Positions 1 through 64,000 of a stretch of DNA of 64,000 nucleotides are shown here, piece after piece. The position numbers and the translations under genes were made by a program. The stretch spans positions 1 to 64,000 of the forward strand of contig JAAYPC010000262.1 of NCBI GenBank assembly GCA_012519985.1, written 5' to 3'. Position 1 is the first letter of the stretch. Each line of letters opens with the position of its first letter. Source of the stretch: Fibrobacter sp. Lineage in GTDB: Bacteria > Fibrobacterota > Chitinivibrionia > Chitinivibrionales > Chitinispirillaceae. The notes beneath the pieces were generated by a model. That model did no database searches. It was given only the letters and a program-made list of their open reading frames with translations, and had not been told where the DNA came from.

Positions 1-47
1 ACATCGCGCAGAATCTCATCAGCGTCGAATTGTTCATCGAGTATCAC
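1..47 (-). CDS. Truncated 5' end of a CDS running off the window (VILDEQFDADEILRD...)
   Basis: GTG start at 47 on the minus strand, preceded by a near-perfect Shine-Dalgarno (AAGGAGGTGA); open to the window edge. Confidence 0.45.
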   Translation of the reverse strand, partial: MILDEQFDADEILRD

Positions 48-286
48 TGGCTATCACCTCCTTCCGCTCCCAGGGCGGTATGTTACTGTAAATCGCAGAT
101 CAAATAATAATGAATTCTAATAACGATGTCAATATTTTTTTTGTTTTTTTTAAACCTGTGTTATTTTCCGGAGAGTACGGACTTGAAAACGAAATATTGC
201 AGCTTGTTTTTTTGCTCTGCACAATTGCAGTAAATAGCTGATTTAAATAAGATTGAGTGTGTCGGAACTGAAGTAAATCTGTAAAA

Positions 287-547
287 TCAGGGATTACCAT
301 TTTTCCTGATGATATCATCGATTTCCTGTTGAACTTTAGCCTTATAAAGAACTTCTTCCAGGTCATGAGCAATTTTTTTACCCTGCTGCAAAATATCTTC
401 CCTTTTCTCCAAAAGAGCAAGCTCCAGCTCTTTTTTCCGGTTCTCTTCATGGCGGATCTTTAAAAGCAGTACGCTATGCCCCACCGAAATTCCCAGAAGC
501 AGAATAAATACCTGAATTAAATAAAAAAACAGTAAACCCTCAGCCAT
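287..547 (-). CDS. Small membrane-anchored coiled-coil protein, unknown function
   Basis: N-terminal hydrophobic helix followed by a charged coiled-coil (HEENRKKELELALLEKREDILQQ). Confidence 0.55.
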   Translation of the reverse strand: MAEGLLFFYLIQVFILLLGISVGHSVLLLKIRHEENRKKELELALLEKREDILQQGKKIAHDLEEVLYKAKVQQEIDDIIRKNGNP

Positions 548-670
548 CAAATTTATACCTCAAAAACAGGGTTATTTTCATGCGACAAGTAATATACTCT
601 AAATATATCTCAGGTTGGCTACGAAAGCAATCCAATAAATTAAAGTCTTCTCAGAGTTAAAAAATACGAA

Positions 671-3154
671 TCAACCGAGACGAAATTTATCTGTATTAAA
701 ATTCATTCTGCGTGCGAAATTAACCAGTTTAAGAAACAGATCCCTGGTTTCGCCGTCATCTTTTTTTTGAGCACCAAGCATCATTAATTTATCATACAAC
801 TGCTGTACCTTGGTTTTGAGAACCGGATGAAACATGTCTTCAAGCTTATGCTTGGAAACTGGAATGCTGAACCGGTCTACAAGATTAAGCAAATAACGGA
901 TCCGGTCACATTTTTCAACAGATAAGTTTTCCTGCAGAGCCTCAAGCTCATCCACAAGGATTTTTTCCAACACTTCTGCACCGCTACTGAGATCGATACT
1001 GACCTGAAAACGGTTCATCGTTCTGAACATCTCCAGAAGCTCAGAAAAGAGCTGATCCTCAAACCCAGGTGTAGCCACCTTCTTTATAGTGCTGTCCCAT
1101 TGATCCTGAAACACAAAAGAAAGGGGGGCAGTGCAATAGGACGGAAGAGGCTGATTAAGCCTGGAGAGAATATCCAACTCCCTTAGATGCTTATTTCGCC
1201 AGACACCAAATCTCTGATTGGTGTCTTTGGAGATTCTATGAAGAAAGTGACTGGTTATCTGCTGCTGCGAAGTCTGAAATATATCTGTCAGACTGAAAAC
1301 CTTGGCCCTCTTGTGACCCATCCAGGCTTCAGGCTGCTCTATAAATCCCTGCTCAAACTCATCACCAGGAATTATCCACCCGGTAATATCGGAATTTTTC
1401 CGCAATGCAACCAGAACAGCCCAAGTCCCCTCCTCTCCCGATAACTCATTCTCCAACTGTACCAGATACCCGCTAAATGCAGGAGAGTCGTTCTGAGAGG
1501 TCAGAACCTGCTGAAGTTTAACAGAGTATTCGTAAATATCAAATGAAGACAGTCTCTGTATTCCCAGGGTTTTAAGGATAGATGCAGTAAATGCCAGAAT
1601 CATCTGGTGATCTAAAAATGTCATTATATGCTGTTCGATCAGGGTACGTCCATTAATATTGGGCAGATTGCTTTTGGCACTCTCAAGATCTTTGAGAAAA
1701 TCATCCAAAATCTGGCTGCGCTTTGATTCTGGAGTACCCAATTGTAATGCCCTGCATGCATAAGCCAGATTCTGCACGGTTTCAATCCCACTTATATCTG
1801 AGAAAAACCATCCGCAGGAAGTAAATGAAAAAAGAGAATATTTCTGTGCCTCCAGCAACCGTTTGAAACTCAAAACCATCTGCCGATCAAGCGAACCGAT
1901 ACCGCACTGCTTCTCCAGAAACCATCTGAACTTTTTCCAGGAGCAGTTTTCAAAAGCAATATACCTGTCCCGTACCATCCATGGATCCACATTGAATTTG
2001 GAAAAAGCCAGCTCATATTCGGCATCGATTTTTTTCTGTAATTTTTCCAGAGCACTTCTTAATGGGGCACGCCACATCTGTTTCCAGGAACTATCACCAC
2101 CAGTCTTGCACCCACAATCCCTGGCCCAACGCCCAACCCCATGCGCACAGCTCCAGGCAGTCCCCTCCCCATTTGCATTTTTCAGAATAACTTCATAGCG
2201 TGGAGGATTTTTGGCCAGAAAATAACCAAAATTCACTGGAACGATATCCAGCTCAGGTGCCACATTCTTGAAAAAGTAAGCCAGACACATATCTCCAAAC
2301 GGTTTGTGATGGCCAAACGTTTCTCCATCTGTGGCAATTGTAACCAACTGATCGGTCTGGGAATTTTCTGCAAAACAGGACCTGATCCGATTCCCCAGAA
2401 TGTGAGCATCTGTAAGAAGCTGACCAAAACTTATTTCTCTGGATAACCCATCATCAAAAAAGAATGCATCCAGATAGGCTTTAGGATCTCGTTCCTTTGT
2501 ATAAATCCTGTATGCCATTCTGGTATCTATTATCTGCTGTGCCGTAGAAGTCCATTGGCCGTCGCTACCCATGGCTCTGAAACTCTCAACCTGGCTAGGT
2601 GCAAGTATGACAAACTTAATCTTTTCTTCTATAAGGCACTGAATCGTAACCGCATTTATTGCAGTCTCACCCAGCCAAATCCCTTCAGGATCTCTTCCGA
2701 AACGGTTCCTGAAGAATATTTTAGCCCAGCGGATCTGAGTCAACTGGTCACGCTTAGAAGAAAGCGGCATTATTATATGATTATAAACCTGAGCGATAGC
2801 ATTGCCATGCCCCTCAAGTCTTGCACAACTCTCCTGATCATCCCTGATAATCCGATTGGCGGTTGCCGGGTGATGTTTTTCCAGCCAGGAAAAAAGTGTA
2901 GGGCCAAAATTAAAGCTCATGTTGAGATAATTATTGTAAATATCCACAATCATCCCGTTGCCATCCAAAAGTCTCGAATAGGCGTTGGGTCTGTAGCATT
3001 GATCGTAGATCCGCTCATTCCAGTCATGATGAGGTGCAGCCGAAGGCTGTTTCTCAATGAGATTTATCCAGGGATTTTCACGGGGAGGTTGGTAAAAATG
3101 GCCATGAATCACCACATATTTTTTGCTTTTTCTGGATTGCTTATTGCCAGTCAT
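671..3154 (-). CDS. Glycoside hydrolase family 57-like protein with DUF3536-type C-terminus
   Basis: YVVIHGHFYQPPRENPW N-terminus and TDGETFGHH motif; start moved to MTGNKQSRK (the ORF track start is further upstream). Confidence 0.8.
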   Translation of the reverse strand: MTGNKQSRKSKKYVVIHGHFYQPPRENPWINLIEKQPSAAPHHDWNERIYDQCYRPNAYSRLLDGNGMIVDIYNNYLNMSFNFGPTLFSWLEKHHPATANRIIRDDQESCARLEGHGNAIAQVYNHIIMPLSSKRDQLTQIRWAKIFFRNRFGRDPEGIWLGETAINAVTIQCLIEEKIKFVILAPSQVESFRAMGSDGQWTSTAQQIIDTRMAYRIYTKERDPKAYLDAFFFDDGLSREISFGQLLTDAHILGNRIRSCFAENSQTDQLVTIATDGETFGHHKPFGDMCLAYFFKNVAPELDIVPVNFGYFLAKNPPRYEVILKNANGEGTAWSCAHGVGRWARDCGCKTGGDSSWKQMWRAPLRSALEKLQKKIDAEYELAFSKFNVDPWMVRDRYIAFENCSWKKFRWFLEKQCGIGSLDRQMVLSFKRLLEAQKYSLFSFTSCGWFFSDISGIETVQNLAYACRALQLGTPESKRSQILDDFLKDLESAKSNLPNINGRTLIEQHIMTFLDHQMILAFTASILKTLGIQRLSSFDIYEYSVKLQQVLTSQNDSPAFSGYLVQLENELSGEEGTWAVLVALRKNSDITGWIIPGDEFEQGFIEQPEAWMGHKRAKVFSLTDIFQTSQQQITSHFLHRISKDTNQRFGVWRNKHLRELDILSRLNQPLPSYCTAPLSFVFQDQWDSTIKKVATPGFEDQLFSELLEMFRTMNRFQVSIDLSSGAEVLEKILVDELEALQENLSVEKCDRIRYLLNLVDRFSIPVSKHKLEDMFHPVLKTKVQQLYDKLMMLGAQKKDDGETRDLFLKLVNFARRMNFNTDKFRLG

Positions 3155-3386
3155 ATAACCTTCCGTCAGGGTAGGTAACTTTTTTTGATTCCAATCTTTT
3201 CTTGAGAATATCCAGACCTTGGGCAATAATATCGTTTCTAGAGTCATAAATATTTTCAAACCAGCACTCAACTTCGTTATTGATTCTGGTATAACATTTA
3301 TCACCTATCTTTTTGTCGCCAATCTGAATTTCGATAGTACTTTTCTCTCCATCGATTATCAAATTTTTGATCCATCGAATGCTCAT
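3141..3386 (-). CDS. Small conserved-looking protein overlapping the start of the GH57 gene
   Basis: 81 aa ORF, AGGAAAGAG RBS upstream; overlaps the GH57 start by 14 nt as in an operon. Confidence 0.6.
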   Translation of the reverse strand: MSIRWIKNLIIDGEKSTIEIQIGDKKIGDKCYTRINNEVECWFENIYDSRNDIIAQGLDILKKRLESKKVTYPDGRLYDWQ

Positions 3387-3432
3387 AAATGCTCTTTCCT
3401 GAAAATTTTTATAAGGATTCTCTGTCCCATTA

Positions 3433-5145
3433 TTAATTGCCTAAACCATGTTCATTAATAAAGACCCTTGCTTTATCTGAATACAGATCAGCAGGATATT
3501 CCAGTATTATTCTGTTTAAAACCGATCTGGCACTCACTGCATCTCCACAATAATATAACGCCTCTGCTTTGTAATAAAGAAATTCAGGTGATTCTTCTTT
3601 AAGGGTGTCAGATTCTAAAAGCATTAAAGCCTCTTTATAGTGCCCCCGGTTTATTAAGGCTTTGCCGGTATACAATACCAGCAGGCCCCGTAGTTGATTC
3701 CCAGTACGATTATGGTTAAGTGCTTGAGAAATCTTGTGAAACGATCCACAATACAAATTATATTCGATGCTTGACCAGGCCGCAAGTGCTTCAGAGGAAT
3801 ACCCAAACTGTCCAATCCAGTACTGGTATAAGATCAATTCACCTGCACATTCCCAAAACGGTGCAACCTCCAAAGTATCTAAAAATGCAGTTAAGTCCTC
3901 AAACTTACCACTGAAAAGTAACATTCTGGCCTTCCACAATGAAGCACTTTTTTGATCCTTGTGGATTTTAAGCTCAGGCCTGTTAAAGTATGCAAATGCC
4001 TTCTGAATATCTCCCTGCAGTATAAACTGGCGGATAATAAGCGAATCCCGGGGCACAGACACCGATAGGGAGTCGATCAAAAGGGCAGCATTAGGAAAAT
4101 CTCCACAATTCTGATAAAAAGTGATTGCCTCTATTCTGTTTTTATCCGAGGTCAATTCCATACGCTTCAGCCATCCGGCAGCAGAATCGATCTGACCCAC
4201 TTTCATAAAAGACTGATAGCAAATGGTAGCTGCCGTAGACTGGATAGAAAAACGGTCAGTGCTCCGATAACTCATTCTGGCAGCCTCTATAGCCTCTTTG
4301 TATTTATGAAGCGAATACCTTTTGCGGGCAGTTTCTAAAGCTCGGGCAGCTATCGCTGCACCCGAAGCACTCATAAGATTCAGTACACCCAACTCCTGAC
4401 GGTAAAAACCAAGTTCCGCATAGATATCAGCTAGCCAGGAGTAAATGGAAAGAGTGTCAGAACCAGGGGATTCTGTGCAGCATTTTGAGAACTGCTCCAG
4501 AACTTTTTCCGCTGTACCCGAATCTGAATCCTTAAGTTCCCGTCCCAACTGATGAAATGCAAATACACTGAGCATGGGTTCCTTCTGAATGGCTTTACAA
4601 TAAAGCGTGGCAATTTTGCTATAATCGCCCACAAGGCCCTTTATCTTTGCCCATTTCAACCAGTCCTGCGAATCCAGCTTCCCTTCAGCATCAAAAATCG
4701 AATACAACGTATCGGCACTGGCATGAAGCCCTCTTTTGACCAGGTTGTCAATTTCGCTGTAAAGAGTTTGGTTATCCTTCTCCCAATCCGAAACAATTAA
4801 AGCCCAAACCGGCTTCCTGGAATAAATCAAATCCGAGCGATAACCGAGAAAAAGTAAGCTGGTAACAGTTTTATGCTGCTCGGTCCACTTTTTTACAAAT
4901 AAAGTCACACTGTCCTGGTGGCTTTTTCTGCCTTTTTGCTCTAACAGCGATTGAAGAACCGAATAAAAACAGTTGGAATCGATCTGGTTACAGTTATCAA
5001 GAAGAAACTTTATCCTTGACTGGAAATCCAATCCCTGCCAGGAGGAATCGGTACCGGGACAACCTGAAAAAACCGGTTTTAAACCCAAAAAGAAGAGTAA
5101 AACGATAATAACAAGAAAAGGTTTATGCACCTGATCCACCATCAA
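3433..5145 (-). CDS. Secreted TPR-repeat protein
   Basis: Signal peptide, repeated helical TPR-like segments; 4-nt overlap with the upstream Omp85 gene. Confidence 0.7.
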   Translation of the reverse strand: MMVDQVHKPFLVIIVLLFFLGLKPVFSGCPGTDSSWQGLDFQSRIKFLLDNCNQIDSNCFYSVLQSLLEQKGRKSHQDSVTLFVKKWTEQHKTVTSLLFLGYRSDLIYSRKPVWALIVSDWEKDNQTLYSEIDNLVKRGLHASADTLYSIFDAEGKLDSQDWLKWAKIKGLVGDYSKIATLYCKAIQKEPMLSVFAFHQLGRELKDSDSGTAEKVLEQFSKCCTESPGSDTLSIYSWLADIYAELGFYRQELGVLNLMSASGAAIAARALETARKRYSLHKYKEAIEAARMSYRSTDRFSIQSTAATICYQSFMKVGQIDSAAGWLKRMELTSDKNRIEAITFYQNCGDFPNAALLIDSLSVSVPRDSLIIRQFILQGDIQKAFAYFNRPELKIHKDQKSASLWKARMLLFSGKFEDLTAFLDTLEVAPFWECAGELILYQYWIGQFGYSSEALAAWSSIEYNLYCGSFHKISQALNHNRTGNQLRGLLVLYTGKALINRGHYKEALMLLESDTLKEESPEFLYYKAEALYYCGDAVSARSVLNRIILEYPADLYSDKARVFINEHGLGN

Positions 5146-6851
5146 AATTTAGATATGATTTTGCCGGAATTTAATGCAAGCTCGTTCTGAAAGCGAATAT
5201 GGATACGTCCCAAACTTTTATGGTCCCTGAAATTTCTGGCCCACTCCATAGTCATAATACCGATTCTGGATGGCAGACGGATTCCTACCCCATAGCCCAG
5301 TATCGAACTATAGTTACCATTTAGCTCGATTTTTTGTTCAAAACCAACTCCGCCATCGCTAAAAATATATACAGCCCCGGTACCGATGAAATACATCAGA
5401 TACTCTAACTGTCCATAGACCAAAGTTCTGAAAGCGAATTCGTTGTCTGAATATCCCCTGACCGAATTATACCCCCCGGTTCTGAATTTCTCCGCAGTAA
5501 TCAGATTCTGCTCCTTTGTTATAAGATGCTTCGAAACCAACCGCAACCGAAGAGCCTGCCAGGAAAACAAGGGCAAATGAGCACCCATAAGGAATTCAAT
5601 ACGGGTACGGGAATAATTTTTGTCTTTCCGTGCAACTCCACTACCGCTTTTAATAACCAATTCTCTGGAAAAAAGCCCCTTGCCTATTTCCTGGGGCAGA
5701 GCTGCCAGAATAAAATCAGCCCCGTAAAAAGTCCCATGCTCACCCAATGAGTCATTTCTGGGAGTGGCCTCTGAAACATTTGCCCCTACCCCTATGCGCC
5801 ACCAGGCTCCGATTTCACTGAAAATGGCCATCTGAGCGGATAAAAAACCGTACTGATCCTTGAGCACTTCCAGTTCCATTGCACCATCAAGGGCTAAAGG
5901 TAAGTTGAACAGCCAGGGTTTGGAAAATTCAATTTTAAGCTGTTGACGGGTTTTATCACCGGCATATTCAAACAAAGCAGTTTCTCCACTATGAAACACA
6001 TTTACCAGAGACAGCATGAGATTTCCGTACAGAGCAGGTTTTGATTCTTGTGAGGCAGTGAATCCGGCAGTCCCCTCCAGTCCCACCCCCGAGTGATCTT
6101 CAATAAACACTGGCACAGTAACCATAAGAGCTTCCCGGTAATCGGAGGAAGAATCTATCTCGGGCGTGTCAAGAGTCACATTTTTGATGTATGGACGTCT
6201 TCTCAACCGTTTTTCAAAATCAATTACCTTCTGCATGTTAAATATCTGATCCTGCTGGGGAGAGAAATCTTTGAGCAGAATTTTCTCTTTGGTTACAAAA
6301 GGCCCATAAAAAAAAGGAGCTGCAAAGTGGCAGGTTTGATCAGTAAAAACGACGTACTCAATGGTTAATGCATTTTGCTCAACATGCTTTTTAAGATTAA
6401 CGGTCACTTTGGCGAAAGGGAAACCATTATTGGCCATCAAACTACTCAACTTATCAGCCCTCTGTCTTATTTTGCCTGCATCATAGGGATAAGGAAATGT
6501 TTCAGTACCAAAAGAGGAGATAATAGAAGAATCAACCCCGGCAAAAGACTCGGAAATGATCTGGCTTCTTTGACCAGGAGTAATCTTTATGGAATCTATG
6601 GAAAGAGTATCCCAGACTGCCTTAAAAAAGCCCAGGGAATCAAGATAATGGGTAATCAGAATCGATTTAGAAGTGGTATTTGAAGATTTTAAGACCGAAC
6701 GTAAAGCTTTGCAATTAAAAGTGGATCTCCTGGCACAACTTCCTACAATCGAGTCATTCAGGAGTAGAAACGAAGCATTGTCTGCATGGGAAAAGAGGGC
6801 AAAAGTTAAAAGCCCCATGATTACAAAACGGTAAATAGATAATCCCTCCAC
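5142..6851 (-). CDS. Omp85/BamA-superfamily outer membrane protein (POTRA plus surface-antigen barrel)
   Basis: RRRPYIKNVTL POTRA-like segment; barrel motif FRTGGYNSVRGYSDNEF. Confidence 0.75.
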   Translation of the reverse strand: MEGLSIYRFVIMGLLTFALFSHADNASFLLLNDSIVGSCARRSTFNCKALRSVLKSSNTTSKSILITHYLDSLGFFKAVWDTLSIDSIKITPGQRSQIISESFAGVDSSIISSFGTETFPYPYDAGKIRQRADKLSSLMANNGFPFAKVTVNLKKHVEQNALTIEYVVFTDQTCHFAAPFFYGPFVTKEKILLKDFSPQQDQIFNMQKVIDFEKRLRRRPYIKNVTLDTPEIDSSSDYREALMVTVPVFIEDHSGVGLEGTAGFTASQESKPALYGNLMLSLVNVFHSGETALFEYAGDKTRQQLKIEFSKPWLFNLPLALDGAMELEVLKDQYGFLSAQMAIFSEIGAWWRIGVGANVSEATPRNDSLGEHGTFYGADFILAALPQEIGKGLFSRELVIKSGSGVARKDKNYSRTRIEFLMGAHLPLFSWQALRLRLVSKHLITKEQNLITAEKFRTGGYNSVRGYSDNEFAFRTLVYGQLEYLMYFIGTGAVYIFSDGGVGFEQKIELNGNYSSILGYGVGIRLPSRIGIMTMEWARNFRDHKSLGRIHIRFQNELALNSGKIISKF

Positions 6852-6951
6852 TCTGCCGCATGCTCTGTAAAAAACTTGTGGTTCTCACAAGAGAGAACCA
6901 CAGAGATAAAACCTAATTCGGACGATTTCTTTGATGGAGGAAGCAGGGTTT

Positions 6952-7350
6952 TTAAATTCCCTGTTTTTTTCGCCTCTCAAGAATTTCTTTCCCTTTCACA
7001 GAATATTTGGCCACAGGCACCTCTTCCAAACGCTCTATTGGAATAAGTTCTCCGGTTACCTTGCAGATTCCATAGCTGCCATCATCGATTCTTCGTAAAG
7101 CATCATCGATCTGCTCCAGATATCTCTGCTGCCGTTCAGCGAGCCCCATGGAAAATTCCCGCCCATACGAGAGAGAGGCCACATCACCCAGATGATAACT
7201 GTAACGGGAAATCTCACCTGCAGAATCAGAAATAGACTGCTTTAAGTTACTCTGCTGAAGCTCATCCATTTCTTCAAGCACTTTTTGCTTTTCGGCAAGC
7301 AGTTTTTCCCTGAAGTAATCTAGTTGCTTCTGTGTTAGTTTCTTTTTCAT
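6952..7350 (-). CDS. TraR/DksA-family protein with degenerate zinc finger
   Basis: Coiled-coil then LRRIDDGSYGICKVTGELIPIERLEEVPVAKYSV; start at MKKKLTQ with GGAGGG RBS. Confidence 0.75.
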   Translation of the reverse strand: MKKKLTQKQLDYFREKLLAEKQKVLEEMDELQQSNLKQSISDSAGEISRYSYHLGDVASLSYGREFSMGLAERQQRYLEQIDDALRRIDDGSYGICKVTGELIPIERLEEVPVAKYSVKGKEILERRKKQGI

Positions 7351-7817
7351 TAGGTCCCTCCATCGGATACTTTCTAAAGTTTTAGAAAATAGATAATGCT
7401 GTTGCGGGATTCTTAAATAAAAGTCTGCCAATATTTTATAGACGATAATAATACCATTTTCCAGCCACTAAAACAAGTCTGCTGAACCAATTATTTTAAC
7501 CTTATTCGTGAATCGCATAGCCCTTTAGGTTATGGGTCCTCCCCTCCGCAGTCCTCCGCTGTAGTCTGCTACGAAATGGTGGACGGAGAACGGGTGTATT
7601 GTGCTGTGCTTCCAAATGCATCAATTCTGCTGATGAAGCTATTCAGATAAATTTCAAAAAGCAGTTTCCATGCCACCTTTTTTTAAACTTAATGACCGTG
7701 AGGATATATTTTCTACCTGTTCCTTCTATATCTCTTTTATTGCTACAGAAGGTGTTCTAAATCATTGAGAAACAGTAAATTTATTATTCACATTCGAATA
7801 CGGAGAGTTTTTTATTC

Positions 7818-9104
7818 ATGACTAGAGTAGAACAGGCCAAATCAGGATTAATTTCAGAGGAGATACAAAAAGCTGCAATCCGGGAAGGTTTATCTCCGGA
7901 AATAGTCAGATCTGCAATGGCCAATGGGACAATGGTTCTGGTAAAAAACAGAAAGCGCCAGATAGAGCCACTGTTATTGGGTTCGCCCTCACGGGTAAAA
8001 ATCAACGCCAATATTGGCACCTCATCAGCTCACGCCGATATTAAAGATGAACTGGAAAAGATGCGGATAGCAGTACACCATGGCGCAGATGCAATCATGG
8101 ACCTCTCAACCTGTGGTGATCTCAAAAAAATCCGTGAGGAATTGCTTAAAGAATGTCCGGTCGCAATCGGCACAGTTCCCCTCTACGAACTGGCTATCCG
8201 TGCCCGTGAACGCGGTATGTCTGTGCTGCAAACTACCGCCGATGACCTCTTTGAGATCATAACCGAACATTGTGAACAGGGTATCGATTTTCTGACCCTG
8301 CATTGCGGAATTAATCTTCAAACGGTCGCCCGCTTTAAAGAAGTCAACCGGCTTGCAGGAGCAACCAGCCGTGGTGGAACCATAATTATGGAATGGATCT
8401 ACCGTAACAATAAAGAAAACCCTCTTTATGAACAGTTCGACCGCCTCCTGGACATTCTTGCCAAAAACGACGTTGCCTTGAGCCTGGGGGATGGATTCAG
8501 ACCCGGAGCATTGCACGATGCCACCGATCGGGTACAGATCGAGGAACTGATAGTACTTGGTGATCTGGTAAAAAGAGCAAAACAAAAAAATGTAGGAGTT
8601 TTCGTTGAAGGTCCCGGGCACGTCCCTCTTCATCAGGTTACAGCCAATATCCAGATTCAAAAAAGCCTCTGTGATAATGCCCCTTTTTATGTACTGGGTC
8701 CCCTGGTAACCGATGTCAGCCCTGGATACGATCACATAAGCGCAGCTATAGGAGGAGCCGTAGCTGCCATGGCCGGAGCCGATTTTCTCTGCTATGTCAC
8801 TCCGGCAGAACATTTGCGTCTACCTTCAATAGAGGATGTCCGGGAAGGAGTGATTGCCTCCAGAATCGCTGCTCATGCTGCAGATATATCCAGGGGGAAC
8901 CCATCAGCGATCGAATGGGATAATGCAATCTCCAAAGCTAAAATCGATCTGGATTGGGAACGAATGCTCTCATTATGTATTGATCCGGAAAAAGCTCGCA
9001 GCTATCGCAAATCACTGCCACCGCAGGATGACTCATCACACTGCTCTATGTGTGGCGAATTCTGCGCAATCCGTCGCTCACGATCGGTTCAACAGGAGAG
9101 TTGA
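7818..9104 (+). CDS. thiC: Phosphomethylpyrimidine synthase ThiC
   Basis: KINANIGTSS, HHGADAIMDLSTCGDL, EGPGHVPLHQ, C-terminal CSMCGEFCA radical-SAM-type motif. Confidence 0.95.
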   Translation: MTRVEQAKSGLISEEIQKAAIREGLSPEIVRSAMANGTMVLVKNRKRQIEPLLLGSPSRVKINANIGTSSAHADIKDELEKMRIAVHHGADAIMDLSTCGDLKKIREELLKECPVAIGTVPLYELAIRARERGMSVLQTTADDLFEIITEHCEQGIDFLTLHCGINLQTVARFKEVNRLAGATSRGGTIIMEWIYRNNKENPLYEQFDRLLDILAKNDVALSLGDGFRPGALHDATDRVQIEELIVLGDLVKRAKQKNVGVFVEGPGHVPLHQVTANIQIQKSLCDNAPFYVLGPLVTDVSPGYDHISAAIGGAVAAMAGADFLCYVTPAEHLRLPSIEDVREGVIASRIAAHAADISRGNPSAIEWDNAISKAKIDLDWERMLSLCIDPEKARSYRKSLPPQDDSSHCSMCGEFCAIRRSRSVQQES

Positions 9105-9106
9105 TT

Positions 9107-9949
9107 ATGTCCAGTTATTGCGTCAGCACAATCCTGTCCCCAGAACAAAAAGAGATCGCCACAGCTATCTGGTACTCCCTGGGAATGCAGGGGTGTGAAG
9201 AGAATTCTGTGAATAACGGCGTCGAAATAAAAGTCTATTTCAAAGATCAAAATAGCGCACAGATCGCCTCTGAGGACCTTAAAAACAGAAACCCCTTTTC
9301 CCCGGTCCAAATAAAACAAGTTGAAAATGAAGACTGGAACAGAAAATGGCGCGAATCCATGCAACCTGCAGAACTGGCTTCCGGTTACTGGGTTTCTCCT
9401 CTCTGGCTGCCTCCTCCAATGAAAGAAAATGATGTCTGGATTAAAATCGAGCCTAAGATGGCATTCGGTACCGGACATCACGAAACCACCCGCCTTGCTG
9501 CCCAGGAAATTTTGAGCAGAAACGAGTGGCTCCCCGGCAAATCGGTACTCGATATCGGCACTGGTTCAGGAATCCTGTGCTTTGTAGCAGATAAATGCAA
9601 AGCTGCACGATGCACAGGGGTGGAAATCGATAAGGATTGCCAGGAAAATCTGGCAGAAAATCACCGGCTCAATCCCCCTGAAGGCAGAATCGATTTCTTC
9701 ATTGGAACACTGTCAGCACTAAAGAACTCAGCAAAATTCGATTTAGTGGTTATGAACATGATCATCAAAGAATCCGAACCTCTTCTTTCCAGTATCAGTC
9801 AGCTACTAAAAAATGAAGGAATTCTAGTGTGGTCTGGAATTTTAAATAATGAAAAAGAGGAAGCCATAACCAGTGCATCTGATTTTAATTTCAAACTTAT
9901 AGAACAGAAAACCGAAAACGAATGGTGGTGTGGAAGCTTCATCCGTTAG
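9107..9949 (+). CDS. prmA: Ribosomal protein L11 methyltransferase-like SAM methyltransferase
   Basis: PKMAFGTGHHETTRL and VLDIGTGSGIL motifs; start at MSSYCV. Confidence 0.85.
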   Translation: MSSYCVSTILSPEQKEIATAIWYSLGMQGCEENSVNNGVEIKVYFKDQNSAQIASEDLKNRNPFSPVQIKQVENEDWNRKWRESMQPAELASGYWVSPLWLPPPMKENDVWIKIEPKMAFGTGHHETTRLAAQEILSRNEWLPGKSVLDIGTGSGILCFVADKCKAARCTGVEIDKDCQENLAENHRLNPPEGRIDFFIGTLSALKNSAKFDLVVMNMIIKESEPLLSSISQLLKNEGILVWSGILNNEKEEAITSASDFNFKLIEQKTENEWWCGSFIR

Positions 9950-9987
9950 GAGGTTAAGAGTTATATCTGAATGTCACTATCCGAACG

Positions 9988-10032
9988 AGCCCTGAAAGGG
10001 CGCACTAGCTTAGCACCGGGCAACGCCCGGTG
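9988..10032 (+). repeat. 45-bp palindromic intergenic element, copy 1
   Basis: AGCCCTGAAAGGGCGCACTAGCTTAGCACCGGGCAACGCCCGGTG; 40/45 identical to the reverse complement of 16202-16246. Confidence 0.8.
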
Positions 10033-10130
10033 TACGCGGAAAATTAGGATTTTCAAAATTTCGTAATTCCGGATATTCGGAATTTTTGGGTTCGGAAACA
10101 AAAAATTGTCGAAACCAGGAGGATACGGTT

Positions 10131-11243
10131 ATGAACAACGATTCAAAAAAAGACCGCTTTTTCACTCCTGAATATTTTGACTCTGTCAAAAAAAAACAGC
10201 TCTCAGGCCCCAATGGCTGGCTTCTTTTTGTAGCCTGCAATTCCGGAATCGACTACGCTCTGGCAGTTAAAAAAGAATACGAAAAACAGCTCCAGACCCA
10301 TGGTAGCTCTCTCAAAGAAATTCCCCTTTTGGGCAGCCACGAAAAACCGGTCACCAGAATCTTTGAAGACACCGAAAGCTGCCCCAGACTCGACCAGCAT
10401 GTTGCAGGCTCCAATGCTTTCGTTTTTCAATGTGTGCACGAGTTTACCACTCCCAACACAGTCAACGAAAATATCCAACAATTGCTGCAGGTTATCAGAA
10501 CCCTTCGGGCACACCGTGCTAAAACCATAACAGCAGTTACCCCATATTGCCCATATTCAAGACAGGATAAACCCAGCTTCCTTAAACGGGAAGCCACCCT
10601 CGCCAGCCTCTTCGCTGATCAGTTAAAAATTGCCGGTGCAGATGCTCATCTAACCTACCACCCACATGCGCTGTCCCTGCATGGATTTTACGAGCCTTAT
10701 ATGATGCTTGTTGCACTAAGCGGCCTTGACCTTTTTATCAAAATCTTCCAGAGCTTTAAGGGGCTTAACGATATAGTTGCGGTTTCCACCGATGCCGGTG
10801 GTGCAAAATTCACCATACACTATTCCGATGCGATGGATATCCCTTATGCCATCGCCAATAAATTTCGACCCGGAAAAGATAAAGCAAACCTTTTGGGTAT
10901 CATCGGAAACATTAAGGACAAAAAAATCGCAATTATTACCGATGATGAAACGGTTACCGGCACCTCAATCTTCAATGCCACTCTCTGGCTTCATGCTCAT
11001 GGAATCCAACAGATCTATATCGCTGTAAGCCATATAAAACTTCACAAGCAGTACATCCCCAGACTCATAAGTCTTCATAGGGAATATGGTCTCAAAGAGT
11101 TGCATACAACCGACTCGATTCCCCAGATCCCCCTTATATCACAACTGGAGTTCGTTAAAATCCATTCATTGGCTTCCAGATTCGCCGCTACCATCAACCG
11201 CCTTCATTATAATCAGTCGGTAAGCGACCTCTTTAAATTCTGA
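10131..11243 (+). CDS. Divergent ribose-phosphate pyrophosphokinase family protein
   Basis: PYCPYSRQDK, AGADAHLTYHPHALSLHGFYEP, DDETVTGTS PRPP-loop-like; AGGAGG RBS upstream. Confidence 0.75.
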   Translation: MNNDSKKDRFFTPEYFDSVKKKQLSGPNGWLLFVACNSGIDYALAVKKEYEKQLQTHGSSLKEIPLLGSHEKPVTRIFEDTESCPRLDQHVAGSNAFVFQCVHEFTTPNTVNENIQQLLQVIRTLRAHRAKTITAVTPYCPYSRQDKPSFLKREATLASLFADQLKIAGADAHLTYHPHALSLHGFYEPYMMLVALSGLDLFIKIFQSFKGLNDIVAVSTDAGGAKFTIHYSDAMDIPYAIANKFRPGKDKANLLGIIGNIKDKKIAIITDDETVTGTSIFNATLWLHAHGIQQIYIAVSHIKLHKQYIPRLISLHREYGLKELHTTDSIPQIPLISQLEFVKIHSLASRFAATINRLHYNQSVSDLFKF

Positions 11244-11371
11244 AATATTGCTCAAATCCTTTCGCAGTGTTATTATTTGGAAAAAGAATCACTACGGAAA
11301 AAGCTTTTCAGAAAGCCCTTTCCAGTCCGAACCCATTTTCGGCAAAATCTTCCAAGGTATAAAAAACCGTA

Positions 11372-13534
11372 ATGGCAAGCAAATTTCGGCTGATATTTCA
11401 ACTGCTTCTGATATCCTGCACAACCGCTGCTGCACAGGGTGTTTTTTTTGAAGCAATCTCCGTTGAAGGTACAGCTAGGGTTCAGCGCGCTAGAAAACAG
11501 CAAATAGAAGCGATCACTGTCGGTACCAGACTATCAGACAACGATTTGGTGGAGACTTCCTTACAATCAAAAATACTGCTCAGATTTGGCGATAATAACC
11601 TGATAATAGTCGCTCCTAACACCAAAGTTCTTTTTAACATCGCTTCCAAAGAGATTGATAAAGGAATAATTACCGATGTCCGTTTAACTCTGTTTGGAGG
11701 GGGAATTTTCACTAAAGCGATTTCCAATTGTCATATCAGTTTTCATTCACCTAATGCGGTTGGTGAAATGGATAGTGGAGCTGTTTCCATGGTAACTGAT
11801 ACCAAAAATGGTGAAACTGGTTTTCAGGTACTTAATGGATTGGTGCAGGTTCGAAACATAGCTCAAAGCAAAAGTATGCCGTTACGATATGGTTTAACCA
11901 CAATGATTCTTCCTAACAGAGAACCTACAGCCCCCCTCTATATTACACACCGTCATGTTGCTGTATTGAAGCACAATTTTGGTGCAGAGTACATAGCTAA
12001 CGAGCTCAACACCTCGGGTATCGAACCTACAGAAGATTATGGATCAGCAAGCAGATTAGGATCATCTTCAAAACTTTCTGCAGCTTTTGCCGACAGCAGT
12101 GATCCCGGGATGCACAAATCAACTTTCAGCCTGAATAAAGTTTATGGTAGTCTCCAGCGAGCTCAGGAATCTTTTCGTTTCTATGAACCAATAACCAGAC
12201 AACAAAATGCAACCTCAAATAAGGGATACCTCAAATTTCACTATTCACTGGGAATCTTTTCCGGGGGAGCAAATAGCGGCTTTGCTCTTATACCATCGAT
12301 TCACCTTCCTTCTCTACATACTGCATTACAGTTTTCATTTAACCAAAACGTTTCCTCCTCAATGAATTCCGGTTTTTCCTCTGCTTCGGGGATTCTGGAT
12401 AAAATCCAGTATTTCCGACTTGGCAACCTTTCGGACTCCACTTTTATTTCCCTGGGCAAAATAGAAGACTATTCTTTAGGATATGGACTGATTGTGGATC
12501 ATTTCAGTAACCAGGATCCAAACAGAATATTCAATTCAGCAGGAATTAACGTGCAGATCCAGAAGGCAGATGTTCTGAATATCAAGGCTTTTCTGGGTAA
12601 CCTGACAAACCCCTTTTATGGCGGTACTTATGTCAGTTACTCACCTGCGGCTCACACTATAGGGGTGGGATATTATTTTGATTTCGACCTCTACAAAGTA
12701 AAATATGATCCGGATGAGTTCCGCTATGAACTAATGGAAACGGTTGATGATTCCATTGCCGATCATCTCAATCCGGCACATTCACACATCTATGAGATCG
12801 ACCTGGCAACCGAAATCTTCTTTGTCAATGATTTAAAAATGAACATATTATTTGAATTTGCCCAGAAAATTCAGGGTGGAAATGATGGTATAGTTGCCCG
12901 CATACCCACCATGCTCTGGGATATCAGACGCATGCAGCTTGGTGCTTCACTGGTTGTAGAAACCAAAAGACTGCTCAGCAGCCACTTTAGTCCCTTCTAT
13001 CTAAGTAATCGCTACAGGGTTAAAAAAGATCAGAGCGGATTCCACAATGATACAGTTTACACCCAGAATAATTATCTATCAAAGAAACGTCAGTCTACCG
13101 GGCTTGCATTTACATTTAAAACGAACCCGGTTAAAGGATTGGATTTAGAGATTTACTACAAGCAGGACTTTCTAAGCAAAAACACATTGGATCTAATCCA
13201 TTCGAATCAGGGCCATGACAGTGCTCTTAATGTTCCCGGTGATTTTACTGTTCTTCTTAATTGCAGAGTAAATGACACCCTGGTACCCTTTATTAAATAT
13301 GGGGAGATCTATTTCCAACAGTATCATGGAAGACTGTTTCCCGCAGATGCCAGCATTTTCCTTTCATGGGGAATGCAATCCGGTATTAATCTTGTCACCC
13401 GTCCCCTGTTTAAAAGGCTGTCCTTTGAAGCAGGCGGCAGATTATTGTATATTGACCGCAACCATGATAATTCGGTGGGAGGCAAGGATCTGATTTTTGA
13501 AATTTTATTAGGAATGCAGTGGGGATTTCTATGA
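11372..13534 (+). CDS. FecR-domain periplasmic/outer-membrane-associated protein
   Basis: Signal peptide, FecR-like EGTARVQRARKQQIEAITVGTRLSDNDLVET; beta-rich C-terminal region. Confidence 0.65.
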   Translation: MASKFRLIFQLLLISCTTAAAQGVFFEAISVEGTARVQRARKQQIEAITVGTRLSDNDLVETSLQSKILLRFGDNNLIIVAPNTKVLFNIASKEIDKGIITDVRLTLFGGGIFTKAISNCHISFHSPNAVGEMDSGAVSMVTDTKNGETGFQVLNGLVQVRNIAQSKSMPLRYGLTTMILPNREPTAPLYITHRHVAVLKHNFGAEYIANELNTSGIEPTEDYGSASRLGSSSKLSAAFADSSDPGMHKSTFSLNKVYGSLQRAQESFRFYEPITRQQNATSNKGYLKFHYSLGIFSGGANSGFALIPSIHLPSLHTALQFSFNQNVSSSMNSGFSSASGILDKIQYFRLGNLSDSTFISLGKIEDYSLGYGLIVDHFSNQDPNRIFNSAGINVQIQKADVLNIKAFLGNLTNPFYGGTYVSYSPAAHTIGVGYYFDFDLYKVKYDPDEFRYELMETVDDSIADHLNPAHSHIYEIDLATEIFFVNDLKMNILFEFAQKIQGGNDGIVARIPTMLWDIRRMQLGASLVVETKRLLSSHFSPFYLSNRYRVKKDQSGFHNDTVYTQNNYLSKKRQSTGLAFTFKTNPVKGLDLEIYYKQDFLSKNTLDLIHSNQGHDSALNVPGDFTVLLNCRVNDTLVPFIKYGEIYFQQYHGRLFPADASIFLSWGMQSGINLVTRPLFKRLSFEAGGRLLYIDRNHDNSVGGKDLIFEILLGMQWGFL

Positions 13535-14391
13535 ACACTAATCAACAGAAAGAAACAATCGACCATATTATTGAACAAGCTCTTCTTGAAGATCTTCAAC
13601 AAACCGGTGACATCACCTCTGAGGCCATCTTCTCAGATCAGGACACGGCTCACGCCGTGATTAAAAGTAAATCTTCGGGGATCCTCTCAGGAGCATATCT
13701 GATCAATCCCATTTTCTCCAGAATCAATCGGCAGATCGAAATCGATCTCCTCGCAAAAGATGGTGGTCAATTAAACAAAGGCACCGTTATCTGTACACTC
13801 TCCGGACCAGTAAAAGCGATTCTTGCAGGTGAACGAATTGCCCTTAATTTTCTTCAACGCCTAAGCGGTATCGCCACTTTGACCAATCAATATGTCCAGG
13901 CTATAAAACACACCGGAGCCCGACTTCTGGATACCAGAAAAACCACTCCCAACCTTAGAATTCTGGAAAAAAAAGCGGTTTTACATGGAGGCGGATGTAA
14001 CCATCGGTTCGGACTCTTCGATATGATCCTTATTAAAGACACTCACGTTAAACGAAGTGGTGGTGTAGGTAATGCCCTGGAAAAAGCCCTTTTCTACCGT
14101 GGCAATAACAAAGATCTCAAAATTGAAGTCGAGGTACAGTCGGTTCCGGAGTTCGAAGAAGCCCTTTCATTTTTACCAGACCGGATAATGCTGGATAACA
14201 TGAGTATAGCAGATATGCAGAAATGCGTAAGTCTGATAAAGGAAAGAAATGTTCCGGTGGAAACTGAAGCCAGCGGAAATATCACTCTTGCGACTATCGA
14301 ATCGGTGGCAAAAACCGGAGTGGATTTTATCTCTTCGGGAGCACTTACCCATAGCGCAGCCGCACTCGACATTCATCTGGTGATAGACTGA
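13531..14391 (+). CDS. nadC: Nicotinate-nucleotide pyrophosphorylase (carboxylating)
   Basis: LLDTRKTTPNLRILEKKAVLHGGGCNHRFGL, EVEVQS, IMLDNM; ATGA overlap with the FecR gene. Confidence 0.95.
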   Translation: MNTNQQKETIDHIIEQALLEDLQQTGDITSEAIFSDQDTAHAVIKSKSSGILSGAYLINPIFSRINRQIEIDLLAKDGGQLNKGTVICTLSGPVKAILAGERIALNFLQRLSGIATLTNQYVQAIKHTGARLLDTRKTTPNLRILEKKAVLHGGGCNHRFGLFDMILIKDTHVKRSGGVGNALEKALFYRGNNKDLKIEVEVQSVPEFEEALSFLPDRIMLDNMSIADMQKCVSLIKERNVPVETEASGNITLATIESVAKTGVDFISSGALTHSAAALDIHLVID

Positions 14392-14411
14392 AGCCATAGC
14401 ACAATTTCTCA

Positions 14412-15185
14412 ATGGAAAACTCCGTGAATAAAGCCAGAGTATCTATCGATATCGGAAATACCAGAACCCATATCGGAATCATAGATATGGAAGAATTAAA
14501 ATGCCTCAGCCGTGTCGATATCTCCTCAAAAGATCCTCAGGAGCAGATTCTTCAGTGTATAGATAAACTCCACAGGAAAAGCGGCACTCCGGTTGATTCC
14601 ACAGTGGTAATTTCCAGTGTCATCGAATCTTCCATGAAAAAAGCGATGGCTTTATTTGAAAAAGAAAAGAAATCGGCAAAACAGGCCCGCTACACCGACA
14701 AACTTCCCATAAAAATCGATTATAATAATCCGGCTCAGCTTGGCACGGATCGAATCGCAAACGCCTTGTTTGCACATTTCCGGTTCCCTGGAGAAATAGT
14801 AGCGTTGATCAGTGCCGGAACTGCGTTGACTGCAGATCTCTTATGCGAGGGAAAGTTTCTGGGAGGGGCAATCCTTGCCGGACCTGCCATGCAGTTTCAA
14901 ACTCTTCATAAGGGTACCGATGCACTTCCGGAGATAAAAGCCGAGGGCAATTATCGACTGCCTGGCAATTCAACTGAAGAATGTATAAGGGCTGGGGTTT
15001 TATATGGTACAGGTGGTGCCATCAACAGTATCATTCACCGATATGAAAAAATGGTGCCTGGAAACATCAGAGTACTTGCAACCGGAGGAGCATTACCGCT
15101 GATTGCCGATTTTCTGGATTTCCAGTATTCTGCTATTCCTGATATGACGCTGCTAGGTCTCTCTCTATTCGCCGATTTCCTGTGA
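14412..15185 (+). CDS. coaX: Type III pantothenate kinase
   Basis: SIDIGNTRTHIGI, LGTDRIANA, SAGTALTADLL. Confidence 0.93.
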   Translation: MENSVNKARVSIDIGNTRTHIGIIDMEELKCLSRVDISSKDPQEQILQCIDKLHRKSGTPVDSTVVISSVIESSMKKAMALFEKEKKSAKQARYTDKLPIKIDYNNPAQLGTDRIANALFAHFRFPGEIVALISAGTALTADLLCEGKFLGGAILAGPAMQFQTLHKGTDALPEIKAEGNYRLPGNSTEECIRAGVLYGTGGAINSIIHRYEKMVPGNIRVLATGGALPLIADFLDFQYSAIPDMTLLGLSLFADFL

Positions 15186-15313
15186 TAACTGATTGCCGGA
15201 ACCGAAGTTCAGTACTTTCGATAACGGTGCTTTGAACTTGGACAATCGTACTAAACCTGAATTTTTTCCATTGGATGTCATTCCGAATTCCGAAGCATAT
15301 ATGTGAGGAATCT

Positions 15314-15388
15314 GGTAAGGCATGCGCCCTTTATTGGTTACAGCTAGCCGTTCAGTCAGTAAGTCAGAATGCGAGCTCTTTTGCCTTC
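15314..15388 (+). repeat. Left terminal inverted repeat of a non-coding element
   Basis: GGTAAGGCATGCGCCCTTTATTGGTTACAGCTAGCC...TCAGAATGCGA...TTGCCTTC, matched inverted at 16090-16164. Confidence 0.85.
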
Positions 15389-15674
15389 TAAACTAAGGCA
15401 TCACTTTTTTTCTTCGAATACTTTCGATAGCCATAAAAACATCGGAAAGATTCAACCTCAGTCCGTTTTATAACAGAATTGCGATCTACACCCAAAATGT
15501 CTCTTCCTACTTCAGGCATAATGTGTGTCTTGTCTTATATGTGTTTACAGCAGATTAATAGATGAAGTTTTGTATCCCCTTTTTTAGAGTCAGACGAACT
15601 TTTGGAGTTTCGGTTTGGGGGCTGGCATTTACCTGCCTGGAGAGATAGATTTCAACAAAGAAATCGTCATAATA

Positions 15675-16018
15675 CTCCTAGCATCGTTGTTAAGCACACA
15701 ATGGACTCACCATTGTGCTCCTAGCAACGTTGCTAGGAATATAATGCTCTCACCGTTGTACTCCTAGCACCTTTGCTAGGAATGCTATGCTCTCACCATT
15801 GCACTCCTAGCACCTTTGCCAGGAATACAATGCTCTCTCCATTGTGCTCCTAGCATCTTTGCTAGGAATACAATGCCCTCTCCATTGTGCTCCTAGCATC
15901 TTTGCTAGGAATACAATGCTCTTTCCATAGTACTCCTAGCACCTTTGCTAGGAGTACTATGCTTTTACCATTGTACGCCCGACACCTTTGCTAGGAGTAC
16001 AATGCTCTCTCCATTGCA
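15675..16018. repeat. Tandem array, 8 x 43 bp, plus a degenerate ninth unit at 16019-16061
   Basis: Units such as CTCCTAGCATCTTTGCTAGGAATACAATGCCCTCTCCATTGTG; exactly 43-bp spacing with substitutions only. Confidence 0.95.
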
Positions 16019-16089
16019 TGTTTCAAACGGTTTTCAGGCATACTATACTCTCATCAAGGCCTGGCAAAGAAAAATGCTTTTATAAATTT

Positions 16090-16164
16090 GAAGGCAACGG
16101 ACGTTCGCATTCTGACGTCCAACTGTAGGGCTAGCTGTAACTAATAAAGGGCGCATGCCTTACC
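16090..16164 (-). repeat. Right terminal inverted repeat
   Basis: Reverse complement GGTAAGGCATGCGCCCTTTATTAGTTACAGCTAGCC...; 35/36 identical over the outer part to 15314-15349. Confidence 0.85.
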
Positions 16165-16201
16165 AACCGTCTTTCTAATATCCCACATCTGATATCCGAT
16201 T

Positions 16202-16246
16202 CACAGGGCGTTGCCCTGTGCTGAGCTAGGGCGCCCCTTCAGGGCT
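16202..16246 (-). repeat. 45-bp palindromic intergenic element, copy 2
   Basis: Reverse complement AGCCCTGAAGGGGCGCCCTAGCTCAGCACAGGGCAACGCCCTGTG. Confidence 0.8.
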
Positions 16247-16312
16247 GGATGAAGTTGTGACCTTCGATAGTATTCGGGAAGCACTCACTTCGATATTCGT
16301 TATTCGTATTTT

Positions 16313-16942
16313 CTACAAATCATTGGGAGCATTAGATAGATCGTACCATTTGCGGATAACCCAAAGACTCTTGTCTTTTCTGTCTTTCTCCAATAAGAAG
16401 ACCTGTTTTTCGATAGCTATGGTATATTCGACGGTTTGAATTACCGCTCCGGTTGTACTGAGCTGTATCAGCAGCTCGCCTCCAGTGATCATCATTTCGA
16501 TATAGGCCGAATCTCCATAAGAGCGGGTATTGGTCAGTTCCGGTGCATAACGGAATCGAATCTCCTTATTCTTGCCATCATCGCTGGAAAAAAGCTTCCG
16601 GTGACTCTCCACCTCTTCTGCTTTTGTCCAATAGTAGAATCTGGATCCGGTGGTAAAACTTAACATCGTATCTGCACCCTCAAAGTCGTAGTCATACTTT
16701 GCCTGATAGCTGGAAATGAAAGTGGGGGCAACATAAAATTGAAATGAGTCACTTAAAAGCTCTTCATAAAGATCGATCCGTTTCGATTCGTATGCCTCAA
16801 TTAGCTGCTTGAGCACCCCTTCAGGAGTAGAACGAAGACTGAATGTTTTATCGGGTTTGCCGGTTGGAGGTAAAAAAGGATTCTCACAGGAGAGAAACAT
16901 TCCCACCAGAAACAAACTTATGAAACAGAGAAAAAACCTCAT
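16313..16942 (-). CDS. Lipoprotein, unknown function
   Basis: MRFFLCFISLFLVGMFLSCENPF lipobox; start revised from the ORF track. Confidence 0.65.
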   Translation of the reverse strand: MRFFLCFISLFLVGMFLSCENPFLPPTGKPDKTFSLRSTPEGVLKQLIEAYESKRIDLYEELLSDSFQFYVAPTFISSYQAKYDYDFEGADTMLSFTTGSRFYYWTKAEEVESHRKLFSSDDGKNKEIRFRYAPELTNTRSYGDSAYIEMMITGGELLIQLSTTGAVIQTVEYTIAIEKQVFLLEKDRKDKSLWVIRKWYDLSNAPNDL

Positions 16943-17463
16943 TATTCCGTTCCTATGGGTGCAAAAAAAGAGGGCCTCCCGACTCTGTCCGGTATATCTG
17001 CCCAGAAACATATCTTCCAGGCAGGTTTTCCTTTCAATATAAAATCCGATGAACCATATTCGGTTATAGCACTGTCACTGTTTTTTTGCTTGTAGGTTAT
17101 CTGGTATCTGACTTTGTTGATAAACAGGGAATCACCAACATCCTGGTGATCTGCAGTGGAATCGCTCCAGGTCACCGAAAAGTCATACTTCTGTTCCAGT
17201 AAATTTCGGAAATTGTTGACTAATTGGTTTTTGTTGAATTTCCGTTCCGGCCCTGTATTAAAATCGATATATACCATGCCCATGTCAAAAAGCTCAACCG
17301 GATTGGTGCTTATGAAATGCTCCCCCAGACTGCTTAAGATACCATCGAAATTGTATGGGTCAACAGACTGCCCCTGGGGTTCCTCAAAATCCTCACGAGG
17401 AGAGAATAATCCGCATCCATGAAAAACCACCATGATTAGTAAGATTAAAATCCTTCTCTTCAT
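16942..17463 (-). CDS. Lipoprotein, unknown function
   Basis: MKRRILILLIMVVFHGCGLFSP lipobox; overlaps the next gene. Confidence 0.65.
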   Translation of the reverse strand: MKRRILILLIMVVFHGCGLFSPREDFEEPQGQSVDPYNFDGILSSLGEHFISTNPVELFDMGMVYIDFNTGPERKFNKNQLVNNFRNLLEQKYDFSVTWSDSTADHQDVGDSLFINKVRYQITYKQKNSDSAITEYGSSDFILKGKPAWKICFWADIPDRVGRPSFFAPIGTE

Positions 17464-17465
17464 AA

Positions 17466-19403
17466 TTAAAAGGCTGCGTCTAATTTTAAATACAGATCCC
17501 ATTTATTGCCTGCTTGCATCAGGTAATTATTTCTGGAAAATATAATATGTCCGATTTTGCCCTGGATGTTTAAAAAACCCAGCATTATACTGAATTTCAT
17601 ATTCGGTTCTATTGTATATCCTTTTCTATTATCCTTTATGTAAGAGTCGGTTCTGCTGTCATAGTTTTTTTGAATAATATTACGATAAGTAACTCCGGTA
17701 TTGGCTGACCAATTCTCAAAAAGAAATCTGGTGTAGAAAAGGATTGCATAGTCATCGGTTTTGCTGTCAATAGCATAAAAACTATTGAAATCAACCTCAG
17801 TAGAATCAAAATAATCTCTTCCGTACCAGTGCCCCCGATCATTATACTTCTGAATCCATGAAGAGGCAATTTCAACATTTTTATGCATCAGCCAACTGGC
17901 ATTTAAAGTGGAAGAGAGCCTTCGGGAATAAGGTGGCAGATTGGTAGAATACTTGAATTTATAGTCGGTAACTTCTGCATCGATAAAAAACTTTTCGTCA
18001 ATTCTGAAACGATTTCTGAAAAAGGAAACGTTTAAACCGGCCCGGTAGTCATCTACAATTTTACTATGCTGACTGTTTCTTTTTCTGAAATAATAAAGAT
18101 ATGTTTTTGCATACTCTCCGTAGATTTCTGAACTTATTCCGGCAACGCTGTCAATTCTCAGTCCCCAGTGATGTCTTGTCCGGATATAGTCTGTCTCATT
18201 CTCATTGAGACTGTCACTGTATTTTCTTGAGTCCTTGAATGCATGCAGTTCATATTCGACAGCAATATTTTTTGGAAAGTTTATTCTTAACAGGTGATCC
18301 GAAGATGCGAGATCGGACCGATGATCATTATACCCTTTCAGATCATCACTCACTTCGGATTTATCTCTAAAGTAATGATCCTCATAATCCCAGGTAAGCT
18401 CCAGCCCACCCTGATAATCGAAAAAGTAACGGTCAGTGGTTGCCAACTGCATATTAACTGTATGTGAGGATTTTTTGATATCTATAAGATTCTCAGAACT
18501 GGGATATTCGGTTGTGCTTAACCGGTAGCTGTAAAAGGCAGCAGGCACTATTCCCAATCGCCTCTCTTTTGCCTTTAATCCTGCAGCACCCTGAACAGAA
18601 TGGTTTATTCTCCATGGAGTCTCTTCATAAAGGAACTCGATATCCTTTCCATTTAACAGGGTATCCGCCCCGTAAATATAGAGAGAATCACCGGTTTGCA
18701 ACTGATGCTGAAAAAGCAGGTTTCCCATGACCAGCCCTGATCCGGCTCCTTCAATTGTTTTTCCAAAAAGCTGGAGATTAACAAAAAGAGGTAAATTGGC
18801 GATTGGCCGCAAAGTATCTCCAATTTCAGCTCCGCCATACACACCGGCATCTGCATGATAGCTTTTCAATGGCTGGGATGAAAGTCCTCCCGGCAACCGG
18901 TCATTTGAAGCAGCCGTAACTCCAGCTTCGATCTTCACCGGAATCTTTAATGGTTTTACTCTTAAATAGGGACCAGCATTGAGGTTGGAACGCAATATGG
19001 ATCCTTCCAGACGACGCTTATAGCTTATCTTTGGCTCATAGTCAAATCCTAAATCACTGTTTAGAAAAGACAAGTTTCCCCATTCAACACTCCCGGTCAA
19101 GTCGATGTATTGCTGATAGGTATTATCATCATAAAGCAGAAGTGAATGCTCGCATATCTGACGAAGTATTGCATTGTCCCTGCTTTTCAAATAATCCAGA
19201 TGAAAATTGTTGCGAAGCTCTTTGTAATAGGAAAATTCATTGGATAGATTCAGGTAGGAATCATCCGGTTCTGCCTGGGAGCTGTCCGGAGCAATAAACA
19301 TCTCCGGCCATAGATTGCTTTGCGCATAAAGATGCTGCGTGAAGAAAACCAGACAGATTAACTGAAGAATTCTTCTTATCTTAGTTTGAACAAACTCAGC
19401 CAT
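17466..19403 (-). CDS. Predicted outer-membrane beta-barrel protein
   Basis: Signal peptide, alternating aromatic beta-strand pattern to the C-terminus. Confidence 0.55.
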   Translation of the reverse strand: MAEFVQTKIRRILQLICLVFFTQHLYAQSNLWPEMFIAPDSSQAEPDDSYLNLSNEFSYYKELRNNFHLDYLKSRDNAILRQICEHSLLLYDDNTYQQYIDLTGSVEWGNLSFLNSDLGFDYEPKISYKRRLEGSILRSNLNAGPYLRVKPLKIPVKIEAGVTAASNDRLPGGLSSQPLKSYHADAGVYGGAEIGDTLRPIANLPLFVNLQLFGKTIEGAGSGLVMGNLLFQHQLQTGDSLYIYGADTLLNGKDIEFLYEETPWRINHSVQGAAGLKAKERRLGIVPAAFYSYRLSTTEYPSSENLIDIKKSSHTVNMQLATTDRYFFDYQGGLELTWDYEDHYFRDKSEVSDDLKGYNDHRSDLASSDHLLRINFPKNIAVEYELHAFKDSRKYSDSLNENETDYIRTRHHWGLRIDSVAGISSEIYGEYAKTYLYYFRKRNSQHSKIVDDYRAGLNVSFFRNRFRIDEKFFIDAEVTDYKFKYSTNLPPYSRRLSSTLNASWLMHKNVEIASSWIQKYNDRGHWYGRDYFDSTEVDFNSFYAIDSKTDDYAILFYTRFLFENWSANTGVTYRNIIQKNYDSRTDSYIKDNRKGYTIEPNMKFSIMLGFLNIQGKIGHIIFSRNNYLMQAGNKWDLYLKLDAAF

Positions 19404-20155
19404 TCGTTTACACCCAGATCTTCTGGTCGGGAAAGAGGGTCAAGACCAAGCTGCATCAGATGATTCCTGATTTTTTCTTTTGTCGCCTGATCATTACCCA
19501 GCACTTTTGATAATTGTTTACGTCTCTGGGAAAAGCCCTTGCTCACAAAGGAGAAAAACGGTTCCCAACAGGATGGCTCAAGTTTTTTGTCAAGCTCCTT
19601 GTCTGTTATTATTTGAAAAACCGATGATTCCACATTGGGTCTGGGAAAAAATGCTCCAGGTGGTACATGAAACAGTATGCGGGGTGTGCCGAAAAAAGAA
19701 CAGAAAATGCTGAGAAAACCATTGGTTTTACTATGCGGTGCAGAAACGATTCTCTCTGCAACCTCTCTTTGAACCATAAAGGTACAGGAAAGAATATTGT
19801 TTCCCAAAAGAAGTGTTTTTTTTATGATCATAGCTCCTATGGAGTATGGAAGATTACCTACCACATGAAGAGGAAAACCTGTGGTGGAAAAATCAAACTC
19901 CAGCACATCTGCATGATGAATGGTGTAGGAGCCTTCCCCCAGTTTTGCCCTTAACTGCTCTATCGCCTCAGAATCGACTTCCACCAGATGAAAATCAGGA
20001 AAGCGTTCTTTCAGGTATATACTTAAAGCCCCTTTTCCAGGACCTATTTCCAGCACATTTTCTTTATCAGTCTTTTCTGGCACCGCTTCGGCAATTCTGC
20101 GCGCAAAAGTTGGAGCTGTCAGAAAATGTTGTCCCAAATGTTTTTTTGGCCTCAT
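19376..20155 (-). CDS. rsmA: 16S rRNA (adenine1518/1519-N6) dimethyltransferase
   Basis: MRPKKHLGQHFL, EIGPGKGALS, VVGNLPYSIGA. Confidence 0.95.
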   Translation of the reverse strand: MRPKKHLGQHFLTAPTFARRIAEAVPEKTDKENVLEIGPGKGALSIYLKERFPDFHLVEVDSEAIEQLRAKLGEGSYTIHHADVLEFDFSTTGFPLHVVGNLPYSIGAMIIKKTLLLGNNILSCTFMVQREVAERIVSAPHSKTNGFLSIFCSFFGTPRILFHVPPGAFFPRPNVESSVFQIITDKELDKKLEPSCWEPFFSFVSKGFSQRRKQLSKVLGNDQATKEKIRNHLMQLGLDPLSRPEDLGVNEWLSLFKLR

Positions 20156-20456
20156 AATTCTTATTTCCAGCCTAATTCGAATGATACTTTGGAGATAAAT
20201 CGCATAGCACCCTTTAGATTATGGGGTTTGCAGTTTTGTCCTCCGTAACAGACTACTGCGAAGAACCGTCTGAGCATATCAACAAGGTGATATTACTAAA
20301 AACCACAAACCTTACAATAAAGGGGGACTAAGTGAATCGCTTCACTATAACCATCCGACTTAGGTTTAAGATAAACATTAAATCTGGCAAAACTCCAGCC
20401 CCCGGTATTAAATTAGTTATAAAAACGACTTATGTATATAATTTTCATTATAGGAG

Positions 20457-20873
20457 ATGACATTGGATCACAAATTTGTCACATTTGCCTTTATTGCCGG
20501 TATAGCCTTTAATGGCTGCCAACAAAAAAAACAGGCCCAAACCCCTCCCCCATCAACAGAAATAAAAGAAGAGATTAAAGTTATCCCTTTTGTACCACCA
20601 GCAGATTCTACCATCACAGCACAACAGATGAAAGCCTGGGCCAACACCAATGAATTTCTCGATTCCCTGACCCAATTGTACTCGGACTCATTTAAGGTCA
20701 GCGATCCAGTCAAAAGAATGCATTATCAGGATAATTTTTCCTCTGCACAAGATAAGATCTGTGTTTTAAACGGACTCTCTGGTGGGTACAAAGAATATAA
20801 ATGGATTCTGAACAATATAGGTAACCCAAAAAACAAAGCGGTTGTGGAAGCTGCTGGGGTGGCAGTCCACTAA
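20457..20873 (+). CDS. Small lipoprotein
   Basis: Lipobox IAFNGCQQ and Pro-rich linker. Confidence 0.5.
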   Translation: MTLDHKFVTFAFIAGIAFNGCQQKKQAQTPPPSTEIKEEIKVIPFVPPADSTITAQQMKAWANTNEFLDSLTQLYSDSFKVSDPVKRMHYQDNFSSAQDKICVLNGLSGGYKEYKWILNNIGNPKNKAVVEAAGVAVH

Positions 20874-20924
20874 AAAATGGATCCTGTGGAGATGGCAGAT
20901 CAGTCGTTATGACTGTCACCAGAG

Positions 20925-21899
20925 TCATGGATACCAGCGGAAAATATTACCCGTGTCAGGTATGCTCTTCATTATCAGATTACTGACTCTGGTCAGTTCA
21001 TCTAAAATTGTACTATCAATTTCACCATGAAGCGATTTTACATTTGACTGTACCTGAGAGCCATTACGGGCACCAACAAGCACAGTTGAAACCCCTTGTC
21101 TGGATAGTACCCAGCGTATGGCCAGTTCAAGAAGAGACCTGCCGGAGTTTTCAGCAATATTTTTAAGATTCTCAACCCCTTCGTATACCAGAGGCCAGAG
21201 TTCCTTATCAAACAAAACGGTATATTTCCGATGATCACCTGCGGCAAACTCTATCTCCTTAGCAAACTTTCCGGTAAGTATTCCCTGAGCTATGGAGCTG
21301 TAAGTTACAATGGAAATCTTTTTTTCAATACAGAAAGGTATGATGTCATATTCGGGCCATCTCCAGAGAAGATTATAGCAGAGCTGATGAGCATCGATTT
21401 GTCCAACACGCAAAAGTGTTTCCATCTGCTCTATTGAAAAGTTACTGACCCCAATACCTTTTATCAGTCCTTTTTCTCTGGCCCTGATCAACCCCTCCAT
21501 CATGCCCTCCAGATCGGCATTTTTTTTAGGCCAGTGGATATAGAACAAATCGATGTAATCGGTCTTGAGCCGTTTAAGTGAGTTTGCTATTGATGCTTCC
21601 ACCTTTTCTCTTTGAGTAAACATCATTTTGGAGGCTATAAAAACCTTCTCCCGAACAGCTTTAAGTGCACGACCTAAAAGCTCTTCAGAATGCCCTTTAC
21701 CGTAAGCCTGAGCAGTATCGAAGTGGGTAATACCTCTGTCATAACTGGCCTTTATGGCATCCAGAGAATCATTTTCGTTCTGTATACCCCAATCACGCCC
21801 CCCAATTGCCCAGCAACCCAATCCCAATACTGAAGACTTTTTGGGCACCGATCCAATCCTGGTGGATTGCAGTTGCTCTTCTGATTCATTTTGCTTCAA
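20925..21899 (-). CDS. Aldo/keto reductase
   Basis: HFDTAQAYGKGHSEELLGRAL, DYIDLFYIHWP, GVSNFS. Confidence 0.88.
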   Translation of the reverse strand: MKQNESEEQLQSTRIGSVPKKSSVLGLGCWAIGGRDWGIQNENDSLDAIKASYDRGITHFDTAQAYGKGHSEELLGRALKAVREKVFIASKMMFTQREKVEASIANSLKRLKTDYIDLFYIHWPKKNADLEGMMEGLIRAREKGLIKGIGVSNFSIEQMETLLRVGQIDAHQLCYNLLWRWPEYDIIPFCIEKKISIVTYSSIAQGILTGKFAKEIEFAAGDHRKYTVLFDKELWPLVYEGVENLKNIAENSGRSLLELAIRWVLSRQGVSTVLVGARNGSQVQSNVKSLHGEIDSTILDELTRVSNLIMKSIPDTGNIFRWYP

Positions 21900-21964
21900 T
21901 TGTAGAACCCCTCTTTTTTAAAAGAATTAGCGGTATATTCGATATTGCTGAATGTGGTGTGCCG

Positions 21965-22954
21965 CTAATTGCCCGAAAGATGAAATGTATACTCAATTGT
22001 GGGTACCTTATCTTTTTTGTTATGTCTGGGGAATTCCCATTGGTTCAAGCTCTGCATTATCAACTGGCTAACCCGCCCTGAAACACCAGATTTAATTCGC
22101 GATTCTGTTACTTTACCATCCACAGAGATTCCAAAAGAAACAGTCAGGCTTTCCGGAATCGAAAAAAGCATTTGAGAATGTAAAATGTCATCTATTATCA
22201 GCGGACCATAATAATGGCTGATCCACTGATGCATTGTTTCCTTATTAAATTCTATTGGGGCAAGATTCTTAAGTTGTGCACAGATCGCATCCCTTGCATA
22301 GGATTGCAGATTATAGCCTGGAGCACAACCGATAGAAATAAGCGCATCTACCAGATCGATCATACCATCCGGGAAAAACTCCTGCAGTTCACCGGTATAA
22401 TTATTAAAGATGCGATCATTGCATATCAGCCCATCAGTACTTTTATCCATTGACCATAATTCATCAGTTTGACTGGCCCCATAGCAGGTATCATCACCAA
22501 CAATAAAGGTCTGGCGGATAATCCTCACATCACAGGCATAACCGCTTTTATCGGATCTTTTCCCATAGGGAATCAGATAGCCATTGCGAGTCAGATATAT
22601 GGAGAGTGTATCTTCAGACGGGAATGTGACAGCCCAGTTAATCACCTGCCATATAATGCCATTATCACGGATTTCCAGATGATCGGACTTTCTGACAGTA
22701 CTGTTTTGGTTTTTAAACTCACTTACCCAGAACCCGGCAACTTCTTTCCTGATACTGTCCTGTTGGGCTTCGCTCATCTGAGCAATTTTCTGTCGGGTAA
22801 CATCGGCATCTGCATTAATAAAGCTGGAAATATTGGCAGGAAGTCCATGACGGCTAAAATGGCTTACCATATAAAAGCCACAGAAAAGAATTGCTAATAA
22901 TACCACACTTCTAATAAGAGATGATCTTGGGGAACTTTTCTTTGAGGTATGCAT
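21965..22954 (-). CDS. Membrane-anchored protein with TonB/AgmX-like C-terminal segment
   Basis: N-terminal TM; C-terminus VSFGISVDGKVTESRIKSGVSG...LNQWEFP. Confidence 0.5.
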   Translation of the reverse strand: MHTSKKSSPRSSLIRSVVLLAILFCGFYMVSHFSRHGLPANISSFINADADVTRQKIAQMSEAQQDSIRKEVAGFWVSEFKNQNSTVRKSDHLEIRDNGIIWQVINWAVTFPSEDTLSIYLTRNGYLIPYGKRSDKSGYACDVRIIRQTFIVGDDTCYGASQTDELWSMDKSTDGLICNDRIFNNYTGELQEFFPDGMIDLVDALISIGCAPGYNLQSYARDAICAQLKNLAPIEFNKETMHQWISHYYGPLIIDDILHSQMLFSIPESLTVSFGISVDGKVTESRIKSGVSGRVSQLIMQSLNQWEFPRHNKKDKVPTIEYTFHLSGN

Positions 22955-23207
22955 CCTTTGCTCCTGTAACTACCCGGTAGAATTGACCTGGATATTTAAC
23001 GAACTGGGAGAAAAAAACATTACATCAGAACATGAGAAAATTTTTATTAAAAATAGTAATGCCACAATAAAAAAGTAACCATTCTCGTAAGCGCTCTGGC
23101 CACTCAGTTGTGATCAATTGCGAATTTGTTTATTTTAAACACTTCAAAATCATAATGGTTTTGGGTGTAATAGAGTTTGTAGTCTCAAATGGAAGGTGTG
23201 ATTATCA

Positions 23208-23759
23208 ATGGAAGAAGCAGTCCGGCAGATATTGAAATTTATTGGTGAAGATCCACAAAGAGAAGGCTTGCAGGATACTCCAAAAAGAGTCTGCAGTGCT
23301 TTTAAACACCTCATGCAGGGATACACACAAAACCCCGAAGAGATAATAAAAAAAGCCATATTTCATGAGAAATGCAACCACATGATAATAGTGCGGGATA
23401 TTGAAGTTTACAGTATGTGTGAGCATCATATACTGCCTTTTTTTGGCAAATGTCACATAGGATATATAGCTCAGGATCGAATCTACGGAGTAAGCAAACT
23501 TGCACGGCTGGTTGACTGCTTCTCAAGAAGACTTCAGGTCCAGGAACGCCTCACCCAGCAGATAGCAGCTTCAATTATGGCACCAATCGATGCAGAAGGA
23601 GTAGGAGTAGTAATCGAAGCTCAGCATCTTTGCATGATGATGAGAGGAGTATCAAAACAGAACTCAAAGATGATCACTTCGGCTATGTTGGGGAGCTTCA
23701 GAACAGAAAGCGATACACGAAATGAATTTCTCAGATTAATTGGTATGGAGCGTACCTGA
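23208..23759 (+). CDS. folE: GTP cyclohydrolase I
   Basis: SMCEHHILPFFGKCHIGYIA, VSKLARLVDCFSRRLQVQERLTQQIA. Confidence 0.95.
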   Translation: MEEAVRQILKFIGEDPQREGLQDTPKRVCSAFKHLMQGYTQNPEEIIKKAIFHEKCNHMIIVRDIEVYSMCEHHILPFFGKCHIGYIAQDRIYGVSKLARLVDCFSRRLQVQERLTQQIAASIMAPIDAEGVGVVIEAQHLCMMMRGVSKQNSKMITSAMLGSFRTESDTRNEFLRLIGMERT

Positions 23760-23768
23760 GAAAAAACT

Positions 23769-25520
23769 TCATACATCGACACTTACTGGCAGTTTCTGAA
23801 GTACCTCACCAAGAAGACGTTTATTGAGATTTTTAAGCCAGTGGGACATATCTTCAGTAGACTCTATTGCTTCGATATGAGAGATGCTTTCAGCAGCTTC
23901 TGCAAAACTGATATTGGCAATCAACTCCTTAATCAAAGGAATACTGCGTGGAATCACACTGAATCTGCGCAACCCCAGACCAACAAGCAGCACTGTATGC
24001 AGAGGGTTTCCTGCCATTTCCCCGCAGATAGAGAGAGGCATTCCATTATCATTGGCGCACTTTATGGCATTCTGAATGATTCGCAGGAAAGCGGGTTCAA
24101 TAGGATTGTACAGATAGTTTACCTTTGCATTATTGCGGTCTGCAGCACTGAGATACTGAATGAGATCGTTAGTACCAACCGAAGCGAAATCGATCTCTTT
24201 CATGAATGTTTCCATTTCCATTATGGCCAGTGGAACCTCAAAAAGGACTCCACACTTAGGCATTTTCATACCTAAATTCATGGCTACCTGAGCGATAACT
24301 GCCTTAGCCTCCAACCACTCCTGCAAAGTGGTAACCATAGGCATCATTATAGAATAATCGTGGCCAACACCTGCCTTCATGATTGCAGTTATCTGAGTTT
24401 CAAAGATATCTCTTCTTTCCAGAAATATCCGTATAGCCCTCCAGCCCATAAATGGATTAAACTCCGCAGGCATATCAAAGAATTGAGGTACTTTATCTCC
24501 ACCGATATCCATAAGGCGGATTACACAGTGTTTCTGTTTTGTTTTCTCCAGAATTTTCTTGTAGTATTCAAATTGTGCCTCCTCTGAGGGCATCTCTTTT
24601 CTGTTCGACAGGAGGTACTCGGTGCGGACCAGTCCTATTCCATCAGCGCCGAAATCATTTGCGTCATTCACATCTTCTGGTAAGGAGATGTTTGCCAGAA
24701 CATCGATTTGAACCCCATCGGTGGTATAAACCGGCCTGCGCCACTTGGTTTTCAGCATCTCAAAGGCTTTTTCATCGAATGCCTGTCTTTTGTATCTGCT
24801 TACAACTGCAGAGGCCGGTCGCACATAAACGACTCCTTTTTCTGCATCAACCAGGATGTGGTCTCCAGGTCTGATATTTTCAGCAATGTTTCTGATTCCA
24901 GATACAACCGGAATAGAATAAGAACGGGCAAGGATTGCAGCGTGAGAAGTTTTTCCACCACTGGCAGTAACAACAGCCTGAATTTTGGATTTATCGTAAG
25001 AGAGAATATCTGTGGGTGTAAAAGTTCTAAGCACAACCAGAACAACCGGCTCCATGAAAGTTTTGGTTCTGCCATCATCCTGATAAAGATAGGAGATCAG
25101 TTTTTCGCAGATTTCTACCATATCACTACTTCGTTCTTTAAAGTAGGTAGTGCCGGCAGAATCAAAGCGCTTAATGAAATCATTGGAAACCAAGCGGATA
25201 GAAGACTCCAGATCGTAGAGTTTTGATGAAATGGTCTCTACAACCTGCCCTATAAAGGCAGGATCATCCAGAATATGTTCATAGATATTGAGTATGGAGA
25301 CATCAACGGTGGAAGATCCACCAAGATCAGTAATGTATTGCCGGTAGTCTTTTTTAGCCCGTTCCCTGATCTCGTTAAAACGCATGATCTCATCGCCAAC
25401 ATCCTGCCTTGAGATAGAAACGGTAGAAGTTTGTTGAACCGCTCTTCCTACAAAATAAGCAGACCCCATACCCCAGCCAGATACCACAGGTATGCCAGTT
25501 AATTTCGATTCTTTTTTCAT
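23769..25520 (-). CDS. ptsI: Phosphoenolpyruvate-protein phosphotransferase (PTS Enzyme I)
   Basis: SGGKTSHAAILAR phospho-His motif, LMDIGGDK, SICGEMAGNP; ATG overlaps the upstream stop (ATGA). Confidence 0.93.
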   Translation of the reverse strand: MKKESKLTGIPVVSGWGMGSAYFVGRAVQQTSTVSISRQDVGDEIMRFNEIRERAKKDYRQYITDLGGSSTVDVSILNIYEHILDDPAFIGQVVETISSKLYDLESSIRLVSNDFIKRFDSAGTTYFKERSSDMVEICEKLISYLYQDDGRTKTFMEPVVLVVLRTFTPTDILSYDKSKIQAVVTASGGKTSHAAILARSYSIPVVSGIRNIAENIRPGDHILVDAEKGVVYVRPASAVVSRYKRQAFDEKAFEMLKTKWRRPVYTTDGVQIDVLANISLPEDVNDANDFGADGIGLVRTEYLLSNRKEMPSEEAQFEYYKKILEKTKQKHCVIRLMDIGGDKVPQFFDMPAEFNPFMGWRAIRIFLERRDIFETQITAIMKAGVGHDYSIMMPMVTTLQEWLEAKAVIAQVAMNLGMKMPKCGVLFEVPLAIMEMETFMKEIDFASVGTNDLIQYLSAADRNNAKVNYLYNPIEPAFLRIIQNAIKCANDNGMPLSICGEMAGNPLHTVLLVGLGLRRFSVIPRSIPLIKELIANISFAEAAESISHIEAIESTEDMSHWLKNLNKRLLGEVLQKLPVSVDV

Positions 25521-27925
25521 ATCACTTTCCAGATTTCCCGCGCATATTCCAAAGTGGCTCTGTCCGAGGAGAAATACCCTGAACGTGCAATATTCAGAAG
25601 ACAAGCTTTGGACCACATTTGTTTATCAGCAAACAGTTGATCTATCGATTCCTGTTTCTTCACATAATCATCAAAATCAATCAGTACAAAATACCTGTCA
25701 TTATCACGTAAAGATGAGATCAGTGGATAGATTGTAGAGCCATCTGATAAAGAAGGTAAAAGACTTTCCAACAGTGAAAAAATGCTGGTTAAACGAGAAT
25801 CACTCTGCAGATATTCCTGAGGCCGGTAATCGTCAATATTGTCCAGCTCTTCAGAGCTCTTCCCAAAAAGAGAAATATTGTCCGAGCCAACTTTCTCTGC
25901 CAATTCCAGATTAGACCCACATCTGCTGGCAATTGTATAAGTACCATTAAAAGCAAATTTCATATTGAATGTGCCACCAGCTTCAAATGATGCGGTTGCA
26001 ATCTGCTCTGAAAGATCAGCAGATGGGAGAATTTTTTCAGCCCAGCTCATTCCAAAATTTGGAATAAACACGATCTGCATCTGTTTACTTGCTTCAGGAT
26101 CATTATTAACCAGATTTTTTGTAACATTAATAAGATGAATGACCTGTTTTGCCAGAAAATCGGACGGTGAAGCCTTCCCTGCAAACACATGAAGTCTTCT
26201 GCACTTTAAGGTTACTCCTGATTTAATCTGCAAGTATCTGTGCAGAATGTATAAGACATGCAAAACCTGACGTTTATAGGGATGAATCTTACCACTATGA
26301 ATATCAAACATAACCGAACAATCATCAACATTTGCCAGAGAAGCCTCATTAAGGCAGGAGGCTAAATGCTCTTTAGCCTGAAATTTAATTTTTTGAAGGG
26401 AGAGCTGATACTGCGAATCATCCGCAAATTTCTCCAGTTCCGCCAAAGCCAGAGGTTCTGTGATCCATCTTTGGCCAATAGCAGAGCAGATCAGCTCAGA
26501 TAACCTGGGATTAGCACACATTAACCAGCGACGGTGAGTTATCCCTGCAGTCTTGTTACAGAATTTTTCCGGAAAATGAGTAAAATAAGCCGGGAAAAGT
26601 CTTCGCTTTAAAATCTCAGACTGTTCCCTGGAAACCCCATTTACAGAAAATGAGCCCATTACGGCCAGATTGGCCAGACGAATCCTTTTAACTTCACCTT
26701 CTTCGATAAGAGACAAATCTCTTATTACATCTGCATCACCACTATAATTCTGCCGAATATCTTCCAGGTGTATCTGGTTTATATCAAAAAGTATCTGCAT
26801 GTGCCGAGGCAGGATCTGAGCCACTTTGTAGACTGGCCAGGCTTCAAGGTTTTCTTTATGAACGGCAGTGCTGGTGTAGGCAAAAACATTTTTGGTGATT
26901 TTCCAGGCTTGATCCCAGGAGAGATTTTCTTTGTCTATAAGAATTCTCATCAGCTCCGGAATAGCCAAAGCACAACGGCTCCCGTTTAACTGAATAACCA
27001 CTTTTTTATCCAGTTCGGTAATATCCTTGTTAGATATTTTGTAACGGCGAATTATATCCTGAAGTGCGGCACTGACAAAGAAAAACTGCTGTTTCATCCG
27101 CAGTTCAGTCACCCTGCGTATGTCTTCTTCCGGAAAAAGCACTTTGGTGATACGGCCAAGCTGAGACTTCTCCTCACAAGCCCTGACATAATCCCCGTGG
27201 TTGGCATAATCTGGAAGAAACTCTTCAGAAGCACGTGCGGACCACAATCGCAGAGTATTGACTATATTGTTGCGGTAGCCAGGTATAGGAACATCATAGG
27301 GTATTGCATGAACCTGCTCAGATGCTTTCCACTCATAAGGCCCCAGCGAACAGAGCGGATCTTTGGGGTAACACTCCCCCGCAAAACCTACACTGCAAGA
27401 ATACTCAGGTCTGACAATTTCCCAGGGATGTCCCCTATGCAGCCAATCGTAAGGACGTTCCACCTGAATTCCATTTTTGATGTCCTGCTGAAATTGGGCA
27501 TAATCATAGCGCAATCCATAGGCCATGGCAGGCAATCCCAAAGTAGCCAGAGATTCCAGCGAACAAACTGCCAGACGCCCCTTGCCCGCATACCCCAGCT
27601 CGAAATCATCTTCCTGTGCATAAAGCTCTTCTATAGAATAACCCAAAGAACGAACAGCGGTGGTAAATGGGGACTCAATGCCCAGGTTAACCATATTATG
27701 GCGCAGATTTTTGCCAAAAACGTACTCCATGGACAGGTAGTACACTCTCTTAACATTTTGCTCACGATAATTATTTGTAGTCTTGATCCAACTATCAACC
27801 AATTCACTTCTGACAGCATAAGCCAGAGCCATATATTTGTCATATGAAGTGGCAGAAGTGTCATCTTTGGCTAGAAAATAACGGAGATAACGGTAAAAAG
27901 CATCCTTGAGGTCCTTACTTTCCAT
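25517..27925 (-). CDS. Glycogen/starch phosphorylase homologue with altered catalytic motifs (probable pseudoenzyme)
   Basis: VYYLSMEY, SLESLATLGLPAMAYGLRYDY, HPYKRQVL, EAGGTFNMKFAFNG; full-length in frame. Confidence 0.85.
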   Translation of the reverse strand: MESKDLKDAFYRYLRYFLAKDDTSATSYDKYMALAYAVRSELVDSWIKTTNNYREQNVKRVYYLSMEYVFGKNLRHNMVNLGIESPFTTAVRSLGYSIEELYAQEDDFELGYAGKGRLAVCSLESLATLGLPAMAYGLRYDYAQFQQDIKNGIQVERPYDWLHRGHPWEIVRPEYSCSVGFAGECYPKDPLCSLGPYEWKASEQVHAIPYDVPIPGYRNNIVNTLRLWSARASEEFLPDYANHGDYVRACEEKSQLGRITKVLFPEEDIRRVTELRMKQQFFFVSAALQDIIRRYKISNKDITELDKKVVIQLNGSRCALAIPELMRILIDKENLSWDQAWKITKNVFAYTSTAVHKENLEAWPVYKVAQILPRHMQILFDINQIHLEDIRQNYSGDADVIRDLSLIEEGEVKRIRLANLAVMGSFSVNGVSREQSEILKRRLFPAYFTHFPEKFCNKTAGITHRRWLMCANPRLSELICSAIGQRWITEPLALAELEKFADDSQYQLSLQKIKFQAKEHLASCLNEASLANVDDCSVMFDIHSGKIHPYKRQVLHVLYILHRYLQIKSGVTLKCRRLHVFAGKASPSDFLAKQVIHLINVTKNLVNNDPEASKQMQIVFIPNFGMSWAEKILPSADLSEQIATASFEAGGTFNMKFAFNGTYTIASRCGSNLELAEKVGSDNISLFGKSSEELDNIDDYRPQEYLQSDSRLTSIFSLLESLLPSLSDGSTIYPLISSLRDNDRYFVLIDFDDYVKKQESIDQLFADKQMWSKACLLNIARSGYFSSDRATLEYAREIWKVI

Positions 27926-28294
27926 ATTTCTCCCGAAATACACTCTGAAGTGTTTCGCACTCCCGGCGAAAAAGCTGAATATTAAATTCGATGTCTTTGT
28001 CTTCCGGAAAATCCTCCGGAATGGAGAGAAAGCATAAGTTTCGACAGTAACTTAAAATAAAAAAATAAAGCCGAAATCACCGTGCTTCGATGTAATTATA
28101 CATTCATATTTAATTACAGTGCACTATAAAATATATTCCCGCTTATAATGAGTTCAAAATAGTAAGCATATAATAATATGACACTTAAGGCTTATTTGCA
28201 GTTCTATTCAAGAACATTGGTCTAAAAAAATAAATCCATAAATAAGCTTGTTTTGTGCAGCTTACCAATTTATTTTAGACATTCAATAAATTCT

Positions 28295-28382
28295 GGAGGG
28301 GTGGCCGAGTCGGCTTAAGGCACAGGTTTGCTAAACCTGCGTAGGGGTAACCCTACCGGAGGTTCGAATCCTCTCCCCTCCG
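28295..28382 (+). tRNA. tRNA-Ser (anticodon GCT)
   Basis: GGAGGGG/CCCCTCC acceptor, long variable arm, TTTGCTAAA anticodon loop, GGTTCGAATCC T-arm; no encoded CCA. Confidence 0.97.
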
Positions 28383-29321
28383 AATATTCTCTCTGTTCTC
28401 AACAGCCTTCGAAATAAGCTTTTCTACCAGCACTCTGCCATTTTTTCCATTTTCCAGACTGCCAAGAAGCCAGGAGGGTATACGTTTATATCCCCAAAAC
28501 GCCCCAGCAATAGCTCCAGTCATCGCGGCAATTGTATCGGTATCTCCTCCCATGGAAATAGCGAAAGTGAGGGAATCTTCAAATGATGACGGATTTCTAA
28601 GAAAAGAGTAGATTGCAGCAGAAACTGCATCCAGGGCATCAGCGCCATTTCCAACCATCCTCACACTCTCATGGGCAGAAGCCTGATGTTTGAGAGCCCT
28701 GGCAACATCACCCAGCTTGATCTTATAAGCGCTCTCGATCTCTAATTGATAAAAATGAGTAAACCAGTCTTCTGGTGAAACCTCGTTTAAAGCTAACAGC
28801 ACGGCATAGCCCTGCAACACTGCACCCGAAATTCCATAAGGATGAGTATGAGTGAGACTGGAGCAAAGTTTTACCTGTTCTGTAAAATCCTCTATTGATT
28901 TGATGGAGAAGAAAGCGCTTATCGGTGCAACTCTCATAGCTGCGCCATCACCAAAACTGCCCATTCCTCCATACAAACTTCTGGCAGCACTCTCTATGTG
29001 CTCTCCACTTCGCCACCGCTCAATCACCTCCAACATCCCTCCACTGTAATGCCGCCATGGAGAAAACCTCTTGAGAAAACGCTCCTTTAAAGATTCTTGA
29101 ATTATCTCCCCATTTTCGACCATCTCTTCCAAAACCGAAATGGTCATCTGGGTGTCATCAGTATATGTTACTGGAGGATGAGAGATAAAATAGTGAGAAT
29201 CAAGCGAAGGAATCAAATCCGGTCCATAGCCTTCAAAGGATGCTCCCGCAGCATCACCAATCCAGGTTCCATAAAGCAAACCCCGGAGTTTATCTTCAGA
29301 ATAGAGTAAATGTCTTTTCAT
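28353..29321 (-). CDS. ADP-ribosylglycohydrolase family protein
   Basis: GTWIGDAAGASFEG, YTDDTQMT, GGDTDTIAAMTGAIAGA. Confidence 0.88.
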   Translation of the reverse strand: MKRHLLYSEDKLRGLLYGTWIGDAAGASFEGYGPDLIPSLDSHYFISHPPVTYTDDTQMTISVLEEMVENGEIIQESLKERFLKRFSPWRHYSGGMLEVIERWRSGEHIESAARSLYGGMGSFGDGAAMRVAPISAFFSIKSIEDFTEQVKLCSSLTHTHPYGISGAVLQGYAVLLALNEVSPEDWFTHFYQLEIESAYKIKLGDVARALKHQASAHESVRMVGNGADALDAVSAAIYSFLRNPSSFEDSLTFAISMGGDTDTIAAMTGAIAGAFWGYKRIPSWLLGSLENGKNGRVLVEKLISKAVENRENIRRGEDSNLR

Positions 29322-29356
29322 TCACTTTTCCAAAACAATATTAAATTACCGGATTT

Positions 29357-30541
29357 CTAAATTGCAACTTCATTATGAAAGAAATCTGCTGGATTGATAC
29401 CATAATTGGCAGGATCCAACGAGCAGGATACTTTCCAAAGTTCTCTTTCACTCTCTTCATTTCTGGAAAGATCCCTTATCTGCAGTTTCTCAATTCTCTG
29501 GCCACCTTTGTCAAACAACATTACCAGTTGAGGGGATAAAAGATTATCCCTGTTAACTTTTATAACCAGTCCCATCTCACCGGACTCCAGTTTCACAAAA
29601 CTACCCACCGGATATATACCCATAAGCCTGGTAAAATGCTCCACCAATTCTCTTGGATATTGCTCATCTGCACCCTGAAATATCAATGCCAGGGCCTCCT
29701 GAGGCAGACAACCCCTTCGAGCAGGTCCCGGAGTAGTAAGTCTGTCGTAAACATCCGCTATAGCACAAAGCATAGACATCTGTTGAATCTGATCACCTTT
29801 GAGACAACAAGGGTACCCACCCCCATTTAAGCGTTCATGGTGCTGTACAACAACATGGAAAACCGAAGCCGGTAAATCATCTCTGAATTGCTGCAGCATC
29901 TCCAAGCCGTAAAATGGATGTCTTTTTACGGATTCTAACTCCTGACGAGTATGAAGTCCCTCTCTGCGAATCAGCTCCTCCGGTAATCGGATCATGCCTA
30001 TATCGTGTAGTATTCCCGCTATCCCTGCCTCCAATAAAAGCTCTTCAGAGTATCCTAAGACAGAGGCAAAACCGATCATTAACACAGAGACATTTACTGA
30101 ATGAGCATACAACTGTTCACTATAATTTTTTATCTGAGTAACTCCAATAGTTACATCCGGTTGCTCCAACATCTGGGTTACCAGATCCTGTAACTGGGAA
30201 ATCATTTCCTTAATGGAAAAATATCTGCCCACCTTTGCAGCCAAAGCCATGGAACGAACAGCATCAAGCGTACTCTTACGAACAGCTTCAGCCTTCTTTA
30301 CCTGTTTTTTAAACTCCACATACTTCTCAAAAGAATCTTCTGACTCTTTTTCAGCTCCCTTGCCCTGAAAAATTACAGTAACAGAAGAAACGCCCTGTTT
30401 TCTCAGATATTCAATCTGATGAAATCCGGTAATAAAAGTGTTTGAGGAAAAAAGAAGAACATTCTTATCATTAAAGACATCACAAATGAACATGCCTGGG
30501 CGAAGGTCATTAATAGGAATAGTTCTCTGGTGAGTACTCAT
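29357..30541 (-). CDS. HD-GYP domain protein
   Basis: GILHDIGMIRLP and HHERLNGGGYP. Confidence 0.88.
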   Translation of the reverse strand: MSTHQRTIPINDLRPGMFICDVFNDKNVLLFSSNTFITGFHQIEYLRKQGVSSVTVIFQGKGAEKESEDSFEKYVEFKKQVKKAEAVRKSTLDAVRSMALAAKVGRYFSIKEMISQLQDLVTQMLEQPDVTIGVTQIKNYSEQLYAHSVNVSVLMIGFASVLGYSEELLLEAGIAGILHDIGMIRLPEELIRREGLHTRQELESVKRHPFYGLEMLQQFRDDLPASVFHVVVQHHERLNGGGYPCCLKGDQIQQMSMLCAIADVYDRLTTPGPARRGCLPQEALALIFQGADEQYPRELVEHFTRLMGIYPVGSFVKLESGEMGLVIKVNRDNLLSPQLVMLFDKGGQRIEKLQIRDLSRNEESERELWKVSCSLDPANYGINPADFFHNEVAI

Positions 30542-30600
30542 AAGTTCATTATAACAGAATTTTTTTGAACAATCAACTCAATCTTATGCAAGTACTCATG

Positions 30601-31188
30601 TTACCATTTAGCTGAAATGCAATGATTAATCTTGTCGAAAAGTTGGTTTAAAGCCTGCTGACGTTTTTTACGCTGCTCCTGATTGGCCTCGAAAGCAATG
30701 TAACCCATCAATTCGTCGATAGCTTCCATGGTTCCTAAAAGACTCATACCACCACCATTTTCTATTACCGTAGCATCATGAACAATTTTTCGGGCCTGAG
30801 GCTCAAGAATTTCAATTTCAGAGAGTAACCTGAATTCACTCTCTGTAAGCAACAGTTCGCCAAATTGGGCTCCGTTTGTAAAAGAGGCTCCTCTGGTGTG
30901 AGAGAGATTCCATGGTATACCCTTCCAGTTCCGTATTAGTCCACTGTCAGCACACACCGGACACCACCAACTTAGCTGCGCCGGTTCTTCCTGAAGCTTG
31001 AGCCGGATAAAACCATGACAGGCTTTCCGTTCAGGCCTTCTTCTACATCTGATCATAGTGTTTACCTCCACTCCAGGAGGCGCCAAAGTAGCTGCAGATA
31101 CAATCGAACTAAGGTACTCTGATCTCTCAGATTCACTTGATTTGCTTTTCTTAGATTCCGGTAAAGCCACTTCTCCGGTATCTCTCAT
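30601..31188 (-). CDS. Hypothetical protein
   Basis: Long ORF; possible Cys-pair region (WWCPVC). Confidence 0.5.
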   Translation of the reverse strand: MRDTGEVALPESKKSKSSESERSEYLSSIVSAATLAPPGVEVNTMIRCRRRPERKACHGFIRLKLQEEPAQLSWWCPVCADSGLIRNWKGIPWNLSHTRGASFTNGAQFGELLLTESEFRLLSEIEILEPQARKIVHDATVIENGGGMSLLGTMEAIDELMGYIAFEANQEQRKKRQQALNQLFDKINHCISAKW

Positions 31189-31392
31189 GCATTACTCCCG
31201 TTATTAAAGTCCACCAATAACAGTTTCCCACCCAAAACAAATATTGAAGTGAAATAGCATCTGTATGGATGGTCCTTAAAAGCATCGGATCCGGTTATCA
31301 ATATCTGAGATATGCCGATACTGAATCAGTTTCAATTTTGAAAAAATTAAAAATAATCTGTTGCAGAGATTTTTGGAAGAGTCTGAAAAGCC

Positions 31393-31812
31393 TTAAATCT
31401 GCTTAATCGTTATATAATTCAATTTCTTCAAGGATGCACTAAGCAATTCTCGACTGTTAGCGAAATAAAGCTTTTCTATTGCTTTTTCCACTCCAAACCA
31501 CTTTGGTGATCTGCCCGCTTCACCCTCACCGGACCTTTTCAAATACCTGCATAGATAATAAGCCACTTTGTAAGATTTTTCGTTAAGCATAAATTCCAAA
31601 TCACCTGCCTTTTCCACTATCTCCCCTTCCACCCCAGCTTCCTCTAAAAGCTCACGGACACATGCCTGCTGCTCTGTCTCATTAAGCTCTATGTGACCTT
31701 TAGGAAAAATCCACCTGGAAGGGTTCTTCTTGGAACGTATTAAAAGAATCTTAAGCTCACCCTTGTCCTGACGAAAAGTAATAGCCCCTGCCTGATAAAC
31801 TGTCGTTTTCAT
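31393..31812 (-). CDS. NUDIX hydrolase
   Basis: GHIELNETEQQACVRELLEEAGVEG Nudix box. Confidence 0.9.
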   Translation of the reverse strand: MKTTVYQAGAITFRQDKGELKILLIRSKKNPSRWIFPKGHIELNETEQQACVRELLEEAGVEGEIVEKAGDLEFMLNEKSYKVAYYLCRYLKRSGEGEAGRSPKWFGVEKAIEKLYFANSRELLSASLKKLNYITIKQI

Positions 31813-31953
31813 ATTTCTTAATCAAAAAAAGGTATTTATATTCTGCCTGCTCTCCTTTTTATCGGTTTCCCCCTGTTTACCAGACCAATTATTAAAAGGA
31901 GCAAATAACATACCGCTACAAGCAGAAAAGGTTTCTAGCCTCTCAGAGAGACA

Positions 31954-32406
31954 CTACCATTTAACAGACACCTTTAGCACAATTTTGTGTAAATTTCCAT
32001 TTATTCCTAAAGGCCCATGTGCATCTTCAGGAAAAAAGATGGCACATGAACCCGGTGCTAGTCCAAACCAGGTCTCTGGTACATCAGTGAAAAACATAAC
32101 ATCCCTCTGTGCATCATAATCACCATCTCTGCCCATGCACCTTGAAAGAGGCCGCCAGCCAATATTATCGATCCCGGATACCGCATACTGAATATCGATA
32201 TACTTTCGATGCGCCTCCAACCTCACAGCCGATACCCCCACACCTGCTGTTATGGATGCTATGGCAAACAAGCGATCCCCAATAATCTCTCTTTTTCCAG
32301 AACTGAATGCATCTGCATCAATAGATCGCAAATATTCAAAAGCCGCCAGAAAGCCCGGATGAATTCCAGTGTACCTGTCCATAGCATCTAAAGAGTCAAG
32401 GATCAT
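31954..32406 (-). CDS. YhcH/YjgK/YiaL family protein
   Basis: EAHRKYIDIQYAVSG, FFPEDAHGP. Confidence 0.8.
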   Translation of the reverse strand: MILDSLDAMDRYTGIHPGFLAAFEYLRSIDADAFSSGKREIIGDRLFAIASITAGVGVSAVRLEAHRKYIDIQYAVSGIDNIGWRPLSRCMGRDGDYDAQRDVMFFTDVPETWFGLAPGSCAIFFPEDAHGPLGINGNLHKIVLKVSVKW

Positions 32407-32500
32407 GAATTGATATTCTCCTCATAAGATTGAAGGCAACCACAAGGGTTGCCCCCACAAAATAAACAATAGCTGCAACCCACTCAAAGGTTTACCTTCT

Positions 32501-34336
32501 TTATAAACCCTGAACCTTCTCTAATACTTTTCTAAAAACAGCTACCACATTCTGCAACTCCGATTCTTTATTCCTGATACGCCACAAACGTATCAGCTCG
32601 GCTAATACATCATATCCCATTTTTATCAATTCAGCTTTTGCTACAGGTATTTCCAATCTCTGATTATACTCATGTCTCTTCTTAAATAATAATAAAGCCA
32701 AAGTCCACACCGTAGCTTTTGCACCAAAAACCAACTCATCAAACTCCAATCGCTTCTGATTACCAATGGCTCGTAAATTGATAAGCTTACTAAGAACCTC
32801 AACTGCACGGTCATAATTGTTTTGAAGTTCCCCAACTCCAATCTCTTTAACCTTCTGCTCCTTATTCCATAAGCCTTCTGTACCACTCACCCAGGCATAA
32901 ATATTGCCAAAATGGTAAAAACAAAGTCCGCCCAACTCCCTGAGCAACCTATAGAGTGTCTCACTTTTATCCCCCCACTCTAAAACAGATACAGCCCTGT
33001 CAAAATCATCATCAGAATAAGATTCTTTGTTCCAGCAAAGTGCTGCTCCGAAAATCATTCCATGAAACATTCCCGCAAAAAGATTGATATGGCCACAATC
33101 TCCCCAATCTGTGTTTAAAACCCCGACAGCTTTGTACTGAAATCCAAATTGAACCATTTTGCGGATATTATCGCTGGCAGTCCCGATATCGTAAGCAAAG
33201 CGACTCCATCCCTGAGTGCCAGGACAAACGTATTGTCTGACTCCAGTATCTGCAAGAATTCTGATATTCTCATCTGTGATATCGGCTCCATATCCCCAAT
33301 TCAAAAAAACCACATCCCTGGGTACCTGCTTTATAAGCTCCGGATGCTTAAGTATTATGTCACCCCAAAGCATAGGTGTTTTTCCATGACTTCTTACCAG
33401 GTCTATCAATTTGCTCACAAACTCCAGATACAGAGTACCTGTCCCCTCCTTTTGAACTCTCAACAGGTTTTTTCCCTTGCCCAAATCAAACGTTTCATCA
33501 CAACAAATATTAAAGTATTTAGATGAGAAAAGCGGAAGGTACTCTTCAATCATAGATTTTATCAGCTTATAGCTCTCATCGTTTGTGGGATCTATAGTGT
33601 AATGAGCCATTCGATCCCAAAGATTTTGAGGGATTTCTGAAGCCTTGATGTTCAGCTCATTGAGATGTTCAAAACGTTTCAAACGAAGCAATTCGTAAAG
33701 ATGGCCAAAAGAAGCCAACGATGGGATCAGATCAATATGAAAACGCTTGCTGTAGTGATCCAGTTCCAATATTTCTTCCGAAGTAAGCGGATCCCTGCCG
33801 CCCCACAACTCAGGTATATTTCTAAAAGCAAAAGAATGCTCCACATATAACTGAAGCTCATTAATCTTATAATAGGCCAGCTTCTCAATCAGAGACTTCA
33901 GAGTGGAAAGCTTAGGAACCTTTCCCCGGGTAACATCATGATAAAACCCACGATGGCGAAAATCGGGGAAGTCGGTAATCTGTAAACAGGGTATCTCCTG
34001 GCCATTAAGGCTTATGATCTGCAGTAATGTCTGTATTGCCCAAAACAGAGCTGATGCAGATCTGCCTTCAAGGATTATCCTATCCTTTTCTACAAATATC
34101 CTGTATTCCTCGCTATCCTCTTCATCATGCCGAAGAATAATCCCATTTATATTATCACGATCTCCAATTGATAGAGCAATATTAATCCCGGTTAATATTT
34201 TTATCCTCTCTTTAAGAAAACTTGCAGCCCCGAGCAAATCAGTAGAACTATTATTAATGTGAATAGCCTCGGCCTCACATAGAGAAAATTTTTGCCCAGC
34301 CAGTATCAATTGTTTCACCTGTGGAATCAGTCTCAT
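32501..34336 (-). CDS. Glycoside hydrolase family 20-like beta-N-acetylhexosaminidase
   Basis: RGFYHDVTRGKVPKLSTLKSLIEKLAYYKINELQLYVEH; catalytic pair in FNICCDETFDLG. Confidence 0.8.
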   Translation of the reverse strand: MRLIPQVKQLILAGQKFSLCEAEAIHINNSSTDLLGAASFLKERIKILTGINIALSIGDRDNINGIILRHDEEDSEEYRIFVEKDRIILEGRSASALFWAIQTLLQIISLNGQEIPCLQITDFPDFRHRGFYHDVTRGKVPKLSTLKSLIEKLAYYKINELQLYVEHSFAFRNIPELWGGRDPLTSEEILELDHYSKRFHIDLIPSLASFGHLYELLRLKRFEHLNELNIKASEIPQNLWDRMAHYTIDPTNDESYKLIKSMIEEYLPLFSSKYFNICCDETFDLGKGKNLLRVQKEGTGTLYLEFVSKLIDLVRSHGKTPMLWGDIILKHPELIKQVPRDVVFLNWGYGADITDENIRILADTGVRQYVCPGTQGWSRFAYDIGTASDNIRKMVQFGFQYKAVGVLNTDWGDCGHINLFAGMFHGMIFGAALCWNKESYSDDDFDRAVSVLEWGDKSETLYRLLRELGGLCFYHFGNIYAWVSGTEGLWNKEQKVKEIGVGELQNNYDRAVEVLSKLINLRAIGNQKRLEFDELVFGAKATVWTLALLLFKKRHEYNQRLEIPVAKAELIKMGYDVLAELIRLWRIRNKESELQNVVAVFRKVLEKVQGL

Positions 34337-34775
34337 TTTAATCCTTCACATCTTATGTTCAGTACATCCGTGCCTTTTGAACTGTTGTTGCCTGTCGCTT
34401 TTCATTCAGACATTCCCAGTATTTATAAAGATAATTATTACACTTTTTTATCCTGATAGGCCATCTATTCTGTATCCAGTTCGAAAACCATTTAATCAGT
34501 AAAAGCCATCTTTGTGTACGAAAAGTAACTTGAAATGGCCGCCTGTTTCGGACAGAAGTGATGTATATCTATTTAAATAATAACGACATTATGTTCCCTG
34601 TTTGATCTTTCTAAACTTGAAAGATAAATATTATCTTCATAGAAAATGACATGCACACCTGAAACAGGCAATACTGAAGTTTTTCTGATTCTGCTGAAGA
34701 GATTAAGTATTCCAGTTTTATTCATATTAATAGTTTAAAACAGAAGTTCATGTTTTTTCCTTTCAGGGTTTACTT

Positions 34776-35594
34776 ATGTTTAGATGTAGAAGATATCTGT
34801 TGATTTTGATTTCTGTACACTGCTCTTTACTCGGTACGATAAAAGCTGCGGAGTCTGTTGATCTGGATGAAGAGATCAGGCGGATAAGAAAAGAACTGGC
34901 ATCAGTTTCGTCTCAACGTCAAGCTGTCAAGCAGGAGACAGCAAGTGATTCAAAAGACCAGGCTTCTTATAAGGCAAAGTTTGAAAACCGCTTGAGAACA
35001 GCAACTGCTGAAGCCGATTCAATTTGGGAACTGATCCAACAACACCACCAAAGAAATGATTCTCTCTCTGCCGTAGTTACCAGCCTCCAATCATCACAAA
35101 AGCAATATGATCTGTTGCAGGAAAATTTCCGGTTACGCCTGATAGCAGCTTGTGATCAGATTTCCAGGTTGGCTTCAAATATTCCACCCATGTCCTCAAA
35201 AAGTATATCAAATCCAGCAGCTCTTCTGAAGAGTGAACTTGCTTCCAGAAACATTGACAACGTTGAAGGTTTGCAAAGGCTCATACAGATTTTTAACAGC
35301 CACGAAGAATTGACTGCAAGTATTCAGATTTTCCAGGGTATCTCACCTGTTCCAGAAATACCCGGAACCGTATACCGCTTACGTATAGGATGTCTCTTTG
35401 AAGCAGCAGTCCAGGCAACCGGAAACCGGTACGCACTTTGGAATGGCGTGGACAGTACAGGCAAAGAAATATGGCTTACGCGATCCGATCCTGAGGGTGC
35501 CTCCCAGATTTTGAATGCAATCAATATCCGGGAAGGCAAAGCTCTGCCATCATTTGCCAGAATACCGCAGTTCGGATTTACTGAAGGAGAATAA
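34776..35594 (+). CDS. DUF3450-like periplasmic coiled-coil protein of a TonB2-type system
   Basis: Signal peptide, coiled-coil; first gene of a TtpC/ExbB/ExbD/TonB/TPR operon. Confidence 0.65.
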   Translation: MFRCRRYLLILISVHCSLLGTIKAAESVDLDEEIRRIRKELASVSSQRQAVKQETASDSKDQASYKAKFENRLRTATAEADSIWELIQQHHQRNDSLSAVVTSLQSSQKQYDLLQENFRLRLIAACDQISRLASNIPPMSSKSISNPAALLKSELASRNIDNVEGLQRLIQIFNSHEELTASIQIFQGISPVPEIPGTVYRLRIGCLFEAAVQATGNRYALWNGVDSTGKEIWLTRSDPEGASQILNAINIREGKALPSFARIPQFGFTEGE

Positions 35595-35599
35595 TAAAA

Positions 35600-37054
35600 A
35601 TGCATAGATTCATTATCTTCATTCTTGCATTGTTTCTTTCAATAATGGCCGCAACCGATAAGAACCAGAAACTCAAAGAACAGGAACTCAAAATCCTCAG
35701 AGAACAACTGGAATCTGCCAGGGATTCTCTTCAAAACGAGATCGCTGCCAGATGGCGTATCCGTCAAATCAACATTAGCCAGCGTGAAAAAGATAAGGAA
35801 GAACTTGTTCTCCAACACGAAAAAACCGAACGGTTGCGCAACGAGCTGGCACAGATCAAAGAAGAATGTTACTCAAAGCAACGTACTATCGAAACAGAAC
35901 AGAAAAAGTTGTCTGAAAAGAAGGAGTTCTGGAATTACCTGATCTCTTCGATGAACGATGTACTTAAAAGGGAATCTGATCAGATCATGAGTTCTTTTCC
36001 GATAGACATCGAAGAGCGTCGAATGGACTTGGAAGAGCTGCGGCGTAAATTTACAGCCGACAGAAATGCCTCAAACGCTCTGAGCCAATTGACTTCTTAT
36101 TACTCAAAATATCTGGAAAAAGGGAGCAGGTCTTTTATAGACAAAACAACGGTTCTTCCGGAAAACGGTGCTCCGCAGGAGATTACTATTGCCCGTCTCG
36201 GAAATGTGTTGGGTTATGGAATCAACCGGGATTCAGTCATTTTTATTGTTAATCAATCCGGCAACCTGGGATCAGGCCGTTATAACACTCAGCAGTTGGG
36301 GGCATCGGCATTAAAAGAATTCCTCTCTGATGCCTTCCCCAGGTGGATTGAGATGAAAGAGGTTAAAGGTCCGTTGATGCTCGATATCATGCAAAATTCA
36401 CATTCTTCCATATTGATAAAAGGTCAGAAGATAAAAAGGTCTGATCAATTCAAGCAGTTTATAAAAGCAGGTGGTCCGGTAATGTACCCGCTGGGAGCTC
36501 TTGTAATCTGGGCTTTAACACTTATGCTCTGGAAATTGATAATTTTCAGCCGCAAATACACTTCAGAATCCAGAATTTCAAAAAACGTTATGTCCTATCT
36601 TAACAGTAACGATATTGAAAAAGCAAAAAGTTATATCAGCAAACATCACGGCGTTGTCGCCAGAGTGGTTCTTGCCTGCCTTGAGCATTCCAAATGGTCA
36701 AGAGCATCGGCTGAAAAAGCAGTAAAAGAAATACTGATAGAGGAACTCCCTAAACTTAACAGCCACCTTAACACTCTTGCGGTAATTGCAGGAGCCGCGC
36801 CACTTTTAGGGCTATTGGGAACAGTGACCGGTATGATCAAGCTTTTTGAAGTTATCACCAGTTATGGAACCGGCGATCCCAAAATCCTGGCTGCTGGTAT
36901 ATCAGAAGCATTAATCACCACAGAAGTCGGACTTATAATCGCTATCCCTGTAATGATAATCCATAATTTTCTTCGAAACAGAGCAGATGATATCCTGACT
37001 GCAACTGAAAAGCATGCCATGCGTATTCTCAACCGACTATGGCCGGAGGATTGA
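35600..37054 (+). CDS. TtpC-like MotA/TolQ/ExbB proton channel protein with extended N-terminus
   Basis: C-terminal APLLGLLGTVTGMIKLFEVITSYGTGDPKILAAGISEALITTEVGLIIAIP. Confidence 0.85.
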   Translation: MHRFIIFILALFLSIMAATDKNQKLKEQELKILREQLESARDSLQNEIAARWRIRQINISQREKDKEELVLQHEKTERLRNELAQIKEECYSKQRTIETEQKKLSEKKEFWNYLISSMNDVLKRESDQIMSSFPIDIEERRMDLEELRRKFTADRNASNALSQLTSYYSKYLEKGSRSFIDKTTVLPENGAPQEITIARLGNVLGYGINRDSVIFIVNQSGNLGSGRYNTQQLGASALKEFLSDAFPRWIEMKEVKGPLMLDIMQNSHSSILIKGQKIKRSDQFKQFIKAGGPVMYPLGALVIWALTLMLWKLIIFSRKYTSESRISKNVMSYLNSNDIEKAKSYISKHHGVVARVVLACLEHSKWSRASAEKAVKEILIEELPKLNSHLNTLAVIAGAAPLLGLLGTVTGMIKLFEVITSYGTGDPKILAAGISEALITTEVGLIIAIPVMIIHNFLRNRADDILTATEKHAMRILNRLWPED

Positions 37055-37060
37055 TTTTAC

Positions 37061-37699
37061 ATGAATCTTTTTTCCATGTTTCTTGCAGATTTTCAAAAAG
37101 GTGGAATCGTCATGTGGTTTATATTCCTGGCAGCTACAGTTGCCTGGATGATTGGAGTTGAAAAACTGGTTTCACTTATAAACATTTCCTCTTCCAGAAG
37201 AAAATTCCTGCGATTTGCAGATTGCCTGTTTCGAGATAGTAACAGCGCGGTCGGGAAAACCGGGTTTGAAAATTATGATCTTTTACTGGAACAGCTCAGA
37301 AAGAATCTGAAAAGCAATCAATGCGGTTGTAAGGGAGCGCTTCGCGAATTTCTTATCGGCACAGTTCCTCTCCTTAACAAGCATTTTTCTACTATGTCGG
37401 TATGGATATCCATTGCACCACTTCTGGGACTTCTTGGCACAGTCATAGGCATGGTGAAAACATTCAAGGTCATTATGGTCTTTGGAATCGGCAATCCAAG
37501 TCTGACTGCAGAAGGAATCAGTGTGGCACTTCTGACAACCCAGGCAGGATTAATAGCAGCATTTCCTTCAATAATCTTTCATAATTACCTGAGAGGGAAA
37601 AAGAATGACCTGGTTTCAAAGATTCTTAAAGATTGCGAGCAGATAACCAGCAAGACACATTCTTTGCTAACAGGATATTATTCAGAATGTAAGGATTAA
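37061..37699 (+). CDS. exbB: ExbB-family proton channel
   Basis: APLLGLLGTVIGMVKTFKVIMVFG...GISVALLTTQAGLIAAFP. Confidence 0.87.
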   Translation: MNLFSMFLADFQKGGIVMWFIFLAATVAWMIGVEKLVSLINISSSRRKFLRFADCLFRDSNSAVGKTGFENYDLLLEQLRKNLKSNQCGCKGALREFLIGTVPLLNKHFSTMSVWISIAPLLGLLGTVIGMVKTFKVIMVFGIGNPSLTAEGISVALLTTQAGLIAAFPSIIFHNYLRGKKNDLVSKILKDCEQITSKTHSLLTGYYSECKD

Positions 37700-37700
37700 G

Positions 37701-38114
37701 ATGTTTGATGATTTTGGTTTAATAAACAAAAGCAATAATGCATCTGCTGAAATCAACATTGGGCCACTTATCGATCTGGTTTTTATTTTACTTATCTTTT
37801 TTGTAGTTACAACCAATTTTAACCGTCAGACCGGTATCGATGTGTCCAGACCCAAGGCGCAGACTGCTGTCACTCAGGGGCAGAAAACGCTTTTAATCGG
37901 CATAACACGCGAAGGAACGCTTCATGTTTACGGACGTCAGGTAAGTATCGACCGTCTGACTGCTCTGGTAAGTGAAGAGGTCAGCAAGGACCCTTCCCTG
38001 AATGTGGTAATCATCTCCGATCAGCAGGCATCAGTAGGAACCGCTGTGCAGGTTATGGACAAATGTGCCCTTGCCGGAGCTGCAAAAGTATCCATAGCTG
38101 CAGACAAGGAATAA
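37701..38114 (+). CDS. exbD: ExbD/TolR-family protein
   Basis: INIGPLIDLVFILLIFFVVTTNF. Confidence 0.88.
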   Translation: MFDDFGLINKSNNASAEINIGPLIDLVFILLIFFVVTTNFNRQTGIDVSRPKAQTAVTQGQKTLLIGITREGTLHVYGRQVSIDRLTALVSEEVSKDPSLNVVIISDQQASVGTAVQVMDKCALAGAAKVSIAADKE

Positions 38115-38117
38115 TTC

Positions 38118-38759
38118 ATGTTGAGATTTCTTCTGAAATCCTCTTTTTTTGTTTTAAAGCTGCTTATAGTTATTGCCATCAATTTTGTCCTGTTTCTTAT
38201 GATACCTCTTACTCATAGTCTTTCAAAAAAAATTAAAGATAATGATAACGTTTCTGTAAGAGAACCCAGAATTATCGCCGAATATATAAAGCCTCCTCAA
38301 AAAGATGAAAATAGAGAACACAAACCCAGAATCCGTCAAATCAAAGCATCTGCATCCAATCAATTTTCCCAGAAACCTATAAGTCTCAAATTTGTTCCTG
38401 ATCTGGCAGTGGAACAGGGAAGTACAGATGAGGTAGCAATGTCTTCGGGCGAACTGGAAGCAGTGATTTTTGAAGAAGGTGAAGTTGACCAGGATGCTCA
38501 ACCGGTAAGCAGAACCCAAATTCCATATCCTCAAAGAGCAAGAGAACTGGGCATCGAAGGAGATCTGGTCCTTATTCTCCTGATAGATATTGATGGTAAA
38601 GTAAGCTCGGTTGAAGTAATCAGCTCACCGGATCAAATAATATCTAAAAAAGCAACTGAAATTATACTTTCAAGTTGGAAATTTAAACCAGCCCGTAACC
38701 AGGGGATTCCGGTTAAACAGAGGGTAAAGCAGAAAATCTCTTTCAGATTAAATTCCTGA
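38118..38759 (+). CDS. tonB: TonB-like energy transducer
   Basis: N-terminal TM; C-terminal PYPQRARELGIEGDLVLILLIDIDGKVSSVEV. Confidence 0.85.
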   Translation: MLRFLLKSSFFVLKLLIVIAINFVLFLMIPLTHSLSKKIKDNDNVSVREPRIIAEYIKPPQKDENREHKPRIRQIKASASNQFSQKPISLKFVPDLAVEQGSTDEVAMSSGELEAVIFEEGEVDQDAQPVSRTQIPYPQRARELGIEGDLVLILLIDIDGKVSSVEVISSPDQIISKKATEIILSSWKFKPARNQGIPVKQRVKQKISFRLNS

Positions 38760-38774
38760 TTACCGGATTTCATT

Positions 38775-39713
38775 ATGTACAAATATTCATTCTGGCATTT
38801 CTTTATTTTCTTTCTTACCCTTGAAGCCTCAGCCGGATTAATCGATCAGGCTAATGATTTATATGAAAAAGGGAAACTGCCTGAAGCAATTGCATTGTAT
38901 AAAAAAGCATATTTCTCAGGAGAGAATCCGGCAATCTGCTATTTCAATCTTGGAAATGCCTACTTTCAGCTTGACAGTGTTTCTAAGAGTATAGTTTATT
39001 ACCAGGCAACCGTATCTTCAGCTCCTGATTTTTTCAGAGGTCATCTGAATCTTGCTATCTCCTATTATTCACTCGAAGATTTAGGCAGATGTGTCGCATC
39101 AGTTAAAAGAGCCCTGGAAATTGAACCTGAAAACGAAAAGGCACTTCTTTTACTGGGTACCTGCTATCGCAGACTCAAGGCAAACTCCGAAGCAATTATC
39201 ATTTTCGAACATCTCGTCCGGCTTAATCCGCAAAAGGATGAACCATACATAGCAATAGCAGAGATATATAAGGATTTGCTAGACAACGATGAAGCATTAA
39301 AATGGTTATCAAAGTGCCCGGAATCCGGGAAAAATGAAAACTATGTTAATCTTCTGAAAGCAGAAATTTATGAAGAATCCCAGAACATGGAAAAAGCTCT
39401 TTTCTATTTGACCACTGCATTCAATAAAAACAGAAATGACAAATGGCTGCTTTACCGAATAGTTTCTTTGCACCTTGGTATGGGCAATGATCTTGTAGCT
39501 CTGCAGCAAGCCGCCAGCGGCCTTGAGCAGTTTCCGGATTTTGCAGAACTTGCAGTTCTTGCCGGGGAGATCTGCTTCAAAAAACAGAAATATGAAGAAG
39601 CAAAACGCTTTTTTACTATCGCTAAGCTGAATGGAAGCGCATCAGGAGAAAGGGGACTTCAGAATCTCCGGGAGATTCATTTGAACACTAATGAACATGC
39701 CCTCACCCACTAA
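38775..39713 (+). CDS. TPR-repeat protein
   Basis: Repeated TPR pattern (ICYFNLGNAYFQLDSVSKSIVYYQATVSSAPDF). Confidence 0.8.
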   Translation: MYKYSFWHFFIFFLTLEASAGLIDQANDLYEKGKLPEAIALYKKAYFSGENPAICYFNLGNAYFQLDSVSKSIVYYQATVSSAPDFFRGHLNLAISYYSLEDLGRCVASVKRALEIEPENEKALLLLGTCYRRLKANSEAIIIFEHLVRLNPQKDEPYIAIAEIYKDLLDNDEALKWLSKCPESGKNENYVNLLKAEIYEESQNMEKALFYLTTAFNKNRNDKWLLYRIVSLHLGMGNDLVALQQAASGLEQFPDFAELAVLAGEICFKKQKYEEAKRFFTIAKLNGSASGERGLQNLREIHLNTNEHALTH

Positions 39714-39881
39714 ATATGTCTCCACATCCCTGTATATTAAACCCAAATTGAACCTCGATATTCCCATTTCCTTCTTCTCTCCATTCCGGATTTGCTTCGT
39801 TGCTGGTCATCAGTATCATCTAATTGTATTGCCATTGAAATCAGAATTATGATATGATAGTATCAAAGTGAGAGGTAAAAG

Positions 39882-40142
39882 ATGGCAAACAGTATTAATA
39901 TGCTTCTTGATGTTTCAGTTCCCATAGCGGTGCAGCTTGGGCAAACCAGAATGACTATCCGGGAGCTTCTGAGTTTAAAAAAAGGTGGCATTGTGCGACT
40001 CAACCGCATGGCAGGTGAACCGGTCGATGTGTTTCTGAGCAAAAAACTAATCGCCAAGGGTGAAATAACCGTTGTAGATGACAAGCTTTCTGTAAGAATC
40101 GGGCAGCTTTACGGCGCCAAAGAGAAGTTTAAGCACCTCTAA
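39882..40142 (+). CDS. fliN: Orphan FliN/SpoA-domain protein
   Basis: MLLDVSVPIAVQLGQTRMTIRELLSLKKGGIVRLNRMAGEPVDVFLSKKLIAKGEITVVDDKLSVRI. Confidence 0.85.
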   Translation: MANSINMLLDVSVPIAVQLGQTRMTIRELLSLKKGGIVRLNRMAGEPVDVFLSKKLIAKGEITVVDDKLSVRIGQLYGAKEKFKHL

Positions 40143-40156
40143 ATCGACACAAAACT

Positions 40157-41215
40157 CTAAAAAAGTACACCCAAAGTCATACGGAAAAATGAAAAATCAA
40201 TCTTATCGAAACGAAAAGCATAGTCCATATAATACCTTTTATAATGAACTCCAGCTCCCAGTGTAGGAATTTTCCCCGATAATCCAGCCCGAAAAACAGC
40301 AATATTCCAAAATTCTGCTTCCAGTCCAAGACGCAAAGATGTGGTATATTGTTTATCCAATGCCAATGCGAAAGTCCAGTTTCCTCCAAGGTCACCGCTT
40401 TTATCAACGTAGGATATTCCATAATAATGTGAATATCTGATTTTTTCTCTGTATCCCAGAGGAGAATGCACCCAGATGATTTCTGCAGGAAGAAAATCTC
40501 TTACAGCAATTCCCAATACGATATTACGATTTGTTACTTTTTTTGATAAATCATAATCCAGACCTATGCTAGCCATTACTCCGAGATCAGCGTTTACTCC
40601 CACACCCATGTATTTTCTGCCCTCTGGGTTCATGGTCTGCCAGTACCCTTTCAGGCTCAAGCCTGCTGAAATATTCAAGGGACGTGGCAGTCCACTTCCT
40701 GGGGGTGTAGGCATTTTCAAAGAAAGCATTTTTCCCATGGTAAGGATCATCTGATGCTGATTGTTCTGGAAATAACCCTTTGGTACCCCGTCTGATCTGA
40801 GTGAGATATCATTGAGGGATTCCTCATAAGTTGAAGGCAATGAATCAAAAAAAGGTATATTTCCACTTAGAAAAGGGGCATATACAATAGAAGAGGCAAT
40901 CTGCCCCTGCGGCATTCGCAAAGCAAAACATCCCTGTCGTGAGAGGCCATGATAGATATCGGCTATTTCAGCCGATAATTCAACATGTTTGGCAAAAGAA
41001 ACAGATGCCGGATTCCAGATCACTGAAGAAGCTCTTTGAGGCAAAACAACCCCGACATCGCCCATTGCTGCGATTTGGGCCCCGGCTGGCAAATGAGCCA
41101 TATCAGCAGCATAACGAATCTGTAGTTCTTCTGCGAAAGTTTTAAAGATGTAAGGAAACAGAAATAACAGAGCTGGTAAAAAGACAGAGAAGCTTTTATT
41201 ATGGCAGGCAGACAT
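40157..41215 (-). CDS. PorV/UPF0164-like outer membrane protein
   Basis: LPAGAQIAAMGDVGVVLPQRASSVIWNPASVSF; beta-barrel pattern. Confidence 0.65.
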   Translation of the reverse strand: MSACHNKSFSVFLPALLFLFPYIFKTFAEELQIRYAADMAHLPAGAQIAAMGDVGVVLPQRASSVIWNPASVSFAKHVELSAEIADIYHGLSRQGCFALRMPQGQIASSIVYAPFLSGNIPFFDSLPSTYEESLNDISLRSDGVPKGYFQNNQHQMILTMGKMLSLKMPTPPGSGLPRPLNISAGLSLKGYWQTMNPEGRKYMGVGVNADLGVMASIGLDYDLSKKVTNRNIVLGIAVRDFLPAEIIWVHSPLGYREKIRYSHYYGISYVDKSGDLGGNWTFALALDKQYTTSLRLGLEAEFWNIAVFRAGLSGKIPTLGAGVHYKRYYMDYAFRFDKIDFSFFRMTLGVLF

Positions 41216-41622
41216 TATTCTCCAATAATACTGACCGAAACGTGCCTGTTTCTGGGACCATCAAATTCGCAAAAATAAATGGATTGCCATGTACCAAGAA
41301 CCAGCGAGCCATTGGTAACCGGAACCAGTGTACTTAAACCAACTAAAGATGCTTTGAGATGGCTGTCAGAATTTCCTTCAGCATGCCTGTAAAATGGTTC
41401 CCGCTGAGGTATCAATTGGGCAAGCTTTTTAAAAAAATCAGTTTCCACATCCGGATCAGCATTTTCGTTTACGGTAATTGCGGCAGTAGTGTGCAAACTT
41501 ATTACCGAACAAATACCATTTTTAATACCGCAATTATCGATAACCTTTTGTACATTCGGGGAAATGTCTATCCATTGGCAGCGATTCTTGGTGGATAGGG
41601 AGATAATTTCCTGCTTCACCAT
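41215..41622 (-). CDS. YjbQ/UPF0047 family protein
   Basis: SLHTTAAITVNENADPDVETDF; LGTWQSIYFCEFDGPRNRHVSV. Confidence 0.9.
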   Translation of the reverse strand: MVKQEIISLSTKNRCQWIDISPNVQKVIDNCGIKNGICSVISLHTTAAITVNENADPDVETDFFKKLAQLIPQREPFYRHAEGNSDSHLKASLVGLSTLVPVTNGSLVLGTWQSIYFCEFDGPRNRHVSVSIIGE

Positions 41623-41706
41623 ATTTACCCCCCCTTAAAATAAGCAAATTACCGACATTTAACAGGACCTCCCAGCCCCTTTACAGTCATGATATCATAA
41701 TTTGCT

Positions 41707-42639
41707 TTAATCGACAATTACATCTTCAGGAAGAATAAAACTCATGGGATTCATATGACGGCCATTGACTCTGACCTCATAATGCAGATGTGGACCGGTA
41801 CTTCTTCCGGTACTTCCCATAAGGGCAATCACTTCACCTCTTTTTACATGTTGACCGTTTTTTATCAGGATACGGTCCAAATGGGCATAAACGGTTTCCA
41901 TCTCAGCCTGTTCATGGCTGACAATAATCGCTTTTCCGTAAAAATCTCTGTTCCCGGCAAAACGCACCACCCCGTCAGCTGTGGCATGAATAGGAGTCTG
42001 ATGCACATTGGCTATATCCAGCCCCTCATGAAACATGTTTTGCCCCTCTATAGGGTGAAAACGATATCCAAAAGGAGAAGTTATTCTTCCCTTAGTAGGC
42101 CAGATGGATGGGCGCTGATTCCAGTAATTTTGAATACTGGAGACTTTTTTTGACATGTGAGTTAAGGTCGAATCCTGAAGCTGTGCACGCCGCAGAAGCG
42201 ATTCCACATTCTCTTTAACCGATTCTGCATGCACCAATACCGGATCCAGAAGTGTGGCAATTATCATATCCTGACTACTGGGTTTTCCTCCGATACCAGC
42301 CATACGCACATCATTGCTGATTGGTTCCAACCCGTACTGAAGACGTACCCGGTCCTCAAAGTCTACCAGCGATCTAATTCGCTGCTCCTCTTTCAGGATG
42401 AACTTTTTGAGAAACTGTATCTTTAAAAGCAATCCTTCGTTATCACGTCTTGCTTGATAGACTCCGAATTTTGCGATTCCTAAAGAGGTAGTGAACCACA
42501 CCAATCGTCCTAACCCATAAAGACCGGCAACTGAGAAAATTATTACCGAAAAAATGGTAATGGCTGAAACATAAGCTTTTCGAACTTTTGAAAAGGATTT
42601 AGTAGTCAGCAGTACCAGATTCCATTCCGGTTTGCTCAT
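41707..42639 (-). CDS. M23-family peptidase with N-terminal TM
   Basis: SPFGYRFHPIEGQNMFHEGLDIAN, GSTGRSTGPHLHYEVRVNGRHMNP. Confidence 0.92.
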   Translation of the reverse strand: MSKPEWNLVLLTTKSFSKVRKAYVSAITIFSVIIFSVAGLYGLGRLVWFTTSLGIAKFGVYQARRDNEGLLLKIQFLKKFILKEEQRIRSLVDFEDRVRLQYGLEPISNDVRMAGIGGKPSSQDMIIATLLDPVLVHAESVKENVESLLRRAQLQDSTLTHMSKKVSSIQNYWNQRPSIWPTKGRITSPFGYRFHPIEGQNMFHEGLDIANVHQTPIHATADGVVRFAGNRDFYGKAIIVSHEQAEMETVYAHLDRILIKNGQHVKRGEVIALMGSTGRSTGPHLHYEVRVNGRHMNPMSFILPEDVIVD

Positions 42640-42780
42640 TATCTTAAGATCTCCTGAAATTTAAAAGGAACTTACAATAAAATTGTAATACCCAGAATTT
42701 ATAATTTCAACATTAATTATACGTTTAAATAGCCAAAAAATATAAATTAATTTAATTTGTGCTCTCTGGGAGTGTTAAGT

Positions 42781-43791
42781 TTAAGTTTTCTTTAATCCTG
42801 GAGTAATATCAGAACTGCTGAAAATCTGCCGATAAAGACTTTTTTTCTGCATAATTCCTACTACAGATCTGTTATCCACTACCAGATAATGATCTGCGTT
42901 ATCAGGTTTAATATCCTGAAAAACCGAAAGCAAAGTTTGGTGGACCTCAATCTCTTTTAGCGGTTTTGTAAATTCAGATAGTTTGCTTTTATGACTTTGT
43001 GCTGCGATATCCAGAACAGAAACGGTTCCAAGAGGCGTAGACCCCTGCTCATCAAAAACCAGAATTTCATCGGAATCGGGAACTTTATTAATAACTGAGC
43101 CAATTGTCTGATTGCACCTGAAGACATCCTTATCCTTTTTATACTCGGAAATACCAATCATCAGGTCCCTGATTGTTTTATCTTTCAGCTTTAAGACGTT
43201 ATTAATGAGAATATCTGCAGACTCTATCAGTGTTCCTCTTTTTGAACCTTCAAGAGCCACTAACACCATCTCCTCTCTTACCTTAGCCTTGAATGATTCT
43301 TCAAAACCCGGCGGCTCTTTTCTAAAAAGAGCCATGGCTTTGGAAAAAAGCCAGGTAAACGGCAGAGTTAAATAATAACAGGCCATTAATAGCGGTATCG
43401 CTTTCAGAGTCAATCTTAAAGAATAGATTCTAAAAAGTGATTTGGGCAGCATTTCCCCGAACAGGACTAAAAATGGGGTGAGAAACCATGACTCAGGAGA
43501 TGGAATCCGTGCAAGATCTAAAAAAACAAACTGGTCGATAATCTCATAAACTATCAAAAATGACAGTGTAGCTCCAATATTGCAGATATTATTGGCAATA
43601 AGTACAGTGGATAGAAGCCGATCTTTATGATTCATTAAATAGAGAGCTCCTTTTGCAAGGAGATCTCCCGATTCTGCTTTGTGTCTGACTTTTATGGGAT
43701 TCAAGGAAACGAAACCAGTTTCAGATCCCGAGAAGAAAAAAGAGCCTGCAAGGCAGATAAGTAAAACCAGAAGAGGTTGTAATTCTATCAT
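42781..43791 (-). CDS. CNNM/DUF21-CBS domain protein (CorC/hemolysin-like)
   Basis: SGSETGFVSLNPIKVRHKAESGD; CBS-like C-terminus. Confidence 0.8.
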   Translation of the reverse strand: MIELQPLLVLLICLAGSFFFSGSETGFVSLNPIKVRHKAESGDLLAKGALYLMNHKDRLLSTVLIANNICNIGATLSFLIVYEIIDQFVFLDLARIPSPESWFLTPFLVLFGEMLPKSLFRIYSLRLTLKAIPLLMACYYLTLPFTWLFSKAMALFRKEPPGFEESFKAKVREEMVLVALEGSKRGTLIESADILINNVLKLKDKTIRDLMIGISEYKKDKDVFRCNQTIGSVINKVPDSDEILVFDEQGSTPLGTVSVLDIAAQSHKSKLSEFTKPLKEIEVHQTLLSVFQDIKPDNADHYLVVDNRSVVGIMQKKSLYRQIFSSSDITPGLKKT

Positions 43792-43859
43792 ATTGGTAAA
43801 ATTTTAATGTGCTTACCAGATTTTATTCTGGCAAAAGCACAGCAGCTTTGTAAGTCTTT

Positions 43860-44078
43860 CTATTCTTCTGTGTTTTTTTGAGTTTCTTCAAATTTTTCTT
43901 TTTCCGGAAGCAGATACCAGGCTGCCAGATAGGTTACAACTCCAGGCCAGATTCCGGTGAGTACCGTAGCAAAGATGAAGATCAGCCTTATCAATGTCAC
44001 ATCCATTTTAAAACTGTCAGCGACCCCTGCACAAATACCAGCAATTTTTTTACCCTTTTCCATTTTGTACAGTTTCAT
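43860..44078 (-). CDS. PspC-domain protein
   Basis: KKIAGICAGVADSFKMDVTLIRLIF. Confidence 0.88.
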   Translation of the reverse strand: MKLYKMEKGKKIAGICAGVADSFKMDVTLIRLIFIFATVLTGIWPGVVTYLAAWYLLPEKEKFEETQKNTEE

Positions 44079-44126
44079 TTCCCCTCCCGATAGTAAGATA
44101 TGGTAGATTCAATCACAGTTTTTTAT

Positions 44127-44948
44127 TCAATTACTGTCATTATCATTATAAAGCGAAATTCTTCTCTGTTCAAGCAGCGGTAAACGCCCTCTTGCTTCCT
44201 TAATCAACTCCTGCCTGCACTCTGCATAGATAATCTGTTCCTTTTGGTCGGCTTCTGACAGAATATCTCCCCAGGGCGAAACCACCATTGAATGGCCGTA
44301 GGCTTTGTACAAAGATTTGCTGTTTTCACCCTGAGAAACTGCGGCCAGAAAGATTTGGTTTTCAATAGCCCTGGCTCTCATCATCACATGCCAATGAGCC
44401 GGCCCGGTAATATTATTAAACACAGCCGGTACCAGCAGAAGATCTATACCCAGAAGGTTTTTCTTACGCAACAGTTCAGGAAAGCGAATATCATAACAGA
44501 TCAGGATTGCGATTCTTCCCAGATCAGTCTGTACAGAGGCAATCTGGTTTCCAGGGGTAAAAACAGATGATTCCTGAATCTGCAACCCTTTAAAATTAAC
44601 ATCGAATAGATGTGTTTTATCATACTTTAGTAATATATCACCCCTGGGGCCCAATAAATAAGAACGGTTAAACACTGTGCCGTTTTCTTTGCATGCCATA
44701 GAACCGGTACATAAATAGATGCCCAGCCTCTCTGCTGTCTGACAAAAAAGTGAAACAGTTCTGCTTTCATCTGCAGCTATCTTACAAAGTCCCTGAATTT
44801 GAAATGGATAATAAAACATCTCTGGCAGGCAAACCAGAGCAGCTCCTCTGGCAGCGGCCTCTTCAATCATGGTAATAGCACGCTCAATGTTAGCTTCTTT
44901 ATCAAAAGTTGGAATAATCTGGCAAAGAGCCACAGTAAAGGTTTTCAT
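44127..44948 (-). CDS. Carbon-nitrogen hydrolase (nitrilase superfamily)
   Basis: CLPEMF, KTHLFD, ICYDIRFPELLR catalytic E-K-C. Confidence 0.93.
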   Translation of the reverse strand: MKTFTVALCQIIPTFDKEANIERAITMIEEAAARGAALVCLPEMFYYPFQIQGLCKIAADESRTVSLFCQTAERLGIYLCTGSMACKENGTVFNRSYLLGPRGDILLKYDKTHLFDVNFKGLQIQESSVFTPGNQIASVQTDLGRIAILICYDIRFPELLRKKNLLGIDLLLVPAVFNNITGPAHWHVMMRARAIENQIFLAAVSQGENSKSLYKAYGHSMVVSPWGDILSEADQKEQIIYAECRQELIKEARGRLPLLEQRRISLYNDNDSN

Positions 44949-45134
44949 AATATTAAAGTAATATTTGCACCATTTGCATCCAATGCGACTATATGTGGGT
45001 GTCTTTAGTAGATTCTTTTACAGTGATTAAATTTGGGGGTTTTCAGTAGCTCAGACACGGTTGTATTTTTGAAAGATTCAATCTTGCAATAAAAACAGAA
45101 AAATTAATTTCAAAAACTCAAATAAGGAGGGTGC

Positions 45135-46565
45135 ATGGCACCACATGTAGAGATCTGGTCCCAATTGCCACATATAGTTGCGGATATGGGACTTGCAGAC
45201 TGGGGACGCAAAGAAATTGAAATTGCAGAAAAAGAGATGCCTGGGCTTATGGCGGTGAGAGAAAAATATGCTTCCCAAAAGCCTCTCAGTGGTGTACGAA
45301 TAACTGGTTCGCTTCATATGACCATTCAGACTGCAGTTCTTATTGAAACCCTGGTGAAGCTGGGAGCGCAGGTGCGCTGGGCATCCTGCAACATCTTCTC
45401 CACTCAGGATCATGCAGCCGCAGCCGTTGCCAAAGCAGGTGTTCCTGTATTTGCCTGGAAAGGTGAAACTCTTGATGATTACTGGGCATTGACCTTTCAG
45501 GCACTCAATTTTGGAGATGGCAAAGGTCCTCAGTTAATTGTGGATGATGGTGGTGATGCCACTCTACTTATACACAAGGGTTACCAGCTTGAAAATGGCG
45601 ACACCTGGGTAGATTCACCTTCAGAGAGTCAGGATGAAATCTCTCTTAAGAAGGTTCTCAAGGCTGTTTACCAAAAAGATAACCAGTTCTGGCATAAGGT
45701 AGTAAAAGAGTGGAAGGGAGTATCGGAAGAAACCACCACTGGTGTTCATCGGCTTTACCAGATGATGGAAAAGGGTACACTTCTGGTTCCTGCAATAAAT
45801 GTTAACGACTCGGTTACCAAATCAAAATTCGACAATCTCTATGGCTGCAGAGAGTCTCTGGCAGATGGTATCAAACGTGCCACCGATGTGATGATTGCTG
45901 GGAAAGTGGCTGTCGTTTGCGGTTATGGTGATGTAGGAAAAGGATGCGCACAGTCCTTGAGTGGTTTTGGTGCACGAGTAATTGTCACCGAAATCGATCC
46001 TATCTGTGCTCTTCAGGCTGCAATGGCAGGATATGAGGTGACCACGGTTGAAGACACCCTGGGTAGAGCAGACATTTATGTAACTACCACTGGAAATACC
46101 GATATCATTACTGCAGAACACATGGCCAAAATGAAAGATCAGGCTATTGTGTGCAATATCGGCCATTTCGATAATGAAATTCAGGTTTCCGCTCTGGAGA
46201 AAATTCCAGGAATCACCAAAGTTAATATTAAACCACAGGTGGATAAGTACATTTTCTCTGACGGACATGCAATTTTCCTGCTGGCAGAAGGCCGGTTGGT
46301 AAATCTTGGATGTGCAACAGGACACCCCTCTTTTGTAATGTCAAATTCGTTCACCAATCAAACACTGGCCCAGATTGATCTGTGGGAAAATCGTGATAGC
46401 TATAAAGCCGGTGTTTACCGTCTTTCCAAAAAACTTGACGAAGAAGTTGCACGGTTGCATCTGGAGAAAATCGGAGCTAAATTGACTAAGCTGACCCAGA
46501 AGCAGGCCGATTATATTGGTGTTCCTGTTGAGGGCCCCTATAAGCCTGAGCATTACAGGTATTAA
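45135..46565 (+). CDS. ahcY: Adenosylhomocysteinase
   Basis: [50 protein letters not shown]. Confidence 0.97.
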
Positions 46566-46656
46566 TCCTCCAAGCCGCAGTGGCCGTTTTCCCTTTTGAA
46601 AAATGGCTGCTGTGTACACCTTTTTCTGCTTAAAATCCAAGGAAGGTCTTTGTGCC

Positions 46657-48009
46657 ATGAAAATCCAGGGAATTGCTATCTGCCCCCCGCCCGGAGCAAA
46701 GGATAATCCCGCAGTTACTCCAGAACTTCTGGCCAGTTCTCTTGCCCGTTACTCCCGCTCCAATAAGGGTATCGATTCCATTCTCTCCTCTATCGACTGG
46801 AACGATCCGGACAAATCGGTTGATGCAATTTTCAGATTTGTGGATTATGGCCATGCCTCTATTGCCGGAATGACCGGTGGGATAGCCATAGTTATCGATG
46901 GCTGTTCCATGTTCCTGGCTTACAAACTTTTTGAGCTCTCACAGCTCTGCGATGGTCAGGAATCCAGCACTCGCTATATAAAACTGGATAAATCCAATCT
47001 GCCTTCAGCTTTAGAAACCGGGATACCTTCAGAGCTTTCAGCCCAGTGGCAGGAATTTATGGAGCTTTCCTTTGAAATTTACCATGAAGTCTACCAGAAG
47101 CTTGATCAGATAGCTGAGCAGAATCCTTCGGTTGTAAGGGTACCATCAGGTGCATCTCCCAAAGTAGTGGAGCGACTTAGAAAAAATTATGCCCTTGACC
47201 GCTCCAGATATTTCATTCCATTTGCCACCCGAACCAATGTAGCGCTGGTTATGACAGCACGGGTCTGGAGTGAAACAATCAAACAACTGGACTCAATACC
47301 TCTTCCGGAAGCCAGAGAATGTGCAGAAGGACTTCGAAGGGAGCTTTCCAGGTTCGCTCCCCGACTCAGTCGCCATTGTTATGCGGATGACGCCAGCAGG
47401 TTTCAGACGCAGCAGGTATTTGATTATGCAGTTGGCAAGATCAGGGAACACGGAGTACCTGTTACTTTATTGGCAGATAAAGTATGGGTAGAAGTTGACA
47501 ATCAATTTGCAGATTTCCTGCCGCAGATTCAGAACATAGAGGACTCTTTTCGCGGGAAAGCCAATCGTTACAGTACAACGGGGACATCGGTGAGAAGGGT
47601 TATGGTGAGGGCAGCGTGGAACAACCTGTCTATTGCAGAACTGAGGGATTTGAACCGTCATCGCAGCGGATACCGTTTCAGTCCGCTTACACCTGAAGGT
47701 TTTTATGTACCTGCTGAAGTCAAGCATCCGCGGATGGAAGAGTTAATGAGAAAGAAGTCGGATTTTCTCAGAAGAATAGTTATGACCAAAGACAGTGCTG
47801 CTTATGTATATGGACTTTTACTGGGGACACAGGTACCTTTTGAACATTCGACTCATCTGGACAAATTTATTTATGAAATTGAGCTTCGAACTGGTCTTGG
47901 GGCACATTTCCGTTACGCAGAGCATCTTAGTGCAGCTTCAAGAGAATTGTTAAAAAAGATGCCTCAGCTTAAGGATTACATTGAAATAGGCAGTGCTGAA
48001 CCAGAGTAA
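46657..48009 (+). CDS. ThyX-like (FAD-dependent thymidylate synthase family) tandem-domain protein
   Basis: GQESSTRYIKL in the N-half and NRHRSGYRFS in the C-half; start at MKIQGIA with GGAAGG RBS. Confidence 0.75.
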   Translation: MKIQGIAICPPPGAKDNPAVTPELLASSLARYSRSNKGIDSILSSIDWNDPDKSVDAIFRFVDYGHASIAGMTGGIAIVIDGCSMFLAYKLFELSQLCDGQESSTRYIKLDKSNLPSALETGIPSELSAQWQEFMELSFEIYHEVYQKLDQIAEQNPSVVRVPSGASPKVVERLRKNYALDRSRYFIPFATRTNVALVMTARVWSETIKQLDSIPLPEARECAEGLRRELSRFAPRLSRHCYADDASRFQTQQVFDYAVGKIREHGVPVTLLADKVWVEVDNQFADFLPQIQNIEDSFRGKANRYSTTGTSVRRVMVRAAWNNLSIAELRDLNRHRSGYRFSPLTPEGFYVPAEVKHPRMEELMRKKSDFLRRIVMTKDSAAYVYGLLLGTQVPFEHSTHLDKFIYEIELRTGLGAHFRYAEHLSAASRELLKKMPQLKDYIEIGSAEPE

Positions 48010-48151
48010 GATTCTCTTATTACCTGAATTCTCGATTGTTTCTGACTACACTCAATTCAGTTGCCGAAAAAGTTATGGGCCATCGGGCAAGCGGTTTTTT
48101 CCCTGACACTTTCCCCTGATCTCCGGTACTTTTTTTATGCGATGTCATTTT

Positions 48152-48552
48152 TCTGTTTTCATGATGCCTTTCCTGTTTTCACGATGGCATTTTTCGTTTT
48201 CACGATGGCATTTCCCGTTTTCACGATGGCCTTTCCCGTTTTCAAGATGGCCTTTTCCGTTTTCACGATGGCCTTTTCCGTTTTCACGATGGTCTTTCCC
48301 GTTTTCAAGATGGCCTTTCCCGTTTTCAAGATAGCCTTTCCCGTTTTCAAGATGGCCTTTCCCATTTACACGATGTCTCTTCCCATTTACACGATGTCTC
48401 TTCCCATTTACACGATGTCTCTTCCCATTTACACGATGCCCCTACCCTGTTTACACGATTGCATTTTCCGTTTACGCGATGTCTATTTCCGTTTACACGA
48501 TGTCCCTTCCCATTTACACGACATCCCTTCCCTGTTCACATGATGGCTTTCG
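48152..48552. repeat. Minisatellite, about 19 units of about 21 bp
   Basis: TTTTCACGATGGCCTTTCCCG-type units, then TTTACACGATGTCTCTTCCCA-type units. Confidence 0.92.
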
Positions 48553-48704
48553 ATTTTATGGTAAATTTAGCAGGCTGGCACTATAGCTTAGAGGTTGCCG
48601 TTTGTTACGTATGATTCATCTTGATATTGTTATTCTGAGCTATACATCTGCTATCCTAAGCGCATAACATAAAAGGATCTTCTTTCCCCTCTTTTCTTTT
48701 CCCT

Positions 48705-48721
48705 TCTGGCATGTCTCTTGC
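48705..48721 (+). promoter_or_regulatory. Sigma-54 -24/-12 promoter upstream of the EPS export operon
   Basis: CTGGCATGTCTCTTGCA vs consensus YTGGCACRNNNNTTGCW. Confidence 0.75.
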
Positions 48722-48830
48722 ACTTTGTTTATCTGAAAGGTGTATGGTCACCTTTTCCAGGGAGATTACTGATGATATTTATACAATTGATCTATAAGAC
48801 TGGCAATCAGCCTGATAGCAGGAGGTGGAA

Positions 48831-49472
48831 ATGAACCTTTACCGGAAAAAAGGGATTGTGTTTGGGATGTTTGTACTGCTGTTAAGGGTTATGGTTTTTT
48901 CTGGTGATGGTGCCCAGTTTTTTAATGCTGGAGATGGCCTTAGAATTACTGTTCCTTTAGACAGCACATCCTTTATAAACGGCATTTATCCCATAGATGG
49001 GGATGGTAACATTTTTTTACCTATAATCGGCCAGTATAATGTGACATCCAAGAGTCCTGAAGAATTTAAAGATTTCCTTAAAAGCACATACGAGCAGTAT
49101 CTTCATTACCCGGAGATTCAGGTTACTCCACTGATAAGAGTGGGTTTACTGGGGGGATTCACCCGTTCGGGGATGTACTATGTAGAGCCTCAGAGTTCCA
49201 TGTGGGATCTTATTTCTCTGGCAGGTGGAACAGTTCATGAGAGGGGGCTTAAAAAGATGACCTGGGAGAGGGACCGCAAGGTGCTCGACAGGAATCTGAT
49301 TCCTTATCTGGAATCCGGAAAATCTCTTCAGGCAATCGGTTTCAAGTCTGGTGATCAGATCTGGACGCCCACTGACAACAGAAGTTTCAGGGAGATTCTG
49401 GTCAGAGATATTCTTCCCATAGCCACCTTCTTTCTCTCTTTCTATGTGGGAATCATGACCATCAGGGATTGA
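48831..49472 (+). CDS. Polysaccharide export (Wza-like) protein
   Basis: Signal peptide; LRITVPLDST...YPIDGDGNIFLPIIGQYNV; VGLLGGFTRSGMYYVEPQSSMWDLISLAGG; AGGAGG RBS. Confidence 0.85.
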   Translation: MNLYRKKGIVFGMFVLLLRVMVFSGDGAQFFNAGDGLRITVPLDSTSFINGIYPIDGDGNIFLPIIGQYNVTSKSPEEFKDFLKSTYEQYLHYPEIQVTPLIRVGLLGGFTRSGMYYVEPQSSMWDLISLAGGTVHERGLKKMTWERDRKVLDRNLIPYLESGKSLQAIGFKSGDQIWTPTDNRSFREILVRDILPIATFFLSFYVGIMTIRD

Positions 49473-49551
49473 TGGTTTGATTATCAAATTTCAACATCCG
49501 AGGTATATTGTGAGCTTCAGAACCCAAACCAACAGGACGAATCAACCCGGT

Positions 49552-51837
49552 ATGAAGCGTCAATTGGATCATTATATCCATCTTATTTGGCGTAAACTGT
49601 GGTTTATTCTTCCAACATGTATTGTCGTTATTGCAGCCTGGTTTGTGGCAATAAATAAACTGGGAGTGGCAAAGCCGCAGCTTAGTGCCACAGCCATTCT
49701 GCATTTTGATGATCCTGATGAACTCAGTGCCGTAGATGAAAGGGTCACACTGGGGCCGGAGGCCAAAGCTGTGCTGGTAAAGAGTCGGACATTTCTGGAG
49801 AAAGTGGTTCGAAAGCTGGCCCTGCAGTTAAGTGTTTCCAAATATCCCCGTTCCATGATCTTTGATTCTGTGGCAGTGGAGATTGATGCAGATCCTGGTG
49901 TTTACCAGTTAAAAATAAAAAATCAGAATTTTACACTCTACTTTACAGACAGATCGGGACAGAGAAGAATAGTCCAGAGCGCAGATGTCTCTTCACTCAA
50001 TAAAATATCAATTCATGGCCTTCATCTTCGTTTTTCAAAGGATTTTCTTTCATCTCCTTTCAATGTGAAATTTACGGTAAACAGAGTCAGAGATGCAGTG
50101 GATTACATTGTAGATAACATGGTAACCAGAACCGCTTCCAGAGATGGCATGGTATTGGCTATCAGTATGAATGGAAGAGATTATGAGATGATTACAGCAA
50201 TCGTTAACACCATTGCAGATGATTTCGCCGCTGAAAACACCGCTACAAAACAAAAAAGAATAAGTAGTCTTATTTCTGCATTGGAAAAGCAGTTGGAGAC
50301 TGCCCGCAAAGAGATGCTTCAGGCAGAATATTCGGTTCGTAAATACCGGGAAAGATATCCCACAATAGGCATGGCTGATGCATTCGCACCACCCGTGGCA
50401 CTTATGGATCTAAGAGAGACCGAAGCAGAATTGAAGTCGGCCCTTTTTCAGGCCCAAAGCCTTATTGAGCGGTACTCTTCAGTTTCTGATTCCAACCGTC
50501 TGGCACTTTTAAATGAAATGGTTTCATTTCTGAGCAGATTCCAGACTGCTACCTCAGAAGGGCTTAGTGCAGAGCTGGATAAACTTGAACAGGAAAATCA
50601 GCGCCTGACATTACAGTATGCACCAAATCACATGTTTATCCTCAAAAATAAGGAAAATATCCGGGTATTTGGTCAAGATGTGCAAAATGCACTTAATGGT
50701 CTTCAGAGCGACCTCAATAGAAAAGTAGCTCAGAACAAAAACAGAATAAATAAGCTCAGTTCTGAAATTGCCACTCTTCCGGCAAAAGAGCTTCACCTTT
50801 CAAAACTGCAGAGAAACCACGATGTAGCGGCGCAGATTTTTGCAAGTGTGCTTAGCAGATATAATGAGGCGCAGATTGCTCATGGAGTAGCCGTGGGAGA
50901 TGTCAATGTGGTGGATCATGCAGTGGTTCCAGAGCCAAAAATGGATTTTAAAACACTTCTGGTCATAGTAGGATTGGGACTGTTCCTTGGATTAGCTCTG
51001 GGGATAGGACCGGTTATAGTAATAGATTTTTTTGATTGTACTGCCAGAACCGAAAAGGATCTGCGAAGAATGACCGATCTGGTAGTTCTGGAATCGATTC
51101 CGGTTAAGGGTAGCTGGGCTAAATCAATCAATTTCGGGAAAACAGTAGATGAGAAACTGGTAACTGCGGATTATTCCCATAATTTTGCAGATGAGACGTT
51201 CCGCTCTTTGCGGGCAAAGATTCTTCTGGGTCTCAGCGATACCAAAAAGAAACGGATTCTTATAACCAGTCTGGGAATCGGGGAAGGTAAATCCTTTACC
51301 GCGGCCAATCTGGCAATTACTCTGGCTCAGCAGAAAATCTCCACCCTGCTTATCGATGGAGATCTGCGAAGAGGTATCCAGCATCAGCATTTCGGGCTTC
51401 CCAAAAATCCTGGACTGTCTTCCATTCTTCTAAACAACGTTTCACTCAGTCCGGTTCTTCTGCAGCCAGTATTACAGTCGACCCATATCCAGTATCTTAA
51501 ACTTCTGGGAGCTGGCTCTACCATTGTCAACTCAACCGAGCATCTCAATTCACAAAGGTTCAGAAATCTTATCGATATTCTTTCCAATGAGTTTGAGGTG
51601 ATCATACTTGACACGCCGCCGGTAGCGGTCACTACCGATGCAATCGGTGTTCAGGACATCTTTCCCAGGTATATCTTTGTGGTAAAAGCGATGCACACAG
51701 ATATTGCAGAGCTTAACAGAAAAATCCGGGAGTTTCCGGGTCTGCGCAAACGGATCATGGGGGTAGTGCTAAACGGGGCACCTTATAAGCAAACCGAATA
51801 TAATCAATACACCAGTTACAAATACGAAGTGGACTGA
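49552..51837 (+). CDS. Wzc-like chain-length determinant fused to BY-kinase
   Basis: Wzz-type N-terminus; ITSLGIGEGKSFTAANLA Walker A; LLIDGDLRRG; Tyr-rich tail. Confidence 0.88.
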   Translation: MKRQLDHYIHLIWRKLWFILPTCIVVIAAWFVAINKLGVAKPQLSATAILHFDDPDELSAVDERVTLGPEAKAVLVKSRTFLEKVVRKLALQLSVSKYPRSMIFDSVAVEIDADPGVYQLKIKNQNFTLYFTDRSGQRRIVQSADVSSLNKISIHGLHLRFSKDFLSSPFNVKFTVNRVRDAVDYIVDNMVTRTASRDGMVLAISMNGRDYEMITAIVNTIADDFAAENTATKQKRISSLISALEKQLETARKEMLQAEYSVRKYRERYPTIGMADAFAPPVALMDLRETEAELKSALFQAQSLIERYSSVSDSNRLALLNEMVSFLSRFQTATSEGLSAELDKLEQENQRLTLQYAPNHMFILKNKENIRVFGQDVQNALNGLQSDLNRKVAQNKNRINKLSSEIATLPAKELHLSKLQRNHDVAAQIFASVLSRYNEAQIAHGVAVGDVNVVDHAVVPEPKMDFKTLLVIVGLGLFLGLALGIGPVIVIDFFDCTARTEKDLRRMTDLVVLESIPVKGSWAKSINFGKTVDEKLVTADYSHNFADETFRSLRAKILLGLSDTKKKRILITSLGIGEGKSFTAANLAITLAQQKISTLLIDGDLRRGIQHQHFGLPKNPGLSSILLNNVSLSPVLLQPVLQSTHIQYLKLLGAGSTIVNSTEHLNSQRFRNLIDILSNEFEVIILDTPPVAVTTDAIGVQDIFPRYIFVVKAMHTDIAELNRKIREFPGLRKRIMGVVLNGAPYKQTEYNQYTSYKYEVD

Positions 51838-51840
51838 GCT

Positions 51841-53883
51841 ATGTGTGGGATTGCAGGTATTTTTCATCCGGATCCATCCGTTACAGTTGATATTCATCAT
51901 CTGCAGAGTATGACCAGAGCTTTTGACTACCGTGGTCCGGATGATGAAGGATTTTTTGTGGAAAATAACATAGGTCTGGGACAGCGTCGGCTCAGCATTA
52001 TAGACCTTACCGGTGGTAAACAGCCTATGTGTAATGAAGATGGCAGTATATGGGTTGTTTTCAATGGAGAAATATTCAACTATCTTGAACTGATGGATTA
52101 TTTAAAGAGCAAGGGGCACCATTTCAGCTCCAGATCGGATACTGAGGTACTGGTTCACCTTTACGAAGAATACGGTGAGAATTTCGCCACTCATCTCAAT
52201 GGACAATTCGCCATTGCCCTGTGGGATAAGCGAAAACGTACCTTAATATTAGTACGTGACCGGGTTGGAATCTGCCCCTTATATTATACCCGATCCAAGG
52301 ATAGAGTTTTTCTCTTCGGATCCGAGATCAAATCCATTTTCTGCCATCCTGCAGTGCACCCTGAACTTGATTTCACCGGGTTAGAGCAGGTTTTTACTCT
52401 CTGGGTACCAGTTCCTCCCAGAACTGTGTTCAAAGGGATTACCGAGCTTAAGCCCGGTCATCTATTAAAAGTCACTGCAGAAACAGAGCAAATTAGCTGT
52501 TACTGGAAACTGAGTTTTCCCCATAGGGATCAGTACGATCAAAAGCCGCTGGAATATTACAAGAAGCAATTGCAGGAGCTTTTATATGATGCAGTGCGAC
52601 TGCGTTTGCGTTCCGATGTCACAGTAGCTGCGTATCTTAGCGGGGGATTGGATTCTTCTGTTGTCTCTGCTTTGGTCAAAAAGTATCACAACCGGGATCT
52701 TATCACCTTTTCTGTTTCTTTCAATGATTCTGCATTCGATGAGCGAAACTTTCAAAATGCTATGGTGGAATTTCTTAAAACCGACCACCGTAACGTAGAA
52801 GTCAACTATCAGAACATTGGAGAAGAATACTCTGAGGTTATCTGGCATTGCGAAACGCCACTGATCCGCACTGCACCAGCTCCGCTTTTTGCTCTTTCCA
52901 GACTGGTGTATGACAATCATATCAAAGTTGTTCTTACCGGTGAAGGAGCCGATGAATTCTTCGGTGGATACAACATTTTCAAGGAAAACCGTATCCGCAG
53001 GTTCTGGGCAAAATTTCCCTCTTCCAGATTCCGGCCTGCACTTCTCTCTCGTATATACCCTTATATTGGTGTGGATAAGGATAACCGTTTCTGGCAGAAT
53101 TTCTTTAAGAGACAGTTGACCGATACGGCAAATCCATTCTATTCACATTTAATACGCTGGTTCAACACATCCAGAATAAAAAGATTTTTTGCGCAAAAAT
53201 ATCGCAGCGCTTTCAATATGCAGAACATCTATGAGGAACTGGTTGCCTTCGCGGATCCTCAAATTGTCAACTGGGATCCGCTTTGTCAGGCACAATATCT
53301 GGAGATAACACTGTTCATGTCCGGATATCTTCTGTCATCCCAGGGTGATCGTATGATGATGGCACATTCGGTGGAAGGACGCTTTCCTTTTCTTGACCAT
53401 AGAATAATAGAGTTCGCTTCATCGATTCCTCCACAATTTAAGCTCAATTTGCTTAATGAAAAATATTTACTTAAAAAGGCGTTTACGGAGCTGATACCTC
53501 CAGAGGTCTTGAACAGGTCCAAACAACCCTACAGGGCTCCGATTTCTCAGTGTTTCTCTGAGAAAACAAACAATCTCTCCAGTATGGTACTCAGTGATGA
53601 TGCCCTGGAATGCTCCGGGCTTTTCGATATTGATTCTGTGAGGTTACTCAGGCAGAAAGCCAACAGTTCTGCTGCCGGTTTGTCTGAGGTGGATGAAATG
53701 GCGGTGGCAGGTATTGTCTCTACCCAGCTATTGTATCATCATTTTATTGCAGAGCTTGTACCATCACTTGGTTCGGATAAAATCCGGCTCAGTAATGAAA
53801 CTGGTACAGCAAAAGGACCCATTATTAATACTCTGACCAACCGCAGTTTATCGATACCTGTCAAATCTTCAGATCAGGGTTGA
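51841..53883 (+). CDS. asnB: Asparagine synthase (glutamine-hydrolysing) family
   Basis: MCGIAGIFHP, FNGEIFNY, YLSGGLDSS. Confidence 0.92.
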   Translation: MCGIAGIFHPDPSVTVDIHHLQSMTRAFDYRGPDDEGFFVENNIGLGQRRLSIIDLTGGKQPMCNEDGSIWVVFNGEIFNYLELMDYLKSKGHHFSSRSDTEVLVHLYEEYGENFATHLNGQFAIALWDKRKRTLILVRDRVGICPLYYTRSKDRVFLFGSEIKSIFCHPAVHPELDFTGLEQVFTLWVPVPPRTVFKGITELKPGHLLKVTAETEQISCYWKLSFPHRDQYDQKPLEYYKKQLQELLYDAVRLRLRSDVTVAAYLSGGLDSSVVSALVKKYHNRDLITFSVSFNDSAFDERNFQNAMVEFLKTDHRNVEVNYQNIGEEYSEVIWHCETPLIRTAPAPLFALSRLVYDNHIKVVLTGEGADEFFGGYNIFKENRIRRFWAKFPSSRFRPALLSRIYPYIGVDKDNRFWQNFFKRQLTDTANPFYSHLIRWFNTSRIKRFFAQKYRSAFNMQNIYEELVAFADPQIVNWDPLCQAQYLEITLFMSGYLLSSQGDRMMMAHSVEGRFPFLDHRIIEFASSIPPQFKLNLLNEKYLLKKAFTELIPPEVLNRSKQPYRAPISQCFSEKTNNLSSMVLSDDALECSGLFDIDSVRLLRQKANSSAAGLSEVDEMAVAGIVSTQLLYHHFIAELVPSLGSDKIRLSNETGTAKGPIINTLTNRSLSIPVKSSDQG

Positions 53884-53921
53884 TTCTAAAACCCTGATCT
53901 CTTCTCCCGTTTCTGCTTTCT

Positions 53922-53938
53922 ATGGCAGGCTCTTTGCA
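53922..53938 (+). promoter_or_regulatory. Sigma-54 promoter upstream of the 54000 gene
   Basis: ATGGCAGGCTCTTTGCA, GG-N10-GC spacing conserved. Confidence 0.65.
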
Positions 53939-53999
53939 TATTATAATAGAAGAATACCTGACAAATTTTTACAAGAGAAAGGTAATCTGAGAGCTGGTG

Positions 54000-55160
54000 A
54001 TGTTTCGCTGGATAATAATAGCAGTATCAACCACAGCAGTTTTCCTTTTCCTCTGGCTGCTTCTCAATTCATTACGCAGGTTCAGATGGCTTCTCATTTC
54101 ACGCCGTTTATCCGTTAGAGCCAGCAGGGTTCAAGATGAACCTGTTAATATTTATCTGGCTATCTGCGATCATTATCAACCATTCTGGGGGCAAGTCTCT
54201 CAGGAAATAGCCGAACATAGGGTTGTAACCTGGTGCAGGGAGTATCCACGGGTAGCCCGTGATCACATGGACTTCAGAGGAAGGCATCCTGTACACACAT
54301 TCTTTTATTCTGAGCAGGACTATAACCCTAACCTGCTCGATTCAATTTACAAATTGCACAAAGATGGATTCTGTGATGTTGAATTGTTGCTGGCGCACAG
54401 TAACGATTCTCCTCAGAATTTTAAGCGTAAAATCGAAGAGTTCAGAGATGTCCTCTTTCATCACCATGGACTTCTCAGGAAAGATTCCAGTGGGAACATT
54501 GTCTATGGATTTATTCATGGTTACTGGGCGTTAAACAACTCCCGGCCAGACGGACGGTTCTGTGGAGTAGACCATGAAATACCGATCTTAAAGGAGACAG
54601 GATGTTACGCTGATTTTACCTTCCCTTCGGCACCGGATATTACCCAACCTTTAGTAGTAAACAGTATCTATTTTGCAGCCGATGTACCAGGACAAGCAAA
54701 GGCCCATGAACGCGGGTATGCTGCAAAAAGAAATAACTGGTCCGAAAAAGATCTCTTGTTAATTCAGGGGCCATTGACTTTAAACTGGAAAAACCGCAGG
54801 TATAAGATTTTCCCCACCATTGAACATGGAGGCTTGAGCTATACAGCAAGGTTTCATCCTGACAGAGCCGCCTGTTGGCTGAAAACTGCTGTCTCTATCT
54901 CCGAAATCCCCGGCCATATTTTCATAAAACTTTTCACTCATGGTGCTATCGATCAGACCATCAGGTATCTGTTTAATGAAGATGGCTTTGCTGAGTTGTG
55001 GAGTTTTATGGAAAACAAGTATAATGATGGTAAAAATTACAGACTCTATTATGTATCCGCTTATGAAATGTTCAATATCATTAAAAATTTGTGCCTGAAT
55101 TCCAAGGCAATTTCCACTTACACTGGTTTACCTAAGAAAGATTTGGATCATCTCTTATAG
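54000..55160 (+). CDS. Membrane-anchored EPS-locus protein, possibly polysaccharide-deacetylase-like
   Basis: N-terminal TM; ICDHYQPFWG, GFIHGYWALNNSR; fold assignment is tentative. Confidence 0.5.
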   Translation: MFRWIIIAVSTTAVFLFLWLLLNSLRRFRWLLISRRLSVRASRVQDEPVNIYLAICDHYQPFWGQVSQEIAEHRVVTWCREYPRVARDHMDFRGRHPVHTFFYSEQDYNPNLLDSIYKLHKDGFCDVELLLAHSNDSPQNFKRKIEEFRDVLFHHHGLLRKDSSGNIVYGFIHGYWALNNSRPDGRFCGVDHEIPILKETGCYADFTFPSAPDITQPLVVNSIYFAADVPGQAKAHERGYAAKRNNWSEKDLLLIQGPLTLNWKNRRYKIFPTIEHGGLSYTARFHPDRAACWLKTAVSISEIPGHIFIKLFTHGAIDQTIRYLFNEDGFAELWSFMENKYNDGKNYRLYYVSAYEMFNIIKNLCLNSKAISTYTGLPKKDLDHLL

Positions 55161-55289
55161 TAAAGAATAATATTGAACCTGAATCGTAGGCTTGTTAAAA
55201 GATTAGTGTCCAATTTAGGTTAAACATTCTTTATTTGGAAGAATAGTGATCAAGTAGTATTTTTGGGTATCGTGGAGAATCTTAGTTAA

Positions 55290-56849
55290 ATGCCAGCTCA
55301 AATAAAGACAGAACTCAGTTTTAATGGTTTGACCGCCCTTTATCAGATTGCCCATTTTCTTGCCTCCGGTCAGGATCTTGAAGTGATAATGACCAAAATT
55401 TTAGAGATCCTTGAAAATAATGTAGGGATGAGTAGAGGGATGATTACTATACTTAGCCCTAATAACGAGGAACTTGCTGTTGATGTAGCAAGGGGGATTT
55501 CTGAGAGCGACAAGAAAAAAGGCAAGTATCGTCCTGGAGAAGGGATAACCGGCAAAGTGGTTGCTACCGGAAGACCAATTGCAATTCCGACTCTTAATCA
55601 AGAACCGACATTTCTTGACAGAACCGGAGCGCGCAAAGGGCTTAACCATTCCGATCTTGCTTTTTTGTGTGTTCCAATCAAAACCGGTGACATGGTAATC
55701 GGAGCTTTGTCTGTAGATCGGGTTGCGGTGGAGGATGCAGTTACACTGGAAGGTGAGCTCCGTTTTCTGGAAGCTGTGGCGGATCTAATAGCACAGGTAG
55801 TTCAGGTAAGAAGAAAAAACTATGACCGGATTCATGCTCTTGAAAAAGAAAATCTGGAACTTCGGCGCACACTGGAGGATAAGGGCAAACCAGATCTGAT
55901 GATAGGTAACAGCAGTTCGATGCGTGAAGTATACCGTCAGATCGGGCAGGTTGCCCCTTCATTAACTACGGTTACCATACGTGGTGAAACCGGAACCGGT
56001 AAGGAACTGGTAGCCAGAGCTATTCATCAAAAAAGTCCCTGCAGCAAGGGGCCGTTTGTGGCTGTAAACTGCGCCGCACTTCCTGAATCCTTACTGGAGA
56101 GTGAGCTTTTTGGGCACGAAAAGGGTTCATTTACAGGTGCTACAGCCAGAAGAATCGGTCGTTTTGAAGCGGCTGATAATGGGACTTTGTTTCTGGATGA
56201 GATTGGAGAAATGTCGCTTTCTGCACAGAGTCGTCTTCTTAGAGCAATACAGGAAAAGGAGTTCCAGAGAGTAGGCGGTTCTGAATCGATTCGGGTTAAT
56301 GTAAGACTTATTTGTGCTACAAACCGGGATCTGGAAACTGATGTCAAAGAGAACCGTTTTAGAGAAGATCTTTATTACAGAATCAATGTTTTTAGCATCG
56401 CACTTCCACCGTTGAGGGAGCGGGGTGCTGATGTACTTTTACTGGCTGACTATTTTGTCAAAAAATACTGCCAGCTTCATGACAGAAATATCCAGAGGAT
56501 CTCAACTCCTGCCATCGATATGCTTTCTGCTTATCACTGGCCTGGCAATGTCAGAGAGTTAGAAAATGTGATTGAACGGGCAGTAATCGTTGCCACTGCG
56601 GACGTGATCGAGGGTAAGGATCTACCCCCTACTCTTCAGATGAAGGATGTCGCTTTGCAGGGTAAGCGGAACGATTCATTTGAGAATCTGGTAGCTGCAT
56701 ATGAACGCACCCTGATCTTGGATGCACTCAAAGACACCGGTGGAAATCAGACAGAAGCTGCAAAAGTACTTGGAACCACAAAACGTATCATCCAGTATAA
56801 AATCAACAAATATCAGATTGATTGTTCTCGTTTCCGTCGCAGTGAATAA
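55290..56849 (+). CDS. GAF-AAA+-Fis sigma-54-dependent activator (NifA-like), paralog 1
   Basis: [51 protein letters not shown]. Confidence 0.93.
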
Positions 56850-57275
56850 TCCCGGAAGGCATTCGCAAATTTCCTGTTCTTAAACCCATATTGCCCATTA
56901 GACAGGGACTTAAATTAAGCCCGACCAGGCAAACCTGTTGGTTGCTCCGGTAAGCCCTCAGTGACAGTCAATTCGGTGCGTCCTCGCTCTCCATTACTTT
57001 GACGAGCCCTCGTTATCTGTCACTTCGACGAGCTTGCGAGGAGAAGTCTTTTCAATGGGACAAAAATTATGGGCCCGATCCACTCTGCCAGGTACAAAAC
57101 CGGTTACTGTCTACTGGAAAATTGGGTTAAAAAAGCAACAGTTTTGTTCCTCTTTTTATCATCTTTGCTACAATTTTGTACCCATCAATCATCCTTCATC
57201 TCTTAACATGGATATTGATGCCCTTTTTTTATTCTATTTAGTCTTTTCTACTGAGCTGAAGATTAAATAAAAAAT

Positions 57276-57292
57276 ATGGCTCAAGCTTTGCA
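57276..57292 (+). promoter_or_regulatory. Sigma-54 promoter upstream of activator paralog 2
   Basis: ATGGCTCAAGCTTTGCA. Confidence 0.65.
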
Positions 57293-57364
57293 TATATCCC
57301 CGCATGTACCGAACAAAACCGATAGCATTTTTCCGGGCCTGTGATGTAACTGTTAACCATCATT

Positions 57365-58939
57365 ATGACATGTAATCATTTTGAAGATTCCAAAATCAAT
57401 CTGAGTTTTAATGGCTTGATGGTGCTCTATCAGATTGCCAGAATCCTTAACACAGGAGGACCATTAAGCAATTGTATGATGGAAGTCCTTCGGGCATTGC
57501 AGGATCTGGCATCGATGAACCGGGGAATGATATCTCTGCTCAATGCCTCTGGTGATAAATTGACCGTAGATGTAGCATATGGAATACCCGATTATCTGCG
57601 GCAAAAAGGTAAATACCGATTGGGTGAAGGAATTACCGGTCAAGTAGCAAAAACTGGACAAGCAGTAATTATCTCCAGACTTGAAAATGAACCAGCTTTT
57701 CTTGATCGTACCGGAGCGAGAAAGAATTTAAAGCTTTCTGATCTGGCGTTTCTATGTGTACCAATAAAGATTTCTGATAAAGTAATTGGAGTCCTTTCGG
57801 TAGACCGGGTAGTATTGGATCAGGATGTTACTTTAGAGAATGAGTTACATTTTCTGGAGGCAGTATCGAATCTGATATCACAGGTAGTTGAACAGAGGCG
57901 TCGACAGACCGAACAAATATCTGCACTGGAGAATGAGAACAAAGAACTCAGGCAGATACTGGAAAACAGAGGGCGTCCTGACCAGATGATTGGCAACAGC
58001 AATTCCATGCGTGAAGTATATCGTTACATAGCTCAGGTTGCTCCCTCTACTACAACGGTGCTTATCAGAGGAGAAACCGGAACCGGTAAAGAGTTAGTGG
58101 CACGTGCCATACACCAGAAAAGCGCTCTTCGTGAAGGGCCTTTTATCGCAGTAAACTGTGCTGCACTTCCTGAGTCTCTGCTGGAAAGTGAGTTGTTCGG
58201 ACATGAGAAGGGAGCCTTTACAGGAGCACTCAGTACCAGAATTGGCAAATTTGAAGCGGCGCAGAATGGTACGCTCTTTCTGGATGAGATCGGTGAGTTG
58301 AGTCTGAGTGCACAGGGTCGGCTTCTCAGAGCGATTCAGGAGAAGGAGTTTCAAAGAGTAGGCAGTATGGAAAATATCAGGCTCAATGTGCGGCTGATCG
58401 CTGCTACCAATCGCAATCTGGAAAAAGACGTGCAAGAAAAACGGTTCAGAGAGGATCTGTTTTACCGTCTGAACGTGTTTACAATTGTTTTACCTCCTTT
58501 GAGAGAAAGAGGTGCAGATATACTCCTTCTTTCAGATCACTTTGTAAGAAAGTATTCGAAACTTCACATGAAACAGGTGGAAAGGATCTCTACCGGGGCA
58601 ATCGAACTGCTTTCTTCTTACAACTGGCCTGGTAATATAAGAGAGTTGGAGAATGTGATCGAGCGTGCTGTATTAGTTTGTGAAGATAATGTGATAAAGG
58701 GTCACGATCTTCCCAGAATTCTTCCGCAGACAAACAGGATAAAAAGTTCAATCAGGAAATCCGGTACATTTGAAAACCTGGTAGCCTCTTATGAGAAAGA
58801 GCTTATCATAGAAGCTTTGAAAGACTGTAAAGGCAATCAGACAAATGCTGCAAAACTTCTACAGACCACCAAAAGAGTTATTCAGTACAAAATCGACAAA
58901 TATGGGATAGATTACCGCAAATACCGCAAAAGTGCGTGA
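57365..58939 (+). CDS. GAF-AAA+-Fis sigma-54-dependent activator (NifA-like), paralog 2
   Basis: [51 protein letters not shown]. Confidence 0.93.
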
Positions 58940-59384
58940 TCTGAAAAAATCGAATCGCTTTCTGATATTTTGCACATTCCATATTAGTGAAATAACATCC
59001 AATAATTACCTGGAATTGTAACTACTCAGGAATGTGGTGGTAAAAAGGGTAATAATTTCAAATCAGAAAAAAAATAAGAACCAATATCAAAACAATATCT
59101 AATCAGAAGTAATCTGGGAAAAAATATCTAAACGAAGAACGGAATGGAAAAAGCTCCAAATTTTTCCGGGCTTATCTGATTATGTATTGCTTCTGATTCT
59201 TTTGACGATTGTTTCTGATTTCTCACCAGTCTTTTGCTCAATACACTAAACCTAATTCGGATGAGTTTAGATTTTTCTCCAACCCCAATTCTTTAATGAT
59301 ACTTTCTTGTAATACACTTTGGTATTTCGCACAAAATTGTCTCCTGAAAATCTTCACAGTCCCCCAAATTAAAACAAATGATAG

Positions 59385-59401
59385 TTGGTATAATTGTTGC
59401 A
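59385..59401 (+). promoter_or_regulatory. Sigma-54 promoter upstream of amtB-glnK
   Basis: TTGGTATAATTGTTGCA. Confidence 0.7.
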
Positions 59402-59472
59402 TAAAATGGCAAGGCAGAACAAATGACCCGGGATCTTGTTTTTAACAGAATTTTTTTTTAGGGAGGATGTAA

Positions 59473-60888
59473 ATGGTAAAGCTAAGTAAAGGAGCTACCT
59501 TGCTTTTGGTAGCATCTGCGGGTACCATATTAGCTGATGATGGAACCAGCTATAATATGGTAGATACTTTATGGGTATTGATAGCAGCATTTCTGGTGTT
59601 TTTCATGAATGCCGGTTTTGCTTTTGTAGAAAGTGGTTTCTGCCGTGCCAAGAATGTAGTTAATATTCTGGCCAAAAACTTTATAGTCTTTGCAATTGCA
59701 GCTGTAGCCTATTGGGCTATAGGCTACGGATTTATGTTTGGAAATGGAACCATAATTGGAACCGATTCTTTTCTGGTAAATGAGACTGCAAACAGTCCGG
59801 TAAGCAATATACCTCCATTTGTTTTTTTCTTTTTTCAACTTGCATTTGCCGCGGCAGGGTGTTCCATAATTTCAGGAGCAGTAGCAGAGCGGATTAAACT
59901 GATCTCTTTCTTAGTATTTGGGACACTGATGGTGGCATTCATCTATCCATTGACAGGACACTGGATCTGGGGAGGCGGCTGGCTTTCAGGGCTTGGATTT
60001 TATGATTTTGCCGGCTCTACTGCGGTTCATTCGGTTGGAGGCTGGTGTGCACTTACCGGTATTATTCTTCTGGGGCCCCGTATTGGTAAATACCGCAAGG
60101 ATGGCTCGCAGCATGCAATACTGGGCCACTCCATTCCTCTGGCTACGCTGGGTGGTTTTATTCTATGGCTAGGATGGTTTGGATTCAATCCGGGAAGCCA
60201 GCTTGCCATGGATGCTAATGTTCCACGGATTGCCTTAACCACTGCACTGGCATCCTGTACCGGAATTCTGGGAGCAATGATTACATCATGGCTTTCCAGA
60301 GGTAAACCTGATCTTTCCATGATAATAAATGGCTGTCTGGCAGGATTGGTGGCAATAACCGCTCCTTGCGCAGTAGTCACTCCGGTTGGTTCGGTGATTA
60401 TAGGCTTAATTGCCGGAATAATTGTGGTATTCTCAGTATATACCTTTGATAAATTTCAACTTGACGATCCAGTTGGAGCGACATCTGTTCACCTTGTCAA
60501 TGGTATCTGGGGCACATTGGCTGTAGGTCTCTTTGCCTCACCAAAATATTTCGATGGTAAAGCCGGTCTTTTTTACGGAGGTGGAGCTGCACAATTAGGA
60601 ATCCAGTTGTTAGGTGTTCTGTCTGTTGCAGTGGCTATACTGATTGGTTCATTTTTGCTCTGGAGTATCATCAAAGCAGTTTTCGGATTAAGAGTATCAC
60701 GAGAAGAAGAAATTGGTGGACTTGATGTTGGTGAAATGGGGCTGGAAGGATACAGTGGATTCCAGATTTTCACCACCGAAGATATCAGCCCATTAACTAC
60801 AAATGAACCAACTAAGAATGCAACATCATTTAAGGAGGTAAGAAATGAAACTGGTAGTGGCAGTTATTCAGCCAACAAAGCTGCCTGA
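59473..60888 (+). CDS. amtB: Ammonium transporter
   Basis: [52 protein letters not shown]. Confidence 0.96.
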
Positions 60889-61186
60889 TGTCAAAAGAGC
60901 ACTTTTTGAGGCTGATGTTCGTAAAATGACTGTAACAAATGTTATCGGCTGCGGGCAACAGGGCGGTTATACCGAAAGCTACAGGGGCAGTATAATAGAA
61001 GTCAATTTACTAAAGAAGATAAGAATAGAAATTGCAGTAAACGAGAATTTCGTTAAACCGACTATTGATGCTATTATCAAAGGTGCAAGAACTGGTAACA
61101 TTGGTGATGGCAAAATATTTATTCTGGATCTACCCCAGTGTATCCGTATCCGCACTGGTGAAGAAGGAAATGAAGCAATTGGGTGA
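60845..61186 (+). CDS. glnK: P-II family nitrogen regulatory protein
   Basis: [34 protein letters not shown]-loop; [22 protein letters not shown]. Confidence 0.95.
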
Positions 61187-61202
61187 AATACTACCTCAAG
61201 GA

Positions 61203-61220
61203 GGAGGACGTTAGTCCTCC
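61203..61220 (+). terminator. Hairpin downstream of glnK, possible terminator
   Basis: GGAGGAC-GTTA-GTCCTCC; weak following T-run. Confidence 0.4.
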
Positions 61221-61489
61221 GCCCTCTTAAACCACCATACGTACGGTTAGTTATTTGGCTTTTCGTAACAGGTTAATGATCAGATACAATTATGTCATAC
61301 AGTAAACAAGTCCAATTTGGCCGAAATGGTATTCGGGAAGCGCCTTTTATTGAGTCCCTCAATTATCAGTTGCACTGATCGACACTATTCAAACAATTAC
61401 GCTACTAAAAGCTTAAGCAAAATAAAACCAAAGTCGATATTTAATATACGGAAACGAACTGAAAATAGATACAAACCAGGGATGGTAAA

Positions 61490-61678
61490 ATGAAAGACAC
61501 AGTCCACAATTCAATTAAGAAGGGCCGCTTTCTATGGATGGAAAGCCCGGCTAAAGAGAAATACGTTGCATCGTTGAAGAAAAAAGTTGAAAGCGGCTAT
61601 TATTTTTCAGAATTAATTTTGACCAAAATCGTTGATGAGCTGGCACCGATCATCTCAGAGATAGTCCCAAATGAATGA
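61490..61678 (+). CDS. Small protein resembling a FlgM-type anti-sigma C-terminus
   Basis: KYVASLKKKVESGYYFSELILTKIVDEL resembles the FlgM pattern VaxLkxxIxsGxYxvdaxxIAxkL. Confidence 0.4.
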   Translation: MKDTVHNSIKKGRFLWMESPAKEKYVASLKKKVESGYYFSELILTKIVDELAPIISEIVPNE

Positions 61679-61807
61679 GATTAAAAACGGAGTGGCATTT
61701 TTAAGGGCTAACGGTATCTATGATCGATCCTGCAAAAATATCAAAGGTCCCTGACAATCAGATAGAGACCTTCAGATATTTTTAAGGGAGAGGAGTAAGC
61801 GCCTCTC

Positions 61808-63688
61808 CTAATTGCTTTTACAACATCTGAATCCAGTTTGAGGTTTAGCTCCCCCACCCACCCCAGGTGATACTGTCTGACATTTGGAATAAGGCCCCCC
61901 CATAAGCATTGGATCATTATTTGTTCCGGTCACCCATTCGAAAATATTGCCTACCATGTCATATCCGCCATACTTACTTACGCAGTTATGCCTGCTTCCG
62001 GACCGTTCTACTACAACAGCACCCTCTGTGTTGCATTTATTGTCATCCCGATTCCATCCATAGGGGTATGTGTATCCTTCCAGGCCACTGCAGGCCCATT
62101 GCCACTCATCCTGAGTGCACAGGCGTTTGCCTTTCTTTTTGCATAACTCCTGCGCTTCCTGATAAGAAACATTTCCCTGAGGAATAACATCTCTCTGGTT
62201 AGGATATTCAAAACGATCAACACAGACCTTAAAAAATGGTCTGCCCTGTTTGCCAGGAGGAATATCTACCAGAAACATGTCATCGGGACAGAATAACGGT
62301 TTTGCGTATCTTTGAATGGTTTCCTCATAATTGCTGGTAGAATGCTTGATAATACGGGTCACCTGAGTACGTGAGATCTCTTTAGTGGCTCCATTGGATA
62401 ATTTCATTATGACCGACTGATTATTAATATTACTGATTTCCCCTGCAAAAATGAGATCATCTTTGGCTTTACCCTCTTCATCAGTTTCAGAGTTTTTTAC
62501 AAAGATTGTATCAGTTGGTTGAGACTGAATTTTTTTGGTAGTTTCCTTTTCTGCTGCCTTTTTCTCTGGTGGCAACAAGCTGATCTGGGCGACAACTGCT
62601 TTGGCGATAGGAATCTGGGATCCTTCAATATCAATGGTCAGCATAGATTCATCAACAGAAACAACTTTTCCCTTAAATATGGACCCATTTGAGATCCGAA
62701 CCTCGGTGATCCCTTTATATCCGCCTTCACTCTTTAATTCATCGTAGGATACTACCCTGACCTCGGAAGCAGCAGAACTTATTTGAGAGGATTTCTGAGT
62801 TTTTTGGGGAGGAGGAGGAGGAGTCAGAAGCTCGTAACTTTTAAGCAGATGATGCCCGAAAGCATAAGGTTTACCTTCGGTTGTTTCCAGAATCAGTGAC
62901 GTATCATCTTTTGCTTCTACAATACCGATAAGCTCATCTCCGGTAGTCAGACTCATACGGTATTTACCCTTCAGTTTAATTTCGCTAAATGCCTGTCCGC
63001 CAGAAAGAGCAGGTCCGCTTATAACCGGTTTTACTGAAGCTGCTGCAGAGAGTTGTGCACTCCCGCTCTCATCCCACCATTTTTTCCAGGCGGATAAATC
63101 GTTGCCAAAATTCATAGCAGTTATTCTCTCCAGAGCGCAACTTCCAATATTTAAAGAGAGGATTACAATTATATTTACCCTTCCCCGTTTTCCTGCAGAT
63201 TTATCCAGGTACTCGACTTCTGAAGAGCTCTGGATATGGTGTTCGCACAAAGACATAGAGTTATAATCCAGGAATGGAGAAGCAAGCAGAAATTTATTTC
63301 TTTCGCTGGTGACATATGTCTGTACCCAGTCTTCAAACGTTCCTTCTCCGGCATATCGGGCGTTCTTAATGATGCTCACGTGAACAGCCTTAGGAAAGAC
63401 CTCCAATAGTACTGGTACGGCTCCAATTGCTGAGGGGCCCATATTTGCCAGAGATGCAGCAGACCTTAAGCTTTTAAAGGCAATCTCCTTTTCCACTTGT
63501 GGTGCGATATCCTGCTGGGTTTTGGAAAAATAGGCATAAGCTTCGGTTGAATAATAAACAGATGGACCAGCCTTAATATCTCCGGTGAGAATTGCGAGTT
63601 TATCCTGTGCAGATAAGATCTGAAAAAACAGCCCGATACAAATCAATATCTTGAATGGATTTTTAGCTGATGAAAACGAATTCGACAT
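61808..63688 (-). CDS. Secreted protein with C-terminal SUMF1/FGE-like domain
   Basis: KRLCTQDEWQWACSGLEGYTYPYGW, GGYDMVGNIFEWV, GFRCC; signal peptide. Confidence 0.8.
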   Translation of the reverse strand: MSNSFSSAKNPFKILICIGLFFQILSAQDKLAILTGDIKAGPSVYYSTEAYAYFSKTQQDIAPQVEKEIAFKSLRSAASLANMGPSAIGAVPVLLEVFPKAVHVSIIKNARYAGEGTFEDWVQTYVTSERNKFLLASPFLDYNSMSLCEHHIQSSSEVEYLDKSAGKRGRVNIIVILSLNIGSCALERITAMNFGNDLSAWKKWWDESGSAQLSAAASVKPVISGPALSGGQAFSEIKLKGKYRMSLTTGDELIGIVEAKDDTSLILETTEGKPYAFGHHLLKSYELLTPPPPPQKTQKSSQISSAASEVRVVSYDELKSEGGYKGITEVRISNGSIFKGKVVSVDESMLTIDIEGSQIPIAKAVVAQISLLPPEKKAAEKETTKKIQSQPTDTIFVKNSETDEEGKAKDDLIFAGEISNINNQSVIMKLSNGATKEISRTQVTRIIKHSTSNYEETIQRYAKPLFCPDDMFLVDIPPGKQGRPFFKVCVDRFEYPNQRDVIPQGNVSYQEAQELCKKKGKRLCTQDEWQWACSGLEGYTYPYGWNRDDNKCNTEGAVVVERSGSRHNCVSKYGGYDMVGNIFEWVTGTNNDPMLMGGPYSKCQTVSPGVGGGAKPQTGFRCCKSN

Positions 63689-63981
63689 ATTCCTCCCTGC
63701 TCACAAATACAATTTAACTCCACTATCCCTTTATTTTTAATCTGTATTGTATGGCGGTCAGTAGAGATCTGGTTGGAGATTTTAATCCATACTTTAAAAT
63801 ACCTTATGACCAACAAAATTAAAAAGGCATTAGCCGCAATAAAACAGTTTAGGTTAACGAATTTTTTATAGAGGAACTATATAAAGTTCCTTTGAAAAAA
63901 GACCGAAAGTTATAATAAAGAATGATTAGAGAGTAGTTTAAATACTATTAAATTTATGAAGATCCTGCATAGGGGGCAACT

Positions 63982-64000
63982 ATGATGCACCAGAGAGTGG
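63982..64000 (+). CDS. Possible start of a CDS running off the window
   Basis: AGGGGG then ATGATGCACCAG; too short to identify. Confidence 0.25.

Follow-up and report, generated by a model that had tools for sequence, protein, structure and literature searches.

The window, the whole 64,000-nucleotide stretch of DNA analysed here, belongs to a genome assembled in 367 contigs (G000, the host). Between two convergent genes, coaX (PF03309, 14412-15185, +) and an ORF at 16313-17011 (-) without a Pfam match, it contains a pair of inverted modules of ~76-79 bp which enclose a tandem array. The locus comprises the following features:

15256-15275 (+): left outer terminus, CCTGAATTTTTTCCATTGGA, a degenerate version of the superfamily end CCCAAATTGTCCATTAG, located by left-flank alignment of module-bearing copies
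15276-15312 (+): subterminal palindrome-like stub TGTCATTCCG...GTGAGGAATC, common to left-type copies
15313-15391 (+): left module, L type; the left inverted repeat of the first-pass annotation
15475-16056 (+): array-containing block, 91% shared with contig C8 (L032) and, from 15614 onward, 89% with C233 (L033)
15673-16016 (+): eight tandem 43-bp units (tandem-repeat finding: 8.0 copies, 85% matches)
16087-16165 (-): right module, R type; the right inverted repeat of the first-pass annotation; holds the hairpin GGACGT-CAGAATGCGA-ACGTCC
16166-16181 (+): right-flank remnant ACCGTCTTTCTAATAT, by comparison with the right flanks of L032 and L035; the remaining right outer end is absent here
16202-16246 (+): Acido-Lenti-1 (RF01687), an unrelated adjoining repeat (Rfam match) which occupies the expected site of the lost right end

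Modules, array and predicted fold

The first-pass annotation had described 75-bp inverted repeats with 35/36 identity in their outer part, a 43-bp array between them, a GGACGT..ACGTCC hairpin in the right repeat and a position between convergent genes. All of these are found at the locus, and the first 37 nt of the two arms differ at one position. The coordinates needed a small correction: the pair is present, but its true first base is a T one position further out, which gives arms at 15313-15391 and 16087-16165. An ORF check of the window confirmed that the interval between these arms has no convincing ORF. Over their outer 44 nt (15313-15356 / 16122-16165) the arms are 93% complementary; they share a further exact match of 12 nt (GTCAGAATGCGA), and arm-to-arm identity is 85% over 79 nt. 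The 22-nt arm terminus has two sites in the window, both at the arms, with 0 expected from shuffles.

Each array unit consists of a ~36-bp palindrome and 7 bp. Among module-bearing copies the array occurs in the window and in L032 (C8), which has the right module only; short module copies have no array. On C233 (L033) the array block sits without modules. The sequence variants of the units follow largely the same order across the window, L032 and L033, and the array block was thus copied whole.

As one reading of the locus, a large structured RNA had been proposed by the first-pass annotation. The 853-nt sequence does fold far better than its shuffles (z -30 and -18); however, a strong fold is expected of any inverted repeat plus palindromes. 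Arm identity within one element (77.8%) is no higher than that across elements (78.2%, p=0.82), hence the arms display no co-variation. In the array hairpin, 83% of the cells pair over 24 units and covariation falls below that of shuffles. Furthermore, the module alignment yields no consensus fold and no Rfam family fits the modules: RAGATH-15 reaches 21 bits where 199.5 are required, and this weak match falls on the palindromic array. Since neither the arms nor the array hairpins show excess covariation, and since the modules lack a consensus fold, we rejected the structured RNA as a very improbable explanation; selection on RNA structure is not supported. The modules themselves presumably have no RNA function; instead of an RNA gene, the element is probably a transposition passenger. 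More generally, inverted transposon modules can incidentally produce a strong RNA fold in silico.

Copies in the host and in a related genome

About 100 local matches to the whole element were found in the host genome. The first-pass annotation had suggested looking for further copies, and they exist in two genomes: the module core has about 43 copies in the host (≤2 mismatches) and 26 in G008, a MAG from another genus of the same family, against 0-1 for a reversed-pattern control. G008 alone is positive among the 60 relatives searched, the other 59 having no modules. Modules of the G008 type also lie on two contigs, possibly binned wrongly, of an Ignavibacteria bin from the same assembly. Viral contigs had no exact match to the module or array cores, BLASTN against plasmids and phages found nothing, and a phage, plasmid or viral origin was rejected on these zero matches.

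Ten of the host copies have two ends and measure 233-1635 bp. Their L and R module types are distinct: mean module identity is 87% for L-L and 88% for R-R pairs, against 78% for L-R. Nearly all modules (64/65) are located outside ORFs of at least 130 aa. Where both neighbours are known (n=39), these genes are convergent for 17 modules and divergent for 4. In the interior of the 1635-bp copy (L035 1513-3147) lies part of a metallo-beta-lactamase-fold gene (PF12706), which may be host DNA that was captured. The search for an insertion-free orthologous site at coaX covered 19 relatives with a match to this gene, and in these the downstream region lacks synteny.

In G008 the modules stand alone or as direct repeats, and their surroundings are unlike those of the host; the module may therefore spread by a route of its own. 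At these loci (L105-L123), a second, GC-rich hairpin repeat (CCACACGCCCCC...GCGGGGGTCGTGTGCGCTCGGCGAACATGA) mostly follows the modules, and at least three upstream types precede them. A deletion derivative of an integrase gene, considered from ATGACTGCATTACGTCAGAAT upstream of G008 modules, was discarded as no intact gene was found.

The outer frame and its mobilisation

Conservation runs past the modules, on the left through CCTGAATTTTCCATTAGATGTCATTCCGAACGTATGTGAGGAATC and on the right for ~110 bp, ending in ..CCGTCTAATGGACAATTTGGG. These left and right outer ends are inverted copies of one another, form outer terminal inverted repeats (TIRs) of ~17-21 bp and define a larger MITE superfamily in the host. 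Outer-end sites number 75 in the host at ≤3 mismatches, compared with 7 for a reversed control, and the ends (CCCAAATTNTCCATTAG) are paired in about 20 elements.

Target-site duplications (TSDs) were assessed in flanks collected by hand from TIR pairs, which were selected by their ends and not by their TSD. AT-rich duplications of 5 bp are exact in 8 of the 21 paired elements (TTAAT, TTTAT, ATAAT twice, TTTAA, ATAAA, TTAAT, TTAAA), a number reached by 0 of 20,000 permutations; in several elements the TSD is imperfect or absent. Two copies are particularly informative. L046 combines the module pair with both outer ends and TTAAT/TTAAT, and L128 is a 164-bp outer element in which the left flank runs straight into the right flank, with no modules and the TSD ATAAT. 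Because the frame occurs with modules and a TSD in the former and without modules in the latter, the module pair is a cassette inside the outer frame. The modules as true transposon termini were rejected, since the flanks are conserved beyond them and the TSDs lie further out. The earlier proposal of a MITE-like, mobilised element holds as regards dispersed copies, outer inverted termini, perfect 5-bp TSDs of sister elements and the insert-free L128, but its 75-bp repeats are internal modules and not termini. Likewise, the extent it assigned to the element covers real repeats and a real array, but the conserved unit continues beyond the arms.

The window copy retains its left outer end at 15256, and on the right its likeness to relatives ends at about 16181. 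With its right outer end gone, this copy would be immobile and is probably a worn fossil.

We interpret the locus as the decayed remnant of a composite MITE, a non-autonomous transposable element with an outer frame and a module cassette, a reading to which we assign a probability of about 0.8. The mobile frame would be the outer element with its ~17-21 bp terminal inverted repeats, inserting at AT-rich sites and making a 5-bp duplication. It is presumably moved in trans by a transposase, probably of the cut-and-paste type, acting on the outer ends. The cassette, consisting of two diverged 76-bp modules inverted around a copy-specific spacer, would have spread along with this frame. In two copies, that of the window and that on C8, the spacer carries the block with the 43-bp palindromic array, which was copied as a unit.

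Other members of the superfamily are found in the window and elsewhere. At 56885-57126 the window holds a complete ~242-bp MITE that has the two outer ends and whose duplication, TTAAA/TTAAA, is perfect. Different tandem arrays of ~21-22 bp are associated with the same outer end in L188 (507-880), L197 (1129-1530), L186 and L199. In the outer element L189 (1325-1570), a ~57-bp palindromic insert breaks the module after GGCATGC. The window also has a 17.5-copy tandem array of a 21-bp unit (GTTTTCACGATGGCCTTTCCC) at 48155-48521, for which no link to the outer ends was seen.

Apart from one enclosed Rpn ORF treated below, no transposase candidate with the superfamily ends was found in searches for DDE transposases of the IS1380 type (PF13701), Y1_Tnp and Rpn; the IS1380-type enzyme is absent from the host. 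A collapsed repeat at the contig ends of C16, C90 and C31 was dismissed as parent, with ~125 bp visible and no ORF.

Alternatively, the module could be REP-like and owe its spread to a Y1/HUH (RAYT) transposase, its inverted pairs being BIME-like mosaics. Modules indeed occur solo, inverted and direct and near gene 3′ ends, their ends are weakly self-complementary (AAGGCA/TGCCTT), and the host has four Y1_Tnp matches. However, G008 carries its 26 modules without any Y1_Tnp match, the Y1 loci contain no module, and the module measures ~76 bp instead of 20-40 bp. In addition, the frames around the host copies have 5-bp TSDs, which are unexpected for HUH transposition. Mobilisation by Y1/RAYT is thus unlikely. 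In L130, inverted matches to Acido-Lenti-1 (RF01687) at 1332-1376 (+) and 2178-2222 (-) flank an IS200-like Y1 transposase ORF (1405-1857, -); what Rfam lists as an 'sRNA' may therefore be a Y1 transposon's end repeat and not a gene for an RNA.

A further candidate is an Rpn protein (PF04754, PD-(D/E)XK, Transposase_31) acting on the outer ends, with an element on contig C197 as parent. This 1328-bp element (C197:2915-4242, equivalent to L147 1616-2943) has both outer ends, the TSD TTTAA/TTTAA and, as its main content, an Rpn ORF which is the sole larger gene enclosed by outer ends; a second Rpn copy (C305) retains part of the right end. Yet infrequent IS-like movement has been reported for Rpn genes (PMC5350276), and Rpn proteins are reported as toxin-antitoxin phage defence (PMC10327210). 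Outer ends enclose only one of the 21 host Rpn matches, the C197 reading frame has a stop (that of the C351 Rpn is intact), and its ORF could be a gene capture. One in 21 is too few to call Rpn the transposase, and we regard this parentage as doubtful. If true, it would make Rpn a real transposase that has MITEs of its own.

A new repeat family among known systems

The composite MITE and its relatives constitute a previously undescribed family of gene-less, transposon-like repeats in two related uncultured Fibrobacterota genomes, ordinary in kind and new as a family. It adds an undescribed interspersed-repeat family to Fibrobacterota in which the nesting of frame, cassette and array is unusually clear. 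The two genomes offer material on the spread of 76-bp modules, both within a TIR frame and away from one, and on a possible action of Rpn proteins at inverted ends.

REP/BIME and TIR repeats are linked to RAYT transposases (PMC3733652). What the present family shares with REP/BIME is palindromic units that are interspersed in the genome, singly or as inverted pairs. In contrast to the 20-40 bp palindrome and the Y1 gene in the genome that mark RAYT-linked REP/BIME, the module has 76 bp and G008 lacks Y1_Tnp; moreover, the host has a TSD-bearing frame.

A second comparison is with MITEs such as Nezha, RUP and Correia. Here too, the elements are short, non-coding and intergenic, with terminal inverted repeats, TSDs (in sister elements) and many dispersed copies in one genome. 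Their termini, TSDs and copy number thus place them among MITEs, although our searches found no parent IS. Unlike these MITEs, they enclose as inner cassette an inverted module pair whose modules also occur separately.

By architecture, in a likeness drawn independently of sequence comparison, the closest analogue is the BOX element of Streptococcus pneumoniae and S. suis, in which two different terminal modules surround a variable tandem boxB array (PMC3049150). Both are composite non-coding repeats with many intergenic copies, nested repeat families and no transposase of their own, and in the window, as in BOX, two terminal modules flank a variable tandem array. The differences from BOX are that each array unit is palindromic here, that the array is missing from most copies, and that an outer MITE frame can be seen, with 5-bp TSDs.
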